From contig JACRPN010000001.1 in assembly GCA_016223145.1 (NCBI GenBank), forward strand, positions 62,001-126,000: a stretch of DNA of 64,000 nucleotides, in the 5' to 3' direction. The notes under the pieces are model-generated. The model saw only the letters and a program-made list of their open reading frames with translations, was not told the origin of the DNA and searched no databases. Source of the stretch: Armatimonadota bacterium (GTDB lineage Bacteria; Armatimonadota; Fimbriimonadia; Fimbriimonadales; Fimbriimonadaceae). Positions 1 to 64,000 of this stretch are shown piece after piece. The translations under genes were made by a program, and so were the position numbers. How positions within the stretch are numbered: the stretch's first letter is position 1; each line of letters begins with the position of its first letter.

Positions 1-901
1 TCGGCTCGCCCTGGGTGCCGGTGGTGAGCACAACGAGCTTCTCGGGAGGATAGGCCTCTTTGTCTTCCAGCTTGATCCGCACGCCTTTGGGAATGCTCAG
101 ATACCCCAGGTTCGAGCAAAGATCGACGTTGCGCTCCATGCGCCGCCCGACCACCATCACCTTCCGCCCTGTTTCGGCGGCCACGTCGTAGACCTGCTGC
201 ATCCGGTGGATGTTCGAGGCGAATGTGGTGAGCAGCACCCTTCCCGGCGCCTCCATGAAGACCTTTCGAAGCCCCTCAGCCACCCTCCGCTCGCTGGGTC
301 CCCAACCGGGACGCTCGACGTTCGTCGAGTCGCTGAGCAGCACGACGACACCCTCCTTGCCAAGCTCGCCGAACCGTGCGATGTTCGAGAGCTTGCCGTC
401 CACGGGGCTGAAATCCAGCTTGAAGTCGCCGGTCAACAGCACAATCCCGTGCGAGGTGCGAATGGCAAAAGAAGCGCACTCGGGAATGGAGTGGGTTACG
501 CGGATGGCCTCGACGCTGAGCGCCCCGGCCTTCACCGGCTCGCCAAACTTCATTTCCTTCAGGCTGTAGGACTTCTTGGGAAGCTCCTCCTCCAGCTTGG
601 CGTTGGCGAGCGCCAACGTGAGCTCCGTCCCGTAGACTGGCGCCTTCAGGTTCGGCAACAGATAAGAGAGTGCGCCGATGTGGTCCTCGTGGCCGTGAGT
701 TAGGAAGATTCCCCGCACCTTGTCCTGGTTCTCGATCAGATAGGTGAAATCCGGGATGACGATATCGACGCCCGGCATCTCCTCGGTCGGGAAGGAGAGG
801 CCCACGTCCACCACGATGATGTCATCGCCCTCGCGGATCGCCGTACAGTTCTTGCCGATTTCCCCAACGCCGCCGAGGGGAATGATCTCTACCTTTGCCA
901 C
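1..901 (-). CDS. rnj: Ribonuclease J, N-terminal part (runs off the window)
   Basis: Metallo-beta-lactamase/beta-CASP ribonuclease acting in mRNA decay and rRNA maturation. About 300 N-terminal residues are visible of a family normally near 550. The protein opens VAKVEIIPLGGVGEIGKN, followed by the metal-binding motif LTHGHEDHIGAL near residue 80; the window edge cuts it just after the beta-CASP motif TGTQGEP. The GTG at 901 is chosen because the family's conserved N-terminus begins there; no strong ribosome-binding site is seen. It lies 53 bp downstream of the epimerase gene on the same strand and could be cotranscribed. Family identity is secure; only the C-terminal domain is unseen. Confidence 0.93.
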   Translation of the reverse strand, partial: MAKVEIIPLGGVGEIGKNCTAIREGDDIIVVDVGLSFPTEEMPGVDIVIPDFTYLIENQDKVRGIFLTHGHEDHIGALSYLLPNLKAPVYGTELTLALANAKLEEELPKKSYSLKEMKFGEPVKAGALSVEAIRVTHSIPECASFAIRTSHGIVLLTGDFKLDFSPVDGKLSNIARFGELGKEGVVVLLSDSTNVERPGWGPSERRVAEGLRKVFMEAPGRVLLTTFASNIHRMQQVYDVAAETGRKVMVVGRRMERNVDLCSNLGYLSIPKGVRIKLEDKEAYPPEKLVVLTTGTQGEP

Positions 902-954
902 GGGCCGCAGGGTACCTGGAGCCTGCCGGTTTGGACTCGCGCCGCTGGCCCGCT

Positions 955-1881
955 TTACATGCCGGCGTTATATCGCACCAAGTCGGCCAGACCCTTATCC
1001 AGCGCCACCAGCGCCGAAAAGCCGAGCATCTGGCGAGCCAAACTCGGGTCGCAATAGGAACGGCGGATGTCGCCTTGTCGGGCAGGTTCGTGACGAAGCG
1101 TGGCGATGCGGCCTGCCGCACGAAAGGCGATCTGCGCGAGTTGTAGGAGGTTGGTCGCCATGCCCGTGCCGACATTGACCGCGTCGCCTTTCGCCGTCTT
1201 GGCCTTCATTGCCGCCAGGTTGGCGCGCACGACGTCGGAGACGTGGACGAAGTCGCGGGTCTGCTTGCCGTCGCCGTAGATGACCAGGGGCTGGCCGGCC
1301 ATCGCCCGTTCGGCAAAAATGCTGATGACCCCGGAATAGGGGCTGCTCGGGTCTTGGCGCGGGCCATAGACGTTGAAATACCGCAGGGAAATGCCCTGTG
1401 CCCCGTTGCCGCTAGCCGCGGAAAGCAGATGCTCGCCATAGAGCTTCTGCGCGCCGTAGTTCGAGATCGGGTTCAGCTTGGCGTCCTCGCGGATCGGCAT
1501 GGTCATCACGTCGCCATACACCGCCGCCGAAGAGCTGAAGATGAACCTCGCGCCGGCCTTCTTGGACGCCTCCAGTGCGACCAAAGTGCCTAGCGAGTTG
1601 ACGTTATGGGTCGCAATGGGTTCGACGATGGACTTCTGCACGCTCACCACCGCCGCCAAATGAAACACGGCCTCACAGCCTTGGGCCATTGAATCGACGA
1701 TCGACTCGTTGGTCACCGACCCCCGCTCGAACACGAACTTGCCCTGAACTGCGCTCAAGTTCTCGAGCTTGCCTGCTGAAAGATCGTCGAGAACCCGAAC
1801 CTGGTGGCCCTCCGCAACGAGTGCCTCTGTAAGGTGGCTGCCGATGAAACCGGCTCCGCCAGTAACTAAAACTTGCGCCAT
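955..1881 (-). CDS. NAD-dependent sugar-nucleotide epimerase (GalE-like, extended SDR)
   Basis: A 308-residue extended short-chain dehydrogenase. The N-terminal Rossmann motif VTGGAGFIGSHL binds NAD, and the catalytic set is the Ser-rich FSSSAAVYG strand followed by YGAQK (YxxxK) near residue 150. The family converts UDP-glucose/UDP-galactose or related UDP-sugars; exact substrate cannot be read. GGAG sits about five bases before the ATG, supporting the start. It lies downstream of the rml cluster on the same strand across a 277-bp spacer, so it may have its own promoter while serving the same envelope-sugar pathway. A WbpP-type or UDP-glucuronate epimerase is the main alternative. Confidence 0.88.
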   Translation of the reverse strand: MAQVLVTGGAGFIGSHLTEALVAEGHQVRVLDDLSAGKLENLSAVQGKFVFERGSVTNESIVDSMAQGCEAVFHLAAVVSVQKSIVEPIATHNVNSLGTLVALEASKKAGARFIFSSSAAVYGDVMTMPIREDAKLNPISNYGAQKLYGEHLLSAASGNGAQGISLRYFNVYGPRQDPSSPYSGVISIFAERAMAGQPLVIYGDGKQTRDFVHVSDVVRANLAAMKAKTAKGDAVNVGTGMATNLLQLAQIAFRAAGRIATLRHEPARQGDIRRSYCDPSLARQMLGFSALVALDKGLADLVRYNAGM

Positions 1882-2057
1882 TGCTCCATACCTGGCCTCA
1901 CCTCGCCGGGCGACGCCAACGTGGCGCCAGTCTCCAACAAGCCTTTGCTTCGAAGCGACACTCGGAATGGCCGGGGTGTCCTAAGCCGGATCAAACGTGC
2001 TGCCCTCTATGCCTCGAATCGTACTTGAGGCCTGATATAACCGCTGATTTACGAAGC

Positions 2058-2086
2058 ATGATAACGATACCTCACCCTTTGACCAA
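2058..2086 (-). promoter_or_regulatory. Possible sigma-70-type promoter for the epimerase gene
   Basis: On the minus strand a TTGGTC box (2086-2081) is followed after 17 bp by TATCAT (2063-2058), about 180 bp before the epimerase ATG. The spacer 1882-2158 is otherwise AT-richer than its neighbours and holds no gene that can be supported. This is a consensus match only. Confidence 0.25.
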
Positions 2087-2158
2087 TCCTGGCCATTCCG
2101 CTGTTCCACACGCTCCAATCAACCCACTATTCTCCCAAAAAACGGTAAATATCGAAGG

Positions 2159-3040
2159 CTAGGCGAACACGTCCCCATTGCAGATGGAATGCAGATAGCG
2201 CCCGTAGTCGTTCTTGCGCATGCTTTCGGCGATGGCCGAAAGCCGGCCCGCGTCGATCCACCCGTTTCGGAAGGCGATCTCCTCCGGACATGCCACCAAC
2301 AGGCCCTGTCGCTGCTCGATGGCCTCGATGAAGGTCGAAGCCTGAAGCATCGATGCGTGAGTCCCCGTATCGAGCCACGCGTAGCCGCGGCCCATCACCT
2401 CGACCCGGAGCTTGCCGTCCTTGAGGTACAGGCGGTTCAGGTCCGTTATCTCGAGTTCTCCCCGGGCCGACGGCTTCAGCGATCTGGCCCGCTCACACGC
2501 CGTCGAATCATAGAAGTACAGACCCGTTATAGCAAGTTTTGACCGTGGTTCCTTGGGCTTTTCCTCCAGGCTCAACGCGACACCCTCTCTCATCTCGACC
2601 ACGCCATAGTCGCCGGGGTTCTCGACCGGGTAAGCGAACACGCAAGCGCCGCTCTCCTGGCCTTTCGCCCTTTGAAGCAGCTCGGAAAGGCCGTGGCCGT
2701 AGAAGATGTTGTCTCCCAAGATCAGGGCGGCCCCCTGGCCCGACATGAACGGCTCAGCGAGAATCATTGCTTGGGCGAGCCCGTCGGGGCTGGGCTGGAC
2801 GGTGTACTCGATTTCCATTCCCCAAGCCGAGCCATCGCCGAGGAGCTTTTCAAAGGCCGGCTGGTCGGCAGGCGTGGTGATCACCAGGACCTTTCGGATC
2901 CCCGCGAGCATCAAGGTGCTCAGCGGGTAGTAGATCATGGGTTTGTTATAGATTGGGACCAGTTGTTTGCTCACAGCCAGCGTTGCAGGCCAGAGCCTGC
3001 TGCCGGTACCGCCCGCCAGGATGATTCCGCGATCGATCAC
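2159..3040 (-). CDS. rmlA: Glucose-1-phosphate thymidylyltransferase
   Basis: Makes dTDP-glucose from dTTP and glucose-1-phosphate, the first step of dTDP-rhamnose synthesis. The 293-residue product starts [18 protein letters not shown], with the nucleotidyltransferase loop [11 protein letters not shown], then [24 protein letters not shown] and the C-terminal [11 protein letters not shown] are typical of RmlA. The reading frame is open further upstream, but the GTG at 3040 is preferred because GGGGAGGA precedes it and the conserved N-terminus starts there. That GTG overlaps the rmlB stop codon by four bases, implying translational coupling. Length is normal. Confidence 0.95.
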
Positions 3041-4059
3041 AAGTCCTCCCCGAGGCTGGGCCCATAGAACCGCCGGATGAAGTCCTGACACTCTTCGCGC
3101 GCCGTAAGCGGCCGCCACCAGTCCTGCCGCTCTTTGTACCAACGCACGGTTTCGCGCAGGCTCTGCTCAAACGGCTTTTTGGGCGACCACCCGAGGCCCT
3201 GGAGCTTCTTGGCGCTCATCGAATAGCGCTGGTCGTGGGCCCCCTTGCGCGGGTCGGGAATCTTCTTCACGAGGCTCTCGTCGCGACCGGTCTCTTCGAG
3301 CAGAACCCTCACGATCTCCAGGTTGGTCCGCTCGTTCACATCGCCGATATTGTAAACCTCTCCAGCTTGTCCCTTGAGCAAAGCGGTCAGAACGCCCGCC
3401 GCATGGTCCTCGGCATGGATCCACTCGCGAACCTGGTCGCCTTCCCCATACAGCGGCACCTTCTTGCCGTCGATCAGGCGCACGGCGAAGAACGAAATGA
3501 GCTTTTCAGGGAATTGGAATGGCCCGTAGGTGTTGCCGCCGCGGGTCACGACAGCAGGGGTGCCGAAAGCCTTGACGTGCGCCCGCACCTGAAGGTCGCC
3601 CCCGGCCTTGCTGGCGCTGTAAGGGGTGTTCGGCTGGATGGGGCTCTGCTCGGTGAACTCGCCCTCAAGAATCGATCCATACACCTCGTCTGTGCTCACG
3701 TGGACCAGCTTTTCGACGCCGTGCTTTTTGACCGCCTCAAGCAAAGTGTAAACGCCGAGAACGTCAGTTTGTATAAAACTTCCAGCTTCGAGGATAGACC
3801 GATCGTTGTGGCTCTCTGCGGCGAAATTGACGATATGGGTGATGCCGCGGTTCCCAAAGACCTGATCGATGAGCGCTGCGTCCTGGATCTTCCCCTCGAC
3901 GAAAGAGATGCTGCCCCGAAAGTCGTCGATGGTGGAGAGGTTTCCCGCATAGGTCAGGGCGTCGAGCACTATGATCTCTGCGCTTGGGAGCTCACGCAGG
4001 GCCAAGCGCACGAAATGAGAACCGATGAACCCGGCCGCGCCGGTGACGAGCAATTTCAT
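3037..4059 (-). CDS. rmlB: dTDP-glucose 4,6-dehydratase
   Basis: Extended SDR enzyme making dTDP-4-keto-6-deoxyglucose. The 340-residue product begins [27 protein letters not shown] and YSASKAGGD (YxxxK) are the RmlB active-site signatures, and [16 protein letters not shown] is the conserved substrate loop. A longer reading frame exists upstream, but that part lies inside rmlC. The ATG at 4059 overlaps the rmlC stop by four bases, and the 3' end overlaps rmlA by four, so C-B-A form one tightly coupled operon. No rmlD is seen nearby, so the final 4-reductase step is encoded elsewhere or a different deoxysugar is made. Confidence 0.96.
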
Positions 4060-4532
4060 GGCAGCTTGAACTTGGAATCCGGGTCTCCCTCGTGCCGGAT
4101 TTCGTCCACAGGCTCCTTCTTTCCCCAGCCTGCATAGAGGCGGTCGGGGAAGTTCAGCACGAAAGCGTCTGCCTCGCCTACATTCTTGTAGGCATGGACG
4201 ACGCCTGGAGGAACGAGCACGAGCACAGGATTGTCCTTTCCAACACTCAATCGGATGAAAGCGTCGCCTTTTCCAGGGCGATTTTCCCAAAGATAGAGCT
4301 CGTAGGCCCCGTCGATGAAGGCGAAGCCGTCGGTTTGGTCCACGTGCTCATGGGGACCTCGCGCGATTCCAGGGTGTGTGACGCTGAGATAGCTCATGGC
4401 CGGACGAAAGCCTTCCGGAAGCTCATCGTCGCGAAAGAGCTCCGTCAGCACGCCGCGAGCATCCCTGTATTGCCCTAACGGCTTGACGATCACGCCCGGC
4501 ATCGGCTTTTGGACATCCATGTCTGAACGCAA
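4056..4532 (-). CDS. rmlC: RmlC-family dTDP-4-keto-sugar 3,5-epimerase
   Basis: A 158-residue cupin of the RmlC family. The core reads RGPHEHVDQTDGFAFIDG, then YELYLWENR and VLVPPGVVHAYKN, which are cupin strands with the catalytic His region. It is shorter than classical RmlC (about 180 residues) and has RGPHEH where typical enzymes have RGLHxQ, so it may be a variant 3,5- or 3-epimerase. It is the first gene of the overlapping rmlCBA cluster. The start may be 4532 or the Met at 4520. The GH2 gene ends only 7 bp upstream on the same strand, so read-through from it is possible. Confidence 0.85.
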   Translation of the reverse strand: MRSDMDVQKPMPGVIVKPLGQYRDARGVLTELFRDDELPEGFRPAMSYLSVTHPGIARGPHEHVDQTDGFAFIDGAYELYLWENRPGKGDAFIRLSVGKDNPVLVLVPPGVVHAYKNVGEADAFVLNFPDRLYAGWGKKEPVDEIRHEGDPDSKFKLP

Positions 4533-4539
4533 AGTGTAC

Positions 4540-7500
4540 CTAGGGCACCAACCTCAGCTTCAGAGTTGAATGGACCTTGTCCCCCTTCTTCAGCAACCTT
4601 CCCTTTCCGTAGTTCAGCTCCCACTCCCAGAGCCCAGCGCCGGTGCCGCCGTAGAAATCGTTGACATGGACGGAGATGCGGTCGGTCTCCACCATCGCGC
4701 GCAGGTGTTGCGAGCCGTCCGAAAGGATCTCGGCACCACCCATATCGAACGACCAGACCTTCGCCCACCGGATGTGCCTCTTCGTGCTTCGAAAATCCAC
4801 TAGACCATACGCGTTGTGGGCAGACATACCTCCAGCGCCGACCTCCGGGTCTCTGCCTTCTCTCTTGTCCATGGGGTAGATCGACTGCGACAACGAACTG
4901 GCGTCGCCAGTTGCCCTCCCAATGTGGTTAGAGGGGTAAATGTCCCACTCTGCGTCTCGCTTCCACCGGATCATCGTGTCCTGAAGCCGCACGGAGAATC
5001 GCTGCCCTATCTCGCGAAACCAACGATCCTCTCCTTGGTAGGTGAACTCAGACTGGCAAGTGATCTCTCCTTCTGGGGTGATCAGGTAGTCGTAGGACCC
5101 CTCGAAAGCATCGTAGCTGCCAGCGACGTGAACTTTGACGTTGCGTTCGTTCTTGGTCACTGCGATTCCCTTGAACTTCCAGGTCTCCTGTGCCGGCATC
5201 GGCTTTAGGGGAGCGCCAGTCGGAAGCAAATGCAGCAAGGGGAGTTCGGTCAAGAACGGAGAGCCGTTGAGCGTGCAGCGGCGTAGCAGTCCGACATCCC
5301 GGCTGAACGCGATCTCAAACCGTTCGCCGGAAAGGGTCACGGTGTTGCCGCCAAGATCACCGGACTCGAAGATCGACAAAGGGCCTGAGAGGATCGGTTT
5401 GGCGGTAGGTTCTTCGCTGCTCTTTGGTCCCCAAGCGACGGCGTTGGGTACCGAGTAATCGGTCCACTTTGAGCGGGATACCTGCGGTGTGATCGACCAC
5501 TTGTCTGAATCTTGGAGGTCGCCCGAGCGAGGGAACACGATGAGCCCTTCGGACCTAGGTGGAATCGCCCCAACGCCAATCCGGAATCCCTGGGATAGCT
5601 TGTTGGACTGTAGGTGATACACGGCGCCCTGGATGGTCAGAAAGTCGTTATCATTCCTGATCCGAAGCGCCAGGTTCTGCTCCGTCCCCTCAAACGCAAC
5701 GCGCTCCACTCCCAGGATCTTCGTCGGTTCGTAGAGCATTCGGATGTGCCAGGTCTCTGGCTTGGGGCTTCTCCAACCGTCGACGACACCCCAAGGCGCA
5801 TCGCCAACGATCCCTCGATCCTTGAAGCTGTAGAGGGGCTCCACAAAGTGCGACCTTGTCGCCTCACGGCCGTATTCCAGGCCTCGATTGGGCACGCAGA
5901 AAAGGTCGTCGGACCAGGCCCAGATGAAGCTTCCCTGGGTGACCTTGCTCTTCTCGAACGCCGCCATGACCTCTTTGTAGGGCTCGACGTAGTAGTCCCG
6001 AATCCCCGGGTCCACCCACATTTCGGCCACGTCGTTCCAGATGCCCTGGAAGATGCACAAGCTCTCATCGAAGATCAGGGGGGCCTTCATCTTGCCCTCG
6101 GCATCCTGGATTCGGCTGAGAGCGAGCGGGTTGTGCAAGGTGTAGATGTCGAGTTTGGCAGTGCTGCGGCCCACCTCGTCGCCGGGCTGGGCGCTGGTGG
6201 CGGCGGATGCCGGACGTGAGGGGTCGGCCTTCTTGGCCCATTCGAGCGCGCGCCAAAACCCCCATCCATAGCCACTCTCATTGGCCATCGACCACCACGC
6301 AACGCTCGCGTGGTTGCGGTCGCGGGCGATCAGCTCGGCCGTGTGCTGGAGAATGAGGGGGGCGTTGCGAAGGTCGTCGGAGGCATCGGCCCAGCAGAAC
6401 GGCGCTTCATCTTCGACGTACAGCCCCAGTTCGTCGGCGATCTCGGGCAGGCTGGGATGCGGCGGATAGTGGCTGGTGCGGACGGCGTTCAGATTCGCCT
6501 CCTTCATCATCTCAAGATCGCGGCGCGTGTCGGCCTCGCTGACGGCCCGGCCCTTCAAAGGGTGCTGGTCGTGGTGGCAAGTGCCGCGAAACTTGACCGG
6601 AGTGCCGTTGATGAGGATCTCGGTGCCCTTGACCTCGGTTTGGCGGAAGCCTACGCGTTGGGTTACGGTCTGGAGGACTTTGCCCTTGTCGTCTTTGAGG
6701 GTGAGCTTGAGGTTGTAGAGGTTGGGGGTCTCTGCGGTCCAGAGCTTCGGGTTCCGGACGGCTGCACGAAGGTTTTTGCGCTGGCAGCTGAGTGCATCAA
6801 TTGATAGCCCCGGAGTGAAGACCATGCCCCTGTCTCCCAATCCTGGGGTCAATGCAAGCTGCTCACCCTTCATGTCTGTGAGCTCATGCTCCAACAAACA
6901 TGTGACTTCTCTTGAAGATTCGTTCGCTATGTCGACATTGACGAACGCCCTCTTCTCACCCCAATCCTCAACCCTCCACTCAAAATCCCGAATATGCACC
7001 TCAGGCACCTGGAACAGCTTCACGCTTCTCCAAATTCCCGCCAGATGGAAGTAGGCGTAGATGGACATCTTGTCCAGGTGGTCGCTGGCGACCGTGTGCT
7101 CCTGAACGTCCAGCGCCAGCACGTTTTCACCGGGCTTGAGAGCGTCGGTTAAGTCAGCTTCAAAGGGCGTCGCACCGCCAATATGCCTTGCAACGAGGAC
7201 CCCATTGCAGTACACCTCGCAGCCGGAGTACACGCCCTCGAAGCGGATTTTGGTGCGCATTTTCACCTCCCCCCTTGCTTCCGATTTCTGACTTGTCGGG
7301 AAGGGAGAGGTCGGTGAGCCTTGCGAACCGGGAGAGGGGGAGTTGGGAGCCTGAAACCTGACCCGGTAGCCCCCGTGTCCCGACCTGACCACAAACCCTT
7401 CCATCTCCCAATGTGCCGGCACCTGGATGTCTTTCCACTTGGAGTCGTCGAATCCTGGTTTCTCAAAGCCCTTGGGTGGGTCGCCCATGAACTTCCAGGT

Positions 7501-8529
7501 TCCATCGAGCAGGGTCACCTTGGGCTTGTAGCCAAGTTCGGTCAGGCCGTATTGGAAGTTGGCGGCGTCGATTTCGGCCGTAGCCGACTGCGCCGGCACG
7601 GAACCGGCGGCTACGGGCGCAAACCCTTTGGACGCCGGCACGGAACCGGCGGCTACCGAGCCCCCGGACGCAGGCTGAAGATCTGCGGCTACGGGCGCAA
7701 ACCCTTTGGACGCCGGCACGGAACCGGCGGCTACGGAGCTTCCGGACGCAGGCTGAAGACCGGCGGCTACGGGCGCAAACCCTTTGGACGCCGGCACGGA
7801 ACCGGCGGCTACGGAGCTTCCGGACGCAGGCTGAAGATCTGCGGCTACAGGTGTGAAATTGAATTTCACCTTGCCCTTCATTCCAACCGGCATGGGAACG
7901 GAGAACATCCCATTGGAGTCCGTTTGGACAGTCTTGCGCACCTCCACCCTACCGACCATCCGCACCTCCACACTCCCCAAGTGCGGCTCCGCTCCCCACC
8001 CGTCCGTCACGATCCCGACGATGTTCCCCTGCAAGTCGCTGGCGGCGTGAATCTCGGGCTTTCCGGCGGCATAGGGTTCGGAATACACCTCGACTTCGCG
8101 GAACGTGGGGCCGTTGGTGATGTTGCCGAGGCGCACCTTGGGCGTCATCACCGGCTCAAACCGGCAGATCACGATCCCTCGAAGGCGTTGGCCCTTCTCG
8201 CCAAAATGCTGCAGCGTCCGCCAGTCGCCCTTGGCGTCATCCCAAACCTGAACGTCCAGTTCCTCGGTGTAGGTGCCGTACTGGTGCACCACCACTTCAG
8301 CCACCTTGACCGCCGTGGGCCAATCGAGCTGATACCAGGCGCCCACGTTGTGCCCGGGGATCCCGGACCAGCGGGTGTTCGGATTGCCGTCGTTGGCCCG
8401 CTCCGGGCGATAATCGCCATAGAACTCGAACGCCGAGGCCTTGGCAGAAAGAGCGAGATTCTTTGGCGCGGCGTTCTGGCTCACGCCGATCGCCCCCGCA
8501 AGGACGAGAGGAAGGAGGAATTGGAGCAT
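4540..8529 (-). CDS. Secreted GH2 glycoside hydrolase (beta-galactosidase-like) with F5/8 type C domain and repeat-derived insertions
   Basis: A 1329-residue exported enzyme. Residues 1-20 are a signal peptide; about 25-150 form an F5/8 type C (discoidin) carbohydrate-binding domain; about 155-225 look like a small beta-sandwich linker; then GH2 jelly-roll, Ig-like and TIM-barrel domains, with NAVRTSHYPPHPSLPEIADE as the barrel signature, the acid/base Glu in MANESG near residue 751 and a likely nucleophile Glu in IFDESL near residue 822. A C-terminal beta-galactosidase small-chain-like region follows. Two stretches do not belong to the family: residues about 227-314 are a Pro/Ala/Ser tandem repeat, and 393-422 a Pro/Ser-rich insert inside the sugar-binding domain. 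Substrate is probably a beta-galactoside of plant or exopolysaccharide origin. Confidence 0.92.
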   Translation of the reverse strand: MLQFLLPLVLAGAIGVSQNAAPKNLALSAKASAFEFYGDYRPERANDGNPNTRWSGIPGHNVGAWYQLDWPTAVKVAEVVVHQYGTYTEELDVQVWDDAKGDWRTLQHFGEKGQRLRGIVICRFEPVMTPKVRLGNITNGPTFREVEVYSEPYAAGKPEIHAASDLQGNIVGIVTDGWGAEPHLGSVEVRMVGRVEVRKTVQTDSNGMFSVPMPVGMKGKVKFNFTPVAADLQPASGSSVAAGSVPASKGFAPVAAGLQPASGSSVAAGSVPASKGFAPVAADLQPASGGSVAAGSVPASKGFAPVAAGSVPAQSATAEIDAANFQYGLTELGYKPKVTLLDGTWKFMGDPPKGFEKPGFDDSKWKDIQVPAHWEMEGFVVRSGHGGYRVRFQAPNSPSPGSQGSPTSPFPTSQKSEARGEVKMRTKIRFEGVYSGCEVYCNGVLVARHIGGATPFEADLTDALKPGENVLALDVQEHTVASDHLDKMSIYAYFHLAGIWRSVKLFQVPEVHIRDFEWRVEDWGEKRAFVNVDIANESSREVTCLLEHELTDMKGEQLALTPGLGDRGMVFTPGLSIDALSCQRKNLRAAVRNPKLWTAETPNLYNLKLTLKDDKGKVLQTVTQRVGFRQTEVKGTEILINGTPVKFRGTCHHDQHPLKGRAVSEADTRRDLEMMKEANLNAVRTSHYPPHPSLPEIADELGLYVEDEAPFCWADASDDLRNAPLILQHTAELIARDRNHASVAWWSMANESGYGWGFWRALEWAKKADPSRPASAATSAQPGDEVGRSTAKLDIYTLHNPLALSRIQDAEGKMKAPLIFDESLCIFQGIWNDVAEMWVDPGIRDYYVEPYKEVMAAFEKSKVTQGSFIWAWSDDLFCVPNRGLEYGREATRSHFVEPLYSFKDRGIVGDAPWGVVDGWRSPKPETWHIRMLYEPTKILGVERVAFEGTEQNLALRIRNDNDFLTIQGAVYHLQSNKLSQGFRIGVGAIPPRSEGLIVFPRSGDLQDSDKWSITPQVSRSKWTDYSVPNAVAWGPKSSEEPTAKPILSGPLSIFESGDLGGNTVTLSGERFEIAFSRDVGLLRRCTLNGSPFLTELPLLHLLPTGAPLKPMPAQETWKFKGIAVTKNERNVKVHVAGSYDAFEGSYDYLITPEGEITCQSEFTYQGEDRWFREIGQRFSVRLQDTMIRWKRDAEWDIYPSNHIGRATGDASSLSQSIYPMDKREGRDPEVGAGGMSAHNAYGLVDFRSTKRHIRWAKVWSFDMGGAEILSDGSQHLRAMVETDRISVHVNDFYGGTGAGLWEWELNYGKGRLLKKGDKVHSTLKLRLVP
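7262..7350 (-). repeat. Repeat-derived in-frame insertion in the GH2 gene (residues about 393-422)
   Basis: The insert splits the GH2 sugar-binding domain between YRVRFQAP and MRTKIRFEGVYSG. Its peptide SPSPGSQGSPTSP matches APSPGSLRSPASP of the Dxs N-terminal extension at codon level in the same reading frame, 29 of 36 bases agreeing by hand alignment. It also contains TCCCGACA-like sequence seen in spacers. It is read as coding because no stop or frame change occurs. Confidence 0.7.
7590..7850 (-). repeat. 78-bp tandem repeat inside the GH2 gene
   Basis: Copies of GCCGGCACGGAACCGGC start at 7592, 7634, 7712 and 7790; the last three are exactly 78 bp apart and the first unit is truncated to 42 bp. 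Each unit encodes a 26-residue Ala/Pro/Ser/Val block and keeps frame since 78 and 42 are multiples of three. A single related unit lies in the spacer at 36999-37066 and a core copy at 29509-29525. Confidence 0.9.
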
Positions 8530-8631
8530 GGCTCAACACCCGTCATGTGATGGGCACCTCCCACTTAGTTAGCGCAAAGGGGCGCAAAGTCCTTTCGCCA
8601 ATGACGACTCAGATGGATTGGAGGCGCTGGG

Positions 8632-9198
8632 CTAAACCCGAACGCGCTCGCGGACGGGAGTCGACACGAGGCTCTCATTCGGCCTTTCCAGCTCTTGGCG
8701 GCCCCGCTCAACAACGCCCATCGCCTTGCCGACCACGCCTTCGAGCTGCAAGAGCACGTCGTGTGCGTAGCTCTCCGCGCCGCGCCGAATGGTGTTGCCA
8801 TCGCGCTCGGCGCTGTTGCGAATCTCTTCGGCCTGGGCTTTCGCCAGCTTGAGGACCTCGCTTTCTGAAACCAGCCGCTCTTGCTGCAGCTTGCCTTGCT
8901 CGATCAGTCGCTCAGCTTCACGCTTTGCTTCGGCCAAGAAGCGCTCGCCCTCGCGCCGGGCCGCTTCAACGGTGGCGCTCGCGTCAGTCTTGGCGCTGTC
9001 CACGATGCGCTCGGATTCACGCACTTTGGCGCTGGCTTCTTTGAGTTCGTTGGGGAGGGACGCGCGGATCTTGGCGATCTGAATCGAGAGTTCATCCCTG
9101 TTCAAGCCGTACGCCAGCTTGCCGAAGTAGCGAGGCTCGTCCACGATCTGATCGTGAAGCTCCTGCAACATCCGGAGGATATCGTTGTTTTGCGCCAT
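8632..9198 (-). CDS. Coiled-coil protein resembling ATP synthase subunit B / DivIVA-type proteins
   Basis: A 188-residue, highly charged protein with no membrane segment. Residues about 50-170 are almost continuous helix with heptad-like Ala/Glu/Arg spacing (SAKTDASATVEAARREGERF), typical of the F0-B/V-ATPase-H-like and DivIVA-like coiled coils often found in cell-division or cell-wall contexts. The start at 9198 (MAQNNDIL) is preferred since GGTGGA lies about eight bases upstream; an in-frame ATG at 9213 adds five residues. It follows coaD on the same strand. The function cannot be given from sequence; a role as a structural or septum-associated protein is inferred only from fold. Confidence 0.75.
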   Translation of the reverse strand: MAQNNDILRMLQELHDQIVDEPRYFGKLAYGLNRDELSIQIAKIRASLPNELKEASAKVRESERIVDSAKTDASATVEAARREGERFLAEAKREAERLIEQGKLQQERLVSESEVLKLAKAQAEEIRNSAERDGNTIRRGAESYAHDVLLQLEGVVGKAMGVVERGRQELERPNESLVSTPVRERVRV

Positions 9199-9294
9199 GA
9201 TCGGGTCCACCATTCGTGCTCTATTGTGAATGGTACGCGAGGTGTTTTACGATGGTGCCCGGCTTTTCAGTTATCCACAGGGCCCCATAGGCGC

Positions 9295-9783
9295 CTAATT
9301 CCTGCCTGCCAGCGCCTCGCCGACGATCCGCGCCACTGGTGGCGGCACCAGCTCCGAATAGTCGCCACCCAGAAGCGCCACTTCGCGCACGATGCTGCTG
9401 GACAAGTAGGAGTGCTCCCATTTGGTCATCAAAAAAACCGTCTCCAACTCGCTTTCCAAACGGCGGTTGACCATCGCCATCTGAAATTCATATTCGAAGT
9501 CCGCAGTGGCACGAAGCCCGCGAATGAGGGCATGCGCGCCGCGCTGTTTGGCGTAATGCACCAGCAGTCCCTGAAAGGACTCCACGCTCACGTTCTCAAG
9601 GCCCTCGGTGCAGCGCCTGAGCGCTTCCATCCTCTGCTCGGTCGTGAGCAAGGGGTCCTTGGAAGTGTTCACGCCGACGGCGACCACCACCTCATCGAAA
9701 AGCCTTGCTGCGCGCTCGATCACGTCCAGATGCCCCAGGGTGGCAGGGTCGAACGAACCGGGATAGACCGCCAATCGCCTCAT
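9295..9783 (-). CDS. coaD: Phosphopantetheine adenylyltransferase
   Basis: Transfers AMP to 4'-phosphopantetheine to make dephospho-CoA, the penultimate step of CoA synthesis in the cytoplasm. The 162-residue length is normal. The nucleotidyltransferase motif YPGSFDPATLGHLDVI near the N-terminus holds the TxGH signature, RGLRATADFEYEFQMAMVNRRL is the conserved central segment, and SYLSSSIVREVALLGGD matches the family's C-terminal ATP-binding SSxxR motif. The Met start gives the expected N-terminus. Confidence 0.97.
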   Translation of the reverse strand: MRRLAVYPGSFDPATLGHLDVIERAARLFDEVVVAVGVNTSKDPLLTTEQRMEALRRCTEGLENVSVESFQGLLVHYAKQRGAHALIRGLRATADFEYEFQMAMVNRRLESELETVFLMTKWEHSYLSSSIVREVALLGGDYSELVPPPVARIVGEALAGRN

Positions 9784-9794
9784 CCCGACGAGGA

Positions 9795-9990
9795 TACCGG
9801 GATGGGGAGATGATGGGATGATGAGGTAAGGAGATGAAGAGATGAGGGGATCTGCCTTTTCCGCGTAAGACTGCGTCAGAAGCTAGGGAAGACTCGCTCT
9901 CACCAAGCCCATCGAGGCAGCTTCACGGATCAGCGAGAATCACACCCATCATCTCCTCATCCCCTCATCCCCTCATCTCTTCATCGCTTC
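9795..9990. repeat. Inverted low-complexity 'GATGAGG/CCTCATC' repeat in the coaD-ppa spacer
   Basis: Purine-rich sequence made of GATGAG and GATGGG words at 9797-9851 is answered by its reverse complement (CATCTCCTCATCCCC words) at 9949-9990, so the spacer between the divergent coaD and ppa genes can fold back on itself. The same text recurs at 32709-32736 upstream of nuoD. No gene is supported in 9784-10022. Confidence 0.7.
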
Positions 9991-10022
9991 ACCCCCCCTC
10001 CCCTCCGGTATCCTCTGGGGCG

Positions 10023-10550
10023 ATGTCGTTTGACCAAATTCCTATCGGCGAGAAGGCGCCGCACGTGTTCAACACCGTGATTGAGATTCCGAAAGGGAGC
10101 ACCAACAAGTATGAGTTCGACCCGGAGCTGAACGCTTTTCGGCTGGACCGGGTGCTCTATTCGCCGCTCTACGACCCCTTCGATTACGGGTTCATCCCGC
10201 AGACCAAGTACCTCGACGGGGACCCGATCGACGTGCTCGTCATGATCTCGCACCCCACTTTTCCCGGCTGCGTGGTCGAGGCCAAGGCGATCGGCGTGCT
10301 GGAGATGCGCGATGAGAAGGGTCCGGACGAGAAGCTGCTGTGCGTTTCCACCAAAGACCCACGGTTCTCCCAGCGCAAGTCCTTGAACGACATCCAGGTT
10401 CACACGAAGAGCGAGATCATCCACTTCTTCGAGGTCTACAAGGTGCTGGAGGAGAAAACGGTGGAAGTGGTCGGCTGGCACGACGCGCCGGTAGCCGTGG
10501 AACTGATCAACAAGTTCCGAACGGACCGGGAGCGGAGATCGCCACACTAG
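10023..10550 (+). CDS. ppa: Inorganic pyrophosphatase (family I)
   Basis: Hydrolyses pyrophosphate to phosphate in the cytoplasm, pulling biosynthetic reactions forward. The 175-residue product has the family I layout: IEIPKGSTNKYEFDPEL with the Lys/Glu ligands, then YGFIPQTKYLDGDPIDVLV, containing the metal-binding signature D-x-D-P-x-D, and KDPRF further on. Length is normal for bacterial enzymes. It is divergent from coaD and convergent with topA. Confidence 0.97.
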   Translation: MSFDQIPIGEKAPHVFNTVIEIPKGSTNKYEFDPELNAFRLDRVLYSPLYDPFDYGFIPQTKYLDGDPIDVLVMISHPTFPGCVVEAKAIGVLEMRDEKGPDEKLLCVSTKDPRFSQRKSLNDIQVHTKSEIIHFFEVYKVLEEKTVEVVGWHDAPVAVELINKFRTDRERRSPH

Positions 10551-10590
10551 TCGCTTGACCCCCGGCCTTTCTCGAAGACTTCGCGGCTGA

Positions 10591-10709
10591 TGCCTCCCCC
10601 CCTTCAGGGTGGAGGCTTTGAGCATGGAATTGAGGGGTCCCAAACCCTGACTCTGGACTGGACTGTTGAGAAGGAAATCGCGGGGGTTGTGGCACCCCCT
10701 TCGGGGTGC
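10591..10709. repeat. REP-like hairpins in the ppa-topA spacer
   Basis: Two hairpins occur in this 312-bp spacer: GCCTCC (10592-10597) paired with GGAGGC (10611-10616), and GCACCCC (10692-10698) paired with GGGGTGC (10703-10709) around a CTTC loop. The GGGTGGAGGC part of the first also occurs beside the hairpin upstream of the RAYT gene at 62946, so these may be remote members of the same REP family. Confidence 0.5.
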
Positions 10710-10730
10710 GTAGACTAGAGTGACGGCCAA

Positions 10731-10769
10731 CCCCGGGCGCGCGGGGCGCGCCCGGGGTCTTTTCTTTCT
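10731..10769 (+). terminator. Strong rho-independent terminator downstream of ppa
   Basis: A perfect 12-bp GC stem (10731-10742 with 10746-10757) around a three-base loop is followed by TCTTTTCTTTCT. It sits 180 bp after ppa and faces the end of topA. The distance leaves room for a small RNA between ppa and the terminator, but no known RNA family was recognised there. Confidence 0.8.
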
Positions 10770-10862
10770 GACCCCTTGCGGGGGGGAAACCCACAGTCGC
10801 CTGTGGGGTCGAAGCTCACTTAGCCGTTGAGGGTTGGAGGCATCAGCGCTCCGCAACGCAAA

Positions 10863-13541
10863 CTATCGCCTGCTCTTGCCAGGCTTCTTCCCAAATCGCT
10901 TGAACTTGCCCCTCTTTGGCGCAGGTCCGGCTTCGCGTTTCTTCACGATCAAGCCGGCTGCGAACTCCGCAGTCAGCGTCGTAGCGTCGGTGCCCTTGGG
11001 AAGCGTGGCGTTCGTCTCGCCGTCGGTCACATAGGGCCCAAATCGCCCCGCCATCAGCTTGATCGGCGCCGTAAACCCAGACACACCCTCAAACACCTTG
11101 AGCGGCTCCTTGGATTGGCCGTTCCGCGAGGCCTGGATCTTGCTCACCGAAAGGAGTTCCATTGCCATAGGGACCGACATCGCGATGCCCTCCCGCCAAT
11201 CGGCGACGTTGCGAATCTCCTTGCCCGACTGGATGTACGGGCCATACTTGCCCAGGCGGAACACGATCTCCTCGCCCGTATCCGGGTTCGTGCCCAGCGC
11301 CTTCGGCAGTCTGCAAAGCTCATCCAGATCCTCCTGGGAGAGGTCCTTGGGATCGACCCCTTGCGGAAGCGCCACCCACGTCGGCTTGACCTTGGCGGCA
11401 ATCTCCTCTGCCGTCCGTTCCACCTCAAGATAGAAACCGTTTCGGTTGCGAAGGAGGAGGTTTCTGCCCGAGTCTGGGTGCGTGCCAACGCTCTCAAGCT
11501 GCTCCGCCCCCGCATTCAGGAGCTCCAACGCTTTCTCGAGGGTCAGATCGGCGGGGTCCAGATCGTCCGGTATATTGGCAAACTTGCGGTCCTCGGCCTC
11601 GCCAAGCTGCAAGTACGGTTTGCCGCGTTGGTTGACCTTCACCACGATCGGCCGCCCCGACTCGGGGTCCGCGCCCATCGGGATCGCGGGATAGGGGATC
11701 GTCGCCTTGCGCTCTTGTACCGCGGGCCGCAAACCGGGAAAACCGTTCGCGCCGAGGAAGAACCGCTTTAGATAAGCCTTCGAGTCCTCTTTGCCGTTGG
11801 CGATCTGATCGAGCTCGTCGTCCATGTTGGCGGTGAACTTCAGGTCCATGAACTCGGCGAAGTTCGATTCAAGAACGTCCATCGTAAGGAATGCCAGCCA
11901 GGTTGCGATGAGCTCGCGCTTTTCCCGGCGGACGTAGCCCCTATCCTCGATCACGCTCAAGATCGAGGCATAGGTGCTCGGTCGGCCGATGCCCAGTTCT
12001 TCGAGTGCTTTGATGAGCGAGGCGTCGGTGTAGCGTGGGGGCGGCTTGGTGGCTTTGGAGAGGACTTCCAGGCTGGCGAGGTCTAGGGCCTGGCCCACCC
12101 GCATTTCAGGGAGCACTTTCTCCTTGCCCTCAAGTTCGGCTTCGGCGTCATCGTGATCTGCCACGTAGGCGAGCAGATAACCCGGGAAGGTGATGGTCTT
12201 GCCGCTCGCCGTGAAAACCACGTCCTTGGCGTCGATACGCACCCCCACGTCCACGCTGGAGCGCAACACTTGCGCGGGCTTCATCTGGCTGGCGAGGGCG
12301 CGCTTATAGATCAGGTCGTAGAGCTTGAAATGCGCCTCGCTCAGCTTCAACAGGTCGCGCCGGATGCTTTCTGGCGAGCGCTCGAAGTCGGTGGGACGGA
12401 TGGCCTCGTGCGCCTCTTGCGCGTTGGCGACCTTGGAAGCGTACGTGTTGGGTTTGGCGGGCACGTGCTCCTTGCCGAACCGCTCTTCGATCACCGCGCG
12501 CGCCTGGCGTATCGAGGAATCGGCGAGGTGCAGCGAGTCGGTGCGCATGTAAGTGATGAGGCCGACCAGGCTGCCCCCGATCTCCACGCCCTCATAGAGG
12601 TCCTGGGCGATGCGCATGGTGCGCTCCGCCGAGAAGCTGAATTTCGAGTTGGCGTCCTGCTGGAGGGTGGTCGTGCGGAACGGCGCGGGAGGCCGCTCTT
12701 GTCCGGGGTTCGACTGCAGATCGAGCACGGTCCAGGGCTTGGCGCTCTTGCCGGCCTCCGCCATCGAGCGGGCTTCGGCGTCTTGGAGCCAGTGGTGTTT
12801 TTCAGAAGCCGGCAAGCCGGTCTTCGGGTCGAAATCTCCGGATCCCGCGACTTTTCGGCCTTCGATCGTCTTCAGCGTGGCGGCAAACTCACCCTTTGGA
12901 GCCTTGAGCCCAGCTTTCAGATCGCAATAGGCGGACGTTCTGAAGTCGCGGCGTTGCTTGGCTCGCTCGACCACGAGCTTGACCGCCGGACTCTGAACGC
13001 GCCCAGCGCTGAGGTCCTTGGCGACCTTAGACCAAAGAACCGGCGAAAGCGTGTAGCCATACAGCCGGTCGAGCACGCGCCGGGCTTCCTGAGCCTCGAC
13101 GAGTTGGCTGTCGATGGTGCGGGGATTGCGTAAAGCTTCTAAGATCGCTGACTTGGTGATTTCATGAAACGCGATTCTTTTGACGGAAACGCCCTTGGCA
13201 GGTTTCAAAACCTCGAGGAGGTGCCAGGAAATGCTCTCCCCCTCACGGTCTTCGTCCGTTGCGAGCACGAGCTCGTCGGCGCCCTTCATGGCCTTCTTGA
13301 GGTTTTCAACGGTGTGCTTCTTCTCCGGCGAGACCTCGTAAAACGGAAGAAAGCCGTTGTCCACGTCCACGGCATAGTCAGCCCACCACTTCTTCTTGTG
13401 CTCTTCAGGCATTCCCTTGCGGTTAGCCGGTAAGTCGCGGATATGTCCAATGCTCGCCTCCACTTGATAGTCGGATCCAAGGAATTGGCGAATGGTTTTC
13501 GCCTTGGCGGGGGATTCGACGATTACCAGTTTCTTTGCCAT
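10863..13541 (-). CDS. topA: DNA topoisomerase I
   Basis: Type IA topoisomerase relaxing negative supercoils. The 892-residue product starts MAKKLVIVESPAKAKTI, the Toprim opening, followed by the acidic Toprim motif ATDEDREGE. The catalytic Tyr lies in GLITYMRTDSL near residue 331, and ALEELGIGRPSTYASIL is the conserved hinge region. After about residue 600 come four or more C-terminal repeat domains with GRFGPYVT-like and GKYGPYIQ motifs instead of zinc-ribbon Cys clusters, and a basic Lys/Arg tail. AAGGAGTCC directly before the ATG at 13541 fixes the start; a longer open frame upstream is rejected on that basis. Confidence 0.97.
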   Translation of the reverse strand: MAKKLVIVESPAKAKTIRQFLGSDYQVEASIGHIRDLPANRKGMPEEHKKKWWADYAVDVDNGFLPFYEVSPEKKHTVENLKKAMKGADELVLATDEDREGESISWHLLEVLKPAKGVSVKRIAFHEITKSAILEALRNPRTIDSQLVEAQEARRVLDRLYGYTLSPVLWSKVAKDLSAGRVQSPAVKLVVERAKQRRDFRTSAYCDLKAGLKAPKGEFAATLKTIEGRKVAGSGDFDPKTGLPASEKHHWLQDAEARSMAEAGKSAKPWTVLDLQSNPGQERPPAPFRTTTLQQDANSKFSFSAERTMRIAQDLYEGVEIGGSLVGLITYMRTDSLHLADSSIRQARAVIEERFGKEHVPAKPNTYASKVANAQEAHEAIRPTDFERSPESIRRDLLKLSEAHFKLYDLIYKRALASQMKPAQVLRSSVDVGVRIDAKDVVFTASGKTITFPGYLLAYVADHDDAEAELEGKEKVLPEMRVGQALDLASLEVLSKATKPPPRYTDASLIKALEELGIGRPSTYASILSVIEDRGYVRREKRELIATWLAFLTMDVLESNFAEFMDLKFTANMDDELDQIANGKEDSKAYLKRFFLGANGFPGLRPAVQERKATIPYPAIPMGADPESGRPIVVKVNQRGKPYLQLGEAEDRKFANIPDDLDPADLTLEKALELLNAGAEQLESVGTHPDSGRNLLLRNRNGFYLEVERTAEEIAAKVKPTWVALPQGVDPKDLSQEDLDELCRLPKALGTNPDTGEEIVFRLGKYGPYIQSGKEIRNVADWREGIAMSVPMAMELLSVSKIQASRNGQSKEPLKVFEGVSGFTAPIKLMAGRFGPYVTDGETNATLPKGTDATTLTAEFAAGLIVKKREAGPAPKRGKFKRFGKKPGKSRR

Positions 13542-13710
13542 GGACTCCTTTTGGAAACGGGACGAGCAATTCGGCGGTTTGGTTCCCAGGCTTTGGGCAC
13601 GGCGAAGAGCGTCTGCCATCCTACCGGTGGGGCTAACCGCCTGTCAACCATGGGCCTTTTTCGGCTGACGATAATGGCTTCGGCGCAAAACGCGTCAGAC
13701 TAAAGGCATC

Positions 13711-15138
13711 GTGACAACTCCATCGCCCCAACAGGTCCGTCGAGGAACGCTTTTCCTGCTGCTGCTCGTCAGTGCGATCGCGCGCGGAGACGAATCCTAC
13801 TTGGGGATTTTCATTCAGGGCTCCAAGGTGGGCTACGTAAAAAGCACGACGATCAACGTCAAGTTTGAGGGCAAGCCTGCGGTCCGGTCGGAGTCGAACA
13901 CGCGGATTGATCTCGCTCTGCTCGGCCAGGGGCTCACGATCAATCAGGACACGATCAGTTGGAGCAGCCTGAACGGGGCGCCGCTCAAAGTGCAGGCCAA
14001 GATGGCCAGCGCGGGCCGCGAGCAGAAGATCGACGCCACGTTTCGCGGCTCCGAGATCTCTGTGACGATCGACAACACAGGCACAAAGTCCAAAAAGACC
14101 CTTTCAATCCCCAAAGACGGCCGCTATGTGGACGACCCGGTCGTGGCGCTTCTGGACGGCAAGGCAAAGCCAGGCGTCCAGAAGGTGTTCTACTCTTTTG
14201 ACCCCTCGACGGCAAGCCTGGAACGGAGCGTCGTGCGGCTCGCCGGGCCCGCCAAGGTCACCGTCAAGGGCATCACCTTCAAGTCCACTTTGATCGAGGT
14301 CACCACCCGGCAGCTTCTGTCCAAGGTATTCGTCAGCTCCAAAGGAGACCTGATCAAGGCGGAGATGCCGATGGGCATGGAGATGGTCCCCTTGTCCAAG
14401 GCCGAGGCGCTCCGCAAGTCGGTGGGTGAAGGCATCATGGACCTGGCGGTGCTCTCACGCCTGGAACTCAAGAAGCCGCTGCCCGAGGTGTCCAGTCTCA
14501 GCTCGATCACCCTGCAAGTTTCAGGCGCCAACCTCGAAAAGCTCCCCTCCGACGGCCATCAGACGGTTTCAAGAGCGGGGAACAGTTGGAGAGTCGTCAC
14601 CCACGCGGTCAGTCCGGATCCCGCGGGAACGATCGCGGCCGCTCGCGCGGCCCAGCCAAAGTGGGTGGCGCCGGGCTATAACGTTCCGAGCGGAAGCGAC
14701 ACGTTCGTGAGGCTATCTGAAGACTTGGTGCAGGGTAGCGAAAAGGTGGCCGAAGCCGCCGAGAAGATACGAAAGTACGTGACCCAAAGCATGACCCCGA
14801 ATGCGGGAATTGGGCTCCTCCGTGATGCCTCTGAGGTGCTTCAGACCAAGGAGGGCGTCTGCCGGGACTATGCGATCCTAACGGCTACGCTCCTGCGGGC
14901 GGCTGGTATTCCTACTAAATTGGTGAGTGGGCTGGTGTACCAGGATGGCGCCTTCTACTACCACGCGTGGACCGAGGCGTTTGACGGGGCTAACTGGTTC
15001 GGCGTGGACTCCACAAGGCCGGACGGCAAGGTGGGCGCCGGACACATCAAGCTTGCCGATGGCACCGTCGAATCGGCCTTCTCGTTCACTTTTCTGGACC
15101 GAGCAAAGGTAGAAGTGTTGGAAACTAAGAAGAAGTAA
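13711..15138 (+). CDS. Secreted transglutaminase-like protein
   Basis: A 475-residue protein with a signal peptide (RGTLFLLLLVSAIARG) and a transglutaminase-like core near residues 370-445: the Cys of KEGVCRDYAILTATLLRAAG, the His of YYHAWTEAF and the Asp of WFGVDSTRPDG form the expected Cys-His-Asp triad, so it is probably an active thiol hydrolase or protease rather than an inactive relative. The N-terminal 300 residues are beta-rich without a recognised family. The GTG start follows AAAGG. Partner and substrate are unknown. It is followed 14 bp later by the PIN-TRAM gene, suggesting cotranscription. Confidence 0.82.
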   Translation: MTTPSPQQVRRGTLFLLLLVSAIARGDESYLGIFIQGSKVGYVKSTTINVKFEGKPAVRSESNTRIDLALLGQGLTINQDTISWSSLNGAPLKVQAKMASAGREQKIDATFRGSEISVTIDNTGTKSKKTLSIPKDGRYVDDPVVALLDGKAKPGVQKVFYSFDPSTASLERSVVRLAGPAKVTVKGITFKSTLIEVTTRQLLSKVFVSSKGDLIKAEMPMGMEMVPLSKAEALRKSVGEGIMDLAVLSRLELKKPLPEVSSLSSITLQVSGANLEKLPSDGHQTVSRAGNSWRVVTHAVSPDPAGTIAAARAAQPKWVAPGYNVPSGSDTFVRLSEDLVQGSEKVAEAAEKIRKYVTQSMTPNAGIGLLRDASEVLQTKEGVCRDYAILTATLLRAAGIPTKLVSGLVYQDGAFYYHAWTEAFDGANWFGVDSTRPDGKVGAGHIKLADGTVESAFSFTFLDRAKVEVLETKKK

Positions 15139-15152
15139 ATGGTGCAATCGGC

Positions 15153-16283
15153 ATGAGCAAGAGGCAGAAGTTCTTTGTTCTTCTGTGTGCGCTGGCGGGG
15201 GCGATCGTCTTCGGACGGTTCGCATCGCCCATGCTCGAATGGCTCTATAAGACGATCATGGTGTGGGTGCCCAGCGCCAAAGAGGCGGACTACCGGCACC
15301 TTCAGAACCCTGCAAACATCAGCGCGATCTCGCTGATCGGGCTCTCGGTGGGCGCGGCGATTGCGCGCGTGATCGTTGTGCTTTTCGCCCGGCTGGGGCA
15401 CGTGTGGGACGATATCGACACGGGGGATAGGCTGACCCTGTTCCTGGGCATCTTCGCGGGCCTCATCGCCTCGATGCCGTTCTTGTTCCTGCTCAACTCG
15501 CTCAGCCTGGTGATGTATATCCCTCTGGCGGTGGTTGGGCTGACCATGGGCTTTTCGGGGCTCGCCGTGTTCGCGCTGAAGTCGATGGACGAGATCCTGC
15601 CATGGTCGAAGGGCAGAGCCAAGAGCCGCCGCAAGTCGGTCAAGATCTTGGACACGAACGTGCTCATCGACGGGCGCATTTACGACCTGGCGCGCACCGG
15701 ATTCTTGGAGGCGCAGCTTTACGTTCCGGGTTTCGTGCTGGAGGAGCTACAGTATATCGCCGACAGCCACGACGCGCTGCGCCGTCAGCGCGGCAAGCGC
15801 GGGCTCGACATCCTAAGGCACCTTCAGGCCGATTTTTCGATGGAGATCAGGGTGCATGACAAGCTCGCGCCCGACCTTGGCGATGGTGTGGACGCCAGGC
15901 TGGTTCGGCTGGCGCGCGCGATGGCCGCCGACATCGTCACCAACGACTTCAACCTGAACAGGGTGGCGAGCCTTCAGCAGGTCCGCGTGCTCAACATCAA
16001 CGACCTTGCGCTTGCCCTCAAGCCCAATGTTCTGCCTCAAGAGACTCTGACGCTGCCGCTCGTGCGCGAAGGCAACCAGTCCGGTCAAGCCGTCGGCTTT
16101 CTGGAAGACGGGACCATGGTCGTGGTCGAAAGCGGCCGCGACCACATCGGCGAGACGATGACCGTCACCGTCACCCAGGTTATTCAAACCGAACGCGGCA
16201 AGATGATCTTCGCCGAGGTCGGGGGCGCTGAAGGGAACCAGGTCGAGGGATACCGCCGTCGCAACGGCACGCGTAAGTACTGA
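15153..16283 (+). CDS. Membrane PIN-TRAM domain protein (YacL-like)
   Basis: A 376-residue protein with four predicted N-terminal membrane helices (residues about 5-150), a PIN nuclease domain (from KSVKILDTNVLIDGRIYD, with acidic residues D, E and D at the expected places, through IVTNDFNLNR) and a C-terminal TRAM RNA-binding domain. This is the Bacillus YacL architecture. The next gene is ispDF, as in the Bacillus yacL-ispD-ispF order, so synteny supports the call. The biological target of YacL-type PIN domains is not established. Confidence 0.9.
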   Translation: MSKRQKFFVLLCALAGAIVFGRFASPMLEWLYKTIMVWVPSAKEADYRHLQNPANISAISLIGLSVGAAIARVIVVLFARLGHVWDDIDTGDRLTLFLGIFAGLIASMPFLFLLNSLSLVMYIPLAVVGLTMGFSGLAVFALKSMDEILPWSKGRAKSRRKSVKILDTNVLIDGRIYDLARTGFLEAQLYVPGFVLEELQYIADSHDALRRQRGKRGLDILRHLQADFSMEIRVHDKLAPDLGDGVDARLVRLARAMAADIVTNDFNLNRVASLQQVRVLNINDLALALKPNVLPQETLTLPLVREGNQSGQAVGFLEDGTMVVVESGRDHIGETMTVTVTQVIQTERGKMIFAEVGGAEGNQVEGYRRRNGTRKY

Positions 16284-16306
16284 GCCCTTTGCGCCACAAT
16301 CCCGGC

Positions 16307-17431
16307 ATGAAGGTCGTCGCCGTCATCCTCATTGCGGGCAAAGGTGAACGCTTTGGCGGCGACAAGACGGCGATGTCGCTGGGCGGGAAACCGGTCTGGC
16401 GGTGGTCGTACGAGACGTTCCTCAAGCATCACGAGGTGGACGGCGTGGGCATCGTCGGGGCGATGGAAGCTTGTGCAGACCTCTGTGAGCTGGCGCCGGA
16501 AGCGGTTTTCGTCGTGCCCGGAGGGCCCACGCGCAAGGAGTCCTCGCGCCGCGCGCTGGAGGCGCTCCCGCCGGATGCCGACCTTGTGCTCATTCATGAT
16601 GGTGCTCGCCCTTTTGTAAGCGCAGAAGTCATTTCGGACGTGATCGAAGCAGCGGCCAGGGTTGGCGCTGCCGCTCCGGGTGTTGTGCCCACAGACACGA
16701 TCAAGCGAATCGGCGAGGGCCAGATCGAGACCTTGGATCGGGGGCAACTCCGGGCGGTGCAGACGCCTCAGGGCCTCAAGGCGGCGGTGTTCCGGGCGGG
16801 CCACGAACTTCTCGAGGACGCGACCGACGACCTGGCGCTTGCCGAAGCTGCCGGCATCACCCCAGAAATCGTGCAAGGCGACAGGAACAACTTCAAGATC
16901 ACCGTTCCCGCCGACCTAGAGCGGGCAAAAGCCCTCATTGGATCAGGCGAAGCGCGCACGGGGATTGGTTACGACATCCACCGCTTCAGCGAGGACAAGA
17001 GTCGAACGCTGATGCTGGGCGGAATCGCCTTTCCGGGGCATCCGGCCCTGGATGGACACTCCGATGCCGACGTGCTGCTGCACGCGATCGTGGATGCCTT
17101 GCTGGGCGCAGCCGCGCTCGGCGACATCGGCCAGCACTTTCCCAATACCGACCCCCGGTGGAGCGGAGAACCTTCGATGACCTTTTTGCGTCACGCTGCG
17201 AACCTCTTGACAGAAGAGCGTTGGGAGGTGCGCAATGTGGACGCGACCCTTATTGCCGAGACGCCGAAGCTGCTCCCGGCGATACCGTCCATGCGCGGAG
17301 CGATCGCCGGCGGACTTGGGATCGAGCCTGAACGGGTGAGCCTCAAGGCGACCACCAATGAACGTCTCGGCGCGGTGGGCCGAAGCGAAGGCATCGCCGC
17401 GATGGCGGTGTCGATGATCGTCCGGCGTTAG
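16307..17431 (+). CDS. ispDF: Bifunctional IspD/IspF of the MEP isoprenoid pathway
   Basis: A fusion enzyme. Residues about 1-218 are 2-C-methyl-D-erythritol 4-phosphate cytidylyltransferase (IspD; ILIAGKGERFGGDK nucleotide loop, IHDGARPFV), and about 222-374 are 2-C-methyl-D-erythritol 2,4-cyclodiphosphate synthase (IspF; GYDIHRF and DGHSDADVLLHAIVDALLG with the zinc ligands). The intervening step, IspE, is not in this window. The ATG at 16307 is preferred over an in-frame TTG at 16289 because conserved IspD sequence starts there. dxs of the same pathway lies at 37 kb but is not linked. Confidence 0.96.
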   Translation: MKVVAVILIAGKGERFGGDKTAMSLGGKPVWRWSYETFLKHHEVDGVGIVGAMEACADLCELAPEAVFVVPGGPTRKESSRRALEALPPDADLVLIHDGARPFVSAEVISDVIEAAARVGAAAPGVVPTDTIKRIGEGQIETLDRGQLRAVQTPQGLKAAVFRAGHELLEDATDDLALAEAAGITPEIVQGDRNNFKITVPADLERAKALIGSGEARTGIGYDIHRFSEDKSRTLMLGGIAFPGHPALDGHSDADVLLHAIVDALLGAAALGDIGQHFPNTDPRWSGEPSMTFLRHAANLLTEERWEVRNVDATLIAETPKLLPAIPSMRGAIAGGLGIEPERVSLKATTNERLGAVGRSEGIAAMAVSMIVRR

Positions 17432-17436
17432 GCCCG

Positions 17437-17638
17437 CTCACCCCCCGCAAAACGTCAGCGCCCCACTGCAACCCAGCCGCCCCCGCGGGTATGGAAAGAC
17501 CACAGCCGATGTCGCACAAGCGTCTCGCCGGTATGGAGAGATCACAGCCGGATGTAGCACAGGCGTCTCGCCTGTGTTTCCTCGCCGCGAGCATTGTCCG
17601 AGCCGCCTCCCCCTCACCCCCCGCAAAACGTCAGCGCC
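17437..17638. repeat. Repeat cassette flanked by 26-bp direct repeats at the 3' end of comF
   Basis: Identical 26-bp sequences occupy 17437-17462 and 17613-17638. The second copy is the true 3' end of comF (last codons and stop), so the first is a duplicate. Between them lie two diverged tandem units (17489-17530 and 17531-17573) and a palindrome, CACAGGCG-TCT-CGCCTGTG at 17558-17576. This looks like an insertion or expansion event that duplicated its target edge. Confidence 0.8.
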
Positions 17639-18183
17639 ACGACTTCTCTCGCCCCAGCGGCCTTTAGCGCCCGCGCGCATTCGAGCGCCGTCTGCCCAGA
17701 AGTCAGCACGTCGTCCACAAGCACCACATGCTGCTCCCGCACCGCCGGGTCCGCATGAAAGGCCCCCTTCAGGTTCTGCAGCCGCTCCTCGTGGCTCAGA
17801 CTGGTTTGCGGCATCGTCGGCCGCGTGCGAACCAGCAAGCCCGGACGAACTCCCTCGACGGGCAAATAGCGTGCAATCGCTTCGGACTGGTTGAAGCCCC
17901 GAAACCTCCGGCGCGAGGCGTGGATGGGAACGGGCACAAACAGGTCGTAGTGGAGCAGCCCCACCTTCTCCGCGTAATCCGCCAGGCGCCGCGCCATCGG
18001 CTCGATCAAGCTGGTGCACCGCGCGTACTTCAGCCTTTGCACCGCTTGTGCGGCCCGCCCTTTATACCGATAGAGCCTCGCCATCCCGTCCAGTGGTTCG
18101 GTTTCGGTACGAGGCGCGATGTCCGCATCGAACAGCTCGAAATCACCTTCACACACGCTGCAGATCGCCGGGCCACCCAACAC
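17614..18183 (-). CDS. comF: ComF-family phosphoribosyltransferase-like protein
   Basis: ComF-type protein related to DNA uptake/recombination. The PRPP-binding loop is clear: VVLVDDVLTSGQTALECARAL near the C-terminus, preceded by FVPVPIHASRRRFRGFNQSE, a ComF signature. The only standard start is the GTG at 18183, but the frame stays open to 18273 and encodes YPPKCGLCGV ahead of it, which with CSVC would complete the family's four-Cys zinc site. A non-standard start, or a frameshift in the sequence, is therefore likely. It is divergent from the next gene, and its 3' end is duplicated downstream. Confidence 0.85.
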   Translation of the reverse strand: MLGGPAICSVCEGDFELFDADIAPRTETEPLDGMARLYRYKGRAAQAVQRLKYARCTSLIEPMARRLADYAEKVGLLHYDLFVPVPIHASRRRFRGFNQSEAIARYLPVEGVRPGLLVRTRPTMPQTSLSHEERLQNLKGAFHADPAVREQHVVLVDDVLTSGQTALECARALKAAGAREVVALTFCGG

Positions 18184-18344
18184 GCCGCAGAGTCCGCACT
18201 TGGGCGGATAAAGGGCATCCAGGCCCGCTTCGCCGAGCCTTGAAAGGGCGTTCTGAAACTTAGTGATGCGCCATTATGCGCCGGTCCCAGGCGTTCGGCG
18301 CGTGCAGGGTGTACATTAGGGTCGTGCATGGGCATTGGTCATGG

Positions 18345-19088
18345 GTGTTTGGCAAGCCGGAGCAGGGCCTGGAGAGCTTTTATGCCTGGATGGACCAGGA
18401 ACAGCACCGGGTTGCCGACCAAAAGGGAGCCTGGCTCGGAGCCATCCTTGGCAGTACTTGGGGCATGACCGGCGGGGCCATCGGCGGGTTGGTCGGGGGG
18501 CTACAGGTCCCTGCCGCTTATATTCCCCTCATCATTGCGCCGGCCACAATCGTCACCATCTTCACCCTGCGCTGGTACTTCTTGGCGCGTTCTGAGGAGG
18601 AGAAATCCACGGCCCGGCTGCGCGGTGAGGCGCGCGGGGTGATCCAGCGGCTCTGGATGGCGCGGATCACTCAGAAGCTCCACGAGGTGCTGGGCGAAGA
18701 GGCGGTCTATCTGCTGAATGAGGGTGCCAAGCAGTGGTTCCGGTGCAAGACGGCGCTGGATTCCTCGGTGATCAAGGCGACAAGTGCCGATTCGCCTTGG
18801 CGCCAGGCGCGGGATTCAGGCTTAAGGTCCATGGATGCGGCAATGGCGCGGCTGGTGCTGCTGTGCGGCAATGGCGCTGTGCCCTCGCGAGAGACCGGTC
18901 CGGCGCCGCACCTCTTGGAAGACATGCGCCAGATGGCGGACGAGGCTTCGAAGATGGCCGAGAAGCTGGCCAAGCGCACCGGCATCTCCTCGGGCGACGC
19001 TTCGAGCGACCTGCGGCGGGTAATCGGCGAACTGAAAATGCTCTCAGCCGCCGATGACGAATACGACCGGATCAGGGAGGAGTTGTAG
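18345..19088 (+). CDS. Hypothetical membrane protein
   Basis: About 247 residues from the GTG at 18345; an in-frame ATG at 18276 would add 23 residues, but those look non-coding and would overlap the comF upstream region. Two membrane segments occur near residues 25-75 (AILGSTWGMTGGAIGGLVGG and YIPLIIAPATIVTIFTLRWY), the first Gly-rich. The remaining 170 residues are cytosolic, helical and charged. No family recognised. It ends 13 bp before the end of nuoF on the opposite strand. Confidence 0.7.
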   Translation: MFGKPEQGLESFYAWMDQEQHRVADQKGAWLGAILGSTWGMTGGAIGGLVGGLQVPAAYIPLIIAPATIVTIFTLRWYFLARSEEEKSTARLRGEARGVIQRLWMARITQKLHEVLGEEAVYLLNEGAKQWFRCKTALDSSVIKATSADSPWRQARDSGLRSMDAAMARLVLLCGNGAVPSRETGPAPHLLEDMRQMADEASKMAEKLAKRTGISSGDASSDLRRVIGELKMLSAADDEYDRIREEL

Positions 19089-19101
19089 GTGGCGAACCGA
19101 C

Positions 19102-20430
19102 TTACCCGCCCACTGCGATCGCCGGTTCGGGCCACATCGAGAGCCCTTCGGCGTCTGTGACGATACTCCGGCCCGTTTTGATGTAGTGCTCGAACTCTTC
19201 GCGGAACACGCGGATCGCGCCCTGCACCGGCCAAGCCGCCGCATCGCCGAGACCGCAGAACGACCGCCCGTCGATCTGGCTGCAGACCTGAAGCAGGAGC
19301 TCGATATCGCCCTCTTGGCCGTGCCCGCTGCGGATGCGGTCCAGGATCTGCTCCAGCCACTTTGTGCCCTCGCGGCACGGAGTGCATTTGCCGCAGCTTT
19401 CCCGCGCATAGAAAAGGGAAGTCCGCCAGATGTAGTTCACGATGCAGGTCTTGTCGTTCAGGAACATGCATCCGCCCGAACCGACCATCGACTTGACCTC
19501 GGCCATTTCCTCGTACCCGATGACCGCGCGGCTGCACATCTCCGCGTCGATGATCGGCACCGAACTGCCACCTGGCACGCAGGCCTTGAGTTCGCCGCCT
19601 TTCATGCCTCCGGCTAGCTCCAGGAGTTCCATCAAGGTTGTCCCAAACTCGATCTCGTAGTTGCCGGGCTTGTTGACGTGCCCTGAAACCGAGAAGACCT
19701 TGGTGCCACGCGAGTTCTTGGTGGTTGCGCCGAGCGTCGCATACCACGCGCCGCCTCGATTGATGATGTGCGGAGCGCAGGAGATCGTCTCGACGTTGTT
19801 GATGAGCGTGGGGCAGTCCCACAGCCCCGCGACCGTCGGCAGCGGCGCGTGGGGGAACTTGAGCCTGGGCATGCCGCGTTCGCCCATGAGGCTCGACATC
19901 ATCGCCGATTCCTCGCCGCACTCGTAGCTGCCCGCACCCATATGCAGGTGCAGCTCATAGTTCACACCCGAGCCGAAGATGTTCTTACCAAGATAGCCGG
20001 CTTCGTAGGCCTCGTCGATCGCTTTGCGCAGCGCGCGAGCGGCGTCCACGAACTCGCCGCGGATGTAGATGAAGCCCATGTCGGCCTGGGTCGCGTAGCC
20101 CGCCAGCATCATGCCCTCGACCAGTTGGTGCGGGCACTGCTCCATGAGCTGCTTGTCTTTAAAGGTGCCGGGCTCGCCCTCGTCGGCGTTGCAGAGCACG
20201 TAGTGGGGCTTGGTCTTCTCCTTGGGAAGGCCGTTCCACTTGATCCAGGCGGGGAATCCGGCGCCGCCACGGCCTCTGAGCCCAGAAGCTTTTACCTCGT
20301 CGATGACGGCCTGGCGGTCCATTTTCAAGGCTTTGCGGATCGCCTTGTAGCCGCCGACCTTCTCGTACCCCTTGAGCGTGCAGGTGGCGGGATCGCCCGC
20401 GTGTTCGAGAAGGAGCTTCATCTCAGCCAT
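19102..20430 (-). CDS. nuoF: NADH-quinone oxidoreductase subunit F
   Basis: NADH- and FMN-binding subunit of complex I. The 442-residue product shows GLRGRGGAGFPAW (NADH site), the FMN-binding region CNADEGEPGTFKD, GAGSYECGEESAM, and the N3 4Fe-4S cluster ligands ESCGKCTPCREG plus the Cys in FCGLG. The ATG at 20430 is taken since conserved sequence begins shortly after. The upstream open frame to 20913 crosses an inverted repeat and is not coding. Unusually, nuoE is divergent from it instead of in the same operon, and nuoD lies 11 kb away. Confidence 0.95.
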   Translation of the reverse strand: MAEMKLLLEHAGDPATCTLKGYEKVGGYKAIRKALKMDRQAVIDEVKASGLRGRGGAGFPAWIKWNGLPKEKTKPHYVLCNADEGEPGTFKDKQLMEQCPHQLVEGMMLAGYATQADMGFIYIRGEFVDAARALRKAIDEAYEAGYLGKNIFGSGVNYELHLHMGAGSYECGEESAMMSSLMGERGMPRLKFPHAPLPTVAGLWDCPTLINNVETISCAPHIINRGGAWYATLGATTKNSRGTKVFSVSGHVNKPGNYEIEFGTTLMELLELAGGMKGGELKACVPGGSSVPIIDAEMCSRAVIGYEEMAEVKSMVGSGGCMFLNDKTCIVNYIWRTSLFYARESCGKCTPCREGTKWLEQILDRIRSGHGQEGDIELLLQVCSQIDGRSFCGLGDAAAWPVQGAIRVFREEFEHYIKTGRSIVTDAEGLSMWPEPAIAVGG

Positions 20431-20471
20431 GGCTGCGTGGCAGTTTACCGAAGGGGCGGGAAACGGGGCGT

Positions 20472-20584
20472 GTGTCATCCCGAGCGCAGCGAGGGATCTG
20501 ATCGGAAGGGGCCCGTCGATGGTAGGGTGACCTCCCAACTCGGAGTAGGTCCAAACAGATCCCTCGCTGCGCTCGGGATGACAC
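20472..20584. repeat. Perfect 29-bp inverted repeat between divergent nuoF and nuoE
   Basis: Arms 20472-20500 and 20556-20584 are perfect reverse complements separated by 55 bp. The core ATCCCGAGCGCAGCGAGG is of a kind widely dispersed in spacers of some bacteria. It occupies most of the promoter region of both nuo genes, so any transcript starting outside it would carry a very strong hairpin. Confidence 0.92.
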
Positions 20585-20616
20585 CTCCCCCAAACCCCAA
20601 AAGGTAGAATCGCTCC

Positions 20617-21228
20617 GTGAGCGAGCACCTTCACGTAGGTTCGGCCGAGTCGCGGCCACGGATTCCCAAGCGCGAGGAGGTGGAACTCCGCTTCTCCGAC
20701 AAGGCTGTCAAAGAGCTGGAAGCGCTGAAGAGCCATTATCCCGACCTCAAGAGCCTGATCCTGCCTGGCCTGTGGATTGCCCAGCGCGAATGGGGCTGGT
20801 GCTGCGAGGGCGCCATCGCCGAAGTCGCCTACCGGCTGAGCCGCGCCTACGCCGAAGTCGAAGGCGTTGCGACGTTCTACACGATGTATGACAAGCACAA
20901 ACCTGGCCGCCACAAGCTTGAGGTGTGTACTTGTCTTACCTGCGCCACTTGTGGCGCGTATAAGCTGGGGGACTACCTCAAGAAGAAGCTCGGGGTCGAG
21001 TACGGCGAAACGACAGCCGACGGCGAGTTCACGCTGGAAGAGGTCGAGTGCTTGGACGCCTGCGACCGTGCGCCGCTGATGCAGGTGGGTGACGAGTACT
21101 TCGGCCCGCTCGACGAAGCCAAGGTCGACGCGCTGCTAGAGGACCTGAGAAGGTCCAAAGAACCCACCACCCGCAAGCTGGCCGACGCCATTGTGACCTG
21201 CCACCTGAAGGCGACCGAACGGGCCTAA
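20617..21228 (+). CDS. nuoE: NADH-quinone oxidoreductase subunit E
   Basis: A 203-residue 2Fe-2S subunit of complex I. Four Cys ligands are seen as CTCLTCATCG and ECLDACDRAP, with the helical N-terminal GVATFYTMYDKHKPG region typical of NuoE/thioredoxin-like ferredoxins. The GTG at 20617 gives about 20 residues before conserved sequence. It is divergent from nuoF, its physical partner, and its end overlaps the convergent URO-D-fold gene by four bases. Confidence 0.93.
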   Translation: MSEHLHVGSAESRPRIPKREEVELRFSDKAVKELEALKSHYPDLKSLILPGLWIAQREWGWCCEGAIAEVAYRLSRAYAEVEGVATFYTMYDKHKPGRHKLEVCTCLTCATCGAYKLGDYLKKKLGVEYGETTADGEFTLEEVECLDACDRAPLMQVGDEYFGPLDEAKVDALLEDLRRSKEPTTRKLADAIVTCHLKATERA

Positions 21229-22355
21229 TCACCCTTTCCATACCGGCCCGCCTCTTTCGCGTAGGCCACGGCCTTGCAGAGGGTGTCCGGATTCACACCC
21301 GCGTAAGTTTCGCCCCCGATCGCCAGCGCGTAGCCGCCCCCGGGCATCCCGACCGAGAGCGCGTGGTCGATCGCCGGCTTCGCCGAGGCGAAGTCGCCAT
21401 ATAGGTCCTTGCAGTTCAGGCCGCCGCTGAAGAACACTTTGCCCCCGAGGTCGCGCTTGGCGTTCTCGATCTGTGAGAATCCGCCCATGTCCATGCTGGT
21501 CAGTTTCATCACGTCGGCATAGGTGGCAAAGTGGTGGTCGTTCGGCCCGTCGGCATGAAGGTAGCGGTCCTTGCTGCCATACCGCCCATAAAGCGCCATG
21601 TTGTAGGGCATGACGTGCTGGCGATAGAGGGCGTCGGAAATGAACGCCGAATGGTCGTCGCAGAGCCCCAGGCCCGTCGAGCGCACCCCATAGCGCCGAT
21701 CGTGGTAGTCCTTGAGCTTGATGAACATGAGGAACATCTTTTCGAAGACCTGGTGCACCAGCATCGGGTCGTCGTGGAGCGCCAGCATGATCTCCTCGAC
21801 GTCGAGGAACCCGCACGCAGCAGACAACGGTGGGTGGATCCCCACGCCCCCTCCTGTTGGGAGCCCGAGTCCGAGCTTGTCAGCCTTCTCCTTAAGACGG
21901 TCCACCTGACGGTAGACCTCCTGCACCCTCGGGTTATCTTCCGGTTCGATGACTCTGAGCTTCGCTTCGGCCTCTTCGAGGCTCATCGTGCGCAGGATCC
22001 AGGGCGAGGTGTCGTCTGGGTAGTCCACCGGCAAGTCGAAGGCGATGGCCTCACCGATCGGCCCAAAATCGATGCCCAGGCTCGCCCCGGTGCGGTCATC
22101 CTGAAGCTCCTCGAAGCACCAGTAAAGGCCGTGAAGCTGCACCTCGATTTGGAGGTCCAGCGAGCCGTAGGCGTCCTTGAAGAAGTCGCGGACGTTGATG
22201 CCGAGCTGCTTGCAGAAGAAGCTTCCTCCCATCGCCAGCAGGATGGGCACCCGGTCTGGCTCTTCAAAACGCCTGGCTGCGGCCAGTCGGAGCTTGGAAG
22301 CCTCGATGGCTTCGGCGTAGCGTGAAAGGTCGAACTTATGGGTGATGGCACTCAT
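21225..22355 (-). CDS. Uroporphyrinogen-decarboxylase-fold protein
   Basis: A 376-residue member of the URO-D/MtaA superfamily. The opening DRVPILLAMGG and the late segments LHADGPNDHHFA and GGLNCKDLYGDF match the barrel of this superfamily, but the porphyrin-binding Arg motif of true HemE is absent, so it is not expected to act in heme synthesis. A His and a Cys (in LHADGPNDHH and GGLNC) could form part of a zinc site as in corrinoid:coenzyme methyltransferases, but the HxC motif is not seen. It is divergent from a secreted beta-helix gene, suggesting a link with carbohydrate use. Confidence 0.78.
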   Translation of the reverse strand: MSAITHKFDLSRYAEAIEASKLRLAAARRFEEPDRVPILLAMGGSFFCKQLGINVRDFFKDAYGSLDLQIEVQLHGLYWCFEELQDDRTGASLGIDFGPIGEAIAFDLPVDYPDDTSPWILRTMSLEEAEAKLRVIEPEDNPRVQEVYRQVDRLKEKADKLGLGLPTGGGVGIHPPLSAACGFLDVEEIMLALHDDPMLVHQVFEKMFLMFIKLKDYHDRRYGVRSTGLGLCDDHSAFISDALYRQHVMPYNMALYGRYGSKDRYLHADGPNDHHFATYADVMKLTSMDMGGFSQIENAKRDLGGKVFFSGGLNCKDLYGDFASAKPAIDHALSVGMPGGGYALAIGGETYAGVNPDTLCKAVAYAKEAGRYGKGD

Positions 22356-22391
22356 CGCCTAAAGGTTCCCTCATCGCAATGACAGACTCCA

Positions 22392-22406
22392 TCCCGATCA
22401 TCGGGA
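22392..22406. repeat. Palindrome TCCCGAT-C-ATCGGGA
   Basis: A 15-bp palindrome with a single central base, lying between the divergent URO-D-fold and beta-helix genes. The same arms with a different central base recur at 36206-36220 (G) and 62250-62264 (A). Confidence 0.75.
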
Positions 22407-22488
22407 CGGAGGCATTTTGACAGTGGTCTGAGCTGGCCTCCCTGGCCGGTAAGGAATACTGAGTGTGCTGCCACGAGGTGGAATTCCG

Positions 22489-24555
22489 ATGTTGATGGTC
22501 TTGGTCTCGGCGTCTTTGGGTCTCGCCCGACTTTTGGCGGGCCCGAGCCAGACGCCTGTCGAATACTACGTCTCGCCACAGGGCGACGATAGCTGGAGCG
22601 GCAAGCTGAACTCGCCGAACGCTGCCAAGACCGATGGGCCGTTCCGAACCGTTGAGCGCGCCAGGCGGACGATCGCGGAGATCGACATCCGAACGCGCGG
22701 TAAGGAGATCGTGGTCTGGCTGCGCGAAGGCGAGCACCGGCTGACTGACACGCTAAGGTTCGTCGGGCCAGGGTGGGGAAGCGCCACGGCGCCGGTGCGC
22801 TTCGAGGCCTATCGGAGCGAAAAGCCCACGATCAACGGCAGCTTACCGGTGGCCGTTTGGAAGCCTGTGAGCGATCCCGCAACGCTCAAGAGGATCTCGC
22901 CGCTCGCCAAGGGCCAGGTATTCGTCGCCGATCTGAAAGCCCAAGGGATCACCGACTTTGGATCGCTCAAACGCCGGGGGTTCGGCGTGCCCGTGCGCCC
23001 CGCCCCGCTGGAACTCACCTTCAAAGGCCAGCCCATGGAGCTTGCCCGATGGCCGAACAAGGGGCAGTGGACCCATATCGCCGATGTGCCTGCGGGCCCT
23101 CAGGGCGGCAAGTTTAGCTTTGAGGGCGTGCGACCCGCTCGATGGGAAGCCTCGGATGACATTTGGGTCCACGGCTACTGGACGTGGGATTGGGCCGACA
23201 GCCAGGAACACGTCATCAGCTTGGACGCGCTGACAAGGGAGGTCAGAACCGAAGAACCGCACGGGGTGTACGGCTACAAGAAGGGCGCTCGCTACTTCTT
23301 CCTCAACGTCTTCGAAGAACTGGATTCGCCCGGTGAGTACTTCGTGGACCGAGAGAACGGCCTCCTCTACTTCTGGCCGCCTGCGCCGCTCGCTGAGGGT
23401 TCCTGTGAGGTGTCCATGCTGGAGAAGCCGCTTGTCGACGTAAAGGGCGCTTCGCATGTGGCGTTCCGGGGCATCACGTTTGAAGGTGGCAGGGCAGGGG
23501 GCATAACGGTCCAGGGAGGAACAGGCATTATCGTCGAAGGCTGTACTTTCCGAGATTTCGGCAACAGTGCCGTGTCGGTTTCCGGTACCAGCTGCCGGGT
23601 GTCTTCCTGCGATATCTACGACGTCGGCGAGTGCGGCATTGAGCTGAGCGGCGGCGATCGGAAGACGCTTCAGCCAGGAAATAACGTCGTCGAAAACAAC
23701 CACATCTTCCGATGCCAGCGGACCTGCTACACCTACTATCCGGGCATCCGCTTGGACGGCGTGGGCAACACCATATCGCACAACCTCATCGAGGACCTGC
23801 CGCATAGCGCGATCCTGGGCGGCGGAAACGACCACCTGATCGAAGGCAATGAGATCGCCCGGGTCTGTATGGAGACCCACGACGCAGGGGCTTACTACAT
23901 GGGGCGTGACTGGACGCACCGAGGCAACCGCGTGATCGGCAACTACTTCCACGACCTCGGCAGGGGCGACGTGAACGCGGTCTATCTCGACGACTGGCTG
24001 TCGGGAACGCTTGTGCAAGGCAATGTCTTTTATAGGGCAGGGAGGGGGGTGATGATCGGCGGAGGGCGCGACAACACGGTTCGCGAAAACCTCTTCATCG
24101 ACTGCTCGCCTGCGATCCACGTGGACGCGCGGGGCAAGGGTTGGGCCTCCTCTTACTTCGATGGAAAGGACAACACGCTCTTCGACCGATTGCGGGCGAT
24201 GAACGGCACGCAGGGGCTCTATGCCGAGCGCTACCCGCCCCTCAAAACGATCCTGCAGGACGATCCCGCCTGGCCCAAAGGAAACGCTATCGAGAACAAC
24301 ATCCGGTTCGGGGGACGCTGGCTGGACCTCCTCGACAACGTCAAGGAGAAGGACCTGGTTCTCTCCGGCAATGCCTCCGATGGCGATCCGGGGTTCGTGA
24401 ATCCGGCGAAAGGGGACTACCGAATCCGGGCAAACTCACCGTTCGCGTCCCTGATGGCGTCCGTTGTCCAGCGCGAAAAGCCTGGTCTAAAGCTCGATCG
24501 CTACCGGAAGATGCTGCCCGAGCGAAAGGGCCCGTTGTTTGGTCTGGCGAAGTAG
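22489..24555 (+). CDS. Secreted right-handed parallel beta-helix protein
   Basis: About 688 residues. A signal peptide (MLMVLVSASLGLARLLAG) is followed by YYVSPQGDDSWSGKL and SPNAAKTDGPFRTVERAR, the usual start of secreted beta-helix polysaccharide-binding or lyase-like proteins; from about residue 280 repeated rungs appear (FRGITFEGGRAGGITVQGG, NNHIFRCQRT, NTISHNLIEDLPHSAILGGG). AGGTGGA lies eight bases before the ATG at 22489, so the GTG at 22465 is not used. Fold is pectate-lyase-like; the catalytic residues of a known lyase family could not be assigned. It may act on plant or microbial polysaccharide. Confidence 0.85.
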   Translation: MLMVLVSASLGLARLLAGPSQTPVEYYVSPQGDDSWSGKLNSPNAAKTDGPFRTVERARRTIAEIDIRTRGKEIVVWLREGEHRLTDTLRFVGPGWGSATAPVRFEAYRSEKPTINGSLPVAVWKPVSDPATLKRISPLAKGQVFVADLKAQGITDFGSLKRRGFGVPVRPAPLELTFKGQPMELARWPNKGQWTHIADVPAGPQGGKFSFEGVRPARWEASDDIWVHGYWTWDWADSQEHVISLDALTREVRTEEPHGVYGYKKGARYFFLNVFEELDSPGEYFVDRENGLLYFWPPAPLAEGSCEVSMLEKPLVDVKGASHVAFRGITFEGGRAGGITVQGGTGIIVEGCTFRDFGNSAVSVSGTSCRVSSCDIYDVGECGIELSGGDRKTLQPGNNVVENNHIFRCQRTCYTYYPGIRLDGVGNTISHNLIEDLPHSAILGGGNDHLIEGNEIARVCMETHDAGAYYMGRDWTHRGNRVIGNYFHDLGRGDVNAVYLDDWLSGTLVQGNVFYRAGRGVMIGGGRDNTVRENLFIDCSPAIHVDARGKGWASSYFDGKDNTLFDRLRAMNGTQGLYAERYPPLKTILQDDPAWPKGNAIENNIRFGGRWLDLLDNVKEKDLVLSGNASDGDPGFVNPAKGDYRIRANSPFASLMASVVQREKPGLKLDRYRKMLPERKGPLFGLAK

Positions 24556-24562
24556 ATTTGGC

Positions 24563-25702
24563 TCAAGCTTCGCCGTAGTCTCGAATCGCCTCAAGCATCC
24601 AGCGCATGTTGTCGAGTGGCACGTCTTGGCCGATCTCGCCGTGAAGGATGAGACCACCCGCCGGTGTGGCGAATGCCTCTACCACCGCCTTCACGTGGGC
24701 ACGGATCTCCGCGCGTGTGCCATGCGGGATGATGTGCTGGCGGTCGAGGTCGGAGCGGATGGCGACCCCTGGCGAAGGGCGAAGTGCGAAGGGCGAGGAG
24801 GACTGGGAAGCAACGGAGCGCGGACGTTCGGTCCGCTCTGGAGCGATTGGGGAACGCTCTCGCCCAATCATCTCAGCCACACGGTCTTCCCCCATCAGGG
24901 CGTGCTGTGGGTTCAGCACGTCAACTCCGACCTCGATCAGGTCCGGAAGGATGTCAAGCGTCCAGCCGTCGGTGTGGAAGAACACCGGCTTGCCAGCCTC
25001 GCGCGCCCTTTCAAAGAGCCGTGCATAGCGGGGTTTGAAGAAGCTGCGCCATTGCTGCGGGCTGATGAGAAGCGCGCGCTGGCTGCCCCAATCATCGGCG
25101 AAACCGATGCCGTCCACTCCCGCGCCGATCGCGCCGTCAATCTCGGCGAGGAAATACGCGACCAACCGGTCTGCCAGGATATGAAGCTCGGGCCGATCTT
25201 CGGCGAAGTCCATGTATAGATTCTCGGGGCCCCGGATCCACTGGAGCTGCTCAAAGAGCGCCCCTCCTCCTCCGTTCACCCAATGCTCGTGGCTGTCGGT
25301 AAGGCGCCTGCCCCAGTCCTCGAGAGCGTCCTTGGACGTGTTGGGAGGGAACTCGTAGCGGCCCAAGTCCGCCCAATCCGGCAGTCCCGGCTCGACCACC
25401 TCACCGGCGGTGTAGCCCTCCAGCCGCAGCCACTTGGACCCCCAAGCGTCGCGATACCACTCCACTTGGCTTGCGCCCTCCCCCGGCCGCCCGTCCCCTT
25501 GTCCCTCCGTCCCCCGGTCCCTTTGTCCCTTCTCTCCCCCAATGATCGCCGTGTTCCCAAAATCGTCGGGGAACTCGGCGACGAGCTCGAGAAGGGCTTG
25601 GCCGTGCCGTTTGAGAGCGCCGGGGAAGATGGCGTGTTGAAAGGGAATCCGGTCCGGGCACTCAAACCGGATGGCTCGCCGCACGCGTTCGCGGCTGTTC
25701 AT
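24563..25702 (-). CDS. URO-D-fold protein with two low-complexity insertions
   Basis: A 379-residue superfamily member starting MNSRERVRRAIRFECPDRIP, a typical opening for this group. HTDGWTLDILPDLIEVGVDV and LNPQHALMGEDRVAEMI are the conserved C-terminal barrel segments, followed by SDLDRQHIIPHGT. HemE porphyrin motifs and an HxC zinc motif are absent, so the reaction is unknown. Two non-homologous stretches interrupt it: about residues 55-79 and 281-315. Its ATG at 25702 overlaps the stop of the upstream glycoside-hydrolase-like gene by four bases, so both are probably coexpressed. Confidence 0.82.
   Translation of the reverse strand: MNSRERVRRAIRFECPDRIPFQHAIFPGALKRHGQALLELVAEFPDDFGNTAIIGGEKGQRDRGTEGQGDGRPGEGASQVEWYRDAWGSKWLRLEGYTAGEVVEPGLPDWADLGRYEFPPNTSKDALEDWGRRLTDSHEHWVNGGGGALFEQLQWIRGPENLYMDFAEDRPELHILADRLVAYFLAEIDGAIGAGVDGIGFADDWGSQRALLISPQQWRSFFKPRYARLFERAREAGKPVFFHTDGWTLDILPDLIEVGVDVLNPQHALMGEDRVAEMIGRERSPIAPERTERPRSVASQSSSPFALRPSPGVAIRSDLDRQHIIPHGTRAEIRAHVKAVVEAFATPAGGLILHGEIGQDVPLDNMRWMLEAIRDYGEA
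24758..24862 (-). repeat. In-frame low-complexity insertion, residues about 281-315 of the URO-D-fold protein
   Basis: The conserved MIG...IRSDLDRQH junction of the family is split by Ser/Pro/Arg-rich sequence. The DNA contains GCGAAGGGCGAAG words also found in the spacer at 32660-32672, and partial self-complementarity around 24825. No frame change. Confidence 0.65.
25466..25540 (-). repeat. In-frame GGGAC-type repeat insertion, residues about 55-79 of the URO-D-fold protein
   Basis: The coding strand here is a run of imperfect GGGACAA/GGGACGG words producing a Gly/Arg/Asp/Glu-rich peptide between AII and VEWYRDAWG, positions which are adjacent in relatives by family knowledge. This purine-rich composition differs sharply from the flanking gene. 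Confidence 0.7.
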
Positions 25703-28617
25703 CGTTGTCCATCCCTTGGCAAGATCGAAAGGACGGTACACATTTGATGGGGGTCCGCCGGATAGCGCAGAGTTTTGCCATCGGCCTTTACTGCCCCGAT
25801 CCAGAACTCCATGTCCTGTTCCCCGGCAGGAAGCCGGAACTCCCATCGAAAGCCGCCCTTGTGGGTTGGTAGGATGCGGACCGGCGGCTCGCGCGACCCC
25901 ATGGGCCGGCACCACACAACAGCTTGTTTGAGTGGCGCTTGCGTGAGGGCAAAGAACGTGTAAGTGTCGAGGCTGCCGGCGTCAAGATCGTTGTGCGTGG
26001 GCATGAAGAGCCGTTCGGAGCCTTGGTAACCCCGGTCGGTGCGAGGAAAGGCGGAAGTCGGAAGAGGGTGGCTCAGCGCGGCCTCGATCTCTGCATCATG
26101 AACCGAAAGGAACCGGTTATGCACCCGGGTGTGCATCTCAAGATTGGCGATCGTGCCCATTTCGCCCGGCGTCTCAATCGATGCGATCTGGTGCGTCAGC
26201 ATCGCTTCCCACAGCCTTGCCATGCTTACGCGAATCCCTTGGCATTTGCCGGCAAGGCTCGCGCGCGCCGCCGGAGCGGCACCTTTCATCACTGCCACGG
26301 AGCGGTCGAGCCTGCCACGCAGACAGGTCAATTCCCGCATCGCGCGGTAAGAGCGGAATCGTTCAAGCCAAACATCGAGTCTGGCTCGATGTCCCGCTCC
26401 CCGAACCTTTGGGCGAAGCTTTTCAAGCCGTGGCAAGAAGTCGAACGCTCGGCGCTCCTGTTCCCACAGCCCCGAAACGGAAGGCAAGCCGCCGGGCCCC
26501 TCAATCCAGTCCGACAACTGCGGAAAGGCAACTCCGTCGAGCGAAGCAAAAACTGCGCCGATTTCTTTGCCCGCCTCTGGCCCAAATCGAGCGGCCGCCC
26601 AGTCTCGGTAGAGGTCTGCAACGGGCGCGGTTCGAGCCCGCCCGGCGGCCGAGGACTCCATGTCGGCATTAAAGCCGCCCCATTTCGGCCCGCCGCAGTT
26701 GATGCGAAGAGCGAACGGTGACGTTCTGCCTTTGCCGGACGAAGTAGGCTCCGATACGACTTCGATTCCCGCGATACACGGGTACTCAACTTCCTTAATG
26801 AAGTCAACCTTCAACCAGCCGTCTTTGACGATGACCTTTGCCATGGAGAGGTCGAGCGCATGGTTCTTGCCGACCCGTGCCACGAGGTCCAAGCCCCTCA
26901 CCAAAGGCACACCCTGGATATCGGCGCCGAAGACGCGCTTTCCGGGCTCCCCATAGTGTGGCTCGCTAAATTTGAGCGTGACCTTGTAGATTCCTTTCGG
27001 AACCTTGAAGCGGTAGCCGGCAACGTCGTACCGCACGGTCTGGTAGACCGCGTCTTGGTCGGTGTCCTCAACCGGGGCCGTGAACGACGCCACGTTGCCG
27101 CCCAGTGCCCCTTGCTGCGGTTCGGCAGCTACGATCCTCTTAGCCCAGGATTGATCCCAGCCGGCCTCAGCAATCGCCACGATATTCATTCCGATCGAGG
27201 CTGTTCGCCAGTGGATGCCGAGGAGGCCGGTGCAGCCATAGTTTCTGGCCTGGGCCGCATCGGCGCGCATCCGTCCCACCCATGGCTGGTACCCCACGAG
27301 ATTTGGGTCATTCTCCAACCAGGGAATGGCCCAGGTGGGCCGGCCCTTGATCTTGCCAAACGCAGGATCGATAGGCTCGTGCCCCACTTGTCGGTTGATG
27401 GCGCTGAGAGGGACGGATTTGGGCAAGTCCTTGTCGAGCGCGGCGCGATCATTCACCGGTCCCAGCACCCATCCGCTCGTCGCCAACTGGAACGGGTTGC
27501 CCAAGTCTTCAAGGGCGCCAAGGGCCGCGCGCATGTCGGCGAGGGTGGCGGCGTATTGCTCCGGTTTGTTGCCTCCCCAGGTCCAGTCTTCGGGGGTCCA
27601 GAGCCAATAGTAGTCCACCGGGTAAGCGGCTTGGATCCGCCGGAACATGGCCCGGTACACCTCTCGAATGGTGCCCGGTCCGAGGTCCCCGCCTTCTCTG
27701 ACGAGCCTTTCGCGAACCTGAGCGGGAAGGGTTAGGGGTGTCTCCGTGCCAACGCAGACCTTGGCGCCAAGGAGGTGCGCCAGATGAAAGGCCGGCCATA
27801 GAGTTTGCGATGCCGCCCGCTCGAAGATGCCCTCCGGCGTGGGGGCTTTCATCGCGTCGGGCATATAGCCATCTGGAAACAGCCAGGATGCACCTACGCT
27901 GAACTGGCTGGGCTCCATGCGGCCATAGCCCCACGCACCACCTTTGGTCGAGGCCCAGCGGCTAGGGTAGGCCGCACGAATCGAGCTGTCGGCGTTGAGG
28001 TCCGTCTCTCGCCCGATCCAGACCAGCGGCTCCGGCCCGACGCCCCCTTCCGGGTAGCAGTGGAACCCCACGAAGTTCATTCCCAGCCTTGGCAGGCGTG
28101 AGACATAGGAGCGATAATCCTCTGGAGACCACCAGTCTGGCCCCTCCGGAAAGTCGTGGAACGGCTGGATGCCTCGAACTGAGAACAATGGTTTTCGTCG
28201 TTCTGAGATGGCCGGGAGAATAAACGGCCGCTTGGCGTCAGGCACCACATCCTCGTGAAGATCGAACCGCACGCCGAGGTGATGGGCAAAGCGATAGGCC
28301 CCGAAGAGGAGCCCGGAGGGGCTGCCTCCCTCAATACGCACCATTCGCTTTGCCTCAGGGCCCGTGGAGACGATGTTGTAGCTCTCAGCTGCGAGGTCGC
28401 GGCGCAAGGCGAGCTGCACTTGAGGCACCCCGGCATGAGTCTTTCGCTCGATCGAAAGCAGTTCGCCGGTCGTGAGATAAAGGTATCGTCGGACCTCTTT
28501 GGCCGCAAGCCGCTCGGCGAACGTGTCGCCCGGCGATGCAACGATGATGCCCCGTGGTTGGCCAGAGGTCAGTGCTGAAACGACAAGGGCCAGGCAGAAC
28601 GGGACCATTGTCTTCAT
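25699..28617 (-). CDS. Secreted glycoside-hydrolase-like protein with malectin-type domain
   Basis: About 972 residues with a signal peptide (MKTMVPFCLALVVSALTSG). Residues about 25-140 resemble the N-terminal beta/alpha domain of GH67/GH20-type enzymes (AAKEVRRYLYLTTGE, LLFGAYRFAHHLGVRF); the centre is a probable TIM barrel (WLWTPEDWTWGG, a candidate acidic active-site segment). Near residues 550-640 a malectin-like carbohydrate-binding region is seen (YKVTLKFSEPHYGEPGKRVF, GIEVVSE). The rest is alpha-helical. The ATG at 28617 precedes the signal sequence; a TTG nine bases upstream is less likely. Substrate unknown. The 3' end overlaps the URO-D-fold gene. Confidence 0.78.
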   Translation of the reverse strand: MKTMVPFCLALVVSALTSGQPRGIIVASPGDTFAERLAAKEVRRYLYLTTGELLSIERKTHAGVPQVQLALRRDLAAESYNIVSTGPEAKRMVRIEGGSPSGLLFGAYRFAHHLGVRFDLHEDVVPDAKRPFILPAISERRKPLFSVRGIQPFHDFPEGPDWWSPEDYRSYVSRLPRLGMNFVGFHCYPEGGVGPEPLVWIGRETDLNADSSIRAAYPSRWASTKGGAWGYGRMEPSQFSVGASWLFPDGYMPDAMKAPTPEGIFERAASQTLWPAFHLAHLLGAKVCVGTETPLTLPAQVRERLVREGGDLGPGTIREVYRAMFRRIQAAYPVDYYWLWTPEDWTWGGNKPEQYAATLADMRAALGALEDLGNPFQLATSGWVLGPVNDRAALDKDLPKSVPLSAINRQVGHEPIDPAFGKIKGRPTWAIPWLENDPNLVGYQPWVGRMRADAAQARNYGCTGLLGIHWRTASIGMNIVAIAEAGWDQSWAKRIVAAEPQQGALGGNVASFTAPVEDTDQDAVYQTVRYDVAGYRFKVPKGIYKVTLKFSEPHYGEPGKRVFGADIQGVPLVRGLDLVARVGKNHALDLSMAKVIVKDGWLKVDFIKEVEYPCIAGIEVVSEPTSSGKGRTSPFALRINCGGPKWGGFNADMESSAAGRARTAPVADLYRDWAAARFGPEAGKEIGAVFASLDGVAFPQLSDWIEGPGGLPSVSGLWEQERRAFDFLPRLEKLRPKVRGAGHRARLDVWLERFRSYRAMRELTCLRGRLDRSVAVMKGAAPAARASLAGKCQGIRVSMARLWEAMLTHQIASIETPGEMGTIANLEMHTRVHNRFLSVHDAEIEAALSHPLPTSAFPRTDRGYQGSERLFMPTHNDLDAGSLDTYTFFALTQAPLKQAVVWCRPMGSREPPVRILPTHKGGFRWEFRLPAGEQDMEFWIGAVKADGKTLRYPADPHQMCTVLSILPRDGQR

Positions 28618-28681
28618 CTTGCCCAATGAAGAAGGCGCCGAAGCTAATCCTTACATTTATGAGCGGATTGCCAGGCCGCCA

Positions 28682-29422
28682 TCACCGGGCCGCTAGCCAT
28701 GCCTTCCAACCCTCGATCAGTTCGGCATCGCTCACCCTGACCACCTTGAGAGCCGCCTCATTGGTGGTGGCCGTTAAGAGCTTCAGCAGCGTCGGGCGCC
28801 CCCACTTGCCGTCCACATACTTGGCCAAGGACCCCGCCAGCCCATATCTGGCCCGGCCCTTCCAGACGTCCGCAAGGCTCTTTGGAAACGAGCTTTCGCT
28901 GGGTTTGGGGAGCCCTTTAAGCCGCGCCGCGTCGAGTTGCCCGGACACATAGGTCGCGAGCCCCTCGACGAACCACGCCATTCCGTCCATGCCGTCGAGG
29001 TCCTTGCTCGGGCTGCTTTGAGCGTGAAAGGAGTGGGTCAGCTCATGCGCGACGATTCGCTCGATCTCGACCGGGTTGTTGGGGTTGTGCTCGTCGGCCT
29101 CTTTCGCCCAAGCGTCGGGCGATAAGAAGAACGCCTTTGAGGCACCCGCGGCCCCGACCATCCAGCGCTCGGTCTTCTCCATGCCCCATTGCCGCTTCAG
29201 CTCTGCATCGAACGCCGCTCGGTCCTTGCAGAGCACGAGAGTCACGGGATTCTGGAACCCGATGCCAAAGAACTTGGAGATGAGCTTTTCCGCGTTGACG
29301 GCGTACTGGGTGAAGGCCCGGGCTTGTTCGGCGCTGCACCCTTCAGCTTGGACTGTTAGGCGCGAAGACTGAGGTGGCATCGCCACCAAGAGGGCACACA
29401 ACACAGACAGAACAGGGGACAC
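28682..29422 (-). CDS. Secreted putative zinc metallopeptidase (gluzincin type)
   Basis: About 246 residues. The motif IVAHELTHSFHAQ (HExxH) with downstream WFVEGLATYVSG (Glu as third zinc ligand) is the peptidase MA/gluzincin arrangement. The frame is open to 29623, but upstream codons cross a palindrome and a dispersed repeat and are not credible; the GTG at 29422 is preferred since it starts a signal peptide (VSPVLSVLCALLVAM). Function beyond proteolysis is unknown. Confidence 0.75.
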   Translation of the reverse strand: MSPVLSVLCALLVAMPPQSSRLTVQAEGCSAEQARAFTQYAVNAEKLISKFFGIGFQNPVTLVLCKDRAAFDAELKRQWGMEKTERWMVGAAGASKAFFLSPDAWAKEADEHNPNNPVEIERIVAHELTHSFHAQSSPSKDLDGMDGMAWFVEGLATYVSGQLDAARLKGLPKPSESSFPKSLADVWKGRARYGLAGSLAKYVDGKWGRPTLLKLLTATTNEAALKVVRVSDAELIEGWKAWLAAR

Positions 29423-29450
29423 AGAGGCAGTATGCGATGCCCAAAACGGC

Positions 29451-29487
29451 AATCGGGACCATCGGCCGAGGGCCGATGGTCCCGATT
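29451..29487. repeat. 17-bp-arm hairpin upstream of the peptidase gene
   Basis: Arms 29451-29467 and 29471-29487 pair perfectly around GAG. On the plus strand it is followed by TTTGT, so it might also act as a terminator, but no plus-strand gene ends here. It sits 22 bp from a dispersed repeat core at 29509-29525. Confidence 0.85.
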
Positions 29488-29508
29488 TGTCGTTCACAGC
29501 CTGTAGCC

Positions 29509-29525
29509 GCAGGTTCCGTGCCTGC
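29509..29525 (-). repeat. Dispersed repeat core GCAGG-CACGGAA-CCTGC
   Basis: On the minus strand this is identical to the core at 37003-37019 and differs from the GH2 tandem copies (GCCGG/CCGGC arms) by a paired change. It is followed on the plus strand by GCGCAGGCGAGACGCC, which resembles the palindrome at 17558. Confidence 0.8.
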
Positions 29526-29576
29526 GAATGAGTCGCGCAGGCGAGACGCCCCCGCGACATCGGTGGCACCTGCCCC

Positions 29577-30731
29577 TTACTTGCCGCCCTTGGACGCAAA
29601 CGCCGCTTCGAGCGCTTTCTCAAGCTGCGCCCCGCGCGGGCTGTTGGCCAGCACCTTGCCGGTGGTGCCGTCCACGATCAAGCCGAACGGGATCGCCTCG
29701 ACGCCGAACTGCCGGCCGATCACGGTATCCCAGTACTTGCCCTCGTAGACCTGCGCCCAGGGCATGTTGTGCTCCTTCGTGAAATCGGCGAGCTTCTTCG
29801 CGGCATTGGCCTGGTCGAAGCTGATGCCGAGAATCTCGAAGCCCTTGTCGTGGTACTTCTCATAGGCCTTGATGACGTTCGGCATCTCGGCGATGCAGGG
29901 GCCGCACCAGGTCGCCCAGAAGTCGAGCATCACGATCTTGCCCGCATAGCTCTTCGGGAAACTGATCTTCGTTCCGTCGGTGGCTACTGCCTCGAAAGAG
30001 GGGACTTTGGCGCCGACGCTGAGATCGGGCGGGAGCTTGAACTCGTCGACCGACTGGGTGGACTTGACCACTTCCAGGCCGTTGCCCCTTGGCTGAAGCT
30101 CATAGGTCACGCCGTCGAAGTTGAACGGCTTGCCGACAGACACGTTTTCGGCTCGGCCGTCGCTCTTGCCGTTGCCGTTCCGATCCACGAAAATGCGTGT
30201 CGAAGCGGAAATCGTCCCGGCGAAGCGAACCGGGTAGGACTTCGGGCCGATCTTGAGGTTACCCTCATAGCCGAAGTCCGAATAGTAAAGAAGCGTGTTC
30301 TTCAACGCGGCCCGCGAGGGATCGGCCTTGTCGAACCGGTACATGCTCACAGAAGCAAGCTGCCCGTTCATCAAGAGCTTCGCATCGCCGCGGAACAGCA
30401 TATAGTCGCCTTGCTTCGTTCCGGCCCACGCAATGGCGGGGTCGTCGGTGAAGTCCTGGTTCGCGTTGGCGTCCACGAAGAGCCGGGGAGTGCCGCCCTC
30501 GGGCTCGTCGAGGATGAACATCCAGGACTTGTCGCCGAACTTGAGGTTGCCGTACATCGGGGCCTTGAGGTCCGCCGGGTGCTTGCTGTTGGGCCCGACC
30601 TCCACGCTGGCCGACATATCGGCGCGGATCGGCGAGTAACCGCCCGTGAGGCGGGTCATGCCGGAGGGGATGAACTTGAGGTCGCTGCCCTGAGCGGTGA
30701 GCAGCAATGCGGAAGCGAGGATGAGGCTCAT
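29577..30731 (-). CDS. Exported TlpA-like thioredoxin-fold protein
   Basis: About 384 residues with a short signal peptide (MSLILASALLLTAQG). Residues about 20-230 hold a beta-rich domain with EF-hand-like acidic loops (FVDANANQDFTDDP, FVDRNGNGKSDGR), and about 245-380 form a redoxin domain with the catalytic LDFWATWCGPCIAEMP and cis-Pro segment VEAIPFGLIVD. It likely reduces disulfides outside the cytoplasm. ATG at 30731 is chosen as the start of the signal sequence. Confidence 0.88.
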   Translation of the reverse strand: MSLILASALLLTAQGSDLKFIPSGMTRLTGGYSPIRADMSASVEVGPNSKHPADLKAPMYGNLKFGDKSWMFILDEPEGGTPRLFVDANANQDFTDDPAIAWAGTKQGDYMLFRGDAKLLMNGQLASVSMYRFDKADPSRAALKNTLLYYSDFGYEGNLKIGPKSYPVRFAGTISASTRIFVDRNGNGKSDGRAENVSVGKPFNFDGVTYELQPRGNGLEVVKSTQSVDEFKLPPDLSVGAKVPSFEAVATDGTKISFPKSYAGKIVMLDFWATWCGPCIAEMPNVIKAYEKYHDKGFEILGISFDQANAAKKLADFTKEHNMPWAQVYEGKYWDTVIGRQFGVEAIPFGLIVDGTTGKVLANSPRGAQLEKALEAAFASKGGK

Positions 30732-30770
30732 GGTGCTTGGCAGTCTACCGGAGCCATTCGGCAGAAGCAA

Positions 30771-31169
30771 TCAGTACTTGTAAAGCTTTATGGGGAGTAC
30801 TTCAGCGTAACGCTCGAAGTCTTTGTCGAGGGTGAAGATGGACAAGTCGCGCGCGATTGCCACCGAACAAATCAGGAAATCGGTGTTTGAGCCTTGTATG
30901 CCCCGGGATCGGCATTGATTGAAGTGCATTGCAGCCATCTCGAAGTCCTCAGCAGTCAGCTCTTCGTCAGGAAAAAACTGGATCTGAGACCTAACAACCT
31001 CAAATCTTTCCAAGCTCTGAATCCCGCTCAGCACTTCTTGCCGAATGGGACCAATGATTCTGGCGCTTCCAGCTTGGATCAATGCGTCCGCTTCGTTCTG
31101 AACGGCCTCAACGGGGCTCCTTCTCTGGAGAAACTCGGACCAAACCGGCGTATCGAGGAGGACACTCAC
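30771..31169 (-). CDS. vapC: VapC-type PIN-domain toxin
   Basis: A 132-residue PIN ribonuclease, the toxin of a type II toxin-antitoxin pair. The acidic residues expected for metal binding appear in LLDTPVW, IRQEVLSG, GSNTDFLIC and FTLDKDFERY. Its ATG overlaps the antitoxin stop by four bases, the standard coupling for vapBC. Length is normal. The target RNA cannot be inferred. Confidence 0.92.
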   Translation of the reverse strand: MSVLLDTPVWSEFLQRRSPVEAVQNEADALIQAGSARIIGPIRQEVLSGIQSLERFEVVRSQIQFFPDEELTAEDFEMAAMHFNQCRSRGIQGSNTDFLICSVAIARDLSIFTLDKDFERYAEVLPIKLYKY

Positions 31170-31366
31170 CTTCTGCGCCGCTGTTCCTTGTAGTCATAGG
31201 TGGGATCAATGTCGATGGTCCCCCTCAGTTTGAGGAACTCGAGCTGACCCTTTCGCTGAATGTATCCTCGCAACGCTTCGTTAACGACCTCTCGTTTCGT
31301 CTTGAGGCCACTTATCTTCAGCGCCTGGTCCATCAGCGCTTCATCATATTTGATATTGCTCGCCAT
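31166..31366 (-). CDS. vapB: VapB-type antitoxin
   Basis: A 66-residue antitoxin with an N-terminal ribbon-helix-helix-like region (KTKREVVNEALRGYIQRK, the VapB signature) and a basic/aromatic C-terminal tail (YDYKEQRRRR) that would bind the toxin. It is directly upstream of vapC, and a perfect palindrome covers its start codon, fitting autorepression. Confidence 0.92.
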   Translation of the reverse strand: MASNIKYDEALMDQALKISGLKTKREVVNEALRGYIQRKGQLEFLKLRGTIDIDPTYDYKEQRRRR

Positions 31367-31384
31367 GTGTCAATTGTGACACAT
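31365..31384. promoter_or_regulatory. Probable VapB operator palindrome over the start codon
   Basis: ATGTGTCA-ATTG-TGACACAT is a palindrome with perfect 8-bp arms. It starts two bases inside the vapB start codon on the minus strand and extends upstream, where a ribosome-binding site would be, so binding could block transcription start or elongation. The transcript may be nearly leaderless. Confidence 0.75.
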
Positions 31385-31406
31385 CACCCTCTCTTCGACT
31401 CACTCG

Positions 31407-32621
31407 CTACCGGTCGATCTCGCCCAGCACGATATCAATCGAGCCGATGATCGCAATCACGTCGGCGATCAGTCGTCCCACGGCCAACACTTCCAACGAC
31501 TTCAGGTTCATGAAGCTGCTGGGCCGCTCGTGGAAACGGTACGGCCGGTTTGAGCCATCCGAAATGATGTAGAAGCCCAGTTCGCCCTTGCTGCCCTCGA
31601 TGCCCGCGTAGGCCTCGCCCACCGGCGGGTGGAAGCCCTCGGTCCAGAGCTTGAAGTGGTGGATCAGCGCCTCCATCGATTCGTCGATCTCGGGCTTGGG
31701 CGGCGGCGAAATCTTCCTATCGGCGGTTCTGAAATCGCCCTCCGGCATGCCGTCGATGGCCTGCTGGATGATCTTCACGCTCTCCTTCATCTCGGCGATG
31801 CGGACTAGGAACCGGTCATAAACGTCGCCGCGATCGCCCACAGGGATCTTGAAATCGAAGTCCTCGTAGCTGCTGTAGGGGTTCGACTTGCGAAGGTCCC
31901 ACTCCACGCCGCTGGCCCTGGCGATCGGGCCGGAACATCCGAGGTCCAGCGCCTGGGCGCCGGTGAGCACACCCACGTCATAAGTGCGCTCTTTCCAGAT
32001 CGGGTTCTCGACCAAGAGGCCTTCGACCACGTCGAGGTCGGGCAGGAAGCCCTTGAGGAATTTGCGCAGGTTGGCCTCGAAGCCCTCGGGCATGTCGCCG
32101 CGAAGGCCGCCCGGGACGATCCAGCTCGGCATCATGCGCACGCCGCTCATCTCCTGGAAAAGGTCCAGGATGTACTCCCTCTGCTGCATGATGTAGAAGA
32201 ACGGGGTCATCGCGCCGAGGTCCAGCCCGTGGGTGCCCAGCCATACGGCATGCGAGGCGATACGGCTAAGTTCGGTGAGGATAACCCGGATGTATTGAGC
32301 GCGCTTGGGGATCTCACATCCCAGCAGCTTCTCGACCGCCAGCGCATAGGCCAGGTTGTTGCCGTTGGCGTTCAGATAGTCCATGCGGTCGGTCATGACC
32401 ACGCATTTCAGGTACTGCTGGTATTCGGCTTCCTTCTCCATGCCCGAGTGCAGGTAGCCAATCTGGCATTTCGCCTGGATGATAACCTCGCCCTCCAGTT
32501 CGCAAATGACGCGAAGAACGCCGTGCGTGCTGGGGTGTTGGGGACCCATGTTGACGATCATCGTGTTCTCGCCCTGTCGCTCAAACACGGTTTCGGTGGT
32601 GGGCATGAAGACGTTCGGCAT
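31407..32621 (-). CDS. nuoD: NADH-quinone oxidoreductase subunit D
   Basis: A 404-residue quinone-site subunit of complex I. GPQHPSTHGVLR, EKLLGCEIPKRAQYIRVI, and the C-terminal GSIDIVLGEIDR are family signatures. The ATG at 32621 is used because upstream codons run into low-complexity repeat sequence. No other nuo gene is adjacent: 3' neighbours are spacer and vapB, and nuoE/nuoF lie 11 kb away. Confidence 0.96.
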   Translation of the reverse strand: MPNVFMPTTETVFERQGENTMIVNMGPQHPSTHGVLRVICELEGEVIIQAKCQIGYLHSGMEKEAEYQQYLKCVVMTDRMDYLNANGNNLAYALAVEKLLGCEIPKRAQYIRVILTELSRIASHAVWLGTHGLDLGAMTPFFYIMQQREYILDLFQEMSGVRMMPSWIVPGGLRGDMPEGFEANLRKFLKGFLPDLDVVEGLLVENPIWKERTYDVGVLTGAQALDLGCSGPIARASGVEWDLRKSNPYSSYEDFDFKIPVGDRGDVYDRFLVRIAEMKESVKIIQQAIDGMPEGDFRTADRKISPPPKPEIDESMEALIHHFKLWTEGFHPPVGEAYAGIEGSKGELGFYIISDGSNRPYRFHERPSSFMNLKSLEVLAVGRLIADVIAIIGSIDIVLGEIDR

Positions 32622-32659
32622 GAGTTGGTTCACAGGATACCGGAGGCGGGGCGGCGCGC

Positions 32660-32785
32660 GAAGGGCGAAGGGACGGAGCGCAGGCATCCGTGCCTGGCAC
32701 TAGGCTTTGGAGATGAAGAGATGAGGAGATGAGGGGACGGAGCGCAGCCGTCCCCACAATCCTCCCCCCTCTGTGGATATAGGGG
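32660..32785. repeat. Repeat cluster in the nuoD upstream spacer
   Basis: The 311-bp spacer 32622-32932 holds GGACGGAGCGCAGG at 32671 with a CAGGCA-TCCG-TGCCTG hairpin (32681-32696), a GATGAGG low-complexity run (32709-32736), the hairpin GGGGACGG...CCGTCCCC (32733-32740 with 32748-32755) and, at 32761-32785 on the minus strand, a copy of a CCCTATAYCCACAGAGGG element also found at 34832. No gene is supported. Confidence 0.75.
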
Positions 32786-32932
32786 AGGAAGTTGGGGACA
32801 CGGCAGCGCGAGATGGGGCAAGGGTGAGTCGATGAAAGGGTGAAGGGCGGGTCTTGGAGTCCGGCGGCCAAACGCCACCGCAGCACCGTCCTAGCGACCT
32901 GATTGGGGATGGGGTCAAATAGAGAAGGACCG

Positions 32933-33973
32933 ATGCTCAACCTTCTCTCGGCAGCGCTCTTGCTCTCAACAGCGAACCTCAACTACGTGGTTCGAACGCA
33001 GGATGCCGTGCTGAGAGTGAACCGCGGGGCCTCGTCTCTCGATGTCCTTTGGCCCTCGGGCCCGAGTGTCTCGCTCCCAAAGGACCTGCCGCCCAATCTG
33101 TGCATACGAAAGGATGGAAGCACGATTTTTGTCGCCAAAACAGGATCTCGCCCAAGTTGGGTCATGTTCGGCCCTGGCGAGGGTTGGAAGAAAACCCAGG
33201 TAGTGGGCGCGATTCGAAGGGCCATCGCGCTAGCAAACACCCTTTATTTCCTGGAAGGCAGAACCGGCGACGGCTTCCAGGAACAGTATTGGGTGTCGCA
33301 ACTCGCCAACGGACGCATGCGAACCTGGAAGGCTCGCTCTTACATGGCCAGAGGCATTCTGCCCGCGTTCCTTGCCGAAGATGGGACTCTGTACTATTTC
33401 GATCGGTCCAATCAGCTTCACCAGAGAAGGCTCTCCGTGGTAAGCAAGACGCCTCTAGGCTCTGACAAAGAGCCGTCTTGGGTCCAAGATGAAGTGGCGA
33501 CGTCGTCGGACAAGTTTTGTACCCTTGTCGTCAGGCAATCGGAAGGACATTCAAAGCTCTATCGCGTGCCCTATCGGGGCAAAGCTGTCGTCCTCCCATA
33601 CAGGGATGTTAGTGTGCACACTTGCGCTGGAAGCGCGAAGGAGAGTTGGCTACTCTGCCGTCAGGCTGGCCAGCTTGGCATCGCGCGCGTCACTGAGAAG
33701 AGTTCCTCGTTTGTTCGAATGACAATAAGTACGATAGCCAACACGTTCATAACATGTGACGAAGCCGGCGCATGTTTGTTGGTCGGTGAACGAGGAAGCT
33801 TCAAGCGGACCGCTTACTACTTTCCGTCGGAAAAGCCTCTTAGGGCATTCGTTCGGTCGAGCTTGATCGCCGACGCTGCCGTTGAGGACGCCGTGGCACT
33901 CGCACACGGAAAGCTGTTCCTATCGAACTACGACGGAACGTGGAAATCGGTCCGGGTCGATGGCGGAAAGTAG
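32933..33973 (+). CDS. Hypothetical secreted protein
   Basis: About 346 residues. A signal peptide (MLNLLSAALLLSTANLN) precedes a beta-strand-rich protein with repeated short strand patterns (GSTIFVAKTGSRPSWVMF, EDGTLYYFDRSNQLHQRRL), suggestive of a beta-propeller, though no family was recognised. AGAAGG lies four bases before the ATG at 32933, so the ATG at 32903 is not used. A long hairpin follows the stop. Confidence 0.75.
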   Translation: MLNLLSAALLLSTANLNYVVRTQDAVLRVNRGASSLDVLWPSGPSVSLPKDLPPNLCIRKDGSTIFVAKTGSRPSWVMFGPGEGWKKTQVVGAIRRAIALANTLYFLEGRTGDGFQEQYWVSQLANGRMRTWKARSYMARGILPAFLAEDGTLYYFDRSNQLHQRRLSVVSKTPLGSDKEPSWVQDEVATSSDKFCTLVVRQSEGHSKLYRVPYRGKAVVLPYRDVSVHTCAGSAKESWLLCRQAGQLGIARVTEKSSSFVRMTISTIANTFITCDEAGACLLVGERGSFKRTAYYFPSEKPLRAFVRSSLIADAAVEDAVALAHGKLFLSNYDGTWKSVRVDGGK

Positions 33974-33980
33974 TCCAAGA

Positions 33981-34026
33981 GCGACCGAAAGCCTCGACAC
34001 CTTCAGATGTTGAGGCTTTTGGTCGC
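33981..34026. terminator. Bidirectional terminator-like hairpin
   Basis: GCGACCGAAAGCCTC pairs with GAGGCTTTTGGTCGC over 15 bp (one G-T wobble) around a 16-base loop. It lies between convergent genes ending at 33973 and 34091 and has T-runs inside the stem but no downstream T-tract. Confidence 0.6.
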
Positions 34027-34090
34027 GAGGAATGCTACTGAGCAAGCGTCCAACTGTCGATCCTGAAACTCGCACGATGTTCCTCGCAAG

Positions 34091-34717
34091 CTATCGGTCT
34101 GCGGGCTCGATTGCGCGGTGGCGCTTGCGGCCCTTCGGAGGCTTGAGCCTGACGATCTTGCGGAAGACCTCGCGGGATTCGTCTGAGGGCAGCGCGTTCA
34201 GGTCAACCACGAGCATTTCGTAGCGTAGCGGCACCCAGGTCCTGAACCTGATGATCACGATCCCGTTCGACTCGAACGGCCACCCGCGTGACCTCAGGCC
34301 ATAGCGCCGAAAATCTCCCTTGCCATTCACCCATTCGGCCTCGAGCGACGAGATCGTGCCGGATTGCACCTCCAAGTCGCCCCGCCGCCGGACCCAATGC
34401 ACCGCCCACAGGAGCTCGACGGCAGCCTCGAAAACGAAGTACGCGAGCACGAATGAGTACATCCGGACACAGTCCATGAGTAGTTCGTAGTTTGGCCGTA
34501 GGAAGAATCCAAACACGAGGGCACAGCTCGCAACCACAAGCACCATTTGAAGAAGAAACTTGCGGTGCCAAGCCCAGATCGCTTGCCTGAACCGCTCGAA
34601 CGGGACTGTGTGCGGCGGTAGGTCCAGGGCAAGGACGACACCGAGACCAGGGATTGCCGTCGGCCATCCGGCACCCTTGGGTGCGCCTGCCATAGTCCCT
34701 TGGTCGCGTTCCTTCAT
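34091..34717 (-). CDS. Hypothetical membrane protein
   Basis: A 208-residue protein with two predicted membrane helices near residues 55-100 (FLLQMVLVVASCALVFGFFL and YSFVLAYFVFEAAVELLWAV) followed by a soluble, beta-rich domain resembling a PH-like module (GIVIIRFRTWVPLRYEMLVV) and a basic tail. No family recognised. A second possible ATG at 34693 has AAGGGA in front of it and may be the true start. Confidence 0.7.
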   Translation of the reverse strand: MKERDQGTMAGAPKGAGWPTAIPGLGVVLALDLPPHTVPFERFRQAIWAWHRKFLLQMVLVVASCALVFGFFLRPNYELLMDCVRMYSFVLAYFVFEAAVELLWAVHWVRRRGDLEVQSGTISSLEAEWVNGKGDFRRYGLRSRGWPFESNGIVIIRFRTWVPLRYEMLVVDLNALPSDESREVFRKIVRLKPPKGRKRHRAIEPADR

Positions 34718-35094
34718 CGAGGTCCTCGTCCCGATGCCTGATCACTCGCCAAGCATCACCCTCATCTTACAGCAATTGCCAAGTATCTTTGGAAGGATCG
34801 ATTGCGTTCAGCCAGTCCCCGTTTCGATCATCCCTATACCCACAGAGGGCGGAGGAATGAACGCAGCAGGAGAGGGGAGGGGGAAGTTCCTCCCTACTCC
34901 TCCTCCTATAGGGAGGAAGTGAAACGGGACGGCGTGGCGTTGGCGAAAAGCCCTTCGCGAGAGGCGAGGTGGTCTGTCCGTCCCCATCGCCCATCGTCCA
35001 TCGCCCATCGTCCTTCGCGAATCGCCTCCCCCAAATAGCAGGAATTCCCACAAGGCTGTAGAATCTCTCTGACACTCAGACAGAGAGGTACACC
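34718..35094. other. Repeat-rich spacer
   Basis: The spacer holds a CCCTATAYCCACAGAGGG element at 34832-34855, GGAGG-rich sequence at 34870-34920, and a CCATCGCCCATCGTCC low-complexity run at 34982-35029. Just before the next gene CTCTCTG (35065-35071) can pair with CAGAGAG (35081-35087), covering the ribosome-binding site. No gene is supported. Confidence 0.6.
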
Positions 35095-36099
35095 ATGCGA
35101 CGAATTCCATCTCTCCTCGCTCTTTTGATCCTTGTCCTTTCGCTCGGCCTGCTCGCGGGCTGCTCGGGCGGAGGCGCGACGGACAACCCCGCTCCTTCCG
35201 GCGACGGAAAGTCCGCCGAAGGCGGACCGAAGCTCCGCGTCGGCATCAGCGTCCCGGCGGCTGACCACGGCTGGACCGCGGGCGTCATCTATTGGGCCAA
35301 AGAGGCTCAGAAGGAGTACCCGGACGTTGAGTTCACGCTCGCGACCGCCGACAAGCCCGAGACCCAGATCAACGACCTCGAGACGATGATCGTCAAGAAG
35401 CTCGACGCTATCGTGGTGCTCGCCACCGAGAGCGCACCGATCACCCCGGTCGCCAAGAAGATCCGTGAGGCCGGCATCCTGCTGGTCAACGTGGACCGCG
35501 GCTTCCTGGAGCCCGTCGCCGACGTGTTCCTCGAGGGCGACAACAAGCAGTTCGGCCGAAAGTCGGCGGAGTATATGGTCGAAAAGTTGGGCGGCAAGGG
35601 CAATATCCTCGTGCTCGAAGGCATCCCCTGCACCGTCAATACTGACCGTGTTAACGCCGCCAAAGAGGTGTTCGCCAAGAGCCCCGGCATCAAGATTCTG
35701 GACAGCCAGACCGGCATGTGGAACCGCGAGAAGGCCTACAACGTGATGCAGGCGCTGCTCCTGAAGCACAAGAAGGTGGACGCCGTGTGGGCGCAAGACG
35801 ACGACATGGCGCTTGGCGCCGAGCAGGCGATCAAGGAAGCCGGCCGCGACAAGGAGATGTGGATGCTCGGCGGCGCGGGCATGAAGGACATCGTCAAGCG
35901 CGTCATGGAGAAGGACCCGATGTTCCCGGCCGATATCACCTATCCACCTTCGATGATCAAGCAAGGCATCAAGACGGCGGTCGACATGCTGAAGGCCGGC
36001 AAGCGAAGGAACGAGACGCAGGAGCACGTGACGATCAACATCGACTTGATCACCCCGGAGAACGCGAAGGACTTCTACTTCCCGGATAGCGTGTACTAG
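35095..36099 (+). CDS. Sugar-binding lipoprotein of an ABC transporter
   Basis: A 334-residue periplasmic-binding-protein of the ribose/galactose (PBP1) type. A lipobox (LGLLAGCSGGG) places it at the membrane as a lipoprotein; the mature part begins LRVGISVPAADHGWTAGVIYWA and continues with the repeated alpha/beta lobes (IVVLATESAPITPV, VDAVWAQDDDMALGAEQAI). GAGAGG precedes the ATG. The permease and ATPase genes that normally follow are not found in this window, so it is an orphan here. Ligand is likely a monosaccharide. Confidence 0.88.
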   Translation: MRRIPSLLALLILVLSLGLLAGCSGGGATDNPAPSGDGKSAEGGPKLRVGISVPAADHGWTAGVIYWAKEAQKEYPDVEFTLATADKPETQINDLETMIVKKLDAIVVLATESAPITPVAKKIREAGILLVNVDRGFLEPVADVFLEGDNKQFGRKSAEYMVEKLGGKGNILVLEGIPCTVNTDRVNAAKEVFAKSPGIKILDSQTGMWNREKAYNVMQALLLKHKKVDAVWAQDDDMALGAEQAIKEAGRDKEMWMLGGAGMKDIVKRVMEKDPMFPADITYPPSMIKQGIKTAVDMLKAGKRRNETQEHVTINIDLITPENAKDFYFPDSVY

Positions 36100-36205
36100 G
36101 GAGAGGCATTGGGCATTGGGGCATTAGGGCACTAGAGTGCTCAGGTGCTCGGATGTTGGAGACATTAAGGTGGCCGCCGGTCTGTGTCACCCCCCCTTTC
36201 CCTTG

Positions 36206-36281
36206 TCCCGATGATCGGGATTGGGGGAAGGGTTTGGGGGGATGGAGGTTCCGGGGATTCTGCCGCCTGCCTCAGTGTGTT
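36206..36281. repeat. Palindrome and TGAGGCRGGCGGCAGAA element upstream of a small membrane gene
   Basis: TCCCGAT-G-ATCGGGA occupies 36206-36220. On the minus strand of 36259-36281 is a copy of the element TGAGGCAGGCGGCAGAA found in direct orientation at 36843, 39861 and 44262. Spacer 36100-36332 otherwise carries no supportable gene. Confidence 0.75.
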
Positions 36282-36332
36282 GGGTGTGGGCAGGTGCCAG
36301 ATGAGAACCGTTGGGCGTGCTAACATGAGCAT

Positions 36333-36716
36333 GTGGACCCGGGGAAGGCTCATCCAAGACGGACCACACTACTAGCGCTTGCTTGCGTTTCGGTCGCCGC
36401 CGCATCGGCCTCGTTGGCAATTTCAGCAGCGATTCACAGCGCAGTTGGCGGTACAACTCACGCGAGTATTGTAGCGGGGTTTCCACTTCTGAGGGCAACT
36501 TTCGCTGCCTTTGAAGGCGGGCGCTATCGGGCTCTATTGCCTAAAGCTTTCAGCTACGCGCTCATCGGACTAGTTGTGGCAACGATTTCAGACTTTCAGC
36601 AATCCATTTGGCTGCGGCTGTTTTGGCTTTCGCTGGGCCTGGGCCTTGGTGCATATGGCGTACTACCCCTGGTTCGGGCGGAACAGACGCACCGTAAAGG
36701 GCAACTGAAGTCATAG
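36333..36716 (+). CDS. Hypothetical small membrane protein
   Basis: A 127-residue product from a GTG. Three hydrophobic segments are predicted near residues 13-34, 45-60 and 70-115, including LIGLVVATISDFQQSIWLRL. No family recognised and no clear ribosome-binding site, so its reality is moderate. It is flanked by repeats on both sides. Confidence 0.5.
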   Translation: MDPGKAHPRRTTLLALACVSVAAASASLAISAAIHSAVGGTTHASIVAGFPLLRATFAAFEGGRYRALLPKAFSYALIGLVVATISDFQQSIWLRLFWLSLGLGLGAYGVLPLVRAEQTHRKGQLKS

Positions 36717-37197
36717 CTGCATCAGGCAGACTGAGTCCCACTAGGGACTCCCGACAGGCTTTGGGACAAGCCCCAAATTGGCGTCGCCTTCATAGATGAA
36801 AGCAGATTCCCGAAGGTGTTAGTGCCCGACCGCACCCCCAATACACTGAGGCGGGCGGCAGAAAGGAAAAGAGATCGAGAATATGGAGCGAAAGGCCTGT
36901 TTGAACCTATTTTCTTTTTGCCGCCTTCCTCACTTTCTTATAGGAAGAAAGCAGGGCAGAAAGAAGGGAGGCGCATCTCCAAGCCCACTCTCCGCCACGG
37001 GCGCAGGCACGGAACCTGCGGCTACGGCAAGCCTTTGGACGCAGGCCGAAGCCCGTGGCTATGATGAGGGGTATCGCCTATCGCTCTTCGCTCCTACATC
37101 TTGCCGGCTCGGACGGAACCTTGCCCTCGCCCCCATAGCCTCTTCCGGGCACGATTCACAACTCGGCGCTGTTTCGAAGCGTAGGAAAAGGTAACCC
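36717..37197. repeat. Repeat-rich spacer upstream of dxs
   Basis: Contains a short AGTCCC-ACTA-GGGACT hairpin (36734-36749), a TGAGGCGGGCGGCAGAA element (36843-36864), and at 36999-37066 a single unit homologous to the GH2 tandem repeat: GCAGGCACGGAACCTGC, then GGCTACGG, CCTTTGGACGC and a GCAGGC-GAAG segment in the same order. AGGAAAAGG at the right edge is the dxs ribosome-binding site. Confidence 0.8.
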
Positions 37198-37530
37198 GTG
37201 GAGACAGGAGAAACCCCAGGCACACAACCTCGCACCCAATCGGCCCTGAACTCTGAGGCGAAGGGCGAAGAAGTAGCCCCCTCCTTGGTTTTGCGGAGCG
37301 AAAATGCTTCCGAGTCCCGACAGGTCGGGAAGGAGCGGGTTGTCGCAGATCCCGCCGAGCGTAGTGAGGGGAACGAAGTCGGGAGGGGTGGAGACAGTCC
37401 CGCCCCCTCACCCGGTTCACTTCGTTCACCGGCCTCTCCCCAAGGGGCGAGGGAGGACACCCCCTCACCCCAGACCCCAAACCCCGAACCCCTCACCCCA
37501 AACCCCTCACCCCAGACCCCTTCCTCCCTC
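37198..37530 (+). repeat. Repeat-derived coding extension at the dxs 5' end
   Basis: A mosaic of spacer-type pieces read in frame: a TCCCGACAGGTCGGGA palindrome near 37316, GTAGTGAGGGGAACGAAG text, CCCTCACCCGGTTCACTTC (shared with the GH2 insert at 7262-7350) near 37400, and C-rich ACCCCAAACCCC tandem words at 37460-37522. The 111 codons contain no stop. Confidence 0.75.
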
Positions 37531-39471
37531 TACCCCTACCTCGAGAAGATCATCCAGCCCAAGGACCTGCACGGCTTGAGCGTCAAAGAGCTTCAGGAAG
37601 TCGCGGACGAAGTGCGCCGGGCCATCATGGACAAGGTCTCCAAGACCGGGGGCCACCTCAGCTCGAACCTGGGCACCGTGGAGCTCACCGTCGCCCTCTA
37701 TGCCGCCTATTCCATCCCGCCGGACAAGGTGGTTTGGGACACCGGGCATCAGGCCTACCCGCACAAACTGCTCACCGGGCGCCTTCCGCGCTTCGAGACC
37801 CTGCGCAAGTACAAAGGCATCAGCGGGTTCCTCAGGCGCGAGGAGCATGAACTCGACGTCTTCGGCGCGGGCCACGCGGGCACCGCCATCTCTGCGGCGC
37901 TCGGACTTGCCGTCGCGCGCGACCAGATGGGAACCAAGGAACGGGTAGTGGCGATCACCGGCGACGCCAGCATCGGCGCTGGCATGAGTTGGGAGGCGCT
38001 GAACCACGGCGGCGAATCCGGCACCGACCTGACCGTCGTCCTGAACGACAATCGCATGTCCATCGCCCCGAACGTCGGTGCGCTGACCAATTACTTCACG
38101 CGCCTTCGCTCGAGGCCCTATCTGCAATCGCTCGCTCACCGCGCCAAGTCGATCATCGAACGTATCCCTGGCCCGGCGCCCAGGGTCGCTGCAGGCCTTC
38201 GCCACGGCCTCACGCACTACTTCGCCCCCGAGAACACCGGCACGATCTTCGAGGAGATGGGCTGGGAATACATTGGACCCATCGACGGCCACGACCTGCC
38301 CACGATGCTGGAAATCTTCCGCAACGTCCGCGAGGTGAAGGGGCCCGTGTTCGTCCACGCGATTACGGTCAAGGGCAAGGGCTACGAGGTCGCCGAGGAG
38401 GATGCCCGCAAGTGGCACGGCGTGATCCCCTTCGACGTGGATGCCGCCGAAATGGTGAAGCCAGGCGGACCGCCCTCTTACACCCAAGTCTTTGGCGATG
38501 CCGCGGTGGAATGCGCGGAGCGCGACCCCAAGGTTGTGGCGATCACCGCCGCCATGCCCGATGGCACGGGCCTGAATCCTTTTGCCAAGAAGTTCCCGGA
38601 GCGATTCTATGACACCGGCATCGCGGAGCAGCACGCGGTGACTTTTGCTGCGGGCTTGGCAGCCGGGGGTTTGAAGCCTTTCTGCGCGATCTATTCCAGC
38701 TTTTTGCAGCGCGCCTACGATCAGGTGCTGCACGACGTGTGCCTGCAGAACCTCCCCGTTCGGTTCTTCCTGGATCGTGCCGGCCTGGTTGGCGACGATG
38801 GCCCTACGCACCACGGCGCGTTCGACCTGAGCTTTCTTTCCTTGATCCCGAACCTCGTGTTGATGGCGCCGAGGGACACGACGGAGCTGCGTGAGATGAC
38901 GCACTTCGCGATGGGCTATGAGAAGGGCCCGCTGGTGGTCCGGTACCCGAGGGGCTCTGGCGATGAGGGCCTACCCGAGGCCCGAACGCCGATCGTCTTT
39001 GGAAAGGCGGAGGTGCTGGGGAGTCTGGACGGGTGGACGGGTGGAAGGGTGGAAGACGGATCAATCCGCAACCCGCAATCCGAAATCCGCAATCGGGTCA
39101 CGATTCTCGCCGTCGGCTCGATGGTGGGTCCGGCGTGGAAGGCCGAGCAGGAATTGGCCGAGAAGGGAGTCTCCGCGACGGTCGTCAACGCGAGGTTCGT
39201 CAAGCCGCTCGATCTGGATACGATCGTGGCCTGCGCCCAGGAATCAGGCCGCCTGTTGGTCGTCGAGGAAAACGTCCGCCGCGGAGGCTTCGGCGAGGCC
39301 GTGCGGGAGGGGATGGCAGAACGGGGCCTAAGCGGGTTGCCGATGAGCATCCTGGCGCTTCCGGACCAGTTCGTCGAGCACGGGTCGCAACCCCTGATTC
39401 GCCGCGATTGCGGTCTGGATGTCGATGGGATTGTGAAGGCGGCGATGGAGCTTGTCTCGGGACAGAGGTAG
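37198..39471 (+). CDS. dxs: 1-deoxy-D-xylulose-5-phosphate synthase with repeat-derived N-terminal extension
   Basis: Thiamine-diphosphate enzyme making DXP from pyruvate and glyceraldehyde-3-phosphate, the entry to the MEP pathway. Conserved sequence starts about residue 113 (YLEKIIQPKDLHGLSVKEL), followed by SKTGGHLSSNLG, VVWDTGHQAYPHKLLTGR, the ThDP motif ITGDASIGAGMSWEA...NDNRMSI, IDGHDL and, in the pyrimidine domain, YDTGIAEQHAVTFAAG. The ~112-residue N-terminal extension is low-complexity and resembles spacer repeats. Because no standard start codon lies between it and the conserved part, translation must start upstream, most likely at the GTG at 37198, which follows AGGAAAAGG. A second insertion interrupts residues about 605-633. 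Confidence 0.93.
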   Translation: METGETPGTQPRTQSALNSEAKGEEVAPSLVLRSENASESRQVGKERVVADPAERSEGNEVGRGGDSPAPSPGSLRSPASPQGAREDTPSPQTPNPEPLTPNPSPQTPSSLYPYLEKIIQPKDLHGLSVKELQEVADEVRRAIMDKVSKTGGHLSSNLGTVELTVALYAAYSIPPDKVVWDTGHQAYPHKLLTGRLPRFETLRKYKGISGFLRREEHELDVFGAGHAGTAISAALGLAVARDQMGTKERVVAITGDASIGAGMSWEALNHGGESGTDLTVVLNDNRMSIAPNVGALTNYFTRLRSRPYLQSLAHRAKSIIERIPGPAPRVAAGLRHGLTHYFAPENTGTIFEEMGWEYIGPIDGHDLPTMLEIFRNVREVKGPVFVHAITVKGKGYEVAEEDARKWHGVIPFDVDAAEMVKPGGPPSYTQVFGDAAVECAERDPKVVAITAAMPDGTGLNPFAKKFPERFYDTGIAEQHAVTFAAGLAAGGLKPFCAIYSSFLQRAYDQVLHDVCLQNLPVRFFLDRAGLVGDDGPTHHGAFDLSFLSLIPNLVLMAPRDTTELREMTHFAMGYEKGPLVVRYPRGSGDEGLPEARTPIVFGKAEVLGSLDGWTGGRVEDGSIRNPQSEIRNRVTILAVGSMVGPAWKAEQELAEKGVSATVVNARFVKPLDLDTIVACAQESGRLLVVEENVRRGGFGEAVREGMAERGLSGLPMSILALPDQFVEHGSQPLIRRDCGLDVDGIVKAAMELVSGQR
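39019..39096 (+). repeat. In-frame repeat insertion in dxs, residues about 607-633
   Basis: Tandem GGACGGGT/GGAAGGGT words (39027-39058) followed by CCGCAATCCGAAATCCGCAA words separate GKAEVL from VTILAVGSMV, which lie a few residues apart in relatives. Similar CAATCG/AAATCG words occur in the spacer at 63940-63980. It preserves frame. Confidence 0.7.
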
Positions 39472-39952
39472 ATCCGCACGATCGTTGACCAAAGGTGGCT
39501 TGCGGCAAATTGCCAGTGCTTTGGAGACTTCCCGTTCTGATCTGGAGCGGGGCGACTTGGCGCCGCTTTGGGAGTGACCGCTGCATCCAACGTTCGCTTG
39601 GGGGTTGACGCAGGCCCACCGGGCCGACCTCTTCCCAGGGCTGGCGCCTTTGCTTCAACTGGTATGCCCGTTGGGCCTGAACACGGATACCTCGACGTTG
39701 GAGGGCCATCAGGGCTGACGCCCTTCGCTTCAACAGGTCGACCCTTTGGGACTGTCTCTCGCTCCCATAGGGGCAAAAAGAATGCAAAGCCCCCATAGCG
39801 GCGCCAGGTCGCCGCACCCCCAAAGCAGCACCAACTGCCCAGAGCAAAGCCCCCTATACGCTGAGGCAGGCGGCAGAAGAGGTGAGCTTCTTAGTGGGCT
39901 TTCCCGTGAGCGGCCGTTACTGTTTTGGAGGTCCTTAAGCTCTGGCCGTCGA
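39472..39952. other. Spacer between dxs and the next gene, with dispersed elements
   Basis: Holds a TGAGGCAGGCGGCAGAA element at 39861-39878 preceded by CCCTATAC, GC-rich text with paired GGGCC words at 39615-39720, and no supportable gene; the frame of the following gene is open through part of it, but codons before 39953 do not look coding. Confidence 0.6.
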
Positions 39953-42499
39953 ATGGAATCGTCGGTGCTTCATATGGTGACGACGATGCTCTTGGCCTTC
40001 TGCTCGCTGACTGCGAATCCAGCCGCCAATGACGACGAATGGACCTTGGCTCGGGCCCGCACAGAATGGTCGCCGATGGTCCGGCCGGTCCAACACGTCG
40101 GCGTGCCTGGGTTCGAGTTTCAGACCGGTGTCATGTGGGACGGGGCGCTGGTGTTCGGTCCGCTGGACTTCCTTAGCCTAAAGGTCATGCAGGAGGAAAT
40201 GAAGCTCCATCATGCGAGCCCGATGCATGTCAGCTTTGGGTATGGAGAGAAAATGACCCTGCCCGATCGAAAGGGCACCGGGAACCGTGCGCTTCAGCGA
40301 AGCCTCGTCGGCAAGAGCCTGCCCATCCCCCTCTTGAGCTTCCGGCAAGGCGACGTCATCTGGCAGGAAACGGTGAGTGCGAGGCTTCTCAGCGGCCGCG
40401 AATGGAGGAGCTCGCAGGATGTGCTGGTGGCCGACGCACGTCTCAAGGCAGCGCCCATGCTCGGCATGGGGCCGAAGTCCGCGCGCGTGTGGATTCACTT
40501 TGGAGATACCAGCAAGGTCCGGTTCGGCTACAAGTGCGAGCAGGACGTCCAACTCGCGCCCGGCCTTCCGATACGCTTCGACGGCCGTTTTGGGATGATC
40601 GGAGACCAGGTGAGGTTCGCGGTTGAGAAGCCGTCCGAGGGTGAGTTGACCTGGCACGAAAGGGTTGACTCCGTCGTGGGGGCGAAGGGGCCGGCGTTTG
40701 GGGTGCTTGAATGGCGCGTGCCGCTCGAAGCCAATACCGGCGGCACGCTGCACCTGGCGATCCCCTACGGCTTGCTCGACAAGTCGCGTGCCGAGGGCCT
40801 GCTTGCGAAGGACGCCGACGCAAGCTTTGCAGTGGCTTACGACGCCTGGTCCACGGCCCTTACGCACTCTCACACCGGGCAGATCACCGTCCCGGACCCC
40901 TGGATCAACGACTACATCGCCGCCGTCCCGGGACAAATGGCTCAGCAGGTGGCCTATCGCAACTCCACCGACACCTGGATGTACAAGACCAGCCCCAACC
41001 ACTACGAGGGCTACTGGCCTTGCAACGCCGCCAAAGCGCTGCCAACGCTCGATTACCGCGGCCTGACGAAGCTTAATGAGAAGGTCTTGGCCGGGTTCAT
41101 CAAGAATCAGACCGACGACATTCGCGGCCTGGACAAGCGGGGAATGGGCCACGGCGAGGCGCTCGAGGGCGAGGGCTACGCCAAGGTGGACGGGTTCCTG
41201 GGCAACTTCGGGGAGTGGACCGCCAACCCGCTGCTCATCAGCCACGGCCTGGGCATGTGGGCGCTGGCGCAGCACTACCGGATCACCCGTGACGCCAAGT
41301 GGCTGAAGACGCCCATTTCCAATCCGCTCGGTCCGCGCTCCCCTTTGGAGGCGATGATCAAGGCGTTCGATTGGGTGAGCGTGCAGCGCAAGAGAACGAT
41401 GCACGACTTCTATGCCCAGAGACCGGCCCATTACGGCTTGCTCCCGCCTGCTTCAGCCCATGATTGGCTGGCAGGGAGCACGATCTTCAACGACGCCTGG
41501 TGCATCTACGGCATGACGGAGGTCGTGCGCCTTCTGCGCGAGATTAAGCATTCGCGCGCTGATGGGATGGCCAAGGAGCTGGCCGACTACCGCGAAGCTC
41601 TTGCTCACCGTTACTCTGACGCAACCGCGGCAGCGGAACAGATGCTCAGGGAGGACGGCTCGTACCTTGACTTCGTCCCGCGGATGGTTTCGGAGCTCGA
41701 TTGGCGCAAGATTGACTGGACCTACACCGGCTATGGGCCCGTTCGTGCAGCCGCAATGGGTGCGCTCGACCCTCAGCACTCGCTGGTCGATCTATCGCTC
41801 AAGTTCCTCGAAGAGGGAATGCCGAAGGGCGAGGGACCTTACTTCAGCGCACACATCCAACATCCGGATATCGCCGACATCAACTGGGGCAAGATCTCCG
41901 ACCCCAATGCGCCGCGCCATTGGCTGTGGCGGCACTACGTGGAGTACGAGACCATGTGGCCGGTCGCGGGGCACCTGTTCCTGGCCCTGGACGACCTCCC
42001 GAAGTTCTTTGAGTTCCTCTTCAACAACCTGGCCGTGGCGGTGCACAAAGATTGGAAGGTGGGGGTGGAATCGCTGGACGGCGTCCCGAGTTGCGCGCCG
42101 GGAGACAGCGAGCGCTGGCAGACCATTAGGCGGATGTTCGTCAATGAGACCGGCGGCTACGACGGCTCCGCGCAGTCGCTTTTCCTGCTTCAGGCGATGC
42201 CGCGAGAATGGCTGAAGCCGGGCGCGAAGCTTGGCGTCAAGGACATGGGAACGGCTTTCGGGGGGAAGGTGGACCTGGACGTGACTGTTGCGAGAGGAGG
42301 ATCATCCGTCAGCGTGAGCTTGTCCGCGAAGGCGATCGCCGTGCAGCCAAAGGAGGTGTTGATGCGGCTCCGGTCCGGCAGCGGCCGTCCGCTTAAGTCG
42401 GCAACGGTCAACGGCAAGGCGGCGAAGGTTCTGACGGGGGATCGAATCCACCTTCCGAAGATCCTTAAAGGCGAATACCGCATCGTAGGGCGGTACTAG
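39953..42499 (+). CDS. Secreted six-hairpin (alpha/alpha-barrel) glycosidase-like protein
   Basis: About 848 residues from the ATG at 39953 (an ATG at 39974 begins the signal sequence MVTTMLLAFCSLTA directly and may be the true start). The first 300 residues form a beta-sandwich (FRQGDVIWQETVSARLL); residues about 350-750 contain long helices with aromatic loops (YMYKTSPNHYEGYWPCNAAKA-type segment, GFLGNFGEWTANPLLISHGL, LPPASAHDWLAGSTIFNDAW) like six-hairpin glycosidases such as rhamnosidase or glucoamylase relatives. A small C-terminal beta domain follows. Specific family and substrate not recognised. Confidence 0.75.
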   Translation: MESSVLHMVTTMLLAFCSLTANPAANDDEWTLARARTEWSPMVRPVQHVGVPGFEFQTGVMWDGALVFGPLDFLSLKVMQEEMKLHHASPMHVSFGYGEKMTLPDRKGTGNRALQRSLVGKSLPIPLLSFRQGDVIWQETVSARLLSGREWRSSQDVLVADARLKAAPMLGMGPKSARVWIHFGDTSKVRFGYKCEQDVQLAPGLPIRFDGRFGMIGDQVRFAVEKPSEGELTWHERVDSVVGAKGPAFGVLEWRVPLEANTGGTLHLAIPYGLLDKSRAEGLLAKDADASFAVAYDAWSTALTHSHTGQITVPDPWINDYIAAVPGQMAQQVAYRNSTDTWMYKTSPNHYEGYWPCNAAKALPTLDYRGLTKLNEKVLAGFIKNQTDDIRGLDKRGMGHGEALEGEGYAKVDGFLGNFGEWTANPLLISHGLGMWALAQHYRITRDAKWLKTPISNPLGPRSPLEAMIKAFDWVSVQRKRTMHDFYAQRPAHYGLLPPASAHDWLAGSTIFNDAWCIYGMTEVVRLLREIKHSRADGMAKELADYREALAHRYSDATAAAEQMLREDGSYLDFVPRMVSELDWRKIDWTYTGYGPVRAAAMGALDPQHSLVDLSLKFLEEGMPKGEGPYFSAHIQHPDIADINWGKISDPNAPRHWLWRHYVEYETMWPVAGHLFLALDDLPKFFEFLFNNLAVAVHKDWKVGVESLDGVPSCAPGDSERWQTIRRMFVNETGGYDGSAQSLFLLQAMPREWLKPGAKLGVKDMGTAFGGKVDLDVTVARGGSSVSVSLSAKAIAVQPKEVLMRLRSGSGRPLKSATVNGKAAKVLTGDRIHLPKILKGEYRIVGRY

Positions 42500-42536
42500 A
42501 GGCGAGAAGTAACGGGCCATGAATGGTACGTTGGGT

Positions 42537-42594
42537 CCAGGGAATGCCCGTGAGGTTACGGTGCAACGGCACTTCGCCATTCCCTGTAGGAAGG
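42537..42594 (+). ncRNA. Possible structured leader (three-way junction) before a membrane gene
   Basis: CAGGGAATG (42538-42546) pairs with CATTCCCTG (42578-42586), closing two smaller stems: CCGT-GAGGTT-ACGG and GTGC-AACG-GCAC. The 3' arm can alternatively pair with AGGGATG at 42591-42597, which overlaps the ribosome-binding site AGGAAGGG. No known riboswitch class matched by eye. It could instead simply be a terminator of the upstream gene, though there is no T-tract. Confidence 0.35.
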
Positions 42595-42605
42595 GATGAA
42601 AGCCC

Positions 42606-43082
42606 GTGAACCTCAAGCCACCAAAGACCAACCCTGCGAAGCGAAACACCCCAGGGCTTTTCAGCCGCCTTTCCTCGGTTCAGGTCACCAGCAAGAAGTT
42701 CGACGACTTCTTAAGCGTCTCGGGGTGTCTGCTTTATTGCCTTGGGGCACTTGGACTGTTCTTGATCGCTCAACAGACTGGCAACGGTTCGCGGTATTCC
42801 GGGCATAGTCAGAACTCGACTCAGCTCTTGGGGTTTATCGAGTACACGGTCCTTGCGACCTGGGGTCTGGCCTCCCTCTACGGGCTCGTGGCGGGAAAGG
42901 TGTGGACGAGTCGAGCCATCGGCTGCCTTTTTGCCTCCGGACTTGCGACTGCCGTACTCCCGGCTACTTTTGAGCCGTGGGTGGTTTTTGCCTTGTCGAT
43001 CGGTTTCCTCCTTTACCCTCGAATCAGGGACCTTCGAGGGGCAGATACCGGTGCTGACAAGTCCGCTGGTCGAAAGCGGTGA
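42606..43082 (+). CDS. Hypothetical membrane protein
   Basis: A 158-residue protein from a GTG with AGGAAGGG upstream. Four hydrophobic segments near residues 38-55, 75-98, 103-118 and 122-138 (LLYCLGALGLFLIA, YTVLATWGLASLYGLVAG) and a basic C-terminal tail. No family recognised. It may be controlled by the structured leader just upstream. Confidence 0.65.
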   Translation: MNLKPPKTNPAKRNTPGLFSRLSSVQVTSKKFDDFLSVSGCLLYCLGALGLFLIAQQTGNGSRYSGHSQNSTQLLGFIEYTVLATWGLASLYGLVAGKVWTSRAIGCLFASGLATAVLPATFEPWVVFALSIGFLLYPRIRDLRGADTGADKSAGRKR

Positions 43083-43105
43083 CAAGTCACCGGGCCCCAA
43101 AAGGA

Positions 43106-44086
43106 CTACCCCATGCTCAGGTAGCGCTCTCCACGATCTGGGAGCATCGTGACGATCGTATGCCCCGGCCCCAGAGCCTGAGCAACCGCTTTGGCCCCGA
43201 GTACATTGGCGCCGGAGGAAATGCCCACAAGCAACCCCTCAGTGCGCGTGATTCGGTGCGATTCCTCAATGGCTTCGGCGGTTTTGATACGCACCACCTG
43301 ATCGATCTCTGAGACGTTCACGACGTCCGGAATGAACCCATCCGCCAGCCCCTGGATGCCGTGGTGCCCCGGAGGATCGCCGGAAAGCACCGCCGATTCG
43401 TCCGCTTCGACCGCCACGACACGCACCGACGGGCTTTCCTTTCTGAGTGCCCTGCCAACCCCCATCAGCGTGCCCCCTGTACCGACGCCCATCACGAACG
43501 CATCGATCGTTCCGGGCACCTGCGCCAGGATTTCGGGGCCAGTGGTCGTTTCATGGCAGAGGGGGTTGTTCGGGTTGGAGAACTGGCTCGGCAGGAAGAG
43601 GTTGGTGTCCTTCTTGGCCCGTTCTCGCGTCTCGTGAACCGCCGCCAAAATGTCGGTGAGCTGGTCGATAAGTTCAAGCTCTGCGCCAAACCCCTGGATC
43701 ATCGCGCGGCGCTCCTGGCTCACGGTCTTGGGCATCATGATTCGAACCTTGTAGCCCTTGCGCGCGCCGACCATGCTCAGCGCGATGCCGGTGTTGCCGC
43801 TGGTGACTTCAAGAATGGTCATTCCGGGACGAAGCTCGCCGTGCTTCTCGGCTTGGCTGATGATGAATGCCGCAATGCTATCCTTGATGCTGCCGCCCGG
43901 ATTCTGAAACTCGCTCTTGGCGAAGATCGAGCAACCGGTTTCCTTGCTCGCCTCGCGAAGCTTGATGACCGGCGTGTAGCCGACCCCATCGAGCAGGTCG
44001 GCGGGCCTCATGCAAATGGGAACGTGACGGGGACAGGGAAGGCCGCAGCCGGACAGCGACGTACCGGACTGCATCAGGTCGCTCAT
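43106..44086 (-). CDS. cysK: Cysteine synthase family PLP enzyme
   Basis: O-acetylserine sulfhydrylase-type enzyme. The PLP Lys lies in KSEFQNPGGSIKDSIAAF, EVTSGNTGIALSMV is the substrate/phosphate loop, and GVGTGGTLMGVGRAL the PLP phosphate-binding Gly loop. Core length from MRPADLLDG (44011) is about 301 residues, normal for CysK; the start at 44086 adds 25 residues containing CGLPC, which may be a real metal- or redox-linked tail or non-coding. Cystathionine beta-synthase-type activity cannot be excluded. Confidence 0.88.
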   Translation of the reverse strand: MSDLMQSGTSLSGCGLPCPRHVPICMRPADLLDGVGYTPVIKLREASKETGCSIFAKSEFQNPGGSIKDSIAAFIISQAEKHGELRPGMTILEVTSGNTGIALSMVGARKGYKVRIMMPKTVSQERRAMIQGFGAELELIDQLTDILAAVHETRERAKKDTNLFLPSQFSNPNNPLCHETTTGPEILAQVPGTIDAFVMGVGTGGTLMGVGRALRKESPSVRVVAVEADESAVLSGDPPGHHGIQGLADGFIPDVVNVSEIDQVVRIKTAEAIEESHRITRTEGLLVGISSGANVLGAKAVAQALGPGHTIVTMLPDRGERYLSMG

Positions 44087-44256
44087 ATCTCTATTCTAGG
44101 GCTCTGCGGGTCCAAAGGTCGCAAGCTATACACTTTCGTCAAGCTTTGCCAACCTTACGCAGCCTCGAACGTATGAAGGAATAGGGTTCGACCTGCAACA
44201 TCCCCGTCCGTTAAGGACTGCAGATCGAGACCCTTTGCGCCCGGTTTGTCCTCTAG

Positions 44257-44279
44257 TACCATGAGGCGGGCGGCAGAAA
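44257..44279 (+). repeat. TGAGGCGGGCGGCAGAA element upstream of nadA
   Basis: Fourth copy of the element, 26 bp before the nadA start, in the same orientation as at 36843 and 39861. The rest of spacer 44087-44304 has no recognised feature. Confidence 0.75.
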
Positions 44280-44304
44280 CCGAACAGCCGGATCCTTCAG
44301 CGCT

Positions 44305-45444
44305 ATGCACCAAGCTCCGCTACCCCCCGAATATCAGAACCTCTCACCCGAGGAGACTCGGACCCGCATCCAGGCCGCGAAACGGGCTATGGGCAGCCGC
44401 CTGGTGATCCTGGGCCACCACTACCAGCGCGACGAGATCATCGAGCACGCCGACTTCCGAGGGGACAGCTACAAACTGTGCAAGGACGCCCAGAGGCATC
44501 CTGAAGCGGAGTTCATCGTGTTCTGCGGCGTGCACTTTATGGCCGAAAGCGCCGACATCCTGACCGACAAGCGCGTGATCCTACCCAACCTTGCCGCCGG
44601 TTGCTCGATGGCGGATATGGCGAACATCTTTCAGGTGAGGAAGTGCTGGAGAGAACTGCACTCTGTGATAGGTGAGAATGGTGAGAGTGGTGAGAATCGT
44701 CCGGAACAACTCTCACCATTCTCACAATCTCCAGCCATCCTCCCCATCACCTACATCAACTCGGCTGCAACACTGAAGGCGTTTGTCGGAGACCAAGGCG
44801 GAACCGTGTGTACCTCCACCAACGCGCCGGCTGCCGTGAAATGGGCTCTGGAGCACGCCGGAAAGGTGCTCTTCTTCCCAGACCAGCACCTGGGGCGGAA
44901 TACCGGCGTCAAGCTGGGCTACGATCCTAACGAGGACATGTGCGTCTGGGACCCGTTCAAGCCGCTCGGAGGAAATACTCCGGAGACGCTGAAAAGGGCG
45001 AAGTTCATCCTTTGGAAAGGGCATTGCTCGGTCCACCAGCGCTTCACCGTCGCGCAGATCGAAAAGGCGCGCGCCGAGCATCCTGGAGTGCAAGTGATTG
45101 TGCATCCGGAGTGCCCGCTCGACGTGGTGCAGGCAGCCGATTGCGCCGGTTCCACCGAGTTCATCATCAAGACCGTCTCGTCGTCGGACCCTGGAACGGT
45201 ATGGGCCGTAGGGACAGAGATCAACTTGGTTTCGCGCCTAGCCAAGGAGCACGGCGATCGAACGGTCTTCTGCCTGGACAGCCAGGTCTGCCCTTGCTCC
45301 ACCATGTACAGAATCCACCCCTCGTTCCTTCTGTGGGCTCTGGAGAACTTGGTTTCAGGCATCGTGGTGAACGAGATCATGGTCCCAGAAGAGGTCAAGG
45401 CGCCCGCCAAGGTTGCACTCGATCGCATGCTGCAACTGGCCTAG
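44305..45444 (+). CDS. nadA: Quinolinate synthase A with a palindromic in-frame insertion
   Basis: 4Fe-4S enzyme condensing iminoaspartate and DHAP to quinolinate for NAD synthesis. The 379-residue product has ILGHHYQRDEII, FCGVHFMAESADIL, LPNLAAGCSMADM with one cluster Cys, VCTSTNAP, HPECPLDVVQAADCAGST and the Cys of CLDSQVCPCSTMY. Residues about 121-145 are an insertion not found in the family, between LHSV and ILPITYINSAATLKA. nadB and nadC are not in the window. Confidence 0.95.
   Translation: MHQAPLPPEYQNLSPEETRTRIQAAKRAMGSRLVILGHHYQRDEIIEHADFRGDSYKLCKDAQRHPEAEFIVFCGVHFMAESADILTDKRVILPNLAAGCSMADMANIFQVRKCWRELHSVIGENGESGENRPEQLSPFSQSPAILPITYINSAATLKAFVGDQGGTVCTSTNAPAAVKWALEHAGKVLFFPDQHLGRNTGVKLGYDPNEDMCVWDPFKPLGGNTPETLKRAKFILWKGHCSVHQRFTVAQIEKARAEHPGVQVIVHPECPLDVVQAADCAGSTEFIIKTVSSSDPGTVWAVGTEINLVSRLAKEHGDRTVFCLDSQVCPCSTMYRIHPSFLLWALENLVSGIVVNEIMVPEEVKAPAKVALDRMLQLA
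44665..44740 (+). repeat. Palindromic in-frame insertion in nadA
   Basis: GTGAGAATGGTGAGAG (44672-44687) is a perfect reverse complement of 44710-44725. The sequence encodes a Gly/Glu/Asn-rich then Ser/Pro-rich peptide, keeps the frame and lies between two conserved NadA domains. Confidence 0.85.
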
Positions 45445-45582
45445 GGCCCGCTCTTCGTTCGATGTGACCCGTATTTGTACCGGATCGGCGCCGATTCCCC
45501 GTTAGGTTGCGGTTAAAGTCTCTGGAACTGCTGTATCATCTCCTTGTCGGTTCGGCCGTTCGGCCGTTATTTGGAGAGAAGG

Positions 45583-46188
45583 ATGATACGAATTAAAACT
45601 GCACTTTGTGCAGGCTTGGTTTGCGCGAGCCTGCCTTCGTTTGGCTTAACCGTTTTTGATTTTGAAGATCAGGCGCTCGGTAGCACCTCTTTTTTGACGT
45701 CCACGAAAGACGGCATCACCATGGACGTCACCCAGGGTGGCGAGACCTTCGACGTTCAGGACATCACGTCCTTTGGGCGCCCTCTGACTTGGAAGACCCA
45801 CACCCTGCTGCCCAACACGGGTGGGCGCACTCCCATGGTCGCCAACTTCAGCCAAAGCCTGTCGGCGGTCGAGATTCAATCGGGGGACTACTTCGCCGAT
45901 GATGATCTGATCTACCTCGAGGGCTATGCCGGTCTGGACGGCACGGGCGGAATGGTGGCCTCCACCACGTTTAACTGGCCCGCGTCCTACGGTCTTCCGA
46001 ACTACGCCGGTCTGACGATCTATGCTCCGTCGGGCTCGTCGATCCGCTCGATCAAGTTCGGTGGCGTCGGTCTTGGCGGCAACCAGAACATCTACTTCGA
46101 TAACATCGCGGTAGAAGCCGTGCCGGAGCCCGCCGCTCTCGCTGCGCTTGGTATCGGCGCGATCGCGCTGATCCGACGCCGCAAGTAA
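45583..46188 (+). CDS. PEP-CTERM-sorted exported protein
   Basis: A 201-residue secreted protein. A signal peptide (IRIKTALCAGLVCASLPSFG) is followed by a beta-rich body (EDQALGSTSFLTSTKDGI) and a C-terminal PEP-CTERM tripartite tail VPEPAALAALGIGAIALIRRRK-like: the VPEP motif, a short membrane helix and an Arg-rich end at about residues 180-201. PEP-CTERM proteins are exported and processed by exosortases in exopolysaccharide-producing bacteria; no exosortase gene is in this window. GGAGA before the ATG at 45583 favours it over the longer frame from 45544. Confidence 0.87.
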   Translation: MIRIKTALCAGLVCASLPSFGLTVFDFEDQALGSTSFLTSTKDGITMDVTQGGETFDVQDITSFGRPLTWKTHTLLPNTGGRTPMVANFSQSLSAVEIQSGDYFADDDLIYLEGYAGLDGTGGMVASTTFNWPASYGLPNYAGLTIYAPSGSSIRSIKFGGVGLGGNQNIYFDNIAVEAVPEPAALAALGIGAIALIRRRK

Positions 46189-46293
46189 TCGGTTCCGCTC
46201 ATTTCTGCGCAACGCTCTGGGGTTTCTCCAGGGCGTTGTCTATTTTGGGCTCCCGGACTCTGGGCGGCGACAAGAAACGCTAAACTCAGGCGG

Positions 46294-47979
46294 ATGCCAA
46301 CGCCGCTCATCGAATGCGTTCCCAACTTCAGCGAAGGCCGTGACCACGCGGCCATTGAAGCCATCGCCGACGCCGTTCGCTCGGTCGAAGGGGTCAAGTT
46401 GCTCAACGTCGACCCCGGCGCCTCGACGAACCGAACGGTCTTCACTTTTGCCGGCGAGCCTGTGGCCGTTTGCGAAGCGGCGTTCCGCGCGGCGAAGGCC
46501 GGCATCGAACGCATCGACATGAGCCGGCACCATGGCGAGCACCCAAGGTTTGGCGCCCTGGACGTCTGCCCATTGGTCCCGATCGCTGGAATCACGATGG
46601 AAGAGACCGCTGCGTATGCCCGCGCGCTCGGGAAGCGGCTCGGCGAGGAGCTTGGCCTGACGATCTACCTCTACGGCGAGGCGGCCACGTCGCCCGTACG
46701 GAAAGACCTCTCGTATGTGCGTTCGGGCGAATATGAGGCTCTGCCCGAGAAGCTGAAGACGCCCGAATGGAGACCTGACTTCGGCCCGCCCGCGTTCAAC
46801 CCGAGGAGCGGGGCGTCGGCGGTCGGCGCGCGGGATTTTCTCATCGCCTACAACGTAAACCTGAACACAACGAGCACGCGACGCGCGAATTCCGTCGCGT
46901 TCGACGTGCGCGAACGCGGCCGCGTCAAGCGCATCGGCAACCCGATTTCGGGTGAGATCGTGCGCGATTCTGAGGGCAATCCCGTCCACGAGCCGGGCGC
47001 GCTGAAGTCGGTCAAAGCCATCGGCTGGTTCATCGAAGAATATGGCTTTGCCCAAGTTTCCATGAACTTAACGAGCATCCGCGAAACCCCGATCCACGTC
47101 GCATTCGACACCTGCTGCGAGAAGGCAGGTGCTCGTGGCATCCGCGTAACCGGCTCCGAACTGGTCGGTCTGATCCCGCTTCAATCGATACTGGAGGCAG
47201 GCCGCTACTTCCTTCGCAAACAGCAGCTCTCCGTTGGCGTACCGGACTCCGAACTCGTCCGGGTCGCCATCAAGTCTATGGGCCTGGATGAACTGGGCCC
47301 ATTCGATCCGCAGGTGCGGATTATCGAGTACGCCATGGTCGATACAGCCAATCACACCCTTGTGAACCTGTCCACAAAGGCCTTCGTCGAGAAGGTCGCA
47401 TCGGAGTCCCCGGCGCCCGGCGGTGGATCGGTCTCAGCGCTGCTCGGCGCGCTCGGAGCCGCTCTCGGGACCATGGTCGCGAACCTCTCAGCCCACAAGC
47501 GAGGTTGGGACGACCGCTGGGAGGAGTTCTCGCAGTGGGCAGAAAAAGGCAAGCAATGCTATACGGAACTGCTTGCCCTTGTCGATGAAGACACCGCTGC
47601 ATTCGATGCGCTCATGGCCGCCTTCTCCCTACCTAAGGACACCGAGGACGAGAAGGCCGCCCGCGCGGCTGCCATCCAGGGCGCGACCAGGGGCGCCATC
47701 GAGGTTCCGCTTCGAACGATGGAGGTGGCGTACCGCTCGATGGAGGTCATTCGAGCAATGGCCGAGACCGGCAACCCGAACTCCGTATCCGATGCCGGTG
47801 TCGGGGCATTGTGCGCGGTCGCGGCCGTTCGAGGGGCCCACTTGAATGTGAAGATCAACTGCTCCGGGCTGAAAGATGAGGCTTTCGTAGCCAAGGCCAC
47901 GGCCAAGGCAAGCCAGATCGAAAAGCAAGCGATTGCCGCCGAATCGACCATTCTTGACTCTGTTGAAAAGAAACTCTGA
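46294..47979 (+). CDS. ftcD: Bifunctional formiminotransferase-cyclodeaminase
   Basis: Folate-dependent enzyme of histidine degradation. Residues about 1-300 are the glutamate formiminotransferase (LIECVPNFSEGRD, MSRHHGEHPRFGALDVCPL, YLYGEAATSPVRKDL) and about 345-555 the formiminotetrahydrofolate cyclodeaminase (ASESPAPGGGSVSALLGALG). The fused form, as in animals and some bacteria, is full length. hutU, the preceding step of the pathway, is 7 kb away on the other strand; hutH and hutI are not seen. Confidence 0.95.
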   Translation: MPTPLIECVPNFSEGRDHAAIEAIADAVRSVEGVKLLNVDPGASTNRTVFTFAGEPVAVCEAAFRAAKAGIERIDMSRHHGEHPRFGALDVCPLVPIAGITMEETAAYARALGKRLGEELGLTIYLYGEAATSPVRKDLSYVRSGEYEALPEKLKTPEWRPDFGPPAFNPRSGASAVGARDFLIAYNVNLNTTSTRRANSVAFDVRERGRVKRIGNPISGEIVRDSEGNPVHEPGALKSVKAIGWFIEEYGFAQVSMNLTSIRETPIHVAFDTCCEKAGARGIRVTGSELVGLIPLQSILEAGRYFLRKQQLSVGVPDSELVRVAIKSMGLDELGPFDPQVRIIEYAMVDTANHTLVNLSTKAFVEKVASESPAPGGGSVSALLGALGAALGTMVANLSAHKRGWDDRWEEFSQWAEKGKQCYTELLALVDEDTAAFDALMAAFSLPKDTEDEKAARAAAIQGATRGAIEVPLRTMEVAYRSMEVIRAMAETGNPNSVSDAGVGALCAVAAVRGAHLNVKINCSGLKDEAFVAKATAKASQIEKQAIAAESTILDSVEKKL

Positions 47980-48024
47980 GGGCGGGTACTGTCCTGCCTT
48001 GAGTCCATTCAAGGAGGACCAGCA

Positions 48025-48672
48025 ATGTCACTTCAACTAGGGGACGTCGTCCCAAACTTCACGCAGCAATCGACCGACGGACCGATCGACTTCTACGACT
48101 ATGCCGGCAGCGGTTGGGTGATCCTTTTCTCTCACCCCAAAGACTTCACGCCCGTGTGCACCACCGAATTGGGCGCTGTCGCGAGGCTCAAATCGGAATT
48201 CGACCGGCGCGGCGTCAAGGTCATCGGCCTGAGCGTCGACAGCCTGGCGAGCCATCAGGGCTGGGTCCAGGACATCGAGGACACGCAGGGCGTCAAGCTC
48301 AATTTCCCACTGCTCGCCGATGAGGACCGAACGGTCGCCAACCTATATGGCATGATCCACCCGAACTCGGACAACGTGTTTACCGTGCGCTCGGTGTTCA
48401 TCATCGACCCGGACAAAAAGCTGCGCCTGACCCTCACCTACCCGGCACCGACCGGCCGCAACTTCAACGAGATCCTGCGGGTGGTCGACGCGCTGCAGCT
48501 CACGGACAGGAACAAGGTCGCGACGCCGGTGAACTGGAGCCACGGCGACGACGTGATCATCCTGCCCTCGGTCAGCGATGAGGCCGCCAGAGAACTGTTC
48601 CCCGATGGCTTCACGACACTCAAGCCCTACCTTCGAGTGACCAAGCAGCCCCGCGAGAAAGCCGGCGTATAG
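48025..48672 (+). CDS. 1-Cys peroxiredoxin (Prx6-type)
   Basis: A 215-residue thiol peroxidase. The peroxidatic Cys is in HPKDFTPVCTTELG (PxxxTxxC), and it is the only Cys in the protein, so no resolving Cys exists, as in 1-Cys Prx6 enzymes; TYPAPTGRNFNEILRVVDALQ is a Prx6 signature. AAGGAGG lies seven bases upstream of ATG and can be covered by a six-bp hairpin (CCTTGA/TCAAGG, 47997-48014). A strong terminator hairpin follows the gene. Confidence 0.93.
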   Translation: MSLQLGDVVPNFTQQSTDGPIDFYDYAGSGWVILFSHPKDFTPVCTTELGAVARLKSEFDRRGVKVIGLSVDSLASHQGWVQDIEDTQGVKLNFPLLADEDRTVANLYGMIHPNSDNVFTVRSVFIIDPDKKLRLTLTYPAPTGRNFNEILRVVDALQLTDRNKVATPVNWSHGDDVIILPSVSDEAARELFPDGFTTLKPYLRVTKQPREKAGV

Positions 48673-48687
48673 GCAGCGAATCTCAAC

Positions 48688-48730
48688 GCCCTGCTTCCCG
48701 TTTGACGCAACTGTAAACGGGAAGCAGGGC
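48688..48730 (+). terminator. Terminator-like hairpin after the peroxiredoxin gene
   Basis: Perfect 16-bp arms (48688-48703 with 48715-48730), GCCCTGCTTCCCGTTT and its complement, around an 11-base loop. No T-tract follows, so termination may need a factor, or it may be a repeat element. Confidence 0.7.
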
Positions 48731-48794
48731 CCCCGCGCTATTCAGCGCGCAGAAACTCCATCGAAACCGGACAACAAGAGGCTAATATCCTTGC

Positions 48795-50045
48795 ATGCTC
48801 GAACCGCCCGAGCGGCCCAAGAAGCGCCTTGCCTTCCGCCCCCCGAAAAGGAGCGCCCTTTGGCTTGGGCTGTGCGAGCTCTTCCTGCCAACCATCCTGA
48901 AGCGCGGTTTTGGGATTGAGTCGGTCCATTATGAGCCGCATGAGCTTGAGCGCTTCCGTCACCTAACCTCAGAGCGGCTGCTCATCACACCGAACCATCC
49001 GACCCACGCCGAGCCGGTCGTGATGTTTCACCTGGCCAAAACGGTCGGACGTCCCTTCTATTACCTCTCGAACCGCGAGGGCTTTGGGCTGGCGTGGGGG
49101 CTGCTCGGGTTCCTGCTCCAACGCTGCGGCGCCTATTCGATCCTTCGGGGCGCGCCGGATCGGGAGTCCTTCAAGACCACCCGTCGCATCTTGAGCCAGG
49201 CGATGGGACCGCTCGTGATCTTCCCCGAGGGGGAGGTCTACAGCCAGAACGACAGCCTGCTGCCCTTCCAGGCGGGCGTTTTTCAACTGGCCTTCCTGGC
49301 GATGGACGACATGGGCGACGTGCAGCCGGCTCTGCCGCTCTTCGTGCAGCCCGTCGCGATCCGGTACCGCTTCACCCAGGATATGGGCCGCCAGATCGTT
49401 GAGTCTATGGACCATCTGGAGCGGCACTTGTCCCTCGATGGACCTCCCCCGGGGGACACGTACTCCCGCCTAAGGCGAATCGGTGATGCGGTCTTGACCT
49501 CTGCCGAGCGAACCTATGACCTCCCGCACGGGTCGTCCGATGACCTGAATCCGAGAATCGACGCCGTACGCAACAAGATCGTCGAGCGCGTGGCCGACGC
49601 CCTGCATCTTGATCCTGAGAGCCTGGGACCGACCCTGCCCGACAAGATGCGCGGCCTCATGAACCGGCTGAGCGGGGTGGTTCCGGACGACACGAAGGTT
49701 GATTCAACCTACCACGCGCGCTTGGTCGAGGAAGAGGCAACCAGGAACCGCCCGCTCATCCGCGACCTCAAGCGCCTGTCGAACTGGCTTGCGGTCCGCG
49801 ACGGCTACGTGGGCGAGAATCCAACCCAGGAGCGCATGGTCGACACCCTGTGGCGGCTGGAGAGCGAGGTACTGGGCCGTCGGATGATCAAGGGCCGTCG
49901 GCAGTGCTCTGTCCGTCTGCCGGAGCCAATCGACCTGAGGGAATACGGGACGCAGTTCAAAGAGAACAAGCGCGAGGCCGTTCACGCGGTAACGGATCGT
50001 GTCGAGGCGAGCATTCAAGCGATGCTGGATGAGATGGGGAAGTAG
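48795..50045 (+). CDS. Acyltransferase of the PlsC (lysophosphatidate acyltransferase) superfamily
   Basis: A 416-residue protein. The N-terminal ~200 residues carry the PlsC motifs: NHPTHAEPV where HX4D is usually found (here His-X4-Glu) and VIFPEGEVYSQND for the EGT-like block. The C-terminal half (residues 230-416) is helical and not part of the minimal fold. It may transfer acyl chains to a lipid precursor such as a glycerophosphate, but the Asp-to-Glu change leaves activity uncertain. Confidence 0.75.
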   Translation: MLEPPERPKKRLAFRPPKRSALWLGLCELFLPTILKRGFGIESVHYEPHELERFRHLTSERLLITPNHPTHAEPVVMFHLAKTVGRPFYYLSNREGFGLAWGLLGFLLQRCGAYSILRGAPDRESFKTTRRILSQAMGPLVIFPEGEVYSQNDSLLPFQAGVFQLAFLAMDDMGDVQPALPLFVQPVAIRYRFTQDMGRQIVESMDHLERHLSLDGPPPGDTYSRLRRIGDAVLTSAERTYDLPHGSSDDLNPRIDAVRNKIVERVADALHLDPESLGPTLPDKMRGLMNRLSGVVPDDTKVDSTYHARLVEEEATRNRPLIRDLKRLSNWLAVRDGYVGENPTQERMVDTLWRLESEVLGRRMIKGRRQCSVRLPEPIDLREYGTQFKENKREAVHAVTDRVEASIQAMLDEMGK

Positions 50046-50058
50046 GCCCCCTGGGCGC

Positions 50059-51186
50059 CTACCAAGGCGGTGGTTTTGGAAGGTCAGGCACGGGTAGCCC
50101 TCGTCTGCGACACAAGCGGGCGGCCCAAACGGGAGCCGAGTCGTCCGCATCGAAGAGGAGTTCCTGGGCGTAGCTGTCGGGCAATTTACGGCGTTTTCTG
50201 AGCATATCTGCTGTGCGCTCGCGACAGAACGAACAGGGGCTGCTCTCGAAAGCCTGAAGGAGTAGCGGATCGGTTTCAGGTCCAGGATTGTGCTTGCCAA
50301 TATCTTGAATGTCCAGGACCATCATGTGCCGGTGCCAGCGTGACTTGACCATTATCATCTGCGGCAACAAGACCGCGCTGTCGCCCGTTCGCAGGTTCCG
50401 GCGGAACATCCCGAAGGCGTAGCCGCGGCGGGCGTCGTCCCCGAGGCAGTCGAAACCAAATGCGCGAACGCCCGGGTGCTCAACACTCTCTAGCACCAAG
50501 AACGCCGCATGCCTTAGCCTGGGGTCCTCGTGCGCAGTAAGGGGCATGAGAAGTCCTGGATCGAGGGGGAAGGGGGTTTTCAGGCGAAAGCAACGGAGCA
50601 GAAATCTTGCCTCGTTGGGGTCTGGCGTTTCGAGGGCGAGGTGTGCCGTGCGAATGAGCTCTTGTTGGCTGAGGTGCTGCACGAGCCGATAGGGCGGGCT
50701 AGAGAAGTTCGGGAATCGCTCGCGGTAGCTGAGCAGGGTTTCCAGGGAAACCACTTCCTTCTCCGCCTCCTCAATCTGGATCTCGCGCGTGCCCTTGACG
50801 GGTTGGAGCGGTTCCTCCGGCAGGAAGTCGGCGGCTTTGGCGAGCCATGGCGAGCGGCGAGCGAAGGTCCTTCGGATGCGCTGGGCTGTCTTCTCCCCAA
50901 TCGTGCTATTCGCGGCGTAGTGAACGCCAAAGGCGCTTGGGTGCGCGGTTCTTCTGCGCCGCCAACGCCGCTCCAATTCGGCGAGAACCTCGCGATAGCC
51001 GTTTGCCCTCGAAATCTGCACCCAGGCTTGCGCCAGCGCCATCGATCGACGGTTGAAGGATTGGCGCCAGCGAGACTCGATGGCCTCCCGTGCGTCCCGG
51101 TTGCCCCGGTGCGCCAGTTCTGCCAACACATAGACTTGTTGGTCATGGGAACGGCAGGGCCATCGGCCGTCCAGTGCCTGAACCAA
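50059..51186 (-). CDS. Hypothetical HEAT-like protein, start uncertain
   Basis: About 375 residues from the TTG at 51186. Sequence has many short helical pairs (HAAFLVLESVEHPGVRAFGF, PVWAARLCRRRG), suggesting HEAT- or armadillo-like repeats; no family recognised. The same frame remains open upstream to the stop of the neighbouring gene at 51463 and encodes a plausible continuous protein (YGEDPLTRSEFRRLLADG), yet no ATG, GTG or TTG occurs there. The true start may be a rare codon, or a frameshift may hide it. It follows the membrane-protein gene directly on the same strand. Confidence 0.65.
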   Translation of the reverse strand: MVQALDGRWPCRSHDQQVYVLAELAHRGNRDAREAIESRWRQSFNRRSMALAQAWVQISRANGYREVLAELERRWRRRRTAHPSAFGVHYAANSTIGEKTAQRIRRTFARRSPWLAKAADFLPEEPLQPVKGTREIQIEEAEKEVVSLETLLSYRERFPNFSSPPYRLVQHLSQQELIRTAHLALETPDPNEARFLLRCFRLKTPFPLDPGLLMPLTAHEDPRLRHAAFLVLESVEHPGVRAFGFDCLGDDARRGYAFGMFRRNLRTGDSAVLLPQMIMVKSRWHRHMMVLDIQDIGKHNPGPETDPLLLQAFESSPCSFCRERTADMLRKRRKLPDSYAQELLFDADDSAPVWAARLCRRRGLPVPDLPKPPPW

Positions 51187-51462
51187 GGCTTGAACGTATA
51201 CCTGCGGGTTACGCGAGAAGGCGATGCAATTCGCCAGATACCAGCCCTTACCGCTTTCGACCTGGCGGTCGAATTGTTGATTCTGAAGGCAGGCCTGAAG
51301 CAGGATGTCCTCGAAGCCTGCATCGGTATGGTCATAGAGCCATTTCGCGGCTCTCCCATGGCCGTCAGCGAGGAGTCTTCTGAATTCAGAGCGCGTCAGT
51401 GGGTCTTCTCCATAAGGTGTTGATCCGTTCTTACCCGGTTCTCGTGCCCACCAGACATCTCC

Positions 51463-52797
51463 TTAAGGCACCGATCGATCGAGTGAATTTCGGTCCGCCT
51501 CCACCAGGAATCTCGGATCAACGACGACGACCTCCTTTCCGCTTCTCAGCCTTCCCAGCACGCTGCCAAAGGAGCTGTGGCTGCGCTTGGGTTTCGGCCA
51601 CTTCCTTGGCAGGTCGCACCGCAAGCCCGTCCCATCCTTGCGGTGGACCATCACGGAAGAAGTCGTAACGACGAACCGAGATTCAAGGTCCTTTGCCAGC
51701 CCGTTCGCCGCGCGCCTACCCCATTCGCAGTACCAAGCGATCAAGATCCCAATGGCAGCAGTGGCCCAGCCGGCCCAGACGTCAGCGGGTGTTTTGGCTT
51801 CGGGCCAAAGGATCGCAATCGTAAGGACGCCGACACCTAACATGGCGTTCATGAGGATCATCGTGCCTGCCAGCATATCTGCCTCGGCCTGATGGCGTCT
51901 CGGAGCGGCATAGCGATAGGCTCTGCCAGGTCCTAGCTGCACGGCAAGGGGCCGTCCAGCATTGGCCGCCATGAACTCGAAGTAGGGTCTCGTGTCATCG
52001 CCATATCGGGTTTCAAACGCTCCGGGCCACCTCAGCCTGGCCAAGCCAACGAGCCCAAGAAAGCCCAGAATTGCACCGACGCTTGTGACGCCTCCAAGGA
52101 CCAGGACGCCGTTCATACTCACGAATGGCTGCAAGATCGAGATTGGAGGCACATCGGTTCTGAAACTCTTGGACACCGAAGCCAGCGCAAAGAAGGAAGG
52201 CAGCCCCAGGATGACTCCAACCGACAAGAAGACCCTCGCGAGCCCTGCATTCGGAGGCTTAGGAGCCGCGGACGCTCGCTCCCACGGCCAGCGCAGGCGG
52301 TTTGCGTCGGGCGGCATCCGGTCCTCGATCCTCTTGATGAGGTCCAGCTTCTCCCACTTCCCAGCCCTTGATTGGCGCACCACGGGAACAGTGAGCAAGA
52401 CTCGCCCACCGTCATCGAGAAGGTCGATGTGCGCGTAGTCGCGGCCGAAGAAGGTCTGCCCACGGTACTTCATCCCGCGCAGGGTGCTCCATGGAATTCG
52501 GCTCCCTTCACGTCCGCGACGGAAAATGACCAGCGCATCCTCATCCAGCCTCACCGCCCAACCCGAAGATCGGATGATCTCGTTCAGAGCGCCAGAGGCC
52601 ATCAGGAGGAAGAAGGTGCCAAACAGAAAGCCAAACGGTCCCAATGAGTTCTTGTCGCCGGGGAACGGAAAGAGGGCGCCATAGAGAGCCAGAACGGCAA
52701 GCCCAAGAAAGAAGATGCCGGCTATCCAGGCCCCGGTCACTTGTGGCTTGGCCAGTAACGGAATCTGGCCATCGGATCGATCTGGCATATCGCCCAT
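51463..52797 (-). CDS. Hypothetical multi-pass membrane protein
   Basis: A 444-residue protein with about six predicted membrane helices arranged in pairs (around residues 25-75, 195-250, 315-355) separated by soluble beta-rich PH-like stretches (AVRLDEDALVIFRRGREGS, VVTTSSVMVHRKDGTGLR). No family recognised. It is directly upstream of the hypothetical gene ending at 50059, with no spacer, so they may be one operon. Confidence 0.72.
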   Translation of the reverse strand: MGDMPDRSDGQIPLLAKPQVTGAWIAGIFFLGLAVLALYGALFPFPGDKNSLGPFGFLFGTFFLLMASGALNEIIRSSGWAVRLDEDALVIFRRGREGSRIPWSTLRGMKYRGQTFFGRDYAHIDLLDDGGRVLLTVPVVRQSRAGKWEKLDLIKRIEDRMPPDANRLRWPWERASAAPKPPNAGLARVFLSVGVILGLPSFFALASVSKSFRTDVPPISILQPFVSMNGVLVLGGVTSVGAILGFLGLVGLARLRWPGAFETRYGDDTRPYFEFMAANAGRPLAVQLGPGRAYRYAAPRRHQAEADMLAGTMILMNAMLGVGVLTIAILWPEAKTPADVWAGWATAAIGILIAWYCEWGRRAANGLAKDLESRFVVTTSSVMVHRKDGTGLRCDLPRKWPKPKRSHSSFGSVLGRLRSGKEVVVVDPRFLVEADRNSLDRSVP

Positions 52798-53085
52798 GGG
52801 GTTCTATCCAGCATTACGAAAGGGCATTCTTGAAGGATGCATCGCACGGTGGCAAGATCACTTGCGTCCTACGAAGTCGGAACCAGCTCTGATGGCACGC
52901 TCGCATCACCACGCCAGGGCAGTTCGGCCCCTGGACCCAATTCTCAGAGTATTGAAGGCGATCGAAGACAAAGGCGGGCTTACTTGGCCAATTCGGCCAG
53001 ACATCAACCCATTTGCTGGCGAACGACGGCAAAACACGAAATTGCACAGGCTGGGGAAGGCTGTCAGGTTCACCATGCGTGAAGA

Positions 53086-54807
53086 TCAGCCCGGAATCTT
53101 CACCCCATGCTCCGATGCAAACTCCGCCGCTTCCTCATACCCCGCGTCCACGTGGCGCATGACGCCGGTGCCGGGATCACAGGTCAGAACCCGCTCCAGC
53201 CGCTTCGCCATTTCGGGGGTGCCGTCTGCAACGACCACCATGCCGGCGTGCTGGGAGTAGCCGATCCCCACGCCTCCGCCGTTGTGAAGGCTGACCCAGC
53301 TCGCACCAGCGGCGGTATTGAGCATCGCGTTCAGGAGCGGCCAATCGGCCACGGCATCGCTGCCATCCTTCATGCTTTCGGTCTCGCGATAGGGCGATGC
53401 TACAGAGCCGCAATCCAGATGGTCGCGCCCAATGACGATCGGCGCGGAGAGCTCGCCCTTGCGCACCATTTCGTTCATCGCCAGCCCGAACTCGGCGCGT
53501 TCACCATAGCCCAGCCAGCAGATTCGCGCGGGCAGCCCCTGGAACTGGATCTTGTGCGCAGCCAGGGTGATCCAGCGCTTGAGCACCTCGTCGTGGGGGA
53601 AGAGCTCAAGCACCAGACGGTCGGTTTTGCGAATGTCCTCGGGATCGCCGGAGAGGGCCACCCAGCGGAATGGGCCGCGGCCTTCACAGAACATCGGCCG
53701 GATGTACTCAGGGACGAACCCGGGGAAATCATAGGCGTTTTCGACGCCGGCTTGGTGGGCGAAGGTGCGGATGTTATTGCCGTAGTCGAAGGTAACGGCG
53801 CCCATCTTCTGGAGTTCGAGCATCGCTCGAACGTGGGCCGCCATAGTCTGCAGGCTCTTCTCTACGTAGGCATCGGGGTCACTCTTTCGCAGGGCGACGG
53901 CTTCCTCGAGGGCCATGCCGCTCGGCACGTAGCCGTTCAGAGGGTCGTGGGCGCTGGTCTGGTCGGTCAAGAGGTCGGGCACGATACCGCGTCTGGCGAG
54001 TTCTGGTAGGACGTCGGCGCAGTTGCCGACAAGGCCTACGGAGATGGCGTCGCCCGAGCGCTTTGCATCTTCGAGAAGTGAAAGACCTTCATCGAGCGAC
54101 CAGGCGATCTTGTCGCAGTAGCCGTTTTTCAATCGCTTCTCGATTCGAGAAGGATCCACGTCGATACCCAAAAACCTGGCACCGTTCAAGGTTGCGGCGA
54201 GGGGTTGGGCGCCGCCCATGCCGCCCATACCGCCGCTCACGATCAGCCGGCCGGCCAACTCGCCAGCTGCGACCTGCGACCCATGACCTGCGACCTCGCC
54301 CCTGTCCTCCCGGCCCCGGACCTCGGACCTCGGACCTTCTCCAAAGTGCTTTCGGCCAGCCGCCGCAAACGTCTCAAAGGTCCCCTGCACGATCCCCTGG
54401 CTGCCGATATAGATCCATGAGCCGGCGGTCATCTGGCCGTACATCATCAGTCCGTTGCTTTCAAGGTCGCGAAAGTGCTCCCAATTCGACCAGTGGCCCA
54501 CGAGGTTGGAGTTCGCAATGAGGACACGCGGCGCATAGGGATGCGTTTGGAAGACCCCTACCGGCTTGCCGGATTGAACCAACAGCGTTTCGTCGTTTTC
54601 AAGGTTCTCAAGTGCCCGCACGATCGCCGCGAAGCAATCCCAGTTGCGCGCGGCTTTGCCCGTCCCGCCGTAGACGATCAGGTCATCGGGCCGTTCGGCC
54701 ACCTCGGGGTCTAGGTTGTTCATGAGCATGCGCAGGGCGGCCTCCTGCTGCCAGCCCTTGCAGCGGAGTTGCGTGCCGCGCGGGGCACGAATCGGCGTGG
54801 AAGTCAT
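53086..54807 (-). CDS. hutU: Urocanate hydratase with a repeat-derived insertion
   Basis: Converts urocanate to imidazolone propionate in histidine catabolism, using NAD as electrophile. The 573-residue product has [51 protein letters not shown] with the NAD loop, and the catalytic Cys in [20 protein letters not shown]. Residues about 156-183 (between HF and LAGRLIV) are an insertion lacking in the family. hutH/hutI are not adjacent; ftcD lies upstream in the window. Confidence 0.96.
54258..54343 (-). repeat. In-frame repeat insertion in hutU, residues about 156-183
   Basis: The coding strand is GAGGTCCGAGGTCC and GGTCGCAGGTC words, in two clusters, encoding Gly/Arg/Glu/Val-rich peptide. Normal HutU has FGGDLAGRF-like sequence with no such segment. 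Frame is preserved. Confidence 0.75.
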
Positions 54808-54822
54808 GCTGGGATTGTATCT

Positions 54823-55395
54823 CTATCCCTTTCGTTTGGAGGAGCCGCCGACAGAGGGGCGAAAGGTGAAGTCTTCTTTGGCGCGGGCTTTGTGGCAGTT
54901 CATACAGGGCAAGAGCTTTCCGCGCTGGGTGATCTTGGCCCCGGGAAGGCTCAGCGTCGCGAACTCCCAATCGCCGCAATCGGGGCTATAGCCTCGCTCC
55001 CGCTTGATCATGGCGGTGGCGAAGTTGCTGTGCGAGCCATAGACATCCGTTTTCTCCTTAACGATGGCGCTGCCCACCGGGAAGGCCGATCCTTTGAGCA
55101 TCGCCTCCTTGCCCTCGTCGTTCACCCAAACTGTCACCCACTTGTCCACGTGAGGGCCCGTCTTGGGTTTGGCTATGGCAGCGAACCTGCCCGCGCGAAG
55201 CTCACGAGGCGTCGGCATTCGACAGAGGGTCCATGCCTCAGATGTCATGGGATAGGGTTTGTCATTGACCTTTCGCCAGGATTTGAAGGCGGCCAAGTTC
55301 GGGGTCTTGTTTGGTTCCTGTCTCCCCTGGGGCCAGATCATTGCGAGTGCAGTCGATGATGCAAGAACGACGGCGATTCCGGCTGTGACGCGCAT
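54823..55395 (-). CDS. Exported cytochrome P460-like protein
   Basis: About 190 residues with a signal peptide (VTAGIAVVLASSTALAMIW). One c-type heme motif, CMNCH, lies near the C-terminus, and the upstream body (ATMIKRERGYSPDCGDWEFA-type segment, around residue 130) matches the P460-type fold. Such proteins can detoxify hydroxylamine or carry electrons; the crosslinking Lys was not assigned. ATG at 55395 is the first Met before the signal peptide. Confidence 0.75.
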   Translation of the reverse strand: MRVTAGIAVVLASSTALAMIWPQGRQEPNKTPNLAAFKSWRKVNDKPYPMTSEAWTLCRMPTPRELRAGRFAAIAKPKTGPHVDKWVTVWVNDEGKEAMLKGSAFPVGSAIVKEKTDVYGSHSNFATAMIKRERGYSPDCGDWEFATLSLPGAKITQRGKLLPCMNCHKARAKEDFTFRPSVGGSSKRKG

Positions 55396-55495
55396 AGGAC
55401 AACCCCTTGCATCTCGAAACGTCGGGGCGACGCGCTTCGGTTCCAACGGGGCTTCGAGCTCAATTCGTGTACACTGAGAGGCCCTTTGGCGCATT

Positions 55496-56485
55496 GTGAT
55501 TGATCGTTCGAACCTAAATAGTGACCTCGCGGACCAGTTCGCGAAGATGGTTTCCTCTGCAAACGGGGTGCTCATTGGATCGCATCTGAATCCGGATGGC
55601 GACACCCTAGGGTCTGCCCTTGCGTTATCTCTCTATCTGGACCGTTTGGGCGTTCGAAACGAGTTGCTCTGCCACCACGCACCGCCTGACAATCTCAGGT
55701 TTCTGCCCGGCATCGAAAGGGTCCGCCAGGCCCCAGAGGGCGGCAATTTCGGCTTGGCGGTTCTGGTGGACATGGACTCACCAGAGCGCTTGGGCTCGCT
55801 GGAAGAGACGTTTGCTGCCTGTCCCAAGACGGTGGTCATCGACCATCATGTGCCCCACCACAAGCCCGGCGACCTTCGCATCGTCGATGAACGTGTGCCC
55901 GCCACCGCCGTCATTCTCTACCGGCTTCTGCACGACCTGAAGGCTGAGATCACGCCCGACATGGCCAAGTGCCTCCTCACGGGCATCGTTACCGATACGG
56001 GCAGCTTCCGCTTTCCGAACACCACCCCCGAGTCGCTCGACATAGCCGGCCACCTTGTGGAGCTTGGCGGCGACATCAACCAAATCGCCGAGGAAGTATT
56101 CCATCGCAAGCCCCTGTCAACGCTTAGATTGCTAGGCATCCTACTGGCAAAGATGCAGGTGGACTCGCATGGGAAGCTCGCGTGGGCAGCACTGCATCGC
56201 GAGGACTTCGAGGCCACGGAGGCCAAAGACGAAGAAACCGAAGGCTTTGTCAATGAATTGCTAGGCATCCGAACTGTCAAGCTTGCCGCGCTGTTTCGCG
56301 AGCCGCGCGAGGGCAAGGTTCGCGTGAGCCTTAGGTCGATGGGCGTGGTGGACGTCGCCGAGATCGCCCGCGAATTTGGCGGGGGTGGCCACAAGAACGC
56401 AGCTGGAATCAGTTTTGACGCCGATATCGAGGACGTCGTCCAATCCGTCGTTCCTCGGCTAAAACAATGCTTGGCATACTCCTGA
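55496..56485 (+). CDS. nrnA: NanoRNase/pAp phosphatase, DHH family
   Basis: Degrades very short RNA oligomers and pAp. The 329-residue product has all DHH/DHHA1 motifs: SHLNPDGDTLGSALAL, VDMDSPERLG, VVIDHHVPHH, GIVTDTGSFRFPNT, and the terminal FGGGGHKNAAGI. The GTG at 55496 is the only start giving the N-terminal motif at the usual place. The 3' end overlaps truB by 19 bases, a common order in bacteria. Confidence 0.93.
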   Translation: MIDRSNLNSDLADQFAKMVSSANGVLIGSHLNPDGDTLGSALALSLYLDRLGVRNELLCHHAPPDNLRFLPGIERVRQAPEGGNFGLAVLVDMDSPERLGSLEETFAACPKTVVIDHHVPHHKPGDLRIVDERVPATAVILYRLLHDLKAEITPDMAKCLLTGIVTDTGSFRFPNTTPESLDIAGHLVELGGDINQIAEEVFHRKPLSTLRLLGILLAKMQVDSHGKLAWAALHREDFEATEAKDEETEGFVNELLGIRTVKLAALFREPREGKVRVSLRSMGVVDVAEIAREFGGGGHKNAAGISFDADIEDVVQSVVPRLKQCLAYS

Positions 56486-57336
56486 TCGACAAACCCAAGG
56501 GCGTGAGCTCCCACGACGTGGTGAACATGGTGCGCCGCCGCTTCTCTACCAAGCGGGTTGGCCATGCCGGAACGCTAGACCCACTAGGCACGGGCTTGCT
56601 GGTGATCGCAGTCGGCCCGGCAACGAGGTTTCTCCAATATCTGAGCCTTGAGCCCAAGGTCTATGAGGCAGAGGCGACCTTCGGGCGGGAATCGAGCACT
56701 CAGGACGCGGAGGGCGAATTCGGCGAAGAGAAGCCCGTCCCGGACGATTTGGAGAAGGCGCTCTGCGAGGTGTTGCCCGATTTCACCGGTCTGGTTGAGC
56801 AGGTCCCACCGATGTACAGCGCCGTGAAGGTGAAGGGCAAGGCGCTTTATCACTACGCGCGCAAGGGCGAAGAGATCGAGCGCGAGAAGCGTTCGGTACA
56901 CATCGATGAGATCATTCTCCATGAAGCGGCGTCCCCAAACGCCAAGCTGAAAGTCAGTTGTTCTGGAGGCACCTATGTACGCACTCTGGTTCACGACGTC
57001 GGGCAGCGGCTGGGCTGTGGGGGATACCTTTCTGCACTGGTGCGCACGGAGTGTGGGGTATTCCGGCTCGCTGACGCCGTTCCGCCAGACCAGGCTGAGA
57101 CGTCACGCCTGATTCCCCTGGAACTGGCGCTGCACCCCATGCCCGTGGTGAATCTGAACGAGCATCAAGCGCTGGCCATCCGGCAGGGACAGCGCATCGG
57201 GGTGCCCCGCCCGCCGAACTCAAGGTTGTGCGCCCTGAAGCATGGGGACGCCGTGATCGGCGTGGCCTGCGTCGCGGGCAACCAGTTGCAGCCGGAATGC
57301 GTTCTACCCTCAGAAGTGGATCATGGCGCTGGCTGA
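56467..57336 (+). CDS. truB: tRNA pseudouridine(55) synthase
   Basis: Makes pseudouridine 55 in the T-loop of tRNA. The 289-residue product contains GILLIDKPKGVSSHDVV, the catalytic Asp in HAGTLDPLGTGLLVI, PMYSAVKVKGKALYHYAR and the C-terminal CSGGTYVRTLVHDVG. It overlaps nrnA upstream and the DUF2752 gene downstream by 14 bases, so the three are coexpressed. Confidence 0.96.
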   Translation: MLGILLIDKPKGVSSHDVVNMVRRRFSTKRVGHAGTLDPLGTGLLVIAVGPATRFLQYLSLEPKVYEAEATFGRESSTQDAEGEFGEEKPVPDDLEKALCEVLPDFTGLVEQVPPMYSAVKVKGKALYHYARKGEEIEREKRSVHIDEIILHEAASPNAKLKVSCSGGTYVRTLVHDVGQRLGCGGYLSALVRTECGVFRLADAVPPDQAETSRLIPLELALHPMPVVNLNEHQALAIRQGQRIGVPRPPNSRLCALKHGDAVIGVACVAGNQLQPECVLPSEVDHGAG

Positions 57337-57871
57337 ACCGCCCCCAATCCTGCTTGATGAACGGCCAAGGGTGGGCCGCTGGTCCCTGGTGTCGATCAGC
57401 CACGGCATCACGCGGCGGCGCATCGCGGGGCAATTGTCCTGGTTTGTCATTTGGCTGGTCCTGAGCCTCGTCTCGCTGGCGCTGCATCCGGACCCCAGCG
57501 GGCACGGGACCCACACCCAACTCGGGCTGCCGCCCTGCCCGTCGGTGCTGCTTTGGAACAAGCCATGTCTTGCGTGCGGCCTGACCACGAGTTTCTCGGC
57601 GACGGTCCACCTAAACCTGGCGGGGGCGTTCGTCGCGCATCCCTTCGGCCCCGTGCTGTATGGTCTCTTCACGGCGTCGGCGCTGCTGGCCTTCTGGGGC
57701 TGGATACGGGTCCGTCGAATCGAGATCACGGCACTTGGGAACTGGGCGCTCGTGGCGTTGGTGTCCCTTTACGTTGCCTATGGGATCGCCCGGTTTGCAC
57801 TTTCTGGACCGATTTCGGCGGGGTTACCGGCGACGCAGGGCACCGAACGAGCAGGGGCGATACGGCGATAG
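57323..57871 (+). CDS. DUF2752 membrane protein
   Basis: A 182-residue protein with three predicted membrane segments (LSWFVIWLVLSLVSLALH; FGPVLYGLFTASALLAFWGW; WALVALVSLYVAYGIARF) and the DUF2752 signature KPCLACGLTTSF with two Cys. The family has no established role. It overlaps the 3' end of truB. Confidence 0.85.
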   Translation: MALAEPPPILLDERPRVGRWSLVSISHGITRRRIAGQLSWFVIWLVLSLVSLALHPDPSGHGTHTQLGLPPCPSVLLWNKPCLACGLTTSFSATVHLNLAGAFVAHPFGPVLYGLFTASALLAFWGWIRVRRIEITALGNWALVALVSLYVAYGIARFALSGPISAGLPATQGTERAGAIRR

Positions 57872-58168
57872 ATACTAGCCAACAGTTGTCTTCGGCTCTT
57901 GTAGCGCCCGGGTTTGCCAGAAACCTAAGTTTAATGCTGGATCACATTTGACGCCGAGGTTGGAGCGTGCACTAGATTCTGGATAGGGCTATCGGTGCCA
58001 ATCACCTAGTGCATGCTGCCAATCCGGAGCCGCTGGCTCTTTGCCCGGAAACTTCGAGGGTAACTGATGACAAGTGCAAGCAACTATTCGTCCTTGGCGG
58101 TGCAGTTCCTAAGCACCCACAGGCTCCATGTCAGTTCAGCCATGAAGAGCAGGTATTGAAGAAGCTTA
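57872..58168. other. Spacer without a recognised feature
   Basis: Somewhat AT-richer than surrounding genes. A weak inverted repeat (TGCACTAG at about 57967 with CTAGTGCA at about 58006) was noted. No reading frame here is supported. Confidence 0.4.
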
Positions 58169-59278
58169 TTAATTGCCTTTCCTGCGACTGTGGATTCTTC
58201 GACTCTTGAGTAGCCATATCCCACATGTCAATACTGCTGCCACCGAAGGCTCCGGTACAGGAGTCAGCATTACAGCACCAGACAGCCCTAAACTCGCGTT
58301 GTTTCCAGAACCTACAATTGTGCCGTTGTTATTGATCGCCAACGCCTCCGAAATATGCCAGCCAGATGATGGGGCGTCAAGTAACTCGTCGATGTTTGCC
58401 ATTGCCCCATTCTCGAACAGAAAGGCGCCGCCGACGCTCCATCCATCCCAAGACCATCCAACGATCTGTCCCGAGTCGTTAATGTCTTCAGCATACGTAG
58501 GCACACCAGGATATTGCAGCCCAATATCGGTCATTAGTCCGTTCTTGTAAATGAAGGGGTGACGCGTGTCGGAGCCGGCAACGCTTGCAGTCCCAACCAC
58601 ATGCCCAAGGTCATTGATGGCAGTCGCCTCAGAACCGGAGCCACCCAGAGTCCCTATGTCAACCATGACTCCCGCCTTCCATATAAATGCGTGTTCACCA
58701 CCTGAACTCGTAATTGAACTCCCTACCACTTGGCCAACGTTGTTGATGTCATTTGCCCAGCTACTATCGTTGGTCACAAAGCTTCCAAGATCGGTCATCA
58801 CCCCATTGGCATAGAGGAAAGCGTGGGACGAGGTCCACGGCCAAGTCTGAGCGTAACCAACAATGTGACCTGCCTCATTGATGGCTTCAGCCCAGCTATC
58901 CTCTCCACCAAGCGTCCCTAAATCGATGACTGTCCCGTTTTGGTAGACGTAGGCATGACGGATATTTGCGTTCACGTCAGAAACGCCAACGACCTGTCCC
59001 GAGGAGTTTACGGCGCGAGCAACTGTGCTCCTGGTGCCAAGTCCACCAATATCGGTTGTTGTTCCGCCAAAGTAGTGGTAGGCATGCCACCTTATCCCCC
59101 CCTGCGTGGTCATGCCGGTAATTGCGACATGCCCGTTATCTGAGATGCCCGTTGCCGAGGAAGCGCGAAGTCCAAAATATGTTACACTGTAGCGACTAGA
59201 AGCTATTGATATGCCTACAACTGTCGTCAGTGCGAGAGCTACTGAAACGATGCGTTTGAAGCTGGCGTTGAAAAACAC
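58169..59278 (-). CDS. HAF-repeat protein with PEP-CTERM tail
   Basis: About 369 residues. A signal peptide (RIVSVALALTTVVGISIASS) is followed by at least six HAF-type repeats with the pattern GTLGG...AxAINxxGxIVG...HAFLY (e.g. DLGTLGGEDSWAEAINEAGH), a likely beta-propeller-like surface protein, and a VPEPS...SRRIHSRRKGN PEP-CTERM tail. The GTG at 59278 is chosen as start since GGAGGAGGACA lies just upstream. Function unknown; exosortase sorting inferred as for the 45.6-kb protein. Confidence 0.85.
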   Translation of the reverse strand: MFFNASFKRIVSVALALTTVVGISIASSRYSVTYFGLRASSATGISDNGHVAITGMTTQGGIRWHAYHYFGGTTTDIGGLGTRSTVARAVNSSGQVVGVSDVNANIRHAYVYQNGTVIDLGTLGGEDSWAEAINEAGHIVGYAQTWPWTSSHAFLYANGVMTDLGSFVTNDSSWANDINNVGQVVGSSITSSGGEHAFIWKAGVMVDIGTLGGSGSEATAINDLGHVVGTASVAGSDTRHPFIYKNGLMTDIGLQYPGVPTYAEDINDSGQIVGWSWDGWSVGGAFLFENGAMANIDELLDAPSSGWHISEALAINNNGTIVGSGNNASLGLSGAVMLTPVPEPSVAAVLTCGIWLLKSRRIHSRRKGN

Positions 59279-59401
59279 TGTCCTCCTCCAACGATTGGCA
59301 GGTGTCACCATTGGGACACCATTCGCAGTTCCTATTATGCAGGGCAGTGTCGTACACTGTCCCGGCAAATGTACGTGATTGCTACATGGTGCTCTGTGGC
59401 C

Positions 59402-60412
59402 TTACCGGCCTCCAAACATGGCCATCGCAAAGAGGGTTGGCATGCCGCCCGTGTGCCAGAAGAGCACGCGGCCCTTGAGCTCGCCCTTTCGAGCAAGCGC
59501 GACGAGCCCTGCAAACGCTTTGCCGGAATAGACCGGATCCAGAAACACACCTTCTAGCCGCGCCATTTGGCCGATGGCGAAGTTGCCCTCAGGGCTAGGA
59601 ATGGAATAGCCCGCGCCGGCGAACTCCATGCGCATGTCGATGTCGGAGGGTTGCATGGCCTTGCTCTGGCCGAGGAGCAGGTCCAAGCCTCGGCAGAGAT
59701 CCCAAACGTCCTCGGCGAGCTCCATATCGGGATCGGTGTCGGCGCAGATGCCGATGACCTTCGTTGGGGTTCCATGGTGGAAATAGGCCAGCCCGGCGTG
59801 GGTACTTCCGCTGCTGCTGGGAGTGATGATCACATCGAAGCTGCCGGCTTGTTGTTCGGCCTCGATGGCCGCGAGATAGAAGGCGTAAGCCGAGAGCGGG
59901 GAAGACCCGCCGGGGGCGAGCTTCCAGACCTCGAGGCCCCTCTTGCGGTATTCCTCGGCGATCGCTTCGGCGTGGGCATCAAGTTGCTCCCAATCGCCAT
60001 CGGCATAGATGCGAAGGTCGACTCCCAGCAGCTCGTCGATCAGCATGTTGCCGCCGGAATGGGTCAGGGCCTGCTGCATGGGCCGTCCTGCCGCCCCGAA
60101 ATAAGGCAGATGCATCGCCGCCGCCGCGCAGCGGATGCCGTGGATCGCGCAGGCCGCGCCAAGCTGCCGAATGAAGTTGGACTGCGCCGCGCCCTGCGCG
60201 ACGATGACCTCGACCCCCTTGGCGAGCGCATCGCCGATCAAAAACTCCAGCTTCCGGCCCTTGTTGCCCCCAAGAGCAAAGCCGGTCAGGTCGTCGCGCT
60301 TGATCCAGAGGTCCAGCCCAAAGTCTTCGGAGAGCTTGGGGAGCCGGTGAAGCGGGGTCGGCTTCTGGATCAGGTCGACTCTGGGGAGGTCAGTTCGAAG
60401 CGGATGGGGCAT
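59402..60412 (-). CDS. PLP enzyme of the D-cysteine desulfhydrase / ACC deaminase family
   Basis: A 336-residue fold-type II PLP protein. LPKLSEDFGLDLWIKRDDLTGFALGGNKGRKLEFL contains the PLP Lys (NKGRK), with QGAAQSNFIRQLGAACA and TPSSSGSTHAGLAYF for cofactor binding. This spacing fits D-cysteine desulfhydrase, ACC deaminase or L-cysteate sulfo-lyase; residues to tell them apart were not resolved. Length is normal. It is divergent in coordinate from a low-complexity run that follows its start. Confidence 0.85.
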   Translation of the reverse strand: MPHPLRTDLPRVDLIQKPTPLHRLPKLSEDFGLDLWIKRDDLTGFALGGNKGRKLEFLIGDALAKGVEVIVAQGAAQSNFIRQLGAACAIHGIRCAAAAMHLPYFGAAGRPMQQALTHSGGNMLIDELLGVDLRIYADGDWEQLDAHAEAIAEEYRKRGLEVWKLAPGGSSPLSAYAFYLAAIEAEQQAGSFDVIITPSSSGSTHAGLAYFHHGTPTKVIGICADTDPDMELAEDVWDLCRGLDLLLGQSKAMQPSDIDMRMEFAGAGYSIPSPEGNFAIGQMARLEGVFLDPVYSGKAFAGLVALARKGELKGRVLFWHTGGMPTLFAMAMFGGR

Positions 60413-60419
60413 TGGGGGG

Positions 60420-60490
60420 AGTTTACTGGGAGAAGCGAGAAGCGAGAGGCGAGAGGCGAGAAGCGCGAAGCGCGATGAGCGATGCGCGAT
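60420..60490. repeat. GAGAAGCGAGAGGCGA low-complexity run
   Basis: Imperfect tandem GCGAGA/GCGAGAG/GCGATG words in the spacer between two minus-strand genes; the complement of such words also appears at 34980-35030 and 60577-60595. Shadow frames through it are not genes. Confidence 0.7.
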
Positions 60491-60605
60491 GGGAAATGCT
60501 TAATAGTGCTTGGCGCGGTTTGCCTTGTCTTGTTGGTGCCAAGTGCTGCGGCACAGGTCGGTCGGCTGCCTGCCTTCCATCGCGTATCGCGAATCGCTTC
60601 CTCCC

Positions 60606-61721
60606 TCACTCCATCACAATCACCGACCGAATCACGTCCCCCGTTTCCATCAGGTGGAAGGCGTCCTCCACGTCGTTCAGCGTGATCCTCTGCGTGACCA
60701 TGCGGTCCAGTTCGAGCTGCTTCTTCAGGTAGAGGTCCGCCAGAAGCGGGAAATCGAACGAGGGCAGGGTGTCGCCTGCGTGGCAGACCCTCAGGCCCGC
60801 CTTGTTCCAATACACGCCGGTCGCCATGTCGCCCAGGTTCAGGTTCACCGCGTCCGCCGCGGCCGGGAAGCCGATGGTGGTCGCCGTGCCGCCGTAGGAG
60901 AGCATCTTGATCGCCTGCTCGGTGCAAAGCGGAACGCCCGTGGCCTCGAAGGCGAACTCCACGCCGCCGTCCCAACCGTCGTCGGTAAGCGCTCGGACCT
61001 GCGCGACCGCGTCACCCTCTTTGGCGTTCACCAGGTGCGTCGCCCCAAAGTCCCTGGCCCAGCCGAGCTTGACCGGGTTCACGTCCACGCCGATGATCTG
61101 CCTCGCGCCGGCCAGCTTCGCGCCCTGGATCACCGAGAGTCCCACACCGCCGCAGCCGATGACGGCCACCCGCGAGCCGCGAAAAACGGGCGTGGTGTTC
61201 AGGGTCGCGCCGACCCCGGTGACCACGCCGCAGGCGATCAGGCAGGCGCGGTCGAGGGGCATGTCCTTGGGCATCTTGATGGCGGCCTTGGCGTGCACCA
61301 CCGTGTGCGTGGCGAAGGTGCCGCAGCGCAGGACCTGGCTGCACTGCGCGCCGTCATTGGCGCGCTTGATGCGGGGTCCCGGGCGCAACGCCATATAGCA
61401 GCGCCGGGGGTCGCCGCGCAGGCAGGCGGGGCACTTTTCGCAGGGGGCGCGGTAGGCGATGACCACGGGGTCGCCCTTCTCCAGCGTCGTCACGCCCTCG
61501 CCGACCTCTTCGACCCAGCCCGCGCCCTCGTGGCCCAGCACGATGGGGAACTGCATCCCGTTGCCGTTCAGCATCTTCACGGTGAGGTCCGTGTGGCAGA
61601 CGCCGCTGGCGGCCAAGCGGATCAGGACCTCGTTCGGCCCTGGGGAATCAATGGTGATGTCGCGCACGACGGCGGGAGCGCCGGGAGTCTCGAGCAGAAC
61701 GGCCTTGCCCTGTGTTGCCAT
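60606..61721 (-). CDS. Zinc-dependent alcohol dehydrogenase (class III-like)
   Basis: About 371 residues. Catalytic zinc ligands are in GVCHTDLTV and GHEGAGWVEEVGEGV, structural zinc Cys in CEKCPACLRGDPRRC, and the NAD loop is VIGCGGVGLSVIQGAKLAGA. This is a medium-chain dehydrogenase; S-(hydroxymethyl)glutathione/mycothiol dehydrogenase-type or simple alcohol oxidation is possible. ATG at 61721 is used as start; 12 extra codons upstream are open but not conserved. Confidence 0.9.
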   Translation of the reverse strand: MATQGKAVLLETPGAPAVVRDITIDSPGPNEVLIRLAASGVCHTDLTVKMLNGNGMQFPIVLGHEGAGWVEEVGEGVTTLEKGDPVVIAYRAPCEKCPACLRGDPRRCYMALRPGPRIKRANDGAQCSQVLRCGTFATHTVVHAKAAIKMPKDMPLDRACLIACGVVTGVGATLNTTPVFRGSRVAVIGCGGVGLSVIQGAKLAGARQIIGVDVNPVKLGWARDFGATHLVNAKEGDAVAQVRALTDDGWDGGVEFAFEATGVPLCTEQAIKMLSYGGTATTIGFPAAADAVNLNLGDMATGVYWNKAGLRVCHAGDTLPSFDFPLLADLYLKKQLELDRMVTQRITLNDVEDAFHLMETGDVIRSVIVME

Positions 61722-61779
61722 GGGCGTATTATGGGCACAGGCAACGTCCCCAGGCACGCCTTGTTCTTGAAAGCGAGAT

Positions 61780-62103
61780 TCACCTTTCAGGCGCTGTGCG
61801 AAGCACGCCCCATAGCGACTCTACTGAGCTGAGCTCATCGGCCCATCCCCTGATCAGCGCCCGATCGCGCCCTGAAAGTTCCATCGAAGGCAACCCGAGA
61901 AACTGAATTTTGAGCTCGGCAGGATCATACATTGCAGTGTCGATGAACTCGCCGCGGAGCGCTCTCTCAGAAAGGCCCACCAACCCAGCCTGAAACTCCA
62001 GTATCCGACAGCACAAGTACTCAAACGCCTCTGATTCAGGCATCTCCGGGGAAGGCCCCGAGGCCTCGGCAATGGCTGCACGAAGGTCCGCTTCTTGGCT
62101 CAA
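61780..62103 (-). CDS. Hypothetical small protein
   Basis: A 107-residue acidic protein from a TTG start. No signal, membrane segment or family recognised; codon pattern is plausible and it lies 58 bp upstream of the dehydrogenase gene on the same strand. A spacer with no product is the alternative. Confidence 0.45.
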   Translation of the reverse strand: MSQEADLRAAIAEASGPSPEMPESEAFEYLCCRILEFQAGLVGLSERALRGEFIDTAMYDPAELKIQFLGLPSMELSGRDRALIRGWADELSSVESLWGVLRTAPER

Positions 62104-62203
62104 ATACTTGTACCCAAATGTAATGATCTTTCCTTGCTGAGTGTAAATGCCGAATCCCTTACCCTTAACAGAGATCTATGGGCCCTGGGTGCCATCCGGC
62201 AAG

Positions 62204-62264
62204 CCACCCTCCGGGTGGGGATACCTTCAACTCCTGGAACGGGGTGCCTTCCCGATAATCGGGA
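62204..62264. repeat. REP-like hairpins downstream of the RAYT gene
   Basis: CCACCC-TCC-GGGTGG at 62204-62218 and TCCCGAT-A-ATCGGGA at 62250-62264 lie about 70-130 bp after the RAYT stop. The first stem sequence is repeated on the other side of the gene at 62935-62951. Confidence 0.7.
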
Positions 62265-62331
62265 TGCTCTTGGAGTAATCTCCCAAACTGCACACAACCC
62301 AATCATACTGAATGCTCCTAGCGAAACGGCC

Positions 62332-62913
62332 TCAAATGGTTTCAACCGGGCACCTGTCCACCTCGAACGGCCACGGAGGGAGGCACTCGTAGAATCGGTA
62401 GGAAGACCAGGGCCATTCGTCCGGCCTCTCACAGAGCCCTCTGGCAACTGGGTTGCCATGGATGTAGGCGATGCAGGCATAGGTGGAGTTCGAGCTCCAC
62501 AGATTCCGGTCGTAGCCCTTGCCCTCCTGCCAGAACCGGGCCCCAACCCTGGCTTTCTCCACGATTCGAAGCTCGTGCAGCATGGAAGTGTCGTTCTGCC
62601 GAAGCCAGGAAAGGGCCCGGAAAGCAGACTTCTGCCTGAAGCTCGAACGTATTCTCTCGATCGAATAGGACTCCTGATTCGGCTTGAGCAGTAGATGCAG
62701 GTGCTCCGGCATCAACACGTAGGCCCAGACTTGAAGGTCAAACTCACTCCTGACCTCATCCAGCACATCGAGCATAGTCCTTCGGACCTCGTCGTGCTGG
62801 ATCAATGGAAGTCTCTTGAAGCAGGAAAGAGTGAGCTCGTGGGCATGCCGAGGTTCGTTCCAGTCCACCCTCTGGCCAAGCTCTCTCACCACGGCTGGAT
62901 GTTGCTTTCTCAT
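62332..62913 (-). CDS. REP-associated tyrosine transposase (RAYT/TnpA_REP)
   Basis: About 193 residues of the Y1 HUH superfamily. The HUH motif appears as MPEHLHLLLKP, and the helix with the catalytic Tyr as ACIAYIHGNPVARGLC; SYRFYECLP is the RAYT C-terminal consensus WSSYRFY. RAYTs process REP palindromes, but unlike IS200 elements occur as single chromosomal genes. REP-like hairpins flank it on both sides. The ATG at 62913 is used; an upstream open frame is not conserved. Confidence 0.9.
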   Translation of the reverse strand: MRKQHPAVVRELGQRVDWNEPRHAHELTLSCFKRLPLIQHDEVRRTMLDVLDEVRSEFDLQVWAYVLMPEHLHLLLKPNQESYSIERIRSSFRQKSAFRALSWLRQNDTSMLHELRIVEKARVGARFWQEGKGYDRNLWSSNSTYACIAYIHGNPVARGLCERPDEWPWSSYRFYECLPPWPFEVDRCPVETI

Positions 62914-62934
62914 CAAGGAGCAACTCCAATAGCA

Positions 62935-62951
62935 CCACCCATGAAGGGTGG
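62935..62951. repeat. REP-like hairpin upstream of the RAYT gene
   Basis: CCACCC-ATGAA-GGGTGG lies 22 bp upstream of the start. It shares its six-base stem with the downstream hairpin at 62204. The remaining spacer to 63181 has no recognised gene. Confidence 0.7.
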
Positions 62952-63181
62952 AGGCACCCACCTACTTCCCATCAAAGGGTATTCCCACTCGTCACTACTC
63001 CAGTTGACAAACGCCACTCCCAAGCGCCTCGTCTAGATGAGCTCCCCATAGCAACCCACCCTTCCTCAATATCGCCATGCCTAAAGTACTGGATTTCCCG
63101 AAGTGGAGAAGTATTTGGAGGATTTCGAGGACGCGTGGTCCATCCTTGCCTGCCGAAAACGCGGTGGCAAGCTCAGCCCCA

Positions 63182-63760
63182 TCACTTCGGATACCGAAAG
63201 TGCCCGGTGATCTTCCAGGTGGTCAGGCAGTCCTCTTCCTTCGGGGTCCAGAGGTTGTGGATGACGAACGGGATGCCGCTGGGGTTCTTCTTGTCCGTGA
63301 CGATCCCGCAGTGATCCAGTCCGCTTTCGAGCTTCCAGGTGACCACATCGCCGGGCTTCCACCAGCCGATGCTTGGCGGGGAGGTGTCCTTCGTGAGCGT
63401 GAGGCCGTGTCGCTTGAAGAAGACCATCTGGTTCGGCACGCGGCGGTGGTCAATGCTCGCGTCCGCGCCCTGCTGGCCCGGGTACTTCGGATAGGCGCCC
63501 GGCGCTTTCAGCTTGTCCGCGTGGATCAGCTTCTGAAGGTCGTAGCCCGCTTTCCTGAGGGCCCGAATCACGACGTCTGTGCACACGCCCTTGTCCTTCG
63601 GCACGTCGCCACCGGGGTAGCGGATCTTGACGTAGCCGGGGCTGTAGGTGGTCCCCCAAGTGAGCTGCTCCCTGGCGCCAATGACGATCTGCTGTGCGGC
63701 CGTTGGGCGGTTGCTTTGGGCACCGCTCATTGCCACGAAACAGACCGCCGCATAGATCAC
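63182..63760 (-). CDS. DUF1287 exported protein
   Basis: A 192-residue protein with a short signal peptide (MIYAAVCFVAMSGAQS). The conserved core reads GVCTDVVIRALRKAGYDLQ, SIDHRRVPNQMVFFKRHG and HCGIVTDKKN, the DUF1287 family pattern also found in YijF; Cys and His suggest a papain/NlpC-like fold. Function unknown. Confidence 0.85.
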   Translation of the reverse strand: MIYAAVCFVAMSGAQSNRPTAAQQIVIGAREQLTWGTTYSPGYVKIRYPGGDVPKDKGVCTDVVIRALRKAGYDLQKLIHADKLKAPGAYPKYPGQQGADASIDHRRVPNQMVFFKRHGLTLTKDTSPPSIGWWKPGDVVTWKLESGLDHCGIVTDKKNPSGIPFVIHNLWTPKEEDCLTTWKITGHFRYPK

Positions 63761-64000
63761 GGGAGCATTCTATCCGGCGGTCTTGTTCGCCCACGTCGCG
63801 ACTGGACCAAATCGCGTTCTCAATGCTATTCCAGGCGCCAGCCCGGAGCTTTCTCGCAAAGGCGCAAAGAATCGCAAAGGAACGCAGAGGAACGACTGTG
63901 AGGACTCGGAGGAACGTTATTCCGAATGAGCAAATCCTTATTCGCTATTCGTCAATCGTCAATCGCAAATCGTAAATCCCTCTACCCCTCCGCCAGCTTG
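63761..64000. other. Low-complexity end spacer
   Basis: Contains GCGCAAAG/CGCAAAGG words at 63853-63890 and GTCAATCGCAAATCGTAAATC at 63953-63979. Similar words occur upstream of 8632 and in the dxs insert at 39060-39095. No gene is supported to the window edge. Confidence 0.55.

Follow-up and report, generated by a model that had tools for sequence, protein, structure and literature searches.

A GTAG-type REP family with a probable cognate RAYT in a genome of Armatimonadota, and its in-frame array in a GH2 glycosidase gene

The REP unit and its copies in the window

The hairpin-forming repeats found in the window (the whole stretch of 64,000 nucleotides analysed here) belong to a dispersed family that is best explained as GTAG-type REP elements with a cognate RAYT encoded at C10 of the same genome. 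This reading, to which we assign a probability of about 0.88, accounts jointly for the spread of the family, the covariation of its stems, and its arrays. On the strand opposite to that first described, the core of the unit reads GTAGC-CGC(N)GG-TTCCGTG-CC(N)GCG, i.e. a GTAG tag, a stem of 6-7 bp, and a constant loop, and the whole hairpin takes up 24 nt with GTAG at one end, in keeping with the GTAG REP superfamily, whose stem-loops measure 20-40 nt and carry GTAG or a near variant of it. Among 100 copies only one stem pair varies freely, GTAG is exact in 83 (the remainder being mostly one-base variants), the loop-closing pair is T-G in 92, and the tag and the unpaired loop are about as well conserved as the stem. 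A mismatch at the variable pair is predicted to weaken the folding of the DNA, from -8.1 to -3.1 kcal/mol. The unit contains no T run.

The elements of the window to which we refer below are:

4540..8529, minus strand: GH2 glycosidase gene (1329 aa, assigned by Pfam domains), host of the REP array
7592..7848, minus strand: intragenic array of seven head-to-tail REPs with two loop types, in frame as VAAGSVPASKGFAPVAAGLQPASG-type repeats
7592..7614, minus strand: REP copy, C-G class (GTAGCCGCCGGTTCCGTGCCGGC)
7634..7656, minus strand: REP copy, C-G class
7669..7692, minus strand: REP of the TCTTCAG-loop subfamily (GTAGCCGCAGATCTTCAGCCTGCG)
7712..7734, minus strand: REP copy, C-G class
7747..7770, minus strand: REP of the TCTTCAG-loop subfamily with mixed arms (GTAGCCGCCGGTCTTCAGCCTGCG)
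7790..7812, minus strand: REP copy, C-G class
7825..7848, minus strand: REP of the TCTTCAG-loop subfamily (GTAGCCGCAGATCTTCAGCCTGCG)
29503..29525, plus strand: single REP copy, A-T class (GTAGCCGCAGGTTCCGTGCCTGC), in a spacer or in an ORF start that is weakly supported
37003..37025, minus strand: REP copy, A-T class, upstream of the ORF at 37198
37041..37063, minus strand: decayed REP with a CTTCGGC loop (CATAGCCACGGGCTTCGGCCTGC), neighbouring the 37003 copy, identified by direct reading of the sequence

A preliminary description had reported arms GCCGG/CCGGC in the GH2 gene as opposed to GCAGG/CCTGC at two other sites, and both forms were recovered with 0 mismatches in the 64-kb window: GCCGGCACGGAACCGGC at 7592, 7634, 7712, and 7790 (+), and GCAGGCACGGAACCTGC at 29509-29525 (-) and 37003-37019 (+). 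The copy at 37003 also preserves the order GGCTACGG..CCTTTGGACGC..GCAGGC, as described there. Within the window, six exact matches to the 15 fixed bases are far above chance, and a loose search allowing 3 mismatches, with 7 matches found vs 5.9 expected, is not above chance.

The pattern of which this observation was a correct glimpse is larger, with about 112 copies in the genome and a link to a RAYT. This count was obtained in the 3.87-Mb genome with a covariance model built from 50 copies (E <= 0.1), and may be a lower bound, 150 first-look candidates having been scored. Exact matches to the motif number more than 70 across the genome; allowing up to 3 mismatches over 21 fixed positions, the scanned genome stretches yielded 100 copies vs 0 for shuffled motifs, and with additional stretches included the total came to 107 copies in 56 clusters.

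The covariance model found only 0-2 copies in each of 84 members of the same taxonomic family, copies within one mismatch occur in two of the 61 genomes searched (the genome itself and G008), and two genomes of the same genus lack the family. The exact repeat pattern had no match in contigs of named genomes, and no transposition, excision, or empty single-REP site was seen between near-identical strains. In the related genome G008 (L089:1270-2240) we also found three similar REPs within a longer conserved repeat (ggccaccggcaggtGTAGCCGC..gtgagcg).

Covariation of the stem

At the variable pair, C-G is found in 54 copies, A-T in 37, and G-C in 10, so that 101 of the 107 copies are complementary, while six are unpaired, one of them as a G-T wobble; because both arm positions were left free in the scan, the scan carries no bias toward pairing. 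With one copy taken per cluster, 47 of 52 are complementary, compared with a shuffle mean of 22, and none of 100,000 shuffles reached as high a value. In the alignment of 50 copies 98% of the cells are paired, vs 24-51% in slid controls, and double changes occur in 22 copies vs 9.7 after shuffling. Since the copies are related to each other, these figures are not probabilities, this genome contains few independent double changes, and the within-genome covariation may rest on few events. Complementary change is seen beyond this position as well: in the array L197 four copies carry CGTCGG/CCGACG, a compensated replacement of C-G by T-A at the next stem pair, and in L204, of the CTTCAG-loop subfamily, a GCAGG/CCTGC copy (A-T) lies 54 bp from a GCCGG/CCGGC copy (C-G). 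A palindrome kept by complementary changes is again a feature of the GTAG REP superfamily.

The preliminary description had staked its case on an excess of compensatory changes once all copies were collected, and the excess is there, including the second pair of L197 and four pairs at homologous RAYT loci (see below). Its proposal that the folded form and not the protein is what maintains pairing is supported: with some three quarters of the clusters falling outside genes, selection on proteins cannot account for the pairing. Selection on the folded form and arm repair by template switching would both produce such covariation. Template switching between the arms (quasipalindrome correction) turns one-sided mutations into paired ones with neither selection nor a transposase; according to a published report it both generates compensatory pairs in hairpins and maintains them (PMC8794818), and the scarcity of mismatched intermediates, 6 of 107 copies, agrees with it. 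However, the T-G pair at the base of the loop persists uncorrected in 92 of 100 copies, which argues against template switching as the main force, and it leaves unexplained both the conserved GTAG and loop of more than 100 dispersed copies and the REPs that flank RAYT genes in many genomes. We regard it as unlikely to be the principal explanation, although it may act jointly with the REP mechanism.

Genomic context of the copies

According to heuristic gene calls, 38 of 52 clusters lie outside genes, 4 partially and 10 completely inside, and the family is thus dispersed, high-copy, and mainly intergenic like the other members of the GTAG superfamily. The intergenic clusters fall between unidirectional (21), convergent (12), and divergent (3) gene pairs (p 0.011 against 1:2:1). 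This avoidance of divergent pairs could suggest that the hairpins work mainly as RNA, i.e. as transcription terminators or mRNA stabilisers, with pairing maintained for that reason, and such functions have been proposed for REPs elsewhere (PMC3733652). Yet the orientation of the REPs relative to unidirectional genes is near even (18 against 12), the tag and the unpaired loop match the stem in their degree of conservation, approximately, some copies are intragenic, and a T run is missing, all of which make a primary role in RNA quite improbable. We found no strand bias by local GC skew (30 against 22, p 0.33).

The C10 RAYT and its homologues

The genome contains twelve matches to Y1 transposases, among which the gene G000:C10:37685-38185 (-) is assigned to NCBIfam NF047646, REP_Tyr_transpos (81.2 bits, cut-off 80), and to Pfam Y1_Tnp (28.7 bits, cut-off 23). 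Its product carries the motifs DHLH and YICANP, i.e. the HUH and the catalytic Tyr, and the gene is flanked by three REP copies of the family on one side and by one inverted copy on the other. HUH and Tyr motifs, inverted GTAG hairpins at the flanks, and dispersed cognate repeats whose palindrome is kept by complementary mutation are all shared with the RAYT/TnpA_REP systems (Nunvar et al. 2010, PMC2817692; Corneloup et al. 2021, PMC8266576). The motifs are nearest to subclass 2.5 / group 3 (DH[LF]H, YI[VI]ANP; PMC6006769), and the WQ motif is absent. The C10 protein, known here from its sequence, is distant from the TnpA_REP proteins studied so far, and a sequence search against solved structures gave no significant match. 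Its score barely above the family cut-off and this lack of a structural match speak against the REP/RAYT reading, as do the near absence of inverted REP pairs from the genome, the loose clustering of loop types on the RAYT tree, the few events on which the within-genome covariation may rest, and the finding of no transposition, excision, or empty single-REP site between near-identical strains.

Homologues of this RAYT are present in 26 of 291 genomes of Armatimonadota, this one included; named MAGs assigned to Armatimonadota, Planctomycetota, Chloroflexi, and others carry them as well, and among these is a bin with the label of a methanogen. The genome studied here is itself placed in Armatimonadota, as Fimbriimonadaceae-like, on the basis of RAYT relatives in named bins of Armatimonadota and Fimbriimonadaceae. 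Many of the homologues are flanked by GTAG hairpins of their own, in which the stems are different and the loops related (GTAGCCGCTGCCTCCGTGGCAGCG, GTAGTCGACGTCTCCGTGGCGTCG, GTAGCCGGAGGTGGTTCGTGCCTCCG, and more). Several of these repeats were located by identity between the two flanks, with no hairpin required; one list of flanking hairpins did require a hairpin, and its percentage of pairing is therefore biased upward. Across twelve homologous loci, compensated changes occur at four of six stem pairs, with 14 double-change cells vs 3.3 expected, and, at the RAYT locus L119, compensated changes distinguish the upstream REPs from the downstream ones. Mapped on the RAYT tree, loop types are loosely clustered and do not correspond one-to-one to branches.

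Some further Y1-related observations deserve mention. Nearly identical RAYTs occur at L121 and L123, one in a bin labelled as a Methanoregulaceae archaeon and the other in a Fimbriimonadaceae bin, which suggests recent transfer or mis-binning. Another Y1 transposase gene of the genome (G000:C9:2357-3164, L055) is bordered by REPs of a second GTAG family (GTAGCCCAGGCGTCTCGCCTGGG); a copy of this family with a compensated outer pair (GTAGCACAGGCGTCTCGCCTGTG) lies at 17554-17576 in the window, adjoining a 42-bp tandem. The window also contains, at 62332-62961, a Y1 transposase ORF of the MPEHLHLLLKP type with a paralogue at G000:C13:122681-122920, and the two share a long similar downstream repeat that is unrelated to GTAG REPs.

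Head-to-tail arrays

Neighbouring copies are arranged head-to-tail in 49 of 51 pairs and inverted in 2 (p about 1e-12 under equal orientation, a value in which copies derived from local duplication are not independent). The family shares with REPINs (Bertels and Rainey 2011, PMC3116915) the dispersed RAYT-linked REPs, compensatory changes, and some flank-containing tandem arrays, but REPINs, like BIMEs, are built of inverted REP pairs, and with two inverted pairs out of 51 that unit is not what we see here. According to published work, most genomes have few or no head-to-tail REP dimers, while clusters can be reiterated together with their flanks (PMC3733652; PMC3116915). The head-to-tail bias and the locus-specific spacers are the less usual features of this family among REPs. 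Within many loci the spacers resemble one another, but from locus to locus they differ. In L053 the spacer equals the right flank followed directly by the left, the two overlapping by 3 nt, i.e. a clean tandem duplication; such a composition is clear in few arrays (L053, L085, L049, and L069), and most array spacers match neither flank well. The RAYT might itself make these arrays by cutting and rejoining a REP with its own flank, a possibility that we regard as rather doubtful. CRISPR was rejected on the array layout, the spacers being alike within an array and the copies dispersed, and DNA uptake sequences were rejected because they leave the tag and the RAYT unexplained.

The in-frame array of the GH2 gene

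The Pfam domains of the GH2 protein are F5/8 C (residues 31-138), GH2_N (341-509), GH2 (511-629), and GH2_C (632-877). The 78-bp tandem had been described with correct coordinates and sequences, as exact matches and Tandem Repeats Finder agree (7607-7848, period 78, 3.1 copies, 95% matches); the period stands, but the unit has to be redefined, since each is made up of two REPs placed head-to-tail, whose loops are TTCCGTG and TCTTCAG. The array codes for a stretch rich in Ala, Ser, Gly, and Pro at about residues 228-315, i.e. about 90 residues of an interdomain linker ahead of the GH2 sugar-binding domain. In the orthologues of G014 and G038, which lack the array, the alignment ends at residue 223-224 and resumes at 316-318 after an intervening 15 and 27 bases, respectively, so the array is most simply interpreted as a derived in-frame insertion.

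All five well-supported sense intragenic copies (GH2, L049, L064, L071, and L077) are read in the same frame, as VAAGSVPA or VAAGSMPA, in which the variable stem pair falls on two synonymous positions. Together with the in-frame 78-bp unit, this would fit a variable-number repeat selected as a protein linker, with DNA hairpins incidental, but a TAG stop in one of the three sense frames means that the frame bias is in part expected, and the unit is found at some 50 further sites, most of them outside genes, and beside a RAYT. A protein-level repeat alone is contradicted by the intergenic copies, and we consider it extremely improbable. At L049 (16631-19786) a REP is inserted in frame close to the end of a protein of 1052 aa, the tail of which resembles the SecA SEC-C motif (GRNDPCPCGSGK).

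Proposed mechanism and significance

For cutting, mobility, and the mode of array growth we infer the following course of events. TnpA_REP proteins cut single-stranded REPs beside the hairpin, GTAG being important and, in group 3, loop bases as well (PMC8266576). The C10 RAYT, encoded between inverted REPs, is the most likely agent of the spread: the REP strand, when single, would fold into a hairpin, whose GTAG and loop this putative HUH/Tyr nuclease would read, cutting at a short dinucleotide beside it and joining the freed end elsewhere to seed new copies. If any paired state is tolerated at the free stem pair while foldable copies alone serve as substrates, a change in the stem would spread only with a change of the partner base, which would yield the C-G, A-T, and G-C subfamilies, T-A at the next pair, and an invariant loop. 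Head-to-tail arrays would arise when a REP and its flank are duplicated locally in tandem, and one such array kept the frame in the GH2 gene and became its linker.

Elements of this kind are already known. The GTAG REP superfamily (Di Nocera et al. 2013, PMC3733652) exhibits the same tag, short GC-rich stem-loop, complementary stem subfamilies, tandem clusters that include flanking DNA, intragenic copies, and REP-flanked RAYT genes, but here the loop is TTCCGTG, and that work does not list Armatimonadota among its phyla; in the open-access literature, this phylum is unmentioned in the main REP surveys (PMC3733652 and PMC6006769). The family, its host, and its style of array are new members or variants, and they extend a well-defined REP/RAYT pair to Armatimonadota. 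One genome serves as a natural mutant library, in which tag and loop are constant while one stem pair occurs in three paired states, and this library predicts the bases that the RAYT reads. The GH2 gene offers a REP array turned into an in-frame linker of a protein, which can be compared with orthologues that lack the array. If the RAYT does make the arrays, they would represent a local, directional mode of tandem amplification distinct from the spread of REPINs, and one by which genes such as GH2 could also acquire new in-frame linkers.
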